A stretch of 37,951 nt of DNA from Kiritimatiellia bacterium. GTDB taxonomy: Bacteria > Verrucomicrobiota > Kiritimatiellia > RFP12 > UBA1067. The notes under the pieces are model-generated. The model ran no database searches. It saw only the letters and a list, made by a program, of their open reading frames with translations, and had not been told where the DNA came from. Numbering within the stretch: position 1 is the first letter of the stretch; every line of letters begins with the position of its first letter. Below are positions 1 through 37,951 of this stretch, piece by piece. The translations under genes and the position numbers were made by a program. The stretch spans positions 1 through 37,951 of the forward strand of contig JAFWKK010000010.1 of assembly GCA_017514235.1 (NCBI GenBank), in the 5' to 3' direction.

Positions 1-95
1 CGACCTCCAATGGCTCGGGATGTCCGTATTCCCCGTCCCGCCGCCACGAGAAGTAACCGCACCAGGCGTTGGATGGCGAAGCCCGAAATAAATGA

Positions 96-101
96 TATAA
101 T
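96..101 (+). promoter_or_regulatory. Extended -10 promoter of the Ntn-hydrolase gene
   Basis: TATAAT preceded by TGA at 93-95 gives an extended -10 box. No good -35 hexamer lies 16-18 nt upstream (TTGGAT at 69-74 is about 21 nt away). The predicted start near 108 leaves a leader of about 20 nt that carries the AGGGG ribosome site. Confidence 0.5.
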
Positions 102-129
102 TCTAACCCTCAAGCAGGGGAAGAAAAAG

Positions 130-1332
130 ATGAAATCAAAATGTGTCATGAAATTCGGGCGAAAGCATCTTCGCAAAGTTAACGCGTGTCGTGCCGTCCT
201 GTGCCTGGCGGCGCTGGCGGCCGCGGCGAATGCCGTGGCTTGCAGCGGTTTCGCCGTCGGCAAGAAGGTGAGCGCCACGGGACGCGTGATCGTGGCCCAC
301 AATGAGGACAACATTCCGAAGCACAGGATCCGCCATGCGATGATACCCGCCGGCGCACCGCAGTTCGACGAGCCGGGGCACGTCAGTATCCCCCCGGCGG
401 AGCGGGCCTGCGCCTGCTTCTGGAGCGAGCTGAAGTCTGCGGACGGCGAGCCGTTTCCGGGCGACCTCTTCTTCAACGAGAACGGCGTAATGGTGTATTC
501 CAACAACGGCGGCGTGTACGAGGAATGGGACGGTAAGACGTTTTCGCTTCCGGACGAGGGATACTGGTCGTCCTGCACCGACGGCGGCCTTGGCATCAAC
601 CTTCGCTTCGCGGTCGCGCAGCGTGCCCGGACGGCAAGGGAGGGCGTTTCGATAATGACCAACCTCGTGACGACGTTCGGCTACGAGCCGTTGTCCCGCA
701 TCTTCACGATCGCGGACAAGGACGAGGCCTGGCTCGTTCAGGTGCTGCACGGCCGCCGCTACGCCGCCCGCCGCTGTCCCGACGATGCGGTCGCCGCCTA
801 TCCGAACTGCCTTACGATCGGCGCGATCGAGCCCGGCGACGTCTGTTCGCCGCACATCGATGCGCAGCGCGGCGCCTTCGATTTCGCCGCGAGATACCAG
901 GGGCCGCGCACGTGGAAGTCGCCGTTCAACCTGCATCGCGGCCTCGACCTGTACCGCATCGTCGCGGGGCTGGGCGTGAAGGCCGGCGAGACGTATCCGT
1001 TTTCGCTTAAGCCTGCCCACATGATTTCCGCCGCCGACATAAAGCGCGGACTCGGTTCCCACTACGAGGGCACTCCGTACGAGACGAACCCGAAGCACCC
1101 GGAGAAGGGACCGAAGGTCCTGGAGCCGATCTGCCGCCGCAGCACGCTGGAGGCGATGGTCTGCGAGTTCGGCGAAACGCCGGCGGAATGCGTCCTGCAC
1201 ATTGCGAAGGGGCGTCCCTGCGAAACGCCGTTCAAGACGTTCCGTCCGTTCGGGGGAACGCTTCCCGACGACGTCGCGACCGGTGAGGAAGCGGTCAGGC
1301 GCATAAGAGAGCATTACAAGGCGGCGCGGTGA
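130..1332 (+). CDS. Secreted Ntn-hydrolase, peptidase C69-like (acyl-CoA:6-APA transferase / choloylglycine hydrolase superfamily)
   Basis: Predicted exported amidohydrolase of 400 residues. The reading frame is open from position 10, but ATG 130 is preferred because AGGGG (116-120) lies 9 nt upstream and a signal peptide follows directly. After a basic start and an Ala/Leu-rich core (about residues 20-36), the sequence reads NAVA then CSGFAVGKK and later AHNEDN. This matches the N-terminal nucleophile Cys and downstream NED motif of C69 dipeptidases and related Ntn amidases. Cys38 is the presumed nucleophile, and signal peptidase cleavage after Ala37 would expose it. A lipoprotein reading of the same Cys is possible, but position -3 is Ala, a poor lipobox. 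The substrate is unknown, with small peptides or amides likely. A YhcH-like gene follows 27 nt later, probably in the same operon. Confidence 0.75.
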   Translation: MKSKCVMKFGRKHLRKVNACRAVLCLAALAAAANAVACSGFAVGKKVSATGRVIVAHNEDNIPKHRIRHAMIPAGAPQFDEPGHVSIPPAERACACFWSELKSADGEPFPGDLFFNENGVMVYSNNGGVYEEWDGKTFSLPDEGYWSSCTDGGLGINLRFAVAQRARTAREGVSIMTNLVTTFGYEPLSRIFTIADKDEAWLVQVLHGRRYAARRCPDDAVAAYPNCLTIGAIEPGDVCSPHIDAQRGAFDFAARYQGPRTWKSPFNLHRGLDLYRIVAGLGVKAGETYPFSLKPAHMISAADIKRGLGSHYEGTPYETNPKHPEKGPKVLEPICRRSTLEAMVCEFGETPAECVLHIAKGRPCETPFKTFRPFGGTLPDDVATGEEAVRRIREHYKAAR

Positions 1333-1359
1333 AAGCCTCTAAGAAAGGAGCAAGGCAAG

Positions 1360-1899
1360 ATGGAGAGAGAAGGGGATTCCTTGAAACCGGCGGCGATCGC
1401 CGGCGGGGCTGATTCGGACGCGGCGGGCCAGGCCGTAGGCATGGTGTGCGGTGCGCTTGCCGATTCGGCGAAGTACGCTGGGCTGCATCCGCGCTTCGCC
1501 AAGGCGTTCGAGTTCCTGCGGTCGCATGACCTGGCGGCGCTGCCGCTCGGGCGCAACGAGATCGACGGCGACGACTTGTTCGCGAATGTCATGGAAGCGA
1601 CCCTGGAACCGTGGAATCCCGATGCCAAGCTGGAGGTCCACCGCCGCTATTTCGACATACACGTGCCGGTTGACGGCGACGAGGTGCTTGGTTTTCTGCA
1701 TGACGAGGAACACGCCAAGTCCGCCGATTTCAACGAAAAGGACGACTATGTGCTGTTTCAGGCTCCCGGCATGGCCAAAGTCACGCTGAAGAAGGGAGAG
1801 TTCGCCATCTTTTGGCCCAACTTCGCCGCGCACGCCCCCTGCAAGACGGATGGCGAGCCCTGCAAGCGGCGCAAGCTGGTGGTGAAAGTGCGTCTGTAG
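1360..1899 (+). CDS. YhcH/YjgK/YiaL (EbgC, DUF386) family protein
   Basis: Cupin-like protein of 179 residues in the family that includes YhcH of sialic-acid operons and EbgC, proposed to act on anomers or small sugar-derived substrates. The family features visible are the block LEVHRRYFDIHVPVDGDE and, near the end, FAIFWPNFAAHAPC followed by KLVVKV. The His and Glu residues in these blocks are the usual metal-site candidates. AAAGGAG (1344-1350) sits 9 nt before ATG 1360 and supports that start. It adds about 27 residues before MVCGALADSAKY, where most family members begin, so a start at 1441 cannot be excluded. The gene is probably cotranscribed with the Ntn-hydrolase before it. Confidence 0.75.
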   Translation: MEREGDSLKPAAIAGGADSDAAGQAVGMVCGALADSAKYAGLHPRFAKAFEFLRSHDLAALPLGRNEIDGDDLFANVMEATLEPWNPDAKLEVHRRYFDIHVPVDGDEVLGFLHDEEHAKSADFNEKDDYVLFQAPGMAKVTLKKGEFAIFWPNFAAHAPCKTDGEPCKRRKLVVKVRL

Positions 1900-1930
1900 C
1901 CCGGCGAGCCGATTCCAGTTCGTGCTGCCC

Positions 1931-1959
1931 TTGCCCGTTTCGCCCATTTAGGGTATAAT
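1931..1959 (+). promoter_or_regulatory. Promoter of the gspE/pilB-like gene, predicted leaderless
   Basis: TTGCCC (1931-1936), a 17-nt spacer and TATAAT (1954-1959) form a good sigma-70 type promoter. The -10 box ends 8 nt before ATG 1968, so transcription should begin at or next to the start codon. There is no Shine-Dalgarno sequence. Confidence 0.65.
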
Positions 1960-1967
1960 ACACCCCA

Positions 1968-3650
1968 ATGACCAGTAACGACGAATATGTCATTCAGCTC
2001 CTTGTGGAGCGTGGATACCTGACCTCCGAGCAGGTCGAGGCGGCGGCGCAGTCCATGAAGGCCGAGAACGAGACGACGCTCGACGTACTCGTGTCCGGCG
2101 GCACGATCGGCGAGGACGAGGTTCTCGGCACGATCGCCGACCAGTTCGGCCTTAAGTACTGTCACATAAACGCCGACGCGATCAGCCCGGAGGCGACGCA
2201 GGCGATTTCTGCCGACATCGCGAAGAAGTACGGCGTGGTGCCGGTGGTGGCGAGCGAGGATTCCGTCACCGTGGCGCTCTCGGACCCGATGGGCTACGAT
2301 GCGATCGACTCGCTGCGCTACGTGCTGCACGGGCGCGACGTCGAGGCGGTGCTTGCGCCGCTCGAGGAAGTTCGCACCGCAATGGCGAAGCTTTACCCGA
2401 CGGGCGAGGATGCGGAGGTGTCGACGCGCGACGAGGAGGGGCTTGACGGCGGAGACGCCGCGGAGGGCGACGACAGCGCCGTCATCAAGCTCGCCAACAT
2501 GATCTTGACGACGGCGATCAAGATGAAGGCGTCCGATATTCACATCGAGCCGATGGAGAAGGAGTTCCGCGTCAGGTACCGCATCGATGGCGCGCTCCGC
2601 AAGATGGACTCTCCGCCGAAGCGCCTTCAGAGCGCGATCATATCCCGCTTCAAGATCATGTCGAAGATGAAGATCTCGGAGAAGCGCATACCGCAGGACG
2701 GCCGCATCCAGATCTCCGTCGGCAACAAGGACCTGGACCTTCGCGTCTCTTCGGTGCCCACGAACCACGGCGAATCGATCGTAATGCGAATCCTCGACAA
2801 GTCGAACCTGTCGCTCGGCCTGCCGCAGCTCGGCTTCCTCTCCGACGACCAGACGACGTTCGAGCACCTCATCAAGCTGCCTGACGGCGTCGTGCTCGTG
2901 ACGGGGCCGACAGGGTCCGGCAAGACCACTACGCTTTACGCCTGCCTCGGGCAGATCAACACGCCCGACAAGAAGCTCATCACGGTCGAAGACCCGGTCG
3001 AATACCAGATGAGCGGCATCAACCAGGTTCAGGTGAACAAGGACGTGGGGCTCGACTTCTCAGCCGCCCTCCGCTCGATCCTCCGCCAGGCGCCGAACAT
3101 CGTGATGATCGGCGAGATCCGTGACGCCGAGACTGCCGACATCGCCATGGAGGCGGCCCTCACCGGCCACTTGGTGTTCTCGACCCTGCACACGAACGAC
3201 GCTCCGTCGGCGGTGACCCGTCTCCTCGACATCGGCGTGAAGCCGTTCCTCGTCGCATCGGCGCTCCGCGCAGCGATGGCACAGCGTCTCGTCAGGGCGA
3301 TCTGCGAGAAGTGCAAGGAGGCCTATACGCCGTCCGACCGCGAACTCAAGATGCTGGGCGGGCTCGCCAAGGGCACGAACGCGACGCTTCCGGACCACAT
3401 GTACCACGGCACGGGATGCGATGTCTGCGGCAAGACCGGCTACAAGGGACGCAAGGGCATTTTCGAGATATTCAAGGTTGACGACACTATACAGCGTCTC
3501 ATCTTCGACCATGCCCCGGCGACGCTCCTCAGGCAGCGCGCCCGCGAGCTTGGCATGCGCACGCTCCGCGAGGACGGCATGCTGAAGGTGGCCAGCGGCA
3601 TGACGAGCCTGCAGGAGGTCTTGCGCGTCACGATGGGCGACGCCGACTGA
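1968..3650 (+). CDS. GspE/PilB-family secretion or pilus assembly ATPase
   Basis: Cytoplasmic hexameric ATPase of 560 residues that would power type II secretion or type IV pilus-like assembly. The N-terminal GspE_N domain covers about residues 1-145, followed by an acidic linker at 147-170. Walker A is GPTGSGKTT at 313-321. The Walker B/Asp-box region IVMIGEIRDAE is at 378-388, followed by the His box STLHTND. The tetracysteine zinc site has Cys446, Cys449, Cys484 and Cys487 (CEKC and CDVC). Full length and all motifs are intact. No other secretion or pilus genes are adjacent, although a pilin-like protein is encoded at 34.1 kb. The start follows a promoter by 8 nt with no ribosome site, so leaderless translation is likely. 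GspE and PilB cannot be separated from sequence alone. Confidence 0.92.
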   Translation: MTSNDEYVIQLLVERGYLTSEQVEAAAQSMKAENETTLDVLVSGGTIGEDEVLGTIADQFGLKYCHINADAISPEATQAISADIAKKYGVVPVVASEDSVTVALSDPMGYDAIDSLRYVLHGRDVEAVLAPLEEVRTAMAKLYPTGEDAEVSTRDEEGLDGGDAAEGDDSAVIKLANMILTTAIKMKASDIHIEPMEKEFRVRYRIDGALRKMDSPPKRLQSAIISRFKIMSKMKISEKRIPQDGRIQISVGNKDLDLRVSSVPTNHGESIVMRILDKSNLSLGLPQLGFLSDDQTTFEHLIKLPDGVVLVTGPTGSGKTTTLYACLGQINTPDKKLITVEDPVEYQMSGINQVQVNKDVGLDFSAALRSILRQAPNIVMIGEIRDAETADIAMEAALTGHLVFSTLHTNDAPSAVTRLLDIGVKPFLVASALRAAMAQRLVRAICEKCKEAYTPSDRELKMLGGLAKGTNATLPDHMYHGTGCDVCGKTGYKGRKGIFEIFKVDDTIQRLIFDHAPATLLRQRARELGMRTLREDGMLKVASGMTSLQEVLRVTMGDAD

Positions 3651-3751
3651 CGGAGGCGCGATGACGACGGTGCTTCCGATCTGCATCGCGCTGCCGGTCG
3701 GCGCGACGCGTGAAAGGGAATGACGGACCGTAACCTACGGGGAATCATCTT

Positions 3752-6421
3752 ATGATGGACAAACGCTATGACGCAAAGGCCGCAGAGGCCAAGTGGTATC
3801 AGATATGGGAAAAGAACGGGTCCTTTCACGACGACCCTGACGGACGCGAACCGTACTCGGTCGTGATACCGCCGCCGAACGTGACCGGCATTCTCCACAT
3901 GGGTCACGCACTCAACCAGACGATCCAGGACATACTCGTCAGGTGGCGCCGCATGCAGGGGCGCAACACGCTGTGGCTGCCCGGCACCGACCACGCCGGC
4001 ATTGCAACGCAGAACGTAGTCGAGAAGGCGCTCAAGAAGGAAGGCAAGCGCCGGCAGGACCTCGGCCGCGAGAAGTTCCTCGAACGCGTCTGGGAGTGGA
4101 AGCGACAGTATGGCGGCACAATCGTCCACCAGCAGAGAATGCTCGGCAACTCGACCGACTGGCAGAGGGAGCGCTTCACGTTCGACGAGGGCTGCTCGAA
4201 GGCCGTGGCCAAGGTGTTCACTCAGCTTTACGACGAGGGCCTGATATACAAGGGCAACTACATCGTCAACTGGTGCCCCAGGTGCGGAACGGCACTCGCA
4301 AACGACGAGGTGGAGCACGAGGAGAACCACGGTCACCTCTGGTACGTGCGCTATCCGGTCGTCGGCAGCGAGAAGGGCGCGGCGGGCGAGCCGTACAAGG
4401 ACTACATCATGGTAGCGACTACGCGTCCGGAGACGCTGCCGGGCGATACCGCCGTCGCCGTGAACCCGAAGGACGAGAGATATGCGCACCTCGTCGGCAA
4501 GACCGTGATCCTGCCGCTAACCGGTCGCGAGATACCTGTAATAAGCGACGACTACGTCGAGAAGGAGTTCGGCACGGGCATCGTGAAGATCACGCCCGCG
4601 CACGACCCCAACGACTTCCTCGTCGGCAAGCGCCACGGGCTTGCCGAGATCAACATCATGACCGACGACGGGCACATGAACGAACTGGCCGGCGCGAAGT
4701 ACGCCGGAATGGACCGCTTCAAGTGCCGCGAGGCGCTCGTAGCCGACCTTGAGGCGGAAGGGTGCCTCGACCATATCGAAGACTACGACAACCAGGTCGG
4801 GCACTGCTACCGTTGCCACGAGGTCGTGGAGAGCAGGCTCTCGAAGCAATGGTTCGTGAAGATGAAACCGCTCGCGGAGCCGGCTATAGCGGCGGTCAGG
4901 TCGGGCGAGGTGAGGTTCGTCCCGGAGCGCTGGTCTAAGATATACTTCAACTGGATGGAGAACATCCAGGACTGGTGCATCTCGCGCCAGCTCTGGTGGG
5001 GGCACCGCATTCCCGCATATTACTTCGGAGACGGCAAGGTCGTCGTCGCGGAGACGCCGGAGCTTGCGCTTGAAAAGGCGAAGGCCGTCGACCCGAACGT
5101 GACAGCCGCCGACCTCCAGCAGGATCCCGACGTCCTCGACACGTGGTTCTCTTCGTGGCTCTGGCCGTTCTCGACGCTCGGCTGGCCTGAGAAGACCGCC
5201 GACCTCGACTACTACTACCCGACGACGGACCTTGTGACCGCGCAGGACATCATCTTCTTCTGGGTCGCGAGGATGATGATGGCCGGAATTCACTTCATGG
5301 GGAAGCCGCCGTTCAGGAACATCGTGATTCACGGCATCGTGCGCGACGCGCAGGGGCGCAAGATGTCGAAGTCGCTCGGGAACTCCCTCGACCCGCTGGA
5401 ACTCATAGACGCGTACTCGGCGGACGCGCTCCGCTTCTCCATCGCGCTCATCACGTCTCTCGACTGCGACTCTAAGGTGAGCAAGGAGAAGTTCGAGATC
5501 GGTCGCAACTTCTGCACCAAGATCTGGAACGCGGCGCGCTTCATGGAGATGCAGGCGGAGAATGCGGCCGAGCTCCCGGCAGGGAAGCCCTACGGGAACC
5601 TGACCTCCGACGAGAAGCATGTTCTCTGGGCGTGCGACAAGGCCTGCCGGAAGGTGAACGAGATTCTAGAGAGCTACCGCATCCAGGACGGGGCGCTCGC
5701 GGTCTACGACTTCTTCTGGACCGAAATCTGCGACTGGTACGTCGAGTACGTCAAGGATTCGCCGAACAAGCCTGTCTCGCTTGCGATTTTGCGCGACGTG
5801 TTCTGGAAGGCGCTGCGGCTTCTTCACCCCTACATGCCGTTCGTCACGGAGGAGGTGGCGCACCAGCTGGGCTATCTCGGGGAGGGCGAGACGATCATGC
5901 GCTCCGAGTTCCCGAAGGGCTACACCGACGCCGAGAAGGCGGAGTGGGGCCTTTCGCAGGAAACATACGACTTCGTGAACGCCAAGCGGGCGGCTGTCAC
6001 CGCGATCCGTGCGCTCAGGGCCGAGTACAAGGTGCCGCCGGCGGCTTTCGTGAAGGTGACGGTTGCGACCGACGATCCGAAGGCCGAGACCGAGGCCGAG
6101 TCTCTGAAGAAGGCGATGAGGGCCGAGTCCGTCGCGTTCGTGCCGGCCGGCTCCGACCTCGCCATGCCGTCGAAGATCACGGACTTCGGCACGGTGTACC
6201 TGTCGCTCGAAGGTCTTGTGGACAAGGCCGCCGAGTCGAAGCGTATCGCCGGGGAACTGGCGAAGCTGGCTGGCTTCATCAAGTCTAGCGAGGCGAAGCT
6301 CTCCAACGAGAACTTCGTGGCGCATGCTCCTGAGGCCGTCGTTGCCGAGGCGCGGCGGAAGCTCGCCGAGAACAAGGAGAAGGTCGCGCAGCTGGAGAAA
6401 CTGGCAAAGCTCTTCGCGTAG
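3752..6421 (+). CDS. valS: Valine--tRNA ligase
   Basis: Class I aminoacyl-tRNA synthetase of 889 residues that charges tRNA-Val and edits Thr. The HIGH signature is HMGH at 49-52 within PPPNVTGILHMGHALNQT. KMSKS is present unchanged at about 537-541. CWCPRC-like and CYRC cysteine pairs lie in the insertion region. The C-terminus carries the typical ValS coiled coil, rich in Lys, Glu and Ala (about residues 825-889), ending EKLAKLFA. ACGGGGA lies 9 nt before the first of two consecutive ATGs (3752 and 3755). It starts a compact run with thyX (14-nt gap) and the pseudouridine synthase gene. Length and motifs are normal. Confidence 0.96.
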   Translation: MMDKRYDAKAAEAKWYQIWEKNGSFHDDPDGREPYSVVIPPPNVTGILHMGHALNQTIQDILVRWRRMQGRNTLWLPGTDHAGIATQNVVEKALKKEGKRRQDLGREKFLERVWEWKRQYGGTIVHQQRMLGNSTDWQRERFTFDEGCSKAVAKVFTQLYDEGLIYKGNYIVNWCPRCGTALANDEVEHEENHGHLWYVRYPVVGSEKGAAGEPYKDYIMVATTRPETLPGDTAVAVNPKDERYAHLVGKTVILPLTGREIPVISDDYVEKEFGTGIVKITPAHDPNDFLVGKRHGLAEINIMTDDGHMNELAGAKYAGMDRFKCREALVADLEAEGCLDHIEDYDNQVGHCYRCHEVVESRLSKQWFVKMKPLAEPAIAAVRSGEVRFVPERWSKIYFNWMENIQDWCISRQLWWGHRIPAYYFGDGKVVVAETPELALEKAKAVDPNVTAADLQQDPDVLDTWFSSWLWPFSTLGWPEKTADLDYYYPTTDLVTAQDIIFFWVARMMMAGIHFMGKPPFRNIVIHGIVRDAQGRKMSKSLGNSLDPLELIDAYSADALRFSIALITSLDCDSKVSKEKFEIGRNFCTKIWNAARFMEMQAENAAELPAGKPYGNLTSDEKHVLWACDKACRKVNEILESYRIQDGALAVYDFFWTEICDWYVEYVKDSPNKPVSLAILRDVFWKALRLLHPYMPFVTEEVAHQLGYLGEGETIMRSEFPKGYTDAEKAEWGLSQETYDFVNAKRAAVTAIRALRAEYKVPPAAFVKVTVATDDPKAETEAESLKKAMRAESVAFVPAGSDLAMPSKITDFGTVYLSLEGLVDKAAESKRIAGELAKLAGFIKSSEAKLSNENFVAHAPEAVVAEARRKLAENKEKVAQLEKLAKLFA

Positions 6422-6435
6422 TTAGGAGGCTGGAC

Positions 6436-6993
6436 ATGGCAACGATCAAGTTCCTGAAGGTGAAGGGGACGTGGCGCGAGGTGGCGGACGCAGCGCGTAC
6501 GACTATTCGGCAGGACGAGGGCACAAAGGAGCCGTCCTCCCGCTGGAAGAAACGCATTCTCCTTGCGGAGCATTCGCCGATACGCAAGCTCTGCTTCAAC
6601 TGGAAATGGCAGGACCTGCCGTACTGGGTAAGCGTCCACTTCGTCCGCCACAAGTTCGGTATCGAGCATTTCGTATCGACGCAGCGCACCGACCGCACGG
6701 GCGAGGACCGCACGGGGGCGCGGCAGGACGCCCCTGTCGTGCACGAGTGCTTCGCAAACGCGCAGGCGGTGATGTTCATCAGCCGCCGCCGGCTGTGCGG
6801 CCAGGCGAGTCCCGAGACGCGCGCGGCTTGGAAACTCGTCGTCGACGAGATCGCCAAGGTCGAGCCGGAAGTGGCGGAATGCTGCGTGCCCGAGTGCGTC
6901 TATCGCGGCTTTTGCCCCGAATTCCGTCCGTGCGGCTTCGTCGACACCCCGGCCTACAAGGAGCTTGTGGCCAAGTATCGCGCGGCGACGTGA
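6436..6993 (+). CDS. thyX: FAD-dependent thymidylate synthase, ThyX-like (short form)
   Basis: Predicted flavin-dependent enzyme that methylates dUMP to dTMP with methylene-tetrahydrofolate. The protein has 185 residues. The ThyX signature RHRx7S appears as RHKFGIEHFVS, with Lys in place of the third residue, and is followed by TQRTDRTG. A second family block, SRRRLCGQASPETR, is present, and the tail is Cys-rich (CCVPECVYRGFCPEF). It is shorter than the common 210-250 residue ThyX enzymes, so it belongs to a compact or divergent subgroup. TTAGGAGG (6421-6428) lies 7 nt before ATG 6436. The gene follows valS by 14 nt and precedes the pseudouridine synthase gene by 1 nt. Confidence 0.75.
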   Translation: MATIKFLKVKGTWREVADAARTTIRQDEGTKEPSSRWKKRILLAEHSPIRKLCFNWKWQDLPYWVSVHFVRHKFGIEHFVSTQRTDRTGEDRTGARQDAPVVHECFANAQAVMFISRRRLCGQASPETRAAWKLVVDEIAKVEPEVAECCVPECVYRGFCPEFRPCGFVDTPAYKELVAKYRAAT

Positions 6994-6994
6994 G

Positions 6995-7705
6995 ATGGAA
7001 CGGCTGCAGAACCTGCTGGCGCACGCAGGGGTGGCGTCCCGCCGAGGCGCGGCGGAACTGATCGAAAGCGGTGCGGTGACTGTGGACGGGCTGGTCGTGC
7101 GCGAACCTGGCGCCCGCTTCGAGCCGACCGCCGTAGTCCGCGTGCATGGCCGCCGGGTCGTCGCGGAGGCGCGGAAACGCACCGTAGTCCTTTACAAGCC
7201 GGTCGGCGTGCTGTCGACGATGAGCGACCCGTTTGGCGGACGGACTGTCGCCGAGCTGGTGAAGACTCCAGAGCGCCTTGTGCCCGTCGGGCGGCTTGAC
7301 CGCGACAGCGAGGGGCTTCTGCTGCTGTCGAACGACGGTGCGCTCGTCAACGAGCTGACTCACCCGCGCTTCGCCCACCGCAAGACTTATCACGTCAAGG
7401 TGGCGGGACGGTGGAGCGACGAGAAGCTGGCGGTGCTGCGCTCGCCGCTCACGCTGGACGACGGCTACACGATCCGTCCGGTGCCGGTGGACGTTCTCCG
7501 CGACTACGGCGACAACACGCATCTGCTGAGGTTCGTGCTTTCCGAGGGACGCAAGCGGCAGATCCGAAAGATGTGCTCGGCGGCTCATCTAGTAGTGCTT
7601 TCGCTTGTTCGCGTCGCCGTCGGTGCGTTTGAGCTTCCGCCAGAACTGCGGCCTGGCGAGTGGCGAGACCTGACGTCTGAGGAAATCGGGCTGTTGAAGG
7701 CCTGA
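6995..7705 (+). CDS. Pseudouridine synthase, RsuA/RluB/RluE family
   Basis: rRNA pseudouridine synthase of 236 residues. An N-terminal S4 RNA-binding domain (MERLQNLLAHAGVASRRGAA, residues 1-20, to about 55) precedes the catalytic domain. The family motif GRLDRDSEGLLLLSND holds the catalytic Asp, and LSEGRKRQIRKMC is the typical C-terminal block. The S4 domain and overall form resemble RluB most, but the exact target uridine cannot be read from sequence. The start was set at ATG 6995, one base after the thyX stop. The longer GTG-type frame at 6965 would overlap thyX and add a non-conserved prefix. No strong ribosome site is seen, so translational coupling to thyX is likely. Confidence 0.88.
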   Translation: MERLQNLLAHAGVASRRGAAELIESGAVTVDGLVVREPGARFEPTAVVRVHGRRVVAEARKRTVVLYKPVGVLSTMSDPFGGRTVAELVKTPERLVPVGRLDRDSEGLLLLSNDGALVNELTHPRFAHRKTYHVKVAGRWSDEKLAVLRSPLTLDDGYTIRPVPVDVLRDYGDNTHLLRFVLSEGRKRQIRKMCSAAHLVVLSLVRVAVGAFELPPELRPGEWRDLTSEEIGLLKA

Positions 7706-7753
7706 TCCATGGCGTGCCCGTTGCGCGGCTGAGCGGCAGCCGAACGCGATTTA

Positions 7754-7762
7754 TGGTATAAT
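7754..7762 (+). promoter_or_regulatory. Extended -10 promoter of pheS
   Basis: TGG followed by TATAAT (7757-7762) forms an extended -10 box 27 nt before ATG 7790. No clear -35 hexamer is present at the usual distance. GAGGGGCAGAG in the leader supplies a ribosome site. Confidence 0.55.
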
Positions 7763-7789
7763 TCCCGGAACCAACGAGGGGCAGAGACT

Positions 7790-8809
7790 ATGACTTTGGC
7801 AGAACTCGAGCAGAAGAAGGCTGAGAGCCTTGAGGCTATTGCGGCTGCGGCTGACGCGGCGGCGGTGGAGGCGCTTCGCGTCGCATACGTCGGAAGGAAC
7901 GGGTCTATCCCCGCGCTCATAAAGGGAATGAAGGACGTCCCGAAGGAGGATCGCCCCGCGTTCGGCAAGGCGGTTCAGGCATGGCGCGCCGAGGTCGAGG
8001 CCGCGCTTGCCGCGAAGGGCGGCGGCTCTGCGGGCGAGAAGGCAGTCGAGGCCGACCTTACGCTTCCGGGCCGCTGGTTCGGCCTTGGTTCTAAACATCC
8101 CCTCTCGCGCGTCATCGAGGAGTCCGCCGCTATCTTTGCCCGTCTGGGTTTCACGGTCGCCGACGGTCCGGAGCTTGAGACACGCTTCAACAACTTCACC
8201 GCGCTCAACACGCCGCCGCACCATCCTTCTCAGGACAGGACGGACACATTCTGGTTCGGGGAGGACTGTCTGCTGCGCACGCAGACGTCGCCAGTGCAGA
8301 TACGAACGATGATGGCGAACAAGCCGCCTGTGCGCGTGATATGCCCTGGGCGCACGTTCCGACGCGACACCACCGACGCCACGCACTCCGCCAACTTCCA
8401 CCAGATAGAGGGCCTCTACGTCGACCGCCTGCCGCAGAAGCCGGTTTCGCTCGCCGACCTGAAGAGCGTGCTCGCGTATTTCGCGAAGGCCATGATGGGC
8501 GACGGCGTGACTGTAAGGTTCCGTCCGCACTTCTTCCCGTTCACCGAGCCGTCGGTAGAGGTGGACTTCACGTGCCATGTCTGCAAGGGGAAGGGCTGCA
8601 ACGTATGCAAGCAGTCTGGCTGGATCGAGGTCGCCGGCGCCGGCATGGTCGATCCGCGGGTGTTCAGGCACGTCGGCTACGACCCCGAGAAGGTGTCGGG
8701 CTACGCCTTTGGCTTTGGAGTGGAGCGCATAGCGATGATCAAGTACGGCATACCCGACATACGCTGGCTCTACGAGAACGATGTGCGGTTCCTCAGCCAG
8801 CTTGGCTGA
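7790..8809 (+). CDS. pheS: Phenylalanine--tRNA ligase alpha subunit
   Basis: Catalytic alpha chain (339 residues) of the class II alpha2-beta2 PheRS. An N-terminal coiled-coil tRNA-binding arm (about 1-85) precedes the catalytic core. Motif 2 is GRTFRRDTTDATHSANFHQ at 187-205. The FxPHxFPFTEPSxE segment is at 245-257. The cysteine cluster CHVCKGKGCNVC (262-273) and motif 3, GFGVERIAMIKYG (308-320), are intact. The start follows GAGGGG and an extended -10 promoter. pheT, the beta subunit gene normally directly downstream, is absent; a CorA gene follows instead. Confidence 0.95.
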   Translation: MTLAELEQKKAESLEAIAAAADAAAVEALRVAYVGRNGSIPALIKGMKDVPKEDRPAFGKAVQAWRAEVEAALAAKGGGSAGEKAVEADLTLPGRWFGLGSKHPLSRVIEESAAIFARLGFTVADGPELETRFNNFTALNTPPHHPSQDRTDTFWFGEDCLLRTQTSPVQIRTMMANKPPVRVICPGRTFRRDTTDATHSANFHQIEGLYVDRLPQKPVSLADLKSVLAYFAKAMMGDGVTVRFRPHFFPFTEPSVEVDFTCHVCKGKGCNVCKQSGWIEVAGAGMVDPRVFRHVGYDPEKVSGYAFGFGVERIAMIKYGIPDIRWLYENDVRFLSQLG

Positions 8810-8832
8810 GGGCAAAGGACGGGCGGTGCGCC

Positions 8833-9783
8833 ATGATGACCATTTACAGGTGGGAAAACGGCGGCCTGAGGGAGACGTCGGAGTTCGCACCCTCCTGCTG
8901 GATCAACCTCGTAGAGCCGTCGACGACCGAGCTTGAGGCCGTCCTTTCGTATTCCGGCGTTCCGCGAGACTTCCTTACCGACCCGCTTGACGCCGGAGAA
9001 CGTCCGCGCTTCGACTGGGAGGACGACTCCAACCTCCTCATCGTCCACGTGCCGATGCAGATACCGCCCGAAGAGGACGACGATGCCGTGCCGTACCGCA
9101 CGATCCCTCTCGGAATCATCTTCCTCAGCCAGACGGTGATTACGGTGTGCAGCGCACGGACGCAGGTGACCACCGCGTTCCTCGACCAGATCCGTCGCGT
9201 CTGCCCGCCAAGCGACAAGTACCGCTTCGCGTTTCGCCTGCTGTGGCACGCTGGAGTGCTCTTCCTGCGCTACATAAACGACATACACTCGCGCACGACG
9301 GCGCTGGAAGACGAGCTGCACAAGTCCATCTCGAACGAGGTCATACTCAGGCTCTTTCAGATAGAGAAGACTCTCGTATACTTCACCACGAGCCTGAAGG
9401 CCGACACGATCGCGCTCGCCCGCGCGAACACAGCCAGGCAGCTGACGCTGTCTGAGGACGACCGTGACTTCCTCGACGACGCGCTCGTCGAGTACCAGCA
9501 GGCGCTGGAGACGGCCACCATTCACGCGAACATCTTGAACGGCACCCTCGACACGTTCGCCTCGCTCATCAACAACAACTTGAACAACGTGATGAAGTAC
9601 CTGACCGCGGCGACGATTCTTCTCGCGGTGCCGACGCTCATCGCGTCCGTCTACGGCATGAACATCGGCCTCCCGTTCCAGAGCCATCAGAACGCCTTTG
9701 CGATCGTGATGGGGCTTTCCGGTCTCCTTGCCGCTGCGATCGGTGCGCTCTTCATATTCCTTTCGCGCAAGCGCGTGTTTTAA
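8833..9783 (+). CDS. corA: CorA-family magnesium/divalent cation transporter
   Basis: Inner-membrane pentameric channel subunit of 316 residues. A long cytoplasmic N-terminal domain (1-250) leads to two C-terminal transmembrane helices at about 257-275 and 288-310. They are joined by a loop holding the signature YGMN (GMN at 275-277) and ending in the basic tail SRKRVF. These are the defining features of CorA/MIT proteins. Whether it carries Mg, Co, Ni or Zn cannot be decided. ATG 8833 is chosen because the frame upstream overlaps pheS, and AAAGGAC lies about 13 nt upstream. The second ATG (8836) is also possible. Confidence 0.88.
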   Translation: MMTIYRWENGGLRETSEFAPSCWINLVEPSTTELEAVLSYSGVPRDFLTDPLDAGERPRFDWEDDSNLLIVHVPMQIPPEEDDDAVPYRTIPLGIIFLSQTVITVCSARTQVTTAFLDQIRRVCPPSDKYRFAFRLLWHAGVLFLRYINDIHSRTTALEDELHKSISNEVILRLFQIEKTLVYFTTSLKADTIALARANTARQLTLSEDDRDFLDDALVEYQQALETATIHANILNGTLDTFASLINNNLNNVMKYLTAATILLAVPTLIASVYGMNIGLPFQSHQNAFAIVMGLSGLLAAAIGALFIFLSRKRVF

Positions 9784-9802
9784 GCCAGGGGGAGATTAGC
9801 GA

Positions 9803-10717
9803 ATGCAGCCGCCGACTTGCCGGGGACTGAGCCTCCTGAGCGGAGGGCTTGACAGCCAGCTTGCGGTCCGAGTGCTGGAACGGGCAGGCGCATATGTGGA
9901 AGGCGTCGCTTTCGAGACGCCGTTCTTCGGCTGCGCGGCGGCGAAGAAAGCCGCCGAGGCTCTTGGCATCGTGCTGCACGTGGTGGACTTCACCGACGAT
10001 GAGATTGCGCTTGTCGAGAATCCTCCGCACGGATTCGGCGGTGCGATGAACCCGTGCATCGACTGCCATGCGGCCATGATCCGCCGCGCCGGCGAGATGA
10101 TGGTTGAGCGCGGTTTCGACTTCGTGGCGACTGGCGAGGTGCAAGGGCAGAGGCCGATGTCGCAAAACCGCCAGAATTTGGGCGTCGTGGAGAAGGCGTC
10201 GGGGCTGAAGGGCCGTCTGGTGCGTCCGCTTTCAGCGAAGCTGCTTGAGCCGACCGTTCCCGAACTTGAGGGCAGGCTGGACCGGTCGAAGCTCCTTGAC
10301 ATCTCTGGACGCGCCCGCGACAGGCAGATTGCGCTTGCGGCCGAGCTTGGCATTGTCGACTATCCGTCGCCGGCCGGCGGCTGCAAGTTGACAGAAGCAG
10401 GTTTTTGCCGTAAGTTGAAGGACCTCATGGACCACGAGGGGCTGGCCAATCGGCGGCTCGTGGAGCTGCTTGTCGTCGGCCGCCGCTTTCGCCTGCCGGA
10501 CGGCTCGTCGGTGATTCTCGGACGTGACCGTACCGAGAATGTCGTATTGAGCGGCGAGAGCGGAACGGTTGTCGCCTTTCCTGACGTGCCAGGGCCTACG
10601 GCGCTCTTGCCGGACGTGAAGTCTGAGGCAGACCTGGAGCTGGCTCGCGGGATAGTCCGTGCCTGGTCTCGTGGAGGCATCGGGCGGGAATCGTTCAGGA
10701 AATACCAGATCTGCTGA
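9803..10717 (+). CDS. PP-loop ATPase, tRNA thiouridylase-like (MnmA/ThiI-related)
   Basis: Predicted ATP-pyrophosphatase of 304 residues that adenylates a tRNA uridine before sulfur insertion. The PP-loop SGGLDS is at 13-18. A Cys pair, NPCIDCHAAM (Cys85 and Cys88), and a later SPAGGCKLTEAGFC (Cys194) are candidates for catalytic or Fe-S/zinc ligands. The family is often labelled tRNA 4-thiouridine synthase or MnmA-like but lacks the THUMP domain of classical ThiI. The C-terminal ~80 residues resemble the accessory beta domain of that group. GGGGGAG (9788-9794) sits 8 nt before ATG 9803. The modified position is not predictable. Confidence 0.7.
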   Translation: MQPPTCRGLSLLSGGLDSQLAVRVLERAGAYVEGVAFETPFFGCAAAKKAAEALGIVLHVVDFTDDEIALVENPPHGFGGAMNPCIDCHAAMIRRAGEMMVERGFDFVATGEVQGQRPMSQNRQNLGVVEKASGLKGRLVRPLSAKLLEPTVPELEGRLDRSKLLDISGRARDRQIALAAELGIVDYPSPAGGCKLTEAGFCRKLKDLMDHEGLANRRLVELLVVGRRFRLPDGSSVILGRDRTENVVLSGESGTVVAFPDVPGPTALLPDVKSEADLELARGIVRAWSRGGIGRESFRKYQIC

Positions 10718-10728
10718 CTTTGCCGCAA

Positions 10729-10757
10729 TTGCCGGACCGCTTGATTTATGGTATCAT
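10729..10757 (+). promoter_or_regulatory. Promoter of the DedA gene
   Basis: TTGCCG (10729-10734), a 17-nt spacer and TATCAT (10752-10757) preceded by TGG (10749-10751). It lies about 105 nt upstream of ATG 10862, leaving a leader that contains a possible 16-codon ORF (10780-10830). Confidence 0.5.
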
Positions 10758-10861
10758 TCAGAGAAACAGGTGAGATCGAATGATTGGCAAGGAAACGATG
10801 CTTGACAAGCAGGAAGGTTGCGGAGACTGATCTTGACGCTTCGAAGGAGGACTGACGAGCC

Positions 10862-11527
10862 ATGTTGGAGACGATAGCATCACATCTTGACACACTGGCC
10901 GGGCTTGCCCCGGTGTGGAAGTTACTGCTCGTATTTGCGTTCATGGCGGTGGAGTCCAGCTTCGTGCCGTTTCCGAGCGAAGTGGTGATGATTCCCGCAG
11001 GATTTCTCGCCGCGCGCGGCGAACTGGGCTTTTCCTCTCCGGCGTCGGCAATGGTCGCGGCGGTTGCGCTGGGCGTGGCCGGTTCGCTGGCTGGAGCGTA
11101 CGTGAACTACTTCCTGGCGCGCGCAGTGGGCCGGCCGTTCCTAGAAAAGCACGGAAAGTGGTTCTTCCTGAAGCCTGCCGCGCTTGCGCGAGTATGCGAG
11201 GTGTTCAACCGTTATGGTGCGGCAACGACCTTCGTGTGCCGCATGGTGCCGGCGATCCGCCAGCTGATTTCGATACCGGCAGGCATTTCGCGCATGCCGC
11301 TCGGACCGTTCACGCTCTTCACGGCACTTGGCGCCGGCGTGTGGACTGCGATACTCGCGGCGGCCGGCTTTGCGCTCGGGCGTGCCGCCGGCGACATATC
11401 GTACCTGGAGCTTTGCACGCGCGGCCGCGACATGGCGATGGCGCACCTGCCGCTCGTAATAGGCGCGGCGGTCGCGCTTGCGGTTCTGCATATCGTTGTT
11501 TCCCGGCTTGTGATGCGCCGCAAGTGA
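10862..11527 (+). CDS. DedA/SNARE-associated (VTT) family membrane protein
   Basis: Inner-membrane protein of 221 residues from the DedA family. DedA proteins act in membrane homeostasis, and some members are undecaprenyl-phosphate or phospholipid flippases. It has about five hydrophobic segments. The family core is recognisable in VESSFVPFPSEVVMIPAGF, where the acidic residues lie in a re-entrant loop. The second half carries FVCRMVPAIRQLISIPAG, with the conserved Arg and Pro. AAGGAGG (10844-10850) supports ATG 10862. Lipid specificity is unknown. It stands alone between the thiouridylase gene and dnaB. Confidence 0.85.
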   Translation: MLETIASHLDTLAGLAPVWKLLLVFAFMAVESSFVPFPSEVVMIPAGFLAARGELGFSSPASAMVAAVALGVAGSLAGAYVNYFLARAVGRPFLEKHGKWFFLKPAALARVCEVFNRYGAATTFVCRMVPAIRQLISIPAGISRMPLGPFTLFTALGAGVWTAILAAAGFALGRAAGDISYLELCTRGRDMAMAHLPLVIGAAVALAVLHIVVSRLVMRRK

Positions 11528-11539
11528 CGTGTTTGCGCG

Positions 11540-11580
11540 TGTGGACAAGTTGTTCACAACTCATCAACAGGTGTAGACAA
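11540..11580. promoter_or_regulatory. Cluster of DnaA-box-like 9-mers upstream of dnaB
   Basis: Three near-consensus sites occur in 41 bp: TGTGGACAA (11540-11548, reverse of TTGTCCACA), TTGTTCACA (11550-11558) and TGTAGACAA (11572-11580, reverse of TTGTCTACA). Each differs from TTATNCACA by one or two bases and all share TTGTNNACA. The middle one sits in the palindrome AGTTGT-TC-ACAACT (11548-11561). The cluster lies 31 nt upstream of the dnaB -10 box. Confidence 0.4.
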
Positions 11581-11607
11581 CGCGCTGCGTCTCTGCCAGT
11601 CCTCTTT

Positions 11608-11616
11608 TGGTATAAT
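11608..11616 (+). promoter_or_regulatory. Extended -10 promoter of dnaB, predicted leaderless
   Basis: TGG then TATAAT (11611-11616), followed by TGGCGGC and ATG 11624. Only 7 nt separate the -10 box from the start codon. There is no Shine-Dalgarno sequence and no clear -35. Confidence 0.65.
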
Positions 11617-11623
11617 TGGCGGC

Positions 11624-13111
11624 ATGAGCGAACTGAAGACACCGCCTCACAACCTTGAGGCAGAGCGGGCCGTCCTGGGGTCGATTCTTCTTGACACTAC
11701 GGGCAGGAGCGACGGCCGCGTGATGGACGAGTGCCGGTCTCGCGGTGTTGTGCCGGAGACGTTTTACGATCCGGCGAACCGGGCCATTTTTACGGCGATG
11801 ATGGCTATGGGGGCGGCGTCGAAGCCTCTGGACGCCCTGGCTCTCATCGAGGAGCTGAGGCGCACAAACAGGCTTGAGGCCGTCGGCGGCGTCGGCTACA
11901 TACAGTCGCTCATAGACCAGGTTCCGACGACGGCACACGCCGAGCACTACATCGGAATCTTGCGCGGCAAGCATCTGCGTCGCATGATGATCGAGCGGGC
12001 TACTGACGTGGTGGCGCATTGCTTCGACGAGGGCGAGTATCCAGACGCGCAGGTCGTGCTTGGCGACGCCGAGAAGAACTTCCTTGAAATCGGCGGCTCG
12101 GCCAGCGCGACGATGCCGTGGTCCGCGGCGATCGACGAGAGCTTCAAGAGAATCGACCGCATGTTCGAGTCGGGCGGCCGGCTGATGGAGGGCCTGTCGA
12201 CCGGCTACAAGTACCTCGACGAGACGCTTCAGGGGCTGAAGCCAGGCGAAATGATCGTGATAGCGGCGCGTCCGTCGGTAGGCAAGACGTCGCTTGCGAT
12301 GAACATCGCCGAGAGCGTGGCGCTCGGCATGGACATGAACAACGTTCCGGTCAGGTACGACAACGGCAAGCGCCATCCCGTGGCGATCTTCTCGCTTGAG
12401 ATGCCGGTCGAGCAACTGACCAAGAGAATGCTCGCGGGGCGAGCCCGCATCAACATGTGGCGGCTCAACCGCAACCTCGTGCCGAAGAGCGAGAAGGAGA
12501 TGCTGACGGGCAGCCTCATGCAGGCGATGGGCGAGCTGAAGACGGCGCCGATATACGTTGACGACACGGCAAGCCTTGACGTCATGGATCTCCGCGCCCG
12601 CGCCCGCCGCCTGAAGAAGCGATACGGAATCGAGCTGGTCGTGATAGACTACCTTCAGCTCTGCACCTGCCGCGAAGGTTCGCGGCAAGGGCGCCAGATC
12701 GAGGTGTCGATGATCTCCCGGCAGATAAAGGCGATGGCGAAGGAACTGAAGATACCGGTGATAGTGCTCTCGCAGCTTTCCCGCGACAACGAGAAGCGCG
12801 GCGACAAGTTCGAGAGGCCTAAGCTCTCGGACCTGCGCGACTCAGGCGCGATCGAGCAGGACGCCGACGTCGTTTTCCTGCTGCGCCGTCCTTCTCGCAA
12901 TCCGAAGGACCCTGAGTCGCAGGACCAGACGCTTGCCTACGTGGACATCGCGAAGAACCGCAACGGAGAGACCGGCGACGTGAAGATGACCTTCGTGCGC
13001 GAATGGACGCGCTTCCTGGACCGCGAGCCGGAACACAAGGAAACCGAGAACTTCAGTTCGTCCGAACCTGTGCCGGAACAGGGCGAATTCGCACCGGACC
13101 CGATGTCGTAA
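11624..13111 (+). CDS. dnaB: Replicative DNA helicase DnaB
   Basis: Hexameric 5'-3' replicative helicase of 495 residues. The N-terminal domain begins with the typical PPHNLEAERAVLGSILLD (7-24). The RecA-like C-terminal domain has Walker A ARPSVGKTS at 215-223, IFSLEMP (255-261), the Walker B region VVIDYLQL, the LSQLSRDNEKR block and SDLRDSGAIEQDADVV with the arginine-finger area. Compared with common DnaB, a short extra stretch (about residues 237-250) sits before the HPVAIFSLEM strand. Translation appears leaderless: the -10 box ends 7 nt before ATG. Possible DnaA boxes lie just upstream, which would tie expression to replication control. Confidence 0.95.
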   Translation: MSELKTPPHNLEAERAVLGSILLDTTGRSDGRVMDECRSRGVVPETFYDPANRAIFTAMMAMGAASKPLDALALIEELRRTNRLEAVGGVGYIQSLIDQVPTTAHAEHYIGILRGKHLRRMMIERATDVVAHCFDEGEYPDAQVVLGDAEKNFLEIGGSASATMPWSAAIDESFKRIDRMFESGGRLMEGLSTGYKYLDETLQGLKPGEMIVIAARPSVGKTSLAMNIAESVALGMDMNNVPVRYDNGKRHPVAIFSLEMPVEQLTKRMLAGRARINMWRLNRNLVPKSEKEMLTGSLMQAMGELKTAPIYVDDTASLDVMDLRARARRLKKRYGIELVVIDYLQLCTCREGSRQGRQIEVSMISRQIKAMAKELKIPVIVLSQLSRDNEKRGDKFERPKLSDLRDSGAIEQDADVVFLLRRPSRNPKDPESQDQTLAYVDIAKNRNGETGDVKMTFVREWTRFLDREPEHKETENFSSSEPVPEQGEFAPDPMS

Positions 13112-13143
13112 TTGCCAAGACTTAAGAAGAGGGGGCCGAAAGA

Positions 13144-14517
13144 ATGAGGCAGATGACGCTTCTGGAAGGTGTCGCGGGCGAAGGTGCGGGAGCGCAGCCG
13201 CTCGCCTCCAGGATGCGCCCAAGGGACCTCTCTGAGTTCGTGGGGCAGTCCCACCTGGTCGGCGAGGATGGCATCTTGCGGCAGATGATAGTGCGCGACC
13301 AGATACCGTCCATGATCCTCTGGGGCCCGCCCGGCGTCGGCAAGACGACGCTCGCCAACGTGGTTGCGAACGCTACGAAGGCGGAGTTCGTGAACTTCTC
13401 GGCGGTTACGAGCGGCATCAAGGAGATAAAGGAGATCATGGCGCGGGCGGAGTCGGGACGGCGGCTGGGCGTGCGCACTGTTCTTTTCGTGGACGAGATA
13501 CACCGCTTCAACAAGGCGCAGCAGGACGCGTTTCTGCCATATGTCGAGCAGGGCTCCATAATCCTCATCGGCGCAACTACCGAAAACCCGTCGTTCGAGG
13601 TGAATTCCGCTCTCCTCAGCCGCTGCAAGGTGTTCGTGCTCAAGGGACTTTCCGAAGACGACCTCGTGCAGCTAATGCGCCGCGCCCTGACGGACGAGCG
13701 CGGGTTCAAGTCGCTCGGCGTCTCCTGCGCTGACGACCTGCTGCGCAAGATCGCAATCTTTGCGAACGGCGACGCGCGCAATGCGCTGGGCACGCTGGAG
13801 ACTGCGGTCGCCAACTGCGGAGTCGGTGCGGACGGGCGTCCCGAGGTGACAGAGAAGACGCTGGCGCAGGTCGTGAGCCGCAAGGCGCTCATGTACGACA
13901 AGAACGGGGAGGAGCACTACAACATCATATCGGCGCTCCACAAGTCGATGCGCAACTCCGATCCGGACGCGGCGGTCTACTGGCTGGCACGGATGCTCGA
14001 AGGGGGCGAGGACCCGCTCTACATAGCACGGCGATGCATACGATTCGCTGCCGAGGACGTGGGGCTGGCCGACCCGAACGCGCTTCTCCTGGCCGACGCG
14101 GCATGGAACGCCTGCCACAACCTCGGCGTGCCGGAATGCAACGTGCACCTGACGGAAATCGTGGTCTACCTCTCGTTGGCTCCGAAGTCGAACGCAATGG
14201 AGCAGACGTACGTCCGTGCGGCTCGTGACGCGCAGGAGCGCATGGCAGAACCGGTTCCGCTCAACATACGCAATGCGCCGACGCGGCTCATGAAGGAGCT
14301 GGACTACGGCAAGGGCTATACCTATGCGCACGACACGGACGAGAAGATCGCTCGCATGTCGTGTCTGCCGGAGTCGCTGGCTGGCCGTCGCTACTACGCC
14401 CCGTCGGGACTGGGGCGCGAGGCGAACATGAAGGCTCGCCTTGACGCCGTGCGCGACTGGCGCGAGGGGCGCACGGACGTGCCGCCGTTTTCTACTCCGG
14501 CGTACCGCAGCCGGTGA
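13144..14517 (+). CDS. rarA: Replication-associated recombination protein RarA (MgsA) AAA ATPase
   Basis: AAA+ clamp-loader-like ATPase of 457 residues acting at stalled forks. The N-terminal region PLASRMRPRDLSEFVGQSHL is typical. Walker A is GPPGVGKTT (61-69), Walker B is LFVDEIHRFNKAQQD (114-128), and sensor 1 is IGATTENPSFEVNSALLSRC from residue 142. The C-terminal tetramerisation domain with HYNIISALHKSMR and DPLYIARRC is present. AGAGGGGG lies about 8 nt before ATG 13144. The gene follows dnaB by 32 nt and is probably cotranscribed with it, a functional pairing of fork helicase and fork-rescue ATPase. Confidence 0.93.
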   Translation: MRQMTLLEGVAGEGAGAQPLASRMRPRDLSEFVGQSHLVGEDGILRQMIVRDQIPSMILWGPPGVGKTTLANVVANATKAEFVNFSAVTSGIKEIKEIMARAESGRRLGVRTVLFVDEIHRFNKAQQDAFLPYVEQGSIILIGATTENPSFEVNSALLSRCKVFVLKGLSEDDLVQLMRRALTDERGFKSLGVSCADDLLRKIAIFANGDARNALGTLETAVANCGVGADGRPEVTEKTLAQVVSRKALMYDKNGEEHYNIISALHKSMRNSDPDAAVYWLARMLEGGEDPLYIARRCIRFAAEDVGLADPNALLLADAAWNACHNLGVPECNVHLTEIVVYLSLAPKSNAMEQTYVRAARDAQERMAEPVPLNIRNAPTRLMKELDYGKGYTYAHDTDEKIARMSCLPESLAGRRYYAPSGLGREANMKARLDAVRDWREGRTDVPPFSTPAYRSR

Positions 14518-14563
14518 CGGTCCGGTCTGTGTGCACGGGTGAGGGTGATTCAGGGACTTTTGT

Positions 14564-14578
14564 CTCGTACTTTACGAG
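14564..14578. promoter_or_regulatory. Perfect 15-bp palindrome over the -35 of the GH36-like gene
   Basis: CTCGTA-CTT-TACGAG. It overlaps the weak -35 TTTACG (14571-14576), 15 nt before the -10 box at 14594. The site fits an operator, and the convergent XylR-type regulator is the obvious candidate partner. This is inferred from position only. Confidence 0.45.
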
Positions 14579-14590
14579 GTGACCGTGCTT

Positions 14591-14599
14591 TGCTATACT
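14591..14599 (+). promoter_or_regulatory. Extended -10 promoter of the GH36-like gene, predicted leaderless
   Basis: TGC then TATACT (14594-14599), followed by GCGCGGC and ATG 14607, a 7-nt gap with no ribosome site. The -35 is TTTACG (14571-14576) at a 17-nt spacing. Confidence 0.6.
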
Positions 14600-14606
14600 G
14601 CGCGGC

Positions 14607-16613
14607 ATGAATGTCGTTTCTGCGATTCTTGCTGCCTCCATGTCACTTGGCGCAGGCTCTGAGGAGTCGGCTGGTTGCCGCGCCGATTGGGAAGGGGCCT
14701 GGCTGAAGGTTGGCAATGCGCTGTTCAGCCGCGAGTATGCCGTCAGCAACGGTGCATTGCACACCATCTCCTTCAAGTCTGCCGATGGTGTGGAATGGCA
14801 ACGGCAAGCGGCCTTGCCCATAGGCTGCCAGCCGCCGGTCCCAGGTTGCCGGCTGACGATATCGGCGGCGGCGGGACGGTGGAGCCCAGTCGGCACAGAG
14901 GGCCTGTGCGTGAAGGTGCTTGCCGATGGTCGCGAGACGGAGCTGTGGCTTTTCCCAGGCGTCCCTGGCGTAATCGCGAGGCGGGCGTGGACAGATGCGG
15001 TGAATCCAGTGCGCGACCGCGACCGCGACTTCAGGAACCTGTCGCAGGACGGCACGGTCCTTCGCAAGTGGCTCGACGAATGCGACTGCATCAGGTTCGG
15101 TCCGCAGCACATCAAGGCGACAAGCGTGGTCTGCATGGATCAGACCGACATCCGCGACAACCTGATGGACGTTGACGAACGTCTGCTGATGGCGTACGAC
15201 ACGCGTTTCACGCTGGCGGCGAGCGCACTGGACTGCCGCGACGTGCTGACTGGCGACGGGCTGGCGTTCATACGCCTTGCGCCGATGCCGTCAAGCAGGC
15301 CTGAGAAGGTCGAGGATTTCATTCTTGACGGGGCGCACCGTCGCGTTGCCTTGTTGGCGAACGGCTATCCGCTCGTCGAGCTGGTCTATCGCGGCGGCGA
15401 TGCCGGGCGGCAACGCGCCGTGGTTGCGTTCCAGCGGGCGATCAGGCCGTACCTGGCGGAGCGCGACGGCATACTCCTTTCCAACACGTGGGGCGGCGGC
15501 AACCGCGATACGCGCATCAACCAGGCGTTTCTGCTGAAGGAAATAGAGGCAGGCGCGAAGATCGGCGTAGACGTCATCCAGATCGACGACGGCTGGGAGC
15601 AAGGGCGTACATCGAATTCGGAGCGCAAGGCGCTTGCCGGCAAGGAAAAGGTATGGAACGGCTACTGGGCCACGGATCCCGACTTCTGGAAAGAGGATCG
15701 CGAGCGTTTCCCGGACGGTCTCGGCTTCCTCGTGAAAAAGGCCGCCGAGAAGGGCATGCGCTTCGGACTGTGGTTCGGTCCGGATTCGAGCGATGACGCC
15801 GTAAACTGGAAACGGGACGCGGAATGCTTGCTCGACTACCACCGCCGGCTTGGCATCGATTACTTCAAGCTGGATTCGATGAAGCTCTTTACGCCGCTTG
15901 CCCTGAAACGCAACCGCATGATGTTCGACCTCATGCAGGAGGCGTCCGGAGGAGCGATGGTGTTCGACCTTGACTGCACGGCGGAGATACGTCCGGGCTT
16001 TCTCGGCCTCCTTGATGTGGGGCCGATGTTCGTGGAGAACCGCTACACGCTTCAGCCCGTGTACTGGCCGCACCACACGCTCAAGAACCTCTGGGACCTT
16101 TCGCATCTCATCGACCCGGTGCGCCTTCGCATGGAGTTCAACAACCCCGACACCAACCACGACAAGTACGGCGGCAGTCCGCTGTGTCACGGCAATTACC
16201 GTCCTGATGCGCTCTTCGCCACGGTCATGGCGGCCTCGCCTCTTGCATGGATGGAGCTTTCGGACGTCTCGGATAAGTCGATCGCAGCCCTGGCTCCGCT
16301 AGTGAGAACGTGGAAGGCGGAGCGGGCGCGCTGGCATGGCGGCGTGATCCATCCCGTCGGCAGCAGGCCTGACGGCGTGGCGTGGACGGGGTTCGTCTCC
16401 GAGGCGGCGGACGGGCGCGGCGGTTACGCGCTGCTGTTCCGCGAACTGAGCGCCGTTGATAGCTTTTCGCTCGACCTTGCGCCGATATTCGGGGAACGCC
16501 CGCTTTCCGTCAACGGGGTGATTGGTGGACGCGGCAAGGCGTCGCTCGACGGCACTCGCCTTGTGGTGTCCGTCCCGGAGAAGCTCGACTTCGTTTGGGT
16601 GAAGTTCGAGTGA
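14607..16613 (+). CDS. GH36-like glycosidase (alpha-galactosidase type), probably exported
   Basis: Predicted glycoside hydrolase of 668 residues. A beta-sandwich N-terminal region (about 25-280) leads into a TIM barrel. The clan-D motif VIQIDDGWEQ is at 323-332. GMRFGLWFGP follows, and then IDYFKLDSMK, where Asp423 matches the usual nucleophile position. The expected acid/base region reads VFDLDCTAEIRPGF and MFVENRY instead of a typical GH36 block, so substrate and mechanism may differ. The C-terminal ~90 residues form a small beta domain. The first ~17 residues (MNVVSAILAASMSLGAG) make a short, weak signal peptide. The promoter sits 7 nt from ATG with no Shine-Dalgarno site. The regulator gene converges on it with a 13-nt gap. 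Confidence 0.8.
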   Translation: MNVVSAILAASMSLGAGSEESAGCRADWEGAWLKVGNALFSREYAVSNGALHTISFKSADGVEWQRQAALPIGCQPPVPGCRLTISAAAGRWSPVGTEGLCVKVLADGRETELWLFPGVPGVIARRAWTDAVNPVRDRDRDFRNLSQDGTVLRKWLDECDCIRFGPQHIKATSVVCMDQTDIRDNLMDVDERLLMAYDTRFTLAASALDCRDVLTGDGLAFIRLAPMPSSRPEKVEDFILDGAHRRVALLANGYPLVELVYRGGDAGRQRAVVAFQRAIRPYLAERDGILLSNTWGGGNRDTRINQAFLLKEIEAGAKIGVDVIQIDDGWEQGRTSNSERKALAGKEKVWNGYWATDPDFWKEDRERFPDGLGFLVKKAAEKGMRFGLWFGPDSSDDAVNWKRDAECLLDYHRRLGIDYFKLDSMKLFTPLALKRNRMMFDLMQEASGGAMVFDLDCTAEIRPGFLGLLDVGPMFVENRYTLQPVYWPHHTLKNLWDLSHLIDPVRLRMEFNNPDTNHDKYGGSPLCHGNYRPDALFATVMAASPLAWMELSDVSDKSIAALAPLVRTWKAERARWHGGVIHPVGSRPDGVAWTGFVSEAADGRGGYALLFRELSAVDSFSLDLAPIFGERPLSVNGVIGGRGKASLDGTRLVVSVPEKLDFVWVKFE

Positions 16614-16617
16614 CGTT

Positions 16618-16648
16618 CGCCGGCGGTCAGGGATTCCGCTTGCCGGCG
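16618..16648. terminator. Possible bidirectional hairpin between convergent genes
   Basis: CGCCGGC (16618-16624) and GCCGGCG (16642-16648) are inverted repeats with a 17-nt loop between the stops of the GH36-like and regulator genes. The right arm overlaps the last codons of the regulator. No T tract follows, so it is a weak terminator candidate. Confidence 0.3.
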
Positions 16649-17826
16649 TGCTGGGCGCGCCAGGCGGTCATGGAGATTCCGAAGCGGCTTTTGAAGAGCT
16701 TCTTGGCGTAGTTCTCGCCACGGAAACCGCAGGCGGCTGTGATTTTGGCGATTGGCGTGTTGGTGTCGCGCAAGCGGCGCTTGACCTCTTCGAGGCGCAC
16801 TTCCAGGATGGCAGCGAGAATGGATTGTCCGGTGAATTGCCGGAAGCGCGCATCAGCCAGCCGGCGCGATATCCCGAGATGGCTTACCACGTCGACTGCG
16901 CCTATTCCCTTGAGCGCGTTGTGGCGGATGAATTCCGTCGCCTGCTGGACGAGGCGTGTGGCCGGCGTTACTGGCTTAGCGGACTGGCGCTCGACGATAG
17001 TCTTTGCCGAAGAGCGGATGGTGATGGCGTGTCTCCGTTCCTGTCCGCCCATCAGGCCGTTCAGCGTCTCGGCGGCAAGTTCGCCGAGGCGAGTGTGGTC
17101 CGGGGCGATGCTGGTGAGCGTCGGCTCTGCGGTGTCGCACAGGAGCTCGTCGTTGTCAACGCCGATCAGGGCCATTTCATGCGGAATCCTTATGCCGACC
17201 ATCGCAGCCGCTTCGAGCACATGGATCGCCCGTAGGTCGTGCACGGCCATGACTGCCGCCGGTTTCGGCAGGGAGGCGAGCCATTTCGAGAGCGCAGTGA
17301 TGTCCTCAAGCGACCCCTTTTCCAGGTCGGCGGTTGGTGAATAGGTGCGCACGTCGGCATCCGATCCCTTGAATCGCGCAACGAACCCTTCGCGGCGCAG
17401 AATGGATGCGTAGCCGGTTGCGGCCCAGTCTACAAAACCGTAGGAGTGCGCCATTCCTAATGAGGCGAGATAGTCTGCGCCGAAGCGGCCTATGTCAGTG
17501 TCGTCATTCCTGACGAAAGCCAGGTTCCTCATGCGTCGCCGCAGTCCGGGAGATCGGGCTCCGATGACAACGAGAGGCGTGTCGGAGCGGCTGAGGTGGT
17601 CGGCGATCAGGGCGTTGTCGAGTCCGTTGGCTATGATACCGTCTACGCCTTTCCTTTCCGTATGCTGTATTTCGGTCAGCGTATTGTCGCCGGTGAAGTT
17701 TATGATGTGGAGCTGCCAGCGGCAGCGCTTGCGGGCGTAGCGCGAAATGCCGTACAGGATGTCGCGCCCGGAGCCGAACGCAAGCCGCAGCACGACGGCG
17801 ATCTTGTGGGCTTTCACCTTTTTCAT
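16627..17826 (-). CDS. XylR-type transcriptional regulator (LacI-like sensor + AraC helix-turn-helix)
   Basis: Sugar-responsive DNA-binding protein of 399 residues. Residues about 9-280 form a LacI/PurR-type periplasmic-binding-like sensor (KIAVVLRLAFGSGRDILYGI near the start; MALIGVDNDELLCDTAEPTLTSI near the end). Residues about 290-392 are an AraC/XylS double helix-turn-helix (PIAKITAACGFRGENYAKKLFKSRFGISMTAWR). This order matches the XylR family that activates glycan-use genes. No N-terminal LacI helix-turn-helix is present. No Shine-Dalgarno site is seen before ATG 17826. It lies 36 nt downstream of the ATPase gene on the same strand and is convergent with the GH36-like gene, its likely target. 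Confidence 0.88.
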   Translation of the reverse strand: MKKVKAHKIAVVLRLAFGSGRDILYGISRYARKRCRWQLHIINFTGDNTLTEIQHTERKGVDGIIANGLDNALIADHLSRSDTPLVVIGARSPGLRRRMRNLAFVRNDDTDIGRFGADYLASLGMAHSYGFVDWAATGYASILRREGFVARFKGSDADVRTYSPTADLEKGSLEDITALSKWLASLPKPAAVMAVHDLRAIHVLEAAAMVGIRIPHEMALIGVDNDELLCDTAEPTLTSIAPDHTRLGELAAETLNGLMGGQERRHAITIRSSAKTIVERQSAKPVTPATRLVQQATEFIRHNALKGIGAVDVVSHLGISRRLADARFRQFTGQSILAAILEVRLEEVKRRLRDTNTPIAKITAACGFRGENYAKKLFKSRFGISMTAWRAQHAGKRNP

Positions 17827-17862
17827 GACGATTGCTATCCGATCATGTCATGGGTAAGGCGG

Positions 17863-19020
17863 CTACACCATTCGGAATGTCCGGAAATTTCTGGCGCTGA
17901 CCCCGTTTGAGAAATCCATGTCAGCGCCGTCATAGACGACGGTGGGCGATACGGCGCGCGGCGTTTCCGCGGCAAAGCGCATTGGCCCGGCGGAGAAATC
18001 CGAATGCCATGTCATCGATGACTTGATTTCGATCGGTCGTGTCTCTCCGCCTGCGGAGGCGACGAGATCGATCTCAAACCCCGATCCGGTTCGCAGGAAC
18101 GAAAGCCTCGGCTCCTTTCCGAGATTCGCCCTCTGTTTCAGGGCGTCGGCAACCACCATGTTCTCGAACAGATTCCCGCGAAGCGGATCCCTTGCCACCT
18201 GCGCGGGCGCTTCAAGCCCGAGCAGATAGACGGCCAGTCCCACTTCGGTAAAGTACACCTTTGGCGACTTTACGACGCGCTTGCTGATGTTTGACGTGCA
18301 TGGCGGAAGCCGGAACACGAGGAACGACGATTCAAGTATCGCAAGCCATTCGCCCAGCGTCGTGGAGGAAACGCCCACCTCGCCCGCAAGGGCGTGCAGA
18401 TTGACGATCTGCCCCACCCGTCCCGCCAGAAGGGTGACGAACTTCTCGAACAGTATCGTATTGCGGACATTGATGAGCTTACGGACATCCCTTTCAACAT
18501 ACGTTCTGAAGTAGTTCCGGTACCAGGCTGTCGGATCCAATTCCGGAATGCGCCACAGTTCAGGCATGAAACCCCTGAAGATTAAGGAGTCCGTGTCCGA
18601 CTTGCGGGCTACGTCGCCGAGTTCCGGAATGGCGGGCGGATAGAGGTCGAGGATGGCCGTTCTGCCTGCCAGCGACTGTGAAACCGTTTCGGCGAGAAGG
18701 GGCTGATGGCTTCCTGTCAGGATGAATCGCCCCATGTCATGTCGCCGCTCGTCAACGAGAACCTGCACGGTCGAGGCAAGTTCCGGGACATGCTGAATCT
18801 CGTCAAGAACCACCGGTGGCTGATGTCTGGCAAAAAAAGCTTTGGCGTCCATTGCGGCAAGATCGCGTGATTCGCGGTCTTCAAGGTTCACGTATTCGTA
18901 TTCCGGAAAGACATCACGCACGACAGTCGTCTTGCCAGACTGACGCGGCCCGAATATGGTAACGACGGGATACTGATGCGCCATGTCTCGCATCAAAGAA
19001 GATAGGTGTCGTTTAATCAT
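17863..19020 (-). CDS. DUF4143-type AAA ATPase
   Basis: Archaeal/bacterial-type P-loop ATPase with a C-terminal DUF4143 domain, 385 residues from ATG 19020. Walker A is GPRQSGKTT at 24-32, Walker B is PPVVLDEIQHVPEL, and ILTGSHQPLL follows as sensor 1. The DUF4143 part includes YVERDVRKLINVRN and a nuclease-like fold end, FEIDLVASAGGETRPIEIKSS, with an E/D-x-D and E-x-K pattern. Such proteins are common in mobile or defence-like islands, but their role is unknown. The frame extends six codons further to 19038; ATG 19020 is preferred because a strong promoter ends 6 nt before it. Confidence 0.82.
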   Translation of the reverse strand: MIKRHLSSLMRDMAHQYPVVTIFGPRQSGKTTVVRDVFPEYEYVNLEDRESRDLAAMDAKAFFARHQPPVVLDEIQHVPELASTVQVLVDERRHDMGRFILTGSHQPLLAETVSQSLAGRTAILDLYPPAIPELGDVARKSDTDSLIFRGFMPELWRIPELDPTAWYRNYFRTYVERDVRKLINVRNTILFEKFVTLLAGRVGQIVNLHALAGEVGVSSTTLGEWLAILESSFLVFRLPPCTSNISKRVVKSPKVYFTEVGLAVYLLGLEAPAQVARDPLRGNLFENMVVADALKQRANLGKEPRLSFLRTGSGFEIDLVASAGGETRPIEIKSSMTWHSDFSAGPMRFAAETPRAVSPTVVYDGADMDFSNGVSARNFRTFRMV

Positions 19021-19026
19021 GCAGAC

Positions 19027-19056
19027 ATTGTACCACAATCAGGATGCAAATTTCAA
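19027..19056 (-). promoter_or_regulatory. Promoter of the DUF4143 ATPase, predicted leaderless
   Basis: On the minus strand: TTGAAA (19056-19051), an 18-nt spacer ending TGG, and TACAAT (19032-19027), then GTCTGC and ATG 19020. The gap is 6 nt with no Shine-Dalgarno sequence. Confidence 0.65.
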
Positions 19057-19115
19057 GTGTAACCTTAAGATTGCATTCGTTGATGTTGTGTTTGATCTCC
19101 GCAATTTCATTTTTA

Positions 19116-19138
19116 GTTAGGAAAGTATTGCTGAAAAG
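19116..19138 (+). repeat. Upstream promoter element, copy 1
   Basis: GTTAGGAAAGT, then A, TTGC, T, GAAAAG. An almost identical copy (21 of 23 bases) is at 21222-21244. Both lie 14-15 nt before a TTGC-type -35 box. Similarity continues weakly downstream (GTGCTTTGCTTGC versus GTGTTTCGTTTGC). Confidence 0.6.
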
Positions 19139-19152
19139 GGATTGTGCTTTGC

Positions 19153-19182
19153 TTGCTTTCGCGGTATCTATTATTGTATAAT
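19153..19182 (+). promoter_or_regulatory. Promoter of the LamG-domain secreted protein gene
   Basis: TTGCTT (19153-19158), an 18-nt spacer and TATAAT (19177-19182). A second TATAAT lies at 19185-19190. ATG 19228 is about 38 nt further, preceded by AGAAAGGA. Confidence 0.55.
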
Positions 19183-19227
19183 AGTATAATACGTACCATT
19201 CAAGATGTCATAGAAAGGACGAACGCG

Positions 19228-21114
19228 ATGAACGGCTCTAAGGTTGGCGTGTTTAAGGGGCGCATGGCTCTGTCATTCGTGCTTGGCGCGTCTATTGCGG
19301 TGGCTGGTGTGGCATATGCTGACGATACGGATGTGTACAGCAACGCCTACTTCTGGTTTCGTGGCATGGCCGCAGACGCGAACGGCAACGGCATATATGA
19401 CAAAGGCGAAATGAGCGATGCTCTCGGTGGCACATGGATGCAGGTGGGAAATGCATTTGGCACCAGTGGCATAATCTACACGAACGAGGTCGTGGACTTG
19501 CCGTATCGTGGCGTGTCGCGCACCATGCAGACGCTCTACTTCCCGCAGACGACGGTTGTGACGAACGCCAATGGCTGGGGCTATATGGATTCGTCGTCAT
19601 TTCACATCGGCGGACTTCTTGCTAAGTGCATGACCGACACGGCGGAAGACGCAAACTACGCCTTTGCCATTCGCTTCCGTCCTGACCTGACGCAGCCGCA
19701 TACGAACTATTCGTGGATCGTAAGCATTGGACATTGGAAGAATACCAAGCGCGGCATGATGATAGGCTTTGGTCCGAAGTTCACGCGCACCGTCACGTCA
19801 GGAGGCGCCACGACCAAGCAGACCCTAGCCCGCCCATATGTGTTCTATGGCGGCAACACTTGGCAGCCAACGAGCAGCACCACCACGGAACCGGCAGCAA
19901 CCGCGCCGTTCTTTGCCCTTGGCGAATGGAATGACGTGGTGGTTAGCGTGAGCGGACGCACGGTGACATTGCTCGTCTCTCGCGCCAACAGCAATGCACC
20001 CATCAATGACTCTACGCGGTCGGCTTCGTCGAAGTTCATGACCACGGTGAACAGTTTCACAGTTGGGTCTGCGTACAATCTTGCACCAGGAGACAATGGG
20101 CTGGTACGGTTTGTGTCGGAGGGTGCAGAGGGTGCGCGTGTTGCGTGGGACAGCACGTACACAGGAACCTCCAACAATGCATGGAAGCATTTCCGCGGCA
20201 GCATCCAGAGCTTTGCCGCATGGACGAATTCGCTGACAGTTGCGCAGATGCGCAAGGCGGCGGCATGGCCGCGCACCGACCTGTGGCGCGTGGGCGTGGA
20301 GAACGACGACGTGAACGAGTTTCACGGCGGCACGGGCGATGTTGTGGTGGACATGGACCGCTGGAACGTGCCAAAGACGATTGCCGCTGGCGAGGGCGTG
20401 ACGTTCAAGTTCCCTCTCGATGCGACGGGAGAGGCCGCGATGAACGAGGAGCTCCGCCTGAAGGCAACGTCCGATTCTTCGGCGGCGAACGTTCGGGTGT
20501 CCGTCAACGGTACGGCTCTTGACGACAAGCTCGTTTCGTCCGGTGGCGAACAGTATTGGTTTGTACCTGCAGAGAAACTGCTGGCGGGGGCGACGAACGC
20601 AATCACGGTCACGCGCACGGACAGCGGAGCGGGGGCGTTCAAGATCGATGCGCTGGCGTTGGGCGGTTCGCTCCAGTACGGCAAGCGCGACAGCAGCAAT
20701 TTTGAGTTCGTTCGCGAGTACGATGCGCCGAAGACCTATGACCTCATCGGCGGCAACTGGTTTGACGGTCGGCGAATAATCTTTGGACAGGGAGCGTCGA
20801 GTGGCAATCTCCAATACACGAATATTGTTGTGAATTTTTCCGTGCCGGAGCGTCAGCGCAATGGATACCGCTGGAAACTCAAATGGAGGTTTATAGGGGA
20901 CGGTTACACAGTCATGCCAGTCCTTAACGGCAAGAACCTCGGCAATTTCGCTTCTGGCGCGACGGAACAAGAAGTGAAATTGGGCGAGGACGATCTACAG
21001 GAGTCCAACATGCTGAACATAATAAACATGGGAAGCAAGAGTTCCTATGTGGCCGTGGACTACTTGCGGCTGTCGCTGTATGAAAAGAAGGGTCTTATAA
21101 TCAGCGTCAAGTAA
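19228..21114 (+). CDS. Secreted LamG-like, carbohydrate-binding-type multidomain protein
   Basis: Exported beta-rich protein of 628 residues. The signal peptide is residues 1-31 (hydrophobic MALSFVLGASIAVAGVAYA, cut before DDTDVY). A calcium-loop-like DANGNGIYDKGE follows at about 49-60. Residues about 130-350 look like a concanavalin/LamG jelly roll (YAFAIRFRPDL, EWNDVVVSVSGRTVTLLV, GSIQSFAAWTNSLTVAQMRKA). Two beta-sandwich modules follow, each ending in a DALALGG or DYLRLSLYE-type strand, resembling carbohydrate-binding modules of rhamnogalacturonan lyases. The C-terminus is KKGLIISVK. No catalytic motif was recognised, so it may bind or scaffold glycans. AGAAAGGA (19213-19220) supports ATG 19228 over the upstream in-frame GTG 19144. 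Base composition is more AT-rich than the housekeeping genes. Confidence 0.72.
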   Translation: MNGSKVGVFKGRMALSFVLGASIAVAGVAYADDTDVYSNAYFWFRGMAADANGNGIYDKGEMSDALGGTWMQVGNAFGTSGIIYTNEVVDLPYRGVSRTMQTLYFPQTTVVTNANGWGYMDSSSFHIGGLLAKCMTDTAEDANYAFAIRFRPDLTQPHTNYSWIVSIGHWKNTKRGMMIGFGPKFTRTVTSGGATTKQTLARPYVFYGGNTWQPTSSTTTEPAATAPFFALGEWNDVVVSVSGRTVTLLVSRANSNAPINDSTRSASSKFMTTVNSFTVGSAYNLAPGDNGLVRFVSEGAEGARVAWDSTYTGTSNNAWKHFRGSIQSFAAWTNSLTVAQMRKAAAWPRTDLWRVGVENDDVNEFHGGTGDVVVDMDRWNVPKTIAAGEGVTFKFPLDATGEAAMNEELRLKATSDSSAANVRVSVNGTALDDKLVSSGGEQYWFVPAEKLLAGATNAITVTRTDSGAGAFKIDALALGGSLQYGKRDSSNFEFVREYDAPKTYDLIGGNWFDGRRIIFGQGASSGNLQYTNIVVNFSVPERQRNGYRWKLKWRFIGDGYTVMPVLNGKNLGNFASGATEQEVKLGEDDLQESNMLNIINMGSKSSYVAVDYLRLSLYEKKGLIISVK

Positions 21115-21221
21115 ATGTAGATGAAGTTGCACCAGTTCCGGCGGCGTTCGGGATGTGGTGCGTGCGCCTCGATGCCGACGACTATCTTTGAAGTATAGCA
21201 TAAATCATCACCGTTAAAAAG

Positions 21222-21244
21222 GTTAGGAAAGTGTTGCCGAAAAG
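21222..21244 (+). repeat. Upstream promoter element, copy 2
   Basis: GTTAGGAAAGT, then G, TTGC, C, GAAAAG. It differs from the copy at 19116-19138 in two bases and keeps nearly the same distance to the -10 box (39 versus 38 nt). Confidence 0.6.
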
Positions 21245-21259
21245 AATAGGTGTTTCGTT

Positions 21260-21289
21260 TGCGCCCGCCAATAGTTAGATGGTATAATT
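21260..21289 (+). promoter_or_regulatory. Promoter of the beta-strand secreted protein gene
   Basis: TTGCGC (21260-21265), an 18-nt spacer ending TGG, and TATAAT (21284-21289). The leader to ATG 21340 is about 44 nt and carries AAAAAGGA. Confidence 0.6.
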
Positions 21290-21339
21290 ATCACCATAAA
21301 GGATGATTGTGCCGATTGACCATCCAAAAAGGAAATAAA

Positions 21340-23349
21340 ATGAAATGCTCCACAACTTTTGTGTGCGGCTGCATGATGGCCGTATGCGCTCCCTCATGGG
21401 CGGCGGACTATACGTGGATGTCAAGTCCGGCGGATGCGCTCTGGAACACGACTTCGCTCAACTGGAACTCCGGTGAAGCGTGGGTGGATGGCAACAACGC
21501 CATCTTCGGTTCGTCCTCCAGCAAGACGGTGACGTTAGACGGCAATCGCACGGCGGCGGACATCACTGTCAACGGCTATACGTTCAACGGCTCCAGCACG
21601 CTTTCATGGACGGGAACGATGACGGTCAGTGGAACCACTACTATCAATGCGCCGCTTGCCGATTCCGGAAATGGCCTGCGTTTTGCGCCTAACGCCCATG
21701 TGTTCGTGAGTGGAAGCAACTTGCACACGGGCGGCACCTACGTTGGCGGAGCGGATGACAAAGCATTCGCCCTCTATGCAGGTGACACCTCGTTTGGCCC
21801 TGTTCCATCTCAACCGCAGACTAACATCGTCGTGACCAGCGGCAAGTACGCGACGTTCTATGCGTCGGCCAATACCGAACTGAACGCCAACCGCCACATC
21901 TTCATCGAGGATGGCGCATGGTGCGGTTTTGCCGGACAGGGCAGGCCGACGTTCAGGATCAAAGGCGAGATTCATGGTGAGATTCTGAATGGCCAGAGCT
22001 GGCCAACTACGACGCATGTCAAGTCCCATTACCGCAGCGATTGGCCGGCACACATTGTTCTTGATCCTGGCGAGGGACATACAAACGATGTTGGAATGCT
22101 GTCGTCTTTGGGTTGGTTGGATATTGCCAGCGGAGTGACGAAAGTAACCTCTCCTGCCATGGACATAGGAGACGGCAGAGCGCTCGTTTATGTGGGCGGC
22201 GGTGGCGAATATCAGGATTACAGAGCTCGGCTTACCATATCTGGCGGTGAACTTTACGCGCCGCCGGAGATGGGTTTCCGCCGTTTCCATACCGAAAAGT
22301 ACGCAAGAGTCGAAGTCATCGGCGGCAAGATCAATATGCCCAAAGTCGAGTATTTGAATGCTTTGGATGGTCCGTCAATGCTTACCATTTCGGATGGCGG
22401 CGAACTGATCTGCCGCGAATTTCGCATAAGCCAGACCCGTACAGGTGACGGAGGCGTGGTCAATCTCAACAGCGGCGGCAGGCTTACGGTTTCGACATTC
22501 CGTATGGATTCCGACTATCCGGCGGTCATGAACTTCAACGGCGGCATAATCTCTAGACAAAACAACGACTTCGCAGAATCTGAGTTTATTGGCGAACGGC
22601 AGCAAAACAATTATTGGGGGCATGTGCAGTGCAAGATTCTTGCGGGCGGCGCGATTTTCGAGCCGAGGAACGGCTACAACGTATTCTGGAAGCTTCCGCT
22701 CAAGAGCGGCGTGGCGGAAGGCGAGACGGACGGCGGACTCACGGTGCGCGGCGAGAACATCTTCGTGCTGCAGGTTGCCGGGAGCGACTACAACGGCCCG
22801 ACGCGTCTTGAGCCGGGTGCGCGCATGCAGTGCCGCATGGCGAACGCGCTGCCGTCCGGCACGACCTTGCAGATGGGCACCGGCACGACCATCGGGTTCA
22901 ATGCATGGGATCCGTATGAGGATCTGGCTCAGACGGTTGCGCGTGTGGAAGGATGCGGCAGGATTTTCCGCAATTCGCTCTTTGCCGTGACGGAGGCTGT
23001 TGCGCCGGTGTTTGGCGGTGTGTACGGTACGCTGACGTTCGAGAAGGCTTGTTCGCTCAACTGCGACTATGAGATCACGGGTGATGCGAACGGCTGTTCC
23101 TGCATCTGTCTGGAATCCGGCTCAAACGGATATCCAACCAAACAGGACATCTCTGGTCTCACGCTGAAGGTTGCGAACCTCTCGGCGCTTGACAAGATGG
23201 CCCCGAAGAGCCGTTACAAGATTCTTGATGCGCCGTACGGTTATGTCGGTAAGTTTGACGAGTCTTGCTTGAGCGGCGGCTGGAGGGTCTTGTACACGGA
23301 TAAGGCAGTTTATCTTTCCTGCAAAGGCTCGGCTATCATATTGCGATAA
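21340..23349 (+). CDS. Secreted autotransporter-associated beta-strand type protein
   Basis: Exported protein of 669 residues with a signal peptide (1-21, cut after PSWA). The start of the mature part, DYTWMSSPADALWNTTSLNW, resembles the opening repeat of autotransporter-associated beta-strand proteins common in Verrucomicrobiota and relatives. Many short Gly/Asn-rich strands follow (LTISGGELY, LTISDGGELI, VVNLNSGGRLTV, VMNFNGGII), predicting a right-handed beta helix. There is no C-terminal beta barrel and no PEP-CTERM anchor; the protein ends VYLSCKGSAIILR. Function is unknown, with surface adhesion or glycan contact plausible. AAAAAGGA lies 6 nt before ATG 21340, preferred over an upstream in-frame TTG at 21307. 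The promoter and upstream element match those of the preceding gene. Confidence 0.72.
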   Translation: MKCSTTFVCGCMMAVCAPSWAADYTWMSSPADALWNTTSLNWNSGEAWVDGNNAIFGSSSSKTVTLDGNRTAADITVNGYTFNGSSTLSWTGTMTVSGTTTINAPLADSGNGLRFAPNAHVFVSGSNLHTGGTYVGGADDKAFALYAGDTSFGPVPSQPQTNIVVTSGKYATFYASANTELNANRHIFIEDGAWCGFAGQGRPTFRIKGEIHGEILNGQSWPTTTHVKSHYRSDWPAHIVLDPGEGHTNDVGMLSSLGWLDIASGVTKVTSPAMDIGDGRALVYVGGGGEYQDYRARLTISGGELYAPPEMGFRRFHTEKYARVEVIGGKINMPKVEYLNALDGPSMLTISDGGELICREFRISQTRTGDGGVVNLNSGGRLTVSTFRMDSDYPAVMNFNGGIISRQNNDFAESEFIGERQQNNYWGHVQCKILAGGAIFEPRNGYNVFWKLPLKSGVAEGETDGGLTVRGENIFVLQVAGSDYNGPTRLEPGARMQCRMANALPSGTTLQMGTGTTIGFNAWDPYEDLAQTVARVEGCGRIFRNSLFAVTEAVAPVFGGVYGTLTFEKACSLNCDYEITGDANGCSCICLESGSNGYPTKQDISGLTLKVANLSALDKMAPKSRYKILDAPYGYVGKFDESCLSGGWRVLYTDKAVYLSCKGSAIILR

Positions 23350-23369
23350 GCGAGTGCGGATATTGCGAT
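23338..23369. repeat. Direct repeat of ATATTGCGAT, 22 bp apart
   Basis: Copies are at 23338-23347 and 23360-23369, centred two helical turns apart. The second ends on the first base of the -35-like TTGGTT (23369-23374). It may be an operator, or a chance repeat. Confidence 0.3.
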
Positions 23370-23398
23370 TGGTTCTTGTTCCTCAGTTTTGATATGAT
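23369..23398 (+). promoter_or_regulatory. Promoter before a short ORF and the first MBL gene
   Basis: TTGGTT (23369-23374), an 18-nt spacer ending TGA, and TATGAT (23393-23398). It is followed by CTGCGGC and an ATG at 23406, the same leaderless geometry as dnaB and the GH36-like gene. Confidence 0.5.
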
Positions 23399-23405
23399 CT
23401 GCGGC

Positions 23406-23462
23406 ATGAAAACAGACATGGCGGTAAAGGCAGACAGCTGTCCGGTTGCCGATGATGCGTAG
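23406..23462 (+). CDS. Possible leaderless short ORF (18 residues) upstream of the MBL gene
   Basis: MKTDMAVKADSCPVADDA, then TAG. Its ATG lies 7 nt after a -10 box within GCGGC-ATG, exactly as at dnaB. It ends 12 nt before the MBL start region and could be a leader peptide coupled to that gene. There is no similarity evidence, and length alone cannot support it. Support rests on the promoter position only. Confidence 0.3.
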   Translation: MKTDMAVKADSCPVADDA

Positions 23463-23474
23463 TCAACGGGAGTT

Positions 23475-24791
23475 ATGATGATGAAGGGAAGCAGACGTGA
23501 GTTTCTGAAATCCGCTGTTGCCGTGCCTCTTGTTGGTGCGGCGGCCGTGTCCGCTGGTGCCGCCGTGCCCGCCGACGGGCGCTCGCATCCTCTGGCCGGC
23601 AAGAAACTGCCGCCGTGGAATCCTGGCGAGTTTCAGGTTCATTTCATCTACACCGGAGTTGCCGAAAGCATGTTCTGGATAATGCCCGACGGCACCACGA
23701 TGCTTCTTGACTGCGGAGACTTTCCGGCATGGACGCGAGGCAAGTTGGCCCTGTGGGTGCTGCCGAACGGCAAACGCCAATCCAGCGAGTGGATCTCCCG
23801 GTATGTCTTGCGGGTGAACCCCGGCAAGAAGGATGTCGATTACCTGATGATCTCCCACCATCACTCGGACCATGCCGGAATGCAGGGCTGGGGAGCAGGC
23901 GAGCGCGAATGGAACGGTCGGAAGCTTTCGGTGTGCGGTGTCTTGCATGCGGCGGACTGGCTGAAGTTCGGTACGTGCTTCGACCGCGGCTGGCCGGACT
24001 TCAACGACCCGATTCCAAACGAACTGTGCGACACCGTCGCCTATCGGCACCTTCGTGACACGTTCGCGTACCTGGCGGAGCGTGACGGCATGAAGATGGA
24101 GAAGTTCGAGGTCGGGGCGGTCGGGCAGGTCGCGCTCAGGCGCAAGGCCGAGGCGTTCCCCGGATTTTCCGTCACGAACATCGCCGGAAACGGCAAGATA
24201 CTCTGCCGCGACGGAAGCGTCCGAGACCTCTATGCCGAGCGGCACGGCGCGAAGAGCCTGAACGAGAACGGCATGAGCCTCGGGCTGATGGTGCAGTACG
24301 GTCCTTTCCGCTTCTATACGGCCGGGGACTTTTCCGACCGCTTCCGCCTGCCCGACAAGTCGGTCCGCAGCATCGAAGAGGAGATCGCCAGGGAGCTTGA
24401 TCCGGTGGACGTTGCGAAGGTCAACCATCACGGGCATCATTCGATGCCAAAGGCTCTTGTCGCCGCGCTTCAGGCGCGCGTGTGGACGGCCTGCATGTGG
24501 GACCAGCTTCACGTCACCGCCGATACGCTGGAACGGCTTTCTAGCCGCGACGCGTATCCAGGTCCGCGCCTGGTGGCGCCGGGCGTCTTCTCTCCGTCGC
24601 GCCGCTTCGAGGACGCCGGCAAGCCGTTTCTTGCGGACATCGCGCCGGAATCGTTTGACGCCGGGCATGTTGTGCTTACCGTTGCACCGGGTGGGGCAAC
24701 GTACAGCATCGCCTATGTCACGGCGGACGATGAGTCCATGAAGGTGACTGGGGCATACGATCTGGTGTCGAATCAGCACCAATTGGCATAG
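23475..24791 (+). CDS. Tat-exported metallo-beta-lactamase-fold protein (paralog 1)
   Basis: Predicted exported metallohydrolase of 438 residues. The N-terminus has the twin-arginine motif SRREFLK followed by an Ala/Val-rich segment, consistent with Tat export of a folded metalloprotein. Strand DGTTMLLDCGD (72-82) leads to the metal site SHHHSDHAG (HxHxDH at 128-133). NENGMSLGLMVQYG, FYTAGD and KVNHHGHHSMPKALVAAL supply further ligands in ComEC-like MBL order. The closest relative in view is the second MBL at 26.9 kb, which matches it along its whole length. Three consecutive ATGs occur (23475, 23478, 23481). GGGAG (23468-23472) best fits the second or third, so the real protein may start MKGSRREF. 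Substrate unknown. Confidence 0.78.
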   Translation: MMMKGSRREFLKSAVAVPLVGAAAVSAGAAVPADGRSHPLAGKKLPPWNPGEFQVHFIYTGVAESMFWIMPDGTTMLLDCGDFPAWTRGKLALWVLPNGKRQSSEWISRYVLRVNPGKKDVDYLMISHHHSDHAGMQGWGAGEREWNGRKLSVCGVLHAADWLKFGTCFDRGWPDFNDPIPNELCDTVAYRHLRDTFAYLAERDGMKMEKFEVGAVGQVALRRKAEAFPGFSVTNIAGNGKILCRDGSVRDLYAERHGAKSLNENGMSLGLMVQYGPFRFYTAGDFSDRFRLPDKSVRSIEEEIARELDPVDVAKVNHHGHHSMPKALVAALQARVWTACMWDQLHVTADTLERLSSRDAYPGPRLVAPGVFSPSRRFEDAGKPFLADIAPESFDAGHVVLTVAPGGATYSIAYVTADDESMKVTGAYDLVSNQHQLA

Positions 24792-24919
24792 CCGCTCTTG
24801 ATGTGTCAGCGGCAGCGATTAAGGCCTTTTGATGGTGTTTCTCATGATGCCGTTTTCGTGCGTCCGGAGCAAGCGGGGACAGGCGAAAAGGGTTGACCAC
24901 AAATATCATTTCGCCATAA

Positions 24920-25306
24920 AGGCACTATGCTGCCGTCAACGAGACAACTCTCCGCTTCGTGCTGTTGGCCATCGAACAGAATACGCATAACATCAAAGCG
25001 AGCGTCCTCAAGGCGGGATACTTGCGAATCCAGAACAGTGGCGGCGTAAATGCAACTGCCATAGTAGGGAAATATTCGGTGTATGATGAAAACATCCCCA
25101 ACAGGGGAACGGCATGGAACCCAAATTTTGACGATGCGCGAACTGTTGCCACCAGCGACTCTGGAGCCGTTCGATTCGGCACGACTGAAAATGCCCTGAC
25201 AAAGCTGCAGTTGGAGCGTCTGCGACATGGAAAGGTACGGGTGAAGCTTGACGCCAACGGTTATCTGCACGATGCCATAATGGGAATGTGCATCTCGTTC
25301 AGATAG
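24920..25306 (+). pseudogene. Possible C-terminal remnant of a secreted beta-rich protein
   Basis: The frame is open from just after a stop at 24917 to TAG at 25306 (about 128 residues) with no convincing start: the first start-like codon is GTG 24959, with no ribosome site. The product is beta-prone (LRFVLLAIEQNT, GYLRIQNSGGVNAT, KVRVKLDANGYLHD) and ends MGMCISFR. That ending is similar in style to GLIISVK and GSAIILR of the two secreted proteins upstream. It may be a truncated relative left behind when the hipBA module arrived. A short intact gene is the alternative. Confidence 0.35.
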
Positions 25307-25338
25307 CGGCCATATTTTGCCATAAGAGCGCATGGCGG

Positions 25339-25367
25339 TTGATATCGGCAAGAGATTGTGGTAAAAT
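25339..25367 (+). promoter_or_regulatory. hipBA promoter
   Basis: TTGATA (25339-25344), a 17-nt spacer ending TGG, and TAAAAT (25362-25367). It is 19 nt upstream of ATG 25387. HipB-type antitoxins normally repress their own promoter, but no clear operator palindrome was identified. Confidence 0.65.
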
Positions 25368-25386
25368 TTGCGGAGTGAGAGAAGGT

Positions 25387-25725
25387 ATGCAGGCGATAAG
25401 TCTTGTTGAGGCCAAGGATGTGTTGCTCTCGCTTCGCGAATGGGTGAAGCGAGAGCGTCAACGCGCCCATCTTACGCAGTCAGAGCTAGCGGACAAGTCA
25501 AATGTGCCTGCGACGACGATCTCCCGGTTGGAGCGGACTGGGCTTGCTTCAACCGATGCAATCATGCGCATTCTCTTTGCCTTGAATCGGCTTGACGCGC
25601 TGCAGGATTTCCTTAAGGAGCGGTTACGTCTTGCGTCATTCCCCGAAACTCTGCATAATGTCGCTGAAACGTCTGCCGTTCGCCCCATGTTGCGTGTTCG
25701 TCACAGGAAAGGAGAACGCGCATGA
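25387..25725 (+). CDS. hipB: HipB-like antitoxin, XRE-family helix-turn-helix
   Basis: DNA-binding antitoxin of 112 residues that would neutralise the HipA kinase and repress the operon. The helix-turn-helix spans about 22-75 (RERQRAHLTQSELADKSNVP, then TTISRLERTG). The C-terminal ~35 residues are basic and may contact HipA or DNA. ATG 25387 follows the promoter by 19 nt with a GAGAGAAGG site close upstream; the longer frame back to 25288 has no start support. The last bases overlap the hipA start (ATGA, 25722-25725), typical of a coupled antitoxin-toxin pair. Confidence 0.85.
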   Translation: MQAISLVEAKDVLLSLREWVKRERQRAHLTQSELADKSNVPATTISRLERTGLASTDAIMRILFALNRLDALQDFLKERLRLASFPETLHNVAETSAVRPMLRVRHRKGERA

Positions 25726-26873
25726 CGCTCCGCGTTTCGCTACGTTTCAGCGCCGACAGGACAATTCCTGTTGGGACTCTTTCGGAAAGCGGACGCGACA
25801 CGGCGTTTGAATATGATCTGTCATTCCTTTCGGCTGGTCTGAATCCAGCTCCATTACGTCTGCCTGTCGGACGGGGTGTGACGGTGTTTGATCGATCTGG
25901 CGACATGGATACTTTCGGCATGTTTGAAGATTCCATGCCGGACGGCTGGGGTCGGCGTCTTGTCGATACGGCGTTCCGCAAGAAGCATGGGCGCCTCCCG
26001 ACGGCACTTGAGAGGCTTGCATGTGTCGGGCAGAACGGGATGGGGGCACTTGTGTATGAACCGGCGGACGGCGATTCGTCTGTGCCTGAGGATCTTGATT
26101 TGTCCGAGATTGCCGCAGATGCAATGGATTTCGATGCCGGGTTGGTGGAGGATGTCCTGCCCGAAGTGCGCAGGGCGGGTGGCAGTTCCGGTGGAGCGCG
26201 GCCAAAGGCGTTCATCGGGTTTAATCCAGAAAGTGGCGAGGTGTGCGCAGAAAGAGAGCGTTTGCCGTCTGGATTCGAGCATTGGCTTGTCAAGTTCAAC
26301 ACGCGGCGTGAGGGTGATTCGGCCGGCGAGACGGAATACCGCTATCATCTGATGGCCGTAGCGTCTGGCGTTGAGATGTCACCGTGTAGGCTGATTGAGA
26401 CGCTAGCCGGAAAGTTTTTCGCGACGCGGCGTTTTGACAGGACGGCGGATGGAGGAAGGCTGCATTTCGCGTCCGCCGCCGGACTTCTCCACGCGAATTT
26501 CCGTGCGCCGGGTGACGAGTATGCCGTGCTCTTTCGTTTGACGGACGCTCTCACGCGCGACTATTCGGCGCGCAAGGAACTGTTTCGGCGCGTTGCGCTA
26601 AACGTACTGGCGCACAATCGCGACGATCATCTGAAGAACTTCGGTTTCTTGATGGATGACATGGGACGTTGGAGACTGTCGCCCTTTTATGATTTCACGT
26701 ATTCGGAGGGGCCTAACGGTTGGCAGACCCTTTCCGTTGCGGGAGAGGGCGAGAATCCGGGTGAGGCCGATCTGTTTCGCCTGGCCAAGGACGTCAGCGT
26801 TGACGAGCGGGATGCGATGGCGATTGTCACCAAGGTTCAGCAAGCCCTTGCCACACGCCATAAACCTTTTTAG
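25722..26873 (+). CDS. hipA: HipA-like serine/threonine kinase toxin
   Basis: Kinase toxin of 383 residues. HipA enzymes phosphorylate targets such as glutamyl-tRNA synthetase and induce growth arrest. The N-terminal domain carries FGMFEDSMPDGWGRRLVD (65-82), the Gly-rich loop is GGSSGGARPKAFI (153-165), and the catalytic loop is HNRDDHLKNFGFL (298-310). The metal-binding YDFTYS at 323-328 takes the place of DFG-type Asp. All key kinase motifs look intact, so an active toxin is likely. The Gly-rich loop and length mark it as a HipA subtype other than E. coli HipA. AAAGGAG lies 7 nt before ATG, and the start overlaps hipB by 4 nt. MBL paralog 2 begins 40 nt downstream with no evident promoter and may be cotranscribed. 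Confidence 0.9.
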   Translation: MTLRVSLRFSADRTIPVGTLSESGRDTAFEYDLSFLSAGLNPAPLRLPVGRGVTVFDRSGDMDTFGMFEDSMPDGWGRRLVDTAFRKKHGRLPTALERLACVGQNGMGALVYEPADGDSSVPEDLDLSEIAADAMDFDAGLVEDVLPEVRRAGGSSGGARPKAFIGFNPESGEVCAERERLPSGFEHWLVKFNTRREGDSAGETEYRYHLMAVASGVEMSPCRLIETLAGKFFATRRFDRTADGGRLHFASAAGLLHANFRAPGDEYAVLFRLTDALTRDYSARKELFRRVALNVLAHNRDDHLKNFGFLMDDMGRWRLSPFYDFTYSEGPNGWQTLSVAGEGENPGEADLFRLAKDVSVDERDAMAIVTKVQQALATRHKPF

Positions 26874-26913
26874 CTCTCAACCTTATCAACGACCAAGTGA
26901 AAGCACAGGAGTT

Positions 26914-28197
26914 ATGGCAGTGAAGATGACAAGGCGGAGATTTGCGGCGGGGGCATTGGCCGCCGCAGGGATGACATTCTCGGGATGCGGACGCAAGGCG
27001 GCGGCGAAAGGCGCGGTTGTCGGCGAGACGTATCCGAAATGGAGTCCCGGGCACTTTCAGGTACACATGATATACACTGGCGTGGCGGAGTCGCAGCTTC
27101 TGCTTTTCCCGGACGGCACTTCGCTTCTGATCGACTGCGGCGACCACCCCGCGTGCAACTTCGGGAAGCACTGCGTGCCGATACTGCCCGACCAGACGCG
27201 ACACAGCGGCGAGTGGATCGCACGATACGTGCAGCGGGTCAATCCGAACGGGCGTGACGTCGATTACATGCTGCTCACGCACCACCACGCCGACCATGGC
27301 GGATGTGTCTCGTTCCATGCCGGCAAGGCGACTGACGGCAAGTATTTTCTCAGCGGATTCGGCCAGGCGGCGGAGTTCCTGACGTTCGGCACCGCCATCG
27401 ACAGGGCGTGGCCCGACTTCGCCGATCCAATTCCGCTTCTGCCGAACGGGGTGGTGGACAACATGCGGCCGCTCTACGAGGAGCTTGAGCGGCGCGGGAC
27501 GTCGGTCGAGAAGTTCAGGCTGGAGAAAGGCTCCGACCAGATAAGGCCACGCCACGGGAAGGCGGCAGGGTTCGCTGTCGAGCCGCTCTGCTCCAACGGC
27601 CGCATACTTATGCCTGACGGAACGGTGCATGATCCGCTCAAGGAGTACTTTGCGGAGGTCAAGCCGAAGTCATTCAACGAGAACGCCATGTCCATAGGCA
27701 TGAACTTCAGGTACGGCAAGTTCGCCTACTACACCGCCGGTGACATGCAGGGTATCGCGCACATGCCTGACGGGCGGCGCATCGACCTTGAGAGTGACAT
27801 GGCTAAGGCCGTGGGCCGCGTGGAGGTGGCCAAGATGAACCACCACGGGCACGAGTCGATGCCGAAGGCGCTTGTTGCCGCGCTACAGGCTAAGGTCTAT
27901 ACGGCGGGCGTATGGGAGCAACGCCATCTTACCAAAGGTACGATGGCGCGGCTTTCCGACCTGTCGCTCTATGGAGATGGCGCCAAGCCGCTCTTCGAGC
28001 CGGGAATCCTGCCGTCGCACCGCCTGGAGGAGGATGCCGGCTCGCCTTGGATCGCCATGTCGGAGCCTACTTGCGCGAACGGCGTGCATGTGGTGATAGA
28101 CGTACAGCCAGGCGGGGCTGCGTACACGGTGGCGACAGTCGCGGCGGCTGACGAGTCCATGCGCGTGCTGTCGGTGCGCCGGTTCTTATGCGGATGA
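26914..28197 (+). CDS. Tat-exported metallo-beta-lactamase-fold protein (paralog 2)
   Basis: Predicted exported metallohydrolase of 427 residues, paralog of the 23.5 kb gene. The N-terminus MTRRRFAAGALAAAGM is a Tat-type signal, and TFSGC (Cys25) could be a lipobox, making this a Tat lipoprotein unlike its paralog. The metal site is THHHADHGG (HxHxDH at 123-128). NENAMSIGMNFRYG, YYTAGD and KMNHHGHESMPKALVAALQA match the paralog block by block. AGGAG (26907-26911) is only 2 nt from ATG 26914 but 8 nt from GTG 26920, so the true start may be GTG. It follows hipA by 40 nt and leads into a glycosidase-like gene 14 nt after its stop, suggesting a shared operon and a role with sugar or glycan products. 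Confidence 0.78.
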   Translation: MAVKMTRRRFAAGALAAAGMTFSGCGRKAAAKGAVVGETYPKWSPGHFQVHMIYTGVAESQLLLFPDGTSLLIDCGDHPACNFGKHCVPILPDQTRHSGEWIARYVQRVNPNGRDVDYMLLTHHHADHGGCVSFHAGKATDGKYFLSGFGQAAEFLTFGTAIDRAWPDFADPIPLLPNGVVDNMRPLYEELERRGTSVEKFRLEKGSDQIRPRHGKAAGFAVEPLCSNGRILMPDGTVHDPLKEYFAEVKPKSFNENAMSIGMNFRYGKFAYYTAGDMQGIAHMPDGRRIDLESDMAKAVGRVEVAKMNHHGHESMPKALVAALQAKVYTAGVWEQRHLTKGTMARLSDLSLYGDGAKPLFEPGILPSHRLEEDAGSPWIAMSEPTCANGVHVVIDVQPGGAAYTVATVAAADESMRVLSVRRFLCG

Positions 28198-28211
28198 AAG
28201 GGAATGATGTC

Positions 28212-29984
28212 ATGAATAGGCTAGTTGCATTTTCCTGCATGGTTATGGTCGCTGTTGGCGCAGTCCGGGCGGCGACATATTCGGACCTGTCTGTAGACGT
28301 GTCCGCGCTTCCGAAGGAGAAGAGGTTTGTCAGGGACCTGCTGCTTTCGCGCGTCAGGGCGCGCACGCCGCCGTCGCCGGGCGCTCCGCTCGGGATTCGG
28401 TTCGTTCTGGACGGCTCGCTTTCCGGCGAGAACGCCGTCGTCACCGTCACAAACGGCGTCGCGACCGTGCGCGGCGGGCGCTTCCGCTCGATAGTGTTCG
28501 GTACAGGCGTCCTTCTGCGTGCGATCCGCTACGGCGCGGACTCGTTCGAGCTTGATGACGGCGAATATCGTTTCTCGCCCTCCAAGCCCTATCGCATCGC
28601 CTACTTCGCACGGCACTTCAACAACTGGTACCTGAAGGCCGGCGCGGACGAACTGGTGCGCTACATGGAAGACCTCGCGCTGTGGGGCATCAACGGTTTC
28701 CACATGCAGCTGGCCTATCCGGTTGTGGACATGGTGTGGTCAACGGAAGGGGACAGGGCTGTGTTCGCGGCGGCGTCCGTCGCGCTGGGCGAACGTGCGC
28801 GTGCGCTTGACGTGGATCTTTCGACTTCCGGCGGCAGCAACTGTGCGCCGGAGGACATGCCGCCGGAGTTCCGCGCCACGAAGGATCCGAAGGGGAGCCG
28901 CGGCGCAGACGAATACAACGTGTGTCCGGAAAAGCCAGGCGCGCTCGACTATCTGCTCAAGCTGCGGCAGGCGGCTAACGACAGCACGAAGCACATTCCC
29001 GTGTCGGGGGTCGTGTACTGGCCGTTCGACGAGGGCGGTTGCGCCTGCGAGAAGTGTGCGCCGTGGGGCGGGCGTGGGTACGTGAAGCTCATCGAACGGC
29101 TCCGGGACGTCAACGAGAAGACGTATCCGGGCGTGCGGCACATCGTCTCCACATGGTTCTTCCGCGACGACGACTGGGAGGCGTTCTACGGCTACCTCAA
29201 GAAGAGCCAGGACTGGATCGGCGCGTTGCTCATTGACTCGGGCGGTGACTTCCCGAGGTATCCGCTTGAGCATCCGCTTCCGAAGGATATTCCAGTCATC
29301 ACGTTTCCTGAGATCAGCATGTGGGGTCGCTTTCCGTGGGGCGGTACCGGCGCGAATCCGCTCCCGGAGCGCTTCGAGCGGCTCTACCGGCAGTGCGAGG
29401 CGATCGCCAGCGGCTTCATGCTCTATTCCGAAGGCATCTACGAGGACGTGAATAAGATCGTCATCAATGGCCTTTATGTCGATCCGAAGCGGACGCACGG
29501 CGACATGTTGCGCGAGTATGCGCGCTGGGAGCTGCCTGGTTGCGCCGAAGCGGATTTCGTCTCCCTTTGCGCCAAGCTGGAGGATATCTACGAAACGCAA
29601 AGCCTGAACAGGAAGAAGGGACGCAAGGGGCATCGCATGTCCCGTTACCTGAAGGAGACCTTGCAGGACGAGGAGCTGTCCCGCCGTGCGCGTGTGGCGC
29701 ATGAGGCGGCGGCGCTCGCCGATACGATTGACGGCGCTATTCTGCCGCGCATGCGCCGCAGCTGGCGGTGGCGGCAAATCTACCTGCGTGCGAAGATCGA
29801 TGAGGCCGTGTACGCCACGCGCGACATCCGCACCGCCGCTGCACTTTCCGCCTATGCGGAGCTGACGAACATCTACCATGCCGAGAAGCAGGTGGAGCGG
29901 CTTTATGACGGCACATGGCGCGGCTACACCTGTCCGCCGTTCTACGAAGTCGAAGAGATGCGGCCTCATGAAAGTTGCAAATGA
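28212..29984 (+). CDS. Secreted glycosidase-like protein (GH20/GH67/GH84-like fold, DUF4838-type)
   Basis: Exported protein of 590 residues. The signal peptide is 1-20 (NRLVAFSCMVMVAVGAVRA, then ATYS). An N-terminal alpha/beta domain ending in GTGVLLRAIRYG resembles the accessory domain of hexosaminidases and alpha-glucuronidases. The barrel starts at YRIAYFARHFNNWYLK and includes LALWGINGFHM and YWPFDEGGCACEKCAPWG. The last has an acidic pair next to a CxCxxC cluster, as in DUF4838 proteins. ITFPEISMWG may carry another active-site acid. The exact family and substrate are not established. AAAGGGAA lies 8 nt before ATG 28212; ATGs at 28188 and 28194 overlap the previous stop and would spoil the signal peptide. 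Confidence 0.68.
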   Translation: MNRLVAFSCMVMVAVGAVRAATYSDLSVDVSALPKEKRFVRDLLLSRVRARTPPSPGAPLGIRFVLDGSLSGENAVVTVTNGVATVRGGRFRSIVFGTGVLLRAIRYGADSFELDDGEYRFSPSKPYRIAYFARHFNNWYLKAGADELVRYMEDLALWGINGFHMQLAYPVVDMVWSTEGDRAVFAAASVALGERARALDVDLSTSGGSNCAPEDMPPEFRATKDPKGSRGADEYNVCPEKPGALDYLLKLRQAANDSTKHIPVSGVVYWPFDEGGCACEKCAPWGGRGYVKLIERLRDVNEKTYPGVRHIVSTWFFRDDDWEAFYGYLKKSQDWIGALLIDSGGDFPRYPLEHPLPKDIPVITFPEISMWGRFPWGGTGANPLPERFERLYRQCEAIASGFMLYSEGIYEDVNKIVINGLYVDPKRTHGDMLREYARWELPGCAEADFVSLCAKLEDIYETQSLNRKKGRKGHRMSRYLKETLQDEELSRRARVAHEAAALADTIDGAILPRMRRSWRWRQIYLRAKIDEAVYATRDIRTAAALSAYAELTNIYHAEKQVERLYDGTWRGYTCPPFYEVEEMRPHESCK

Positions 29985-30016
29985 TGATGACGGAATCAGA
30001 AGCCGAAAGGGGAAAA

Positions 30017-32893
30017 ATGATTAAGACATGCAGTCTTGTTCTTGCCGCGAGTGTGGCGACAACGGCGTTTTCGGCCGGGCTGTCGCCTGAAGATTTCCGT
30101 TCGCCGCCGCACGAGGCGAAGCCGCACACCTGGTGGCACTGGATGAACGGCAACGTCACCAAGGATGGCATCACCGCCGACCTGGAGGCGATGGCTCGCG
30201 CCGGAATCGGCGGTGCGCAGATATTCGACGCCGGACTTGCCTTGCCGAAGGGCCCCGTGGATTTTGCGACGGACGAGTGGTTCGACTGCCTGGTCCACGC
30301 CGACCGCGAGGCGAAGCGGCTCGGGATAGAGCTGTGCGTTGCCAACTGCAGCGGATGGACGAGTTCCGGAGGGCCTTGGATTACGCCGGAACTTTCAATG
30401 AAATACGTAACGAACACAGCTGTCCGCGTGAAAGGCGGCGATCGGTTCGACGGGGCCCTGCCACGCCCGGCGGACGACAACGGCTTTTACGAGGACATAG
30501 CCGTCCTTGCGTTCCCTACGCCTGCCGTCACTGGGGCGTTGTACGGCCTTCCTGATTTCGACTTGCAGACGTTCAGGGGGCGCGGCAGCTTCAGGCTTGG
30601 CGCACAGGAGGGCGGTCCTCAGATGCCGGTGGCCGTTACGGATTCCTTTGCGCCGCCGGAAGCTTGTGTGGCGCATGGCGGCATCATAGATATTTCGTCG
30701 AGCTTGCGCCCCGACGGGCGGCTTGAATGGAGTGCTCCGCCGTCCCATGCGTCCTGGACGGTTCTCCGAATCGGCTACATGGCGAACGGGCGCACGAACC
30801 GCAGTGCGTCGGGTTCTGGGTTGGGGCTGGAATGCGACAAGCTCGACCCCCATGCGCTGGACGTTCATTTCGACGCTTACGTGGGGAGGCTGCTTAAGCT
30901 GTTGCCGAAAGATCGTGCGCTGAAGGGCGTGTTGCTCGACAGCTACGAGGTGTTCGGACAGAACTGGACGCGCGGCTTTGACCGGGCCTTCGCGCTCGGG
31001 GCCGGCTATTCGATCACAAATTTCCTTCCGGTTTTGGCTGGGTATCCGGTCGGAAGCGCAGCCGAGACGGAGAAGTTCCTGAAAGATTTCCGTCGTGTGA
31101 TCTCGACGCTTTTCTCGCGGAACTATGCGGGACGCTTGCGCGAGCGCTGCCACGCGAACGGGCTGGAATTCTACTGCGAGCCCTATGGGAATGGTCCGTT
31201 CAACGACCTGGAGTTTGCGCGTGAGTGCGACATTCCGATGTCAGAGTTCTGGCGCCCGAGGAACGCCGGCTGCGACCTGGCGGCGCTTGAGCGGGCCGGC
31301 GGAGGGGGCTACATGATGTGCCGGTGGGGATCCAAGCCGCTGGGCAACTCCAAGACCATCGCTTCGACTGCGCACGTATGGGGGCGGCGCATCGTCGGCG
31401 CGGAGGCGTTCACGTCGTATCCGGACGAGGCGTCAGGCTGTTGGGCGGATTCTCCGCGGAGAATGAAGATCCAGTGTGATCGTGTGTTCGCCGAGGGCGT
31501 CAATCGCATGATCTTCCACAGGTTCGTCCATCAGCCGTGGACGTCGCCCGTGCGCTATCCGGGCATGACGATGGCGGCCTACGGGGCGCACTTCGACCGT
31601 ACGCAGACATGGTGGGAGCACGGAGCGAAGGAGTTCTTCGAGTACATGTCCCGCGCACAACACCTGCTTCAGCAGGGAACCTTTGTCGGCGATGTGCTTC
31701 TTTGCACGTCTGGCGAAGCGCCTGGCTACGGCACCGAAGGGGAGCTTCCGAAGGGGTATGACGGCGACAGGTGCCATCCGGCGGCGCTTGGGGCTCTCAA
31801 GGTCGCCAATGGCGGCGGAGTGGTCGTGCCGGGCGGCACGCGCTACCGCGTGATCGGCGTGCCGCCGCGCGAGACGCTTAGGGCCGAGGTCAATGATGCG
31901 CTCACCCGTCTTGAGAAGACCGGGGCGACGGTCGTCGGATACGGCGAGGTGGCGTCCGCGCTCGGACGTCTTGGCTGTTCGCCCGACTTCATCTGCGACG
32001 ACCGAGACGTGAAGTGGATTCACCGCCGCGCCGGTACGGACGACTTTTATTTTGTAGCCGTGCCGAACAAGGAGGCGAAGAAGGTGAAATGCTCGTTCCG
32101 CGACGGAGTCGAACGCGTGCCGGAACTTTGGAACCCGGTTACCGGAGAAATCTCGGCTACGCCGTTTTCGGTCAGTGGTGATCGCACGGAGATTACCCTC
32201 GACTGCGAGCCGATGCATTCTATCTTCGTGGTATTCCGGCGCAACGGCAAGCGTGAGGAGCAACGTGCGGTGTGCGAGGAAGATGCCTTGCGTAAGGTAG
32301 CCGTGGCGGGTCCGTGGCGTGTTACGTTCCGCGAACCAGGCGCCGTTTCCGATGTTGCCGCTGTGACATTTGACAGTCTTGTTTCTTGGACGAAAGTCGA
32401 AAACCCTGACATTCGCTATTTCTCTGGAACTGCTACGTACAAGGCGTCCGTGGCGTGTCCGAGTACTGGCGGACGGAGAGTCGTTTTGGATCTGGGTAGG
32501 GTAGAGGAGATTGCCGAGGTTACTGTGAACGGCAAGGCGTATCCGGTTTTGTGGAAGCCGCCTTACCGGGTCGACATCACGGAGTTGGTTGAAAAACTAA
32601 GGGCTGAAAAGAGAAATGCAGGTGGCGAGGTTCCGATTGATTTGGAGATCAAGGTGACGAACCTTTGGCCGAACAGGCTTATCGGTGATGCGAAGCTGCC
32701 TGACGACTGCGAGTGGGATGATGGGAGCAAGAGCAAGGGCTATCCTCTCGTAAGAGCATGGCCGGAGTGGCTTTTGCGCGGCGAACCGTCGCCAACCGGG
32801 CGGCATGCGTTTTCCACATGCCGGTTCTGGGGGGCTGACGCGCCGCTTCTCGACTCCGGCCTTCTGGGACCGGTCAGCCTGAGCCTGCGTTGA
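30017..32893 (+). CDS. Secreted GH106-like alpha-L-rhamnosidase candidate
   Basis: Exported glycoside hydrolase of 958 residues. The signal peptide is residues 1-20 (KTCSLVLAASVATTAFSA). The mature start PEDFRSPPHEAKPHTWWHWM and the following NGNVTKDGITADLEAM are characteristic of GH106 and its relatives, as are GIGGAQIFDAG, CVANCSGWTSSGGPWI and FYCEPYGNGPFND (Glu residues as catalytic candidates). The C-terminal 200 residues form a GH2-type sugar-binding beta domain (YFSGTATYKASV, VVLDLGRVEEIAEVTVNGK). It would remove terminal rhamnose from pectin or other polysaccharides. It is 32 nt after the previous gene, with AAAGGGG 4 nt before ATG 30017, and is likely the last gene of the operon that begins with an MBL protein. 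It is slightly shorter than many GH106 enzymes. Confidence 0.83.
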   Translation: MIKTCSLVLAASVATTAFSAGLSPEDFRSPPHEAKPHTWWHWMNGNVTKDGITADLEAMARAGIGGAQIFDAGLALPKGPVDFATDEWFDCLVHADREAKRLGIELCVANCSGWTSSGGPWITPELSMKYVTNTAVRVKGGDRFDGALPRPADDNGFYEDIAVLAFPTPAVTGALYGLPDFDLQTFRGRGSFRLGAQEGGPQMPVAVTDSFAPPEACVAHGGIIDISSSLRPDGRLEWSAPPSHASWTVLRIGYMANGRTNRSASGSGLGLECDKLDPHALDVHFDAYVGRLLKLLPKDRALKGVLLDSYEVFGQNWTRGFDRAFALGAGYSITNFLPVLAGYPVGSAAETEKFLKDFRRVISTLFSRNYAGRLRERCHANGLEFYCEPYGNGPFNDLEFARECDIPMSEFWRPRNAGCDLAALERAGGGGYMMCRWGSKPLGNSKTIASTAHVWGRRIVGAEAFTSYPDEASGCWADSPRRMKIQCDRVFAEGVNRMIFHRFVHQPWTSPVRYPGMTMAAYGAHFDRTQTWWEHGAKEFFEYMSRAQHLLQQGTFVGDVLLCTSGEAPGYGTEGELPKGYDGDRCHPAALGALKVANGGGVVVPGGTRYRVIGVPPRETLRAEVNDALTRLEKTGATVVGYGEVASALGRLGCSPDFICDDRDVKWIHRRAGTDDFYFVAVPNKEAKKVKCSFRDGVERVPELWNPVTGEISATPFSVSGDRTEITLDCEPMHSIFVVFRRNGKREEQRAVCEEDALRKVAVAGPWRVTFREPGAVSDVAAVTFDSLVSWTKVENPDIRYFSGTATYKASVACPSTGGRRVVLDLGRVEEIAEVTVNGKAYPVLWKPPYRVDITELVEKLRAEKRNAGGEVPIDLEIKVTNLWPNRLIGDAKLPDDCEWDDGSKSKGYPLVRAWPEWLLRGEPSPTGRHAFSTCRFWGADAPLLDSGLLGPVSLSLR

Positions 32894-32919
32894 CATCATT
32901 CTCGTTTTTGATGTATAAT
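32890..32919 (+). promoter_or_regulatory. Near-consensus sigma-70 promoter of pyrB
   Basis: TTGACA (32890-32895), an 18-nt spacer and TATAAT (32914-32919). Both hexamers are perfect. The -35 overlaps the stop codon of the rhamnosidase gene. The start should be near 32926. Confidence 0.8.
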
Positions 32920-32931
32920 TCTTCCGTTGCT

Positions 32932-32957
32932 GCGGCGTGCATGCGGGCATGCGCCGC
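32932..32957 (+). promoter_or_regulatory. Strong hairpin in the pyrB leader
   Basis: GCGGC (32932-32936) pairs with GCCGC (32953-32957), and GCATGC (32939-32944) with GCATGC (32947-32952). The loop is tiny and there is one two-base bulge. It begins about 6 nt after the predicted start and ends 9 nt before GGAGG, so it may affect translation or transcript stability. Confidence 0.45.
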
Positions 32958-32977
32958 GAAACCTCGGAGGATTGATA

Positions 32978-34048
32978 ATGGCCAGGCTGACGGAGATCGG
33001 ATGGAACGAGTTTACCTCATTGTCGCTTGAATCGAAGCGGCCGTACTTGGCGCGGCAGGACGGGATGCCGTACCACACGCTCTTTGCGCAGCAGTTCGAC
33101 CGGTCGCTTCTTGAAAGGCTCTGCGCGCTGGCCAACCGCATACGCTTCATAAACAAGTCGAAGGAAGGTGCGCTTTACCTGAAGAGCGTGCTTGCGCACA
33201 AGCGAGCCATGCTCTACTTCTCGCAGCCCAGCTCCCGCACGTTCCTCTCTCACCTTGCCGCATGCCAGCTGCTAGGCATAACTACCGGATCGGTGCGCGA
33301 CGCGGCCACGTCGTCGGAGTTCAAGGGCGAGTCTAAGGAAGACTCCATTCGCACGTTCTCCAGCTATTTCGACATGATAATAATGCGCTCCCCCGAGCAG
33401 GGGCTGGCGGAGAAGATGGCGTGGGAGCTCTCCAACTCCTCGCGCCCGGTGCCCATACTGAACGCCGGTTCCGGCAAGGACCAGCATCCGACGCAGGCCC
33501 TGCTCGACGTGTATACGCTCATGCGCTCCTTCGAGAACAACGGCGGGGTGGACGGGCGCACGGTTGTGTTCTGCGGCGATCTGCTGCGCGGGCGTACCGT
33601 CCGTTCGCTCAGCTATCTTCTCACCGAGTTCTCCGGGGTGCGTCAGCTGTTTGTTGCGCCGGATGAGCTTCAGGTGCCGCCTGACGTGACGGCTATCCTT
33701 GACCGCAAGGGCGTCGCCTACGAGATATCAGGCGATCTCCGCGAATGCGTCGCAAGGGCCGATGCGGTGTACATGACGCGCATCCAGGACGAGTGGGACT
33801 CGTCCAAGGGTGCGTCCGCGAAGATCGACACGCACCGTTTCAAGTTCGGCGCGGAAGAGCTTGCGATTCTCAAGCCCGAGGGCGTGATAATGCACCCGTT
33901 GCCGCGGCGTGACGAGATAGCGACGTGCTGCGACCGCGATCCGCGAGCGATGTACTGGCGCCAGATGCGCAACGGCATGTGGATCCGCGCAGCGCTGATA
34001 GCCTCGACCTTCGGCTACGAGGAAGCGATAATGAACTGCGGCTATTGA
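32978..34048 (+). CDS. pyrB: Aspartate carbamoyltransferase catalytic chain
   Basis: Enzyme of 356 residues that condenses carbamoyl phosphate and aspartate in pyrimidine synthesis. The carbamoyl-phosphate loop reads QPSSRTFLSH (83-92), a variant of the STRTR motif with Phe in the last position. FKGESKEDS (115-123) carries the active-site Lys116. NAGSGKDQHPTQALLDVYT (162-180) and MHPLPRRDEI are classical ATCase blocks. The length exceeds E. coli PyrB (about 310) because of an N-terminal extension of about 40 residues. No regulatory-chain gene (pyrI) is adjacent. GGAGG (32966-32970) lies 7 nt before ATG 32978; the upstream in-frame start at 32927 falls inside the leader hairpin. Confidence 0.9.
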   Translation: MARLTEIGWNEFTSLSLESKRPYLARQDGMPYHTLFAQQFDRSLLERLCALANRIRFINKSKEGALYLKSVLAHKRAMLYFSQPSSRTFLSHLAACQLLGITTGSVRDAATSSEFKGESKEDSIRTFSSYFDMIIMRSPEQGLAEKMAWELSNSSRPVPILNAGSGKDQHPTQALLDVYTLMRSFENNGGVDGRTVVFCGDLLRGRTVRSLSYLLTEFSGVRQLFVAPDELQVPPDVTAILDRKGVAYEISGDLRECVARADAVYMTRIQDEWDSSKGASAKIDTHRFKFGAEELAILKPEGVIMHPLPRRDEIATCCDRDPRAMYWRQMRNGMWIRAALIASTFGYEEAIMNCGY

Positions 34049-34079
34049 CGCATTTCCAATTTACTTGCGCGGCGAAATG

Positions 34080-34088
34080 TGCTACAAT
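34080..34088 (+). promoter_or_regulatory. Extended -10 promoter of the pilin-like gene, predicted leaderless
   Basis: TGC then TACAAT (34083-34088). ATGs follow at 34094 (5-nt gap) and 34097 (8-nt gap). No Shine-Dalgarno sequence is visible. Confidence 0.55.
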
Positions 34089-34093
34089 GCGTC

Positions 34094-36082
34094 ATGATGA
34101 AGCGAAGGTTGACAGAATGGCGCGGCGGCAGGCGAGGCGTGGTGCTGATCACGGTTCTCGTTATGACCGGAGTGTGCGCGATTGTCCTCGGGGGCGTGCT
34201 GGGCTATGTCTCCCACGCCACTCGGCTCACAGCGGTTCACGTGGGCAACAACGCCTGCCGCTTGGCGGCGCAGGGCGAGATCGAGCTCGCTAAATCCGCC
34301 ATCAACGATGCGTTCAACCGCGCGATAGCCCGCAGGGGCCGCATCGTCGGCGGCAGCATGGGCAGTTCGGTCTGCTCCTTCGACTGGTTTGGCGTAGGGG
34401 ACAATACGACTGTCTCGCGCACCATAGGTGCGCAAAACGGGCTTGGCACGGCTGTTACGCTCAGCGAATCGGCGGAGAACGGCGGCTGCACTGTGCGTGT
34501 GCGCGTCGGGCGCGTGCGGCACCCGGCGAACATGCAGTGGGCCGAGGTCACGCTCGTAGCCGAGGCGGTGCGGACTAATCCCGGCGGCACGGAGTCGCGG
34601 CAGGTCGTGGCTGAGACCGTTCGCTTCGCTCAGCAGCGCTCCAAGGTGTTCAACAACGCCTACTTCGTGAACAACTACGGTTGGTTCCAGGGGTCCGGTT
34701 GCACGGCCAACGGCGACGTGAGGGCGAACGGCGACATGTACCTCGACTCGCGCTGCAAGATCAACGGGCGCGTGTTCGCCGCCCGCAACGAGGAGCTGCG
34801 GGTTAACGGCGACGTTACGAATTATGGCACGATGGACAACTATGCAACCTATCGCAACTCCGTCTACGGCGTCAACGGCATGGCGCGTCCGCTCGCTTCC
34901 GACCCCATGACGGGCGACACGGTCGCAGGCGGCTACGACGCGCCGGTGAACGTCACTACGCAAGACAAGCAGGATCGCGTGCACGCCAACGAGGACCGTG
35001 AGACGGAGATGCCTTTCATCGGCGACCTTACGTCCGAGGACAGCGACTACCGCATGTGGATAGACGAGTTGAGGGAGTCCGATCCGTCGATGTGCAAGGT
35101 GACGCAGGGCGGAACAGTGCTGGTTGACAAGTACTACAATGGCGTTGGGCCGTCGGGCGACGCATCTTTGGCGGACAAGGGAGTGCTTGTGCTGGAGGGC
35201 ACGCAGGCCAATCCGATCGTCGTGAAGGGGCCGGTCGTGGTCGAGTCGGACGTGATCATCAAGGGGTATGTCACGGGGCAGGGCACCATCTATTCCGGGC
35301 GTAACGTGCATATCGTCGGCAACATCCAGTACGTGAACCCGCCGAGCTGGTCGGACAAGCGTCCGAATGCTTCGAATTCCTCGAAAGACCTGCTGGGGCT
35401 GATGGCGAAGGGCAACATAGTGATGGGCGACTACACCGATTCTAACTGGCTTAGCTCAATCCGCACCTACCTGACCAGCCAGCCCTACGTGCAGCGATAT
35501 GCCTGCGATTCCACGGACGACCTGATCGGCTACCCCGCGACGTTCGGCGGCAGTTACGCTGCGACGGAGAAAGTGACGGCGATGGGAACCGGCTCCGATG
35601 CCAGTCATGCCCCCGGCGGGTGGGATTCGTCCACCGGGCAGTTCGGCAAGGTGCGTGAGGTTGGGACGGGGCAGTACGTGCAACAGCAGGTGTACAACTC
35701 CTGGACGCGCAGGTACGAGTGGCAGAACGTGGAGGTCAAGGCGCCGGGCACGACTTACGACCGGAAGTATTACGAGTCGGTCGCCCTTGACAGCGAGATA
35801 TCCTCGCGTTGCTCGACGATCACGCGGATCGACGCGGTCCTCTACAACAACCACGGCATCTTCGGCCGGCTCGGCAAGTGCACCATCAACGGTTCGCTCG
35901 TCTGCCGCAACGAGGGCCTGCAGTACACGAGCAACCTTTACCTGAACTGGGACATGCGCCTCTACTCGGGGTCGGCTGAGTCTGTGGACAACGACGCCGT
36001 CGGGCTTGCAAGGGCGTCCGACAGTCCGCCGACGACGGTGGACTGGCGTCTGCTTCCGGTTGGCGTTGTCAATTTCGAGTGA
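34094..36082 (+). CDS. Large pilin-like, membrane-anchored beta-helix protein
   Basis: Protein of 662 residues with a prepilin/PilX-like N-terminus: a basic MMKRRLTEWRGGRRG followed by a hydrophobic helix VVLITVLVMTGVCAIVLGGVLG (16-37). Residues about 45-170 are helical then mixed. From about 190 on there are repeated short strands with turn Gly/Asn (TANGDVRANGDMYLDSRCKINGRVF; VVKGPVVVESDVIIKGYV), resembling a bactofilin-like or polymer-forming beta helix. It ends VGVVNFE. It could be a minor pseudopilin or a PilX/DUF4900-type surface protein working with the GspE/PilB ATPase at 2.0 kb. No prepilin cleavage motif G-FxxxE is present in standard form. The start is set at the first ATG after the -10 box, with ATG 34097 equally possible. 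Confidence 0.65.
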   Translation: MMKRRLTEWRGGRRGVVLITVLVMTGVCAIVLGGVLGYVSHATRLTAVHVGNNACRLAAQGEIELAKSAINDAFNRAIARRGRIVGGSMGSSVCSFDWFGVGDNTTVSRTIGAQNGLGTAVTLSESAENGGCTVRVRVGRVRHPANMQWAEVTLVAEAVRTNPGGTESRQVVAETVRFAQQRSKVFNNAYFVNNYGWFQGSGCTANGDVRANGDMYLDSRCKINGRVFAARNEELRVNGDVTNYGTMDNYATYRNSVYGVNGMARPLASDPMTGDTVAGGYDAPVNVTTQDKQDRVHANEDRETEMPFIGDLTSEDSDYRMWIDELRESDPSMCKVTQGGTVLVDKYYNGVGPSGDASLADKGVLVLEGTQANPIVVKGPVVVESDVIIKGYVTGQGTIYSGRNVHIVGNIQYVNPPSWSDKRPNASNSSKDLLGLMAKGNIVMGDYTDSNWLSSIRTYLTSQPYVQRYACDSTDDLIGYPATFGGSYAATEKVTAMGTGSDASHAPGGWDSSTGQFGKVREVGTGQYVQQQVYNSWTRRYEWQNVEVKAPGTTYDRKYYESVALDSEISSRCSTITRIDAVLYNNHGIFGRLGKCTINGSLVCRNEGLQYTSNLYLNWDMRLYSGSAESVDNDAVGLARASDSPPTTVDWRLLPVGVVNFE

Positions 36083-36103
36083 TGGGTTTTAGGAGGACGT
36101 GCG

Positions 36104-36427
36104 ATGGTCGAGGCGAATGAGGACGCGACGGCGGTAACGATGAAGATACGCCGCGAGACGCGGGTTGCGAAAGAGCAGGCGATGGCGGAGCGCGCGGCAG
36201 ATGCGGCGTCCGGCGAACTGAAGTTGCCGCCCCCCGTTCCGGGCACTCCGCAGGCGCAGGCGGCAGCCGCGTCCGAGGCGACGGTTGCCGTGCCGCCGCC
36301 TTCGCCGTCCCCCGTCCCCGTCGATGCGGAGACGGCTTTTCGCCGGGCTAGGCTCGGCATCGTCGCAGTCATTGTGCTCGTTCTGCTGCTTGCCTGGGTG
36401 GTGCAGCGACGCCGGTCATGCGGGTGA
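36104..36427 (+). CDS. Small single-pass membrane protein
   Basis: Hypothetical protein of 107 residues. A charged N-terminal helix (1-40) and a Pro/Ala linker (41-73, many PPP and SPSP runs) lead to one transmembrane segment near the C-terminus (LGIVAVIVLVLLLAWVV, about 84-100), ending in RRRSCG. TAGGAGG lies about 7 nt before ATG 36104. It starts 21 nt after the pilin-like gene and is likely cotranscribed, so it may be an accessory or anchoring partner. I do not recognise a family. Confidence 0.6.
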   Translation: MVEANEDATAVTMKIRRETRVAKEQAMAERAADAASGELKLPPPVPGTPQAQAAAASEATVAVPPPSPSPVPVDAETAFRRARLGIVAVIVLVLLLAWVVQRRRSCG

Positions 36428-36451
36428 TGAGATTGGAAAGGAGAAACGAAG

Positions 36452-37393
36452 ATGAGTCTTGTTGATCGCATCAGGGAGAAGGCGCGGAGTTGCGTCAAGC
36501 GCATCGTGCTGCCGGAGGGCGACGAACCGCGCACCGTGAAGGCGGCCGAGATCGTACGGGCCGAGGGGTTGGCTGATCCGGTGCTCATAACTCGTGAACT
36601 GATTGCCGCGCCGGAGAATGCCGGCCGGCTTTCCGCCTATGCGTCGGCGCTTTACGAGCTTCGCAAGGCGAAGGGGCTGACGGAGGAAAAGGCTGCCGCT
36701 CTCGTCGCGGACCCGATGTACTTCGGCATGATGATGGTAAAGTGCGGAGATGCCGACGGACTTGTCTCCGGCGCTGTGCATTCCACCGGCGACATGCTCC
36801 GCCCGGCGCTTCAGGTAATCAAGACCGCCCCGGGAATGAAGCTTGTCTCGTCCAGCTTTCTCATGGAGTGTCCGAATCGGGAGATCGGCGAGGAAGGTCT
36901 GCTTGTCTATGCGGACTGTGTGGTGAACCCGTGTCCGGACGCCGAGGGGCTCGCGAACATCGCGGTTGCTGCGGCGGACACGGCGCGGCGGCTGTGCGGC
37001 GTTGAGGAGCCGCGTGTCGCCATGCTGTCGTTCTCCACCAAGGGAAGTGCGGAGCATGCGCTTGTCGAGAAGGTTCGCGAGGCGACGCGCATGGCGCATG
37101 CCCTTGCTCCCGGTCTCCTGCTTGACGGCGAACTGCAGTTCGACGCTGCGCTAGTGCCGGCGGTTGCCGCTCTCAAGGCGCCGGAGAGCCCGGTCGCCGG
37201 GCGCGCTAACGTGCTGGTCTTCCCCGACCTGCAGGCCGGCAACATAGGCTACAAGATAACGCAGCGGCTCGGAGGGGCGGACTGTTTCGCGGTTCTGCAG
37301 GGTCTGGCCAAGCCGTGCAACGACTTGTCGCGCGGCTGTTCCGTGGACGACATCGTGAACACGGTTGCGATGACTGCCGTCCAGGCCCAGTAA
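36452..37393 (+). CDS. pta: Phosphate acetyltransferase
   Basis: Short-form phosphotransacetylase of 313 residues that interconverts acetyl-CoA and acetyl phosphate, the step before acetate kinase in fermentative acetate production. Recognisable family parts are [13 protein letters not shown] near the start, [43 protein letters not shown] and [20 protein letters not shown] near the end. It lacks the N-terminal regulatory domains of long Pta. AAAGGAG lies about 9 nt before ATG 36452. No ackA gene is visible in the window. It converges with the PAS gene, with 2 nt between the stops. Confidence 0.92.
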
Positions 37394-37395
37394 GG

Positions 37396-37951
37396 TCAGG
37401 ACGGCTTGCGGACGAGGCGCACGACCTTCTTCGCCGGCGCGGCGGCTGGAGCTGCGACCGTTTTGGCCGACTGAAGCTGCGAGCGCATCTTCTCCTGTGC
37501 GGCGAGAATGCGCTTGCTGATGTCGCGGACCGAGAACAGCATGCTTTCGGTGCGGGCGAGCTTGACCTTGCCAACTGTAACTTCGGCGCTGAACAGTGAG
37601 CCGTCCTTGCGGATGCCGCGTCCGTCGATGATGACCGGCCTTCCTTCGCCGAGGGGTCCGGCGAGCTGCGCCAGCACGTGCGGTCCGAAGCCCTTGATGA
37701 GCTGTTGCAGCGACATGTCCCACATCTCGCCGGGCGTATAGCCGAACGTGTGTTCGACGCGGGTGTTGCTGTCGATGACGTGGCCTTTCTCGTCCACCAG
37801 CATCACCGCGTCGTAGAGGGCGTTCATGAGGTTGCGGTAGAGTTCCCTCTGGGTGTTCTGGAGCGGCGCGGCCGGGGGTGGCGGAGGCTCGGGCGCTACC
37901 GGCGGCGGGGCTGGCTCCGGTGCGGGCGGCGGCTCCGGCGCGGGGGCGGGC
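37396..37951 (-). CDS. PAS-domain protein, 5' end beyond the window
   Basis: The last 185 or so residues of a sensory protein read on the minus strand. The frame stays open from the window edge: a Pro/Ala/Glu-rich linker (PEPPPAPEPAPPP and similar) precedes LQNTQRELYRNLMNALYDAV. A PAS fold follows (MLVDEKGHVIDSNTRVEHTF, YTPGEMWDMSLQQL, GIRKDGSLFSAEVTVGK, VRDISKRILAAQEK), and then an Ala/Lys-rich tail ending VVRLVRKPS. There is no kinase, GGDEF or HTH domain after PAS, so any output must come from the missing N-terminal part or from partners. An internal ATG at 37827 could be read as a start, but the open upstream frame shows it is internal. Confidence 0.75.
   Translation of the reverse strand, partial: PAPAPEPPPAPEPAPPPVAPEPPPPPAAPLQNTQRELYRNLMNALYDAVMLVDEKGHVIDSNTRVEHTFGYTPGEMWDMSLQQLIKGFGPHVLAQLAGPLGEGRPVIIDGRGIRKDGSLFSAEVTVGKVKLARTESMLFSVRDISKRILAAQEKMRSQLQSAKTVAAPAAAPAKKVVRLVRKPS

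Follow-up and report, generated by a model that had tools for sequence, protein, structure and literature searches.

Extended -10 promoters next to start codons point to leaderless genes beside Shine-Dalgarno genes in part of the Kiritimatiellia

About 7-9% of the called genes of a Kiritimatiellia bacterium, counting perfect and near-perfect boxes only, carry a -10 box a few nucleotides upstream of their start codon. The motif, its spacing, its gene context and its conservation, as well as its coexistence with Shine-Dalgarno (SD) sites at other genes, were observed in silico, and from these observations on the sequence we consider it very likely that extended -10 promoters set the start of transcription of these genes at or near the AUG. 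The resulting mRNAs would be leaderless, leadered genes with SD sites would coexist with them, and the distance between promoter and AUG would decide the mode of initiation.

Results

-10 boxes next to start codons in the window

The window, i.e. the whole stretch of DNA that was analysed, comprises 37,951 nt of contig JAFWKK010000010.1 of a Kiritimatiellia bacterium (GCA_017514235.1; forward strand, positions 1 to 37,951). The original prediction had claimed six -10 boxes that end 5-8 nt before an ATG, and all six could be read directly in the sequence (Table 1). The TG of an extended -10 element is present three and two bases before the hexamer at five of the six sites, the gene encoding the gspE/pilB-like ATPase being the exception. 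Profile searches of the window ORFs identified DnaB (Pfam DnaB_C, 1.1e-88; TIGR00665 above its cut-off). For the gspE/pilB-like ATPase, the NCBIfam PilB and GspE models score just below their cut-offs, and the pseudopilin-like protein, the N-terminus of which was also inspected, is GspK-like according to NF037980 with a weak score (4.3e-05) that is far below the cut-off of the model. The 18-codon ORF may be a leaderless leader ORF encoding a leader peptide, or may have arisen by chance.

Table 1 Predicted -10 boxes and the genes that they precede, in window positions.
Feature	Position	Strand	Remarks
dnaB extended -10 promoter TTTGGTATAAT	11606..11616	+	TG 11608-11609, TATAAT 11611-11616; direct reading
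dnaB, replicative helicase, predicted leaderless	11624..13111	+	ATG 7 nt past TATAAT; signal-blind start identical
gspE/pilB-like gene, -10 box TATAAT	1954..1959	+	8 nt before ATG; without TG
gspE/pilB-like ATPase, predicted to have no leader or one of 1-2 nt	1968..3650	+	Pfam T2SSE 4.3e-136
GH36-like gene, extended -10 TTTGCTATACT	14589..14599	+	TATACT-7-ATG; direct reading
GH36-like gene (Melibiase, weak match), predicted leaderless, spacer 7	14607..16613	+	Pfam PF02065 1.5e-08
DUF4143 ATPase, -10 box TACAAT with upstream TG (TGGTACAAT)	19027..19032	-	6 nt before ATG
DUF4143/AAA_14 ATPase, from promoter-adjacent ATG	17863..19020	-	signal-blind caller chose 18984, 12 codons downstream
pseudopilin-like gene, -10 box TACAAT with upstream TG (TGTGCTACAAT)	34083..34088	+	5 or 8 nt before adjacent ATGs (34094, 34097)
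pseudopilin-like gene, predicted leaderless	34094..36082	+	signal-blind caller chose 34139, 15 codons downstream
short ORF, -10 box TATGAT with upstream TG	23393..23398	+	7 nt before ATG
18-codon ORF at predicted transcription start	23406..23462	+	ends 12 nt before ATG of MBL-like gene (23475)

Two further observations were made in the window. At pyrB (32914-32978), a TATAAT is located 7 nt before a TTG (32927) and an SD-led ATG follows at 32978; this gene is possibly leadered, with a transcription start about 50 nt upstream of the ATG. A tRNA-Lys called by ARAGORN antisense inside the CorA gene (9012-9111, minus strand) is probably a false positive.

Genome-wide excess of the box-to-ATG spacing

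The genome from which the window originates (3.96 Mb in 82 contigs, 92% complete) has its closest dnaB match among named genomes, at 97% identity, in a Kiritimatiellae bacterium from goat ileum, and many of the further dnaB matches derive from ruminant gut samples or are labelled Kiritimatiellae, Lentisphaerae or Verrucomicrobia. Throughout this genome, TATAAT-N7-ATG occurs 105 times compared to 5 times for the reversed control, i.e. about 20-fold more often, and TnTGnTATAAT occurs 465 times compared to a single reversed match. An ATG follows 6-9 nt after 180 of these extended motifs (39%), which was the case for none in the control. A sample was drawn that comprises the window and 40 stretches with a total length of 800 kb, roughly one fifth of the genome. 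In this sample, an ATG most often follows TATAAT after 6-9 nt (10, 21, 16 and 8 cases, respectively), compared to 3, 3, 0 and 5 cases at 16-19 nt.

As a safeguard against circularity, gene starts were called blind to such signals, based on codon usage alone, which resulted in 578 genes covering 91% of the bases. A perfect TATAAT is located 6-9 nt upstream of 36 of these starts, and a box with at least five of the six letters is located 5-9 nt upstream of 42 of them, compared to 14 of 5,383 internal in-frame ATGs, a contrast that partly reflects the base composition of coding versus upstream DNA. In the region 20-59 nt upstream of the same starts, the mean is 11 boxes per 5 nt, a figure that includes genuine leadered promoters, as opposed to the 42 at 5-9 nt; a second, broad set of boxes at 20-40 nt is consistent with promoters of ordinary leadered genes. 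The centre of the hexamer lies about 10-12 bp before the start codon, as in the TA-led genes described below, and its count exceeds the controls. The same pipeline yielded 7 of 122 starts in another genome of the same family (G282) and 1 of 143 in a genome of another family of the class (G139).

Position of the start codons and conservation in relatives

TGnTATAAT accounts for 120 of the 175 TATAAT in the sample, and 51 of the 120 are followed after 6-10 nt by a called gene's start codon. It is conceivable, though quite unlikely, that the boxes are real promoters whose true start codons are located further downstream; the transcripts would then carry short leaders, and an ATG at 6-9 nt would be due to chance or misannotation. 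The starts of the DUF4143 ATPase and the pseudopilin-like gene, which the signal-blind caller placed further inside the genes (Table 1), would fit this possibility, as would the 14 of the 51 promoter-adjacent starts that differ from the signal-blind start. However, the other 37 are identical to it, an ATG is far more frequent at 6-9 nt than at shifted spacings, and the tblastn alignment of dnaB reaches residue 1 in many relatives, where the ATG is located.

The start region of dnaB is kept at 79 of 80 loci in relatives, which are not mutually independent; the remaining locus (L071) was left out as it has no N-terminus. Of the 79, 38 have a box whose distance to an in-frame start is 4-9 nt, and all 38 harbor the TG, whereas 300 rounds of shuffling the 60 upstream nucleotides resulted in 1.7 boxes on average and in 6 at most. 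An upstream gene is found within 60 nt in 25 of the 41 relatives without a box, as expected inside an operon, and in none of the other 16; it is also found in 7 of the 38 relatives with a box. These 16 and 7 cases count against our explanation.

For gspE, a match was obtained in all 57 genomes of the family, and the best 30 loci, including that of the genome itself, were analysed. A box is located 3-14 nt upstream in 21 of these best 30, often at 8-12 nt, and an SD site takes its place in 5 of the 30, three of which belong to a genus with a weak leaderless signal (g154). Judging from the spacing of 7-14 nt in relatives, gspE appears to be a drifting case. At spacings of up to 14 nt, the transcripts would retain a leader of approximately 7 nt, which counts against our explanation, as do the 5 SD sites. 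The initiation mode of single genes thus seems to change.

Nature and gene context of the box

We aligned on the hexamer the 39 of the 42 leaderless sites with TATAAT or TATACT, dropping three with TAAAAT or TATCAT. Although the sites had not been selected for TG, the alignment revealed a T in 90%, the T and the G of the TG in 97% each, and a further G in 72%, i.e. TnTGG-TATAAT. In the sample, 97 of the 102 TnTGnTATAAT are located outside called genes despite the 91% coding share, and permuted motifs were found only 0-4 times. No general -35 element is apparent, since the information stays at or below 0.17 bits throughout the region between -40 and -10, counted from the hexamer, and a conserved -35 partner as a general feature was accordingly rejected. 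There is a minority trace of TTG: at offset -24 it is present in 16 of the 120 TGnTATAAT, compared to 0-5 at every other single offset, and a -35-like TTG at offset -23 or -24, which corresponds to a distance of 17-18 nt, accompanies 20 of the 120 (9 of the 51 leaderless and 11 of the 69 other sites). It is commoner where the TG is missing (14 of 55 TATAAT at -24 or -23), which would be the trade-off expected of sigma-70 promoters. In most cases, the box is an extended -10 element, and a -35-like TTG accompanies it only in a minority. The leaderless reading put forward in the original prediction gains support from the genome-wide spacing excess, and has to be amended with regard to the drifting gspE and to the extended form of the box, the TG of which had not been mentioned.

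A fixed base before the ATG was also considered and rejected, since a C is found there in 15 of 21 sites at spacings of 6-7 nt, but only in 9 of 21 at 8-9 nt; at the shorter spacings it is suggestive of a CA initiator, in small numbers. The spacer after TATAAT often begins with an A followed by a C (45% and 51%, respectively, of the 51 leaderless sites of the sample), possibly a discriminator preference.

With regard to gene context, boxes precede 13 of 70 divergent genes, 16 of 136 genes behind a same-strand gap of 30-100 nt, 6 of 95 behind a gap of at least 100 nt and 7 of 272 behind a gap of less than 30 nt, i.e. they are enriched at promoter-proximal genes and rare in the interior of tight operons. 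The share at gaps of at least 100 nt is below that at 30-100 nt, which counts against our explanation. A Pfam scan covered 48 of the 51 leaderless genes, the three that span stretch borders having been dropped, and resulted in matches to 100 families, none of them in more than two members, so that a mobile or repeated element carrying TATAAT-N7-ATG was rejected as the source. The first 25 of the 100 families include DnaB, gyrase A, MetRS, GatB and TrmD, and further an ATP synthase-type ATPase, two proteins with sigma-70 region 2 and two AraC-type regulators. Since the families are unrelated, the predicted leaderless set is general rather than a single regulon, and some of its genes are expected to be essential.

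The position of the boxes could also suggest that transcription starts far upstream and that they represent an unusual ribosome-binding or mRNA-structure signal of the non-SD kind, as in the FCB group, instead of promoters. Boxes this near to the start are located in ribosome-binding territory, and A/T-rich non-SD signals exist in other bacteria according to the StartLink article (PMC9581028). We nevertheless regard this as very unlikely, because the motif is the full TnTGnTATAAT, is located outside genes, favours divergent and gap-preceded genes, is depleted in tight operons and is also found 20-60 nt upstream of SD-led genes.

Coexistence with Shine-Dalgarno sites

Strict SD words precede 155 of the 578 signal-blind starts, with a peak at 6-9 nt. 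Moreover, a called start follows 11-120 nt downstream of a further 39 TGnTATAAT, and a strict SD word is present at 17 of these 39 genes, i.e. SD sites also occur downstream of the same type of promoter. 16S sequences could be recovered from three of 40 genomes of the genus, the genome of the window not being among them, and two of them extend to the 3' end, the third being a fragment that stops short of it. One of the two (L152) ends in GGATCACCTCCTTTCT, a canonical anti-SD sequence with CCTCC. The other (L151) departs from the normal sequence before the last approximately 60 bases and has no anti-SD tail; on the minus strand of this locus (genome G452), at about 1560-1500, the 16S runs into a spacer with a tRNA-like stretch, and the divergence may reflect faulty assembly or a genuine peculiarity. 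This missing tail counts against our explanation. Together, the normal anti-SD in one of two 16S tails and the SD sites at other genes lead us to conclude that two modes coexist, as had been proposed for the window; they support a standard SD system beside the predicted leaderless genes, short of full proof.

The individual genes for which strong SD sites had been claimed in the window were largely borne out: SD sites were seen for pta, DedA, pyrB and hipA, but thyX could not be confirmed, as no ThyX match was obtained among the subset of window ORFs that was scanned. The lack of SD sites at the boxed genes is partly trivial, because a -10 box 5-8 nt before the ATG occupies the space of the SD. 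Box and SD were found together at 0 of the 42 leaderless sites, and since both compete for the same bases, their mutual exclusion cannot serve as evidence.

Distribution within the class

We compared TATAAT-N6-9-ATG with TATAAT-N16-19-ATG in 346 genomes of the class, a comparison in which A/T-rich genomes give a high background and which detects perfect TATAAT and ATG only, so that leaderless genes with other boxes are missed. Lack of a genome-wide excess had been named beforehand as grounds for abandoning the prediction; the excess was found in all 62 genomes of the genus to which the window belongs (9,121 compared to 2,747, i.e. 3.3-fold), and the prediction therefore stands. All 16 genomes of a second genus (g2) likewise revealed an excess (2,113 compared to 571), as did genera g7, g153, g158, g160 and g162 of the same family and, outside of it, families f2 (16 of 17 genomes) and f63 (6 of 6) and genus g10 of family f4 (10 of 11). 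The excess is weak in genera g4, g154 and g159, and no significant excess was detected in g3, g5, g6, g152, g155-g157, g161 and g163 of the same family, in f3 and f62, and in the remainder of f4. No overall excess was revealed by the further 184 genomes of the class (6,587 compared to 7,489; 57 of the 184 in excess), the only nominal enrichment among them being that of family f20 (two genomes, 69 compared to 36). Within the class, the excess is thus limited to parts of one order, and most relatives lack it. That it merely reflects base composition or short intergenic gaps is extremely unlikely: intergenic DNA is A/T-richer than genes, so that any A/T motif will be enriched near starts, but reversed or permuted motifs occur only 0-5 times, equal counts at shifted spacings were looked for and were instead about threefold lower, and the class relative used as control genome yielded the single start mentioned above, which together rule out a composition artefact.

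The distribution of TnTGnTATAAT mostly matches this division. An ATG follows 6-9 nt after 33-49% of the motifs in eight rich genomes (that of the window, G000, as well as G253, G282, G479, G084, G385, G379 and G380), compared to 12 of 62 in G399 and 15 of 97 (control 6) in G259. A strict linkage between extended -10 elements and leaderless genes was rejected on two grounds. G025 and G089, which belong to another class of the same phylum (f40, g65), contain TnTGnTATAAT 64 and 75 times (compared to 8 and 6), but TATAAT-N7-ATG only 12 and 13 times (compared to 9 and 4 reversed), and in genus g10 of f4 the spacing excess (111 compared to 37) is found although TnTGnTATAAT is nearly absent (0-4 in the four genomes looked at). 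Two genomes of f34 (g54), G009 and G011, contain 93 and 76 TnTGnTATAAT (compared to 16 and 20) and 31 and 34 TATAAT-N7-ATG (compared to 12 and 15). Judged by these counts, leaderless use in G025, G089, G009 and G011 would be modest at most.

Discussion

In E. coli, transcription starts about 7 nt past the -10 hexamer, so that spacings of 6-9 nt would place the start on, or within about three nucleotides of, the A of the ATG. The boxes described here would accordingly act as promoters of the sigma-70 type, in most cases as extended -10 promoters (TnTGnTATAAT) and usually without a -35 element, from which RNA polymerase would start on or next to the start codon, so that the mRNAs would be leaderless; spacings of 9-10 nt could leave leaders of 2-4 nt. 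On the known leaderless route, 70S ribosomes or IF2-loaded subunits bind a 5'-terminal AUG. By analogy with this work in other bacteria, on which the ribosome route proposed here rests, a 70S ribosome, or a 30S subunit pre-loaded with initiator tRNA and IF2, would recognise the 5'-terminal AUG directly, the transcription start being deduced from the promoter position. The role of IF2 in leaderless initiation is described in PMC10783764. The same type of promoter located 20-60 nt upstream would give rise to ordinary leadered mRNAs, a good part of them with an SD site, and it is because near placement would result in leaderless and distant placement in leadered transcripts that we propose the promoter-AUG distance to decide the initiation mode. 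Operon-internal genes would use other signals.

Leaderless bacterial genes as such are a known kind, since they are described by Zheng et al. 2011 (PMC3160421), Zhong et al. 2025 (PMC12340547) and StartLink (PMC9581028), the latter summarising GeneMarkS-2 (Lomsadze 2018) predictions of leaderless transcription in 21.6% of bacterial species and for up to 40% of transcripts. In the open-licence literature we found no description of leaderless genes in Kiritimatiellia; in the parts of PMC10783764 consulted, Kiritimatiellae are named only in a table of anti-SD classes, and a search combining leaderless, Verrucomicrobia and SD yielded, beyond this article, only PMC3017554, which deals with Rhodobacter. 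The same literature yielded nothing on transcription start sites in Kiritimatiell-, on dRNA-seq in Verrucomicrobia or on leaderless genes and SD in metagenome-assembled genomes. Three points are new as far as the searched literature goes, namely the lineage, the strong conservation of the extended -10 form and a sharp division among sister families and genera.

One broad survey, that of Zheng et al., treats leaderless genes as remnants of the ancestral state (PMC3160421), whereas the state described here is nested in a class that mostly lacks it. It is possible, although we hold this with some doubt, that the state is derived: part of one Kiritimatiellia order would have adopted TnTGnTATAAT-N6-9-ATG, mostly without a -35 element, at no less than a third of the promoters that can be recognised in it, those of dnaB and gyrA among them, without giving up the SD mode, and some genera would lack the module or have lost it again. 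If so, near genera with and without the module would allow the drivers of gain and loss to be tested. If the leaderless reading is true, the patchy distribution among sister genera offers a natural setting in which to study under what conditions, and for what reasons, leaderless translation is gained or lost by bacteria. For this uncultured gut lineage, gene finding and start annotation would then require a leaderless model, and a promoter-start cassette of about 25 bp could serve in expression tools.

Among known systems, the closest resemblance is to the TA-led genes that Zheng et al. defined over 953 bacterial genomes, in which a TANNNT or -10-like box is likewise located about 10-12 bp before the start, beside SD-led genes (PMC3160421). 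Their survey reports 19.2% leaderless genes in Actinobacteria and 39.4% in Deinococcus-Thermus, and its main text does not contain the terms Verrucomicrobia and Lentisphaerae. In Deinococcus-Thermus, according to Zhong et al., a -10 element a few bp before the ORF acts as a promoter without a -35 element, which enhances it, and produces leaderless mRNA beside genes with ribosome-binding sites, as demonstrated there by experiment and deduced here from DNA (PMC12340547). The element there is TANNNT at about 30% of ORFs, compared to mostly TnTGnTATAAT at the 7-9% of called genes obtained here with strict criteria, and neither 'Extended' nor 'Kiritimatiell' appears in the main text of that article. 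The level of about 30% is not reached by the 42 of 578 starts with near-perfect boxes or the 51 genes with TGnTATAAT, counts that leave weaker boxes aside. In the extended -10 promoters of sigma-70 and sigma-A in E. coli and Bacillus, a TG is located one base upstream of TATAAT and a T two bases before the TG, and the -35 element is usually missing. The Kiritimatiellia motif matches these promoters in the TG, the T and the missing -35 element; what sets it apart is that 120 of 175 TATAAT are of this form and that 39% of the TnTGnTATAAT in the genome abut an ATG.
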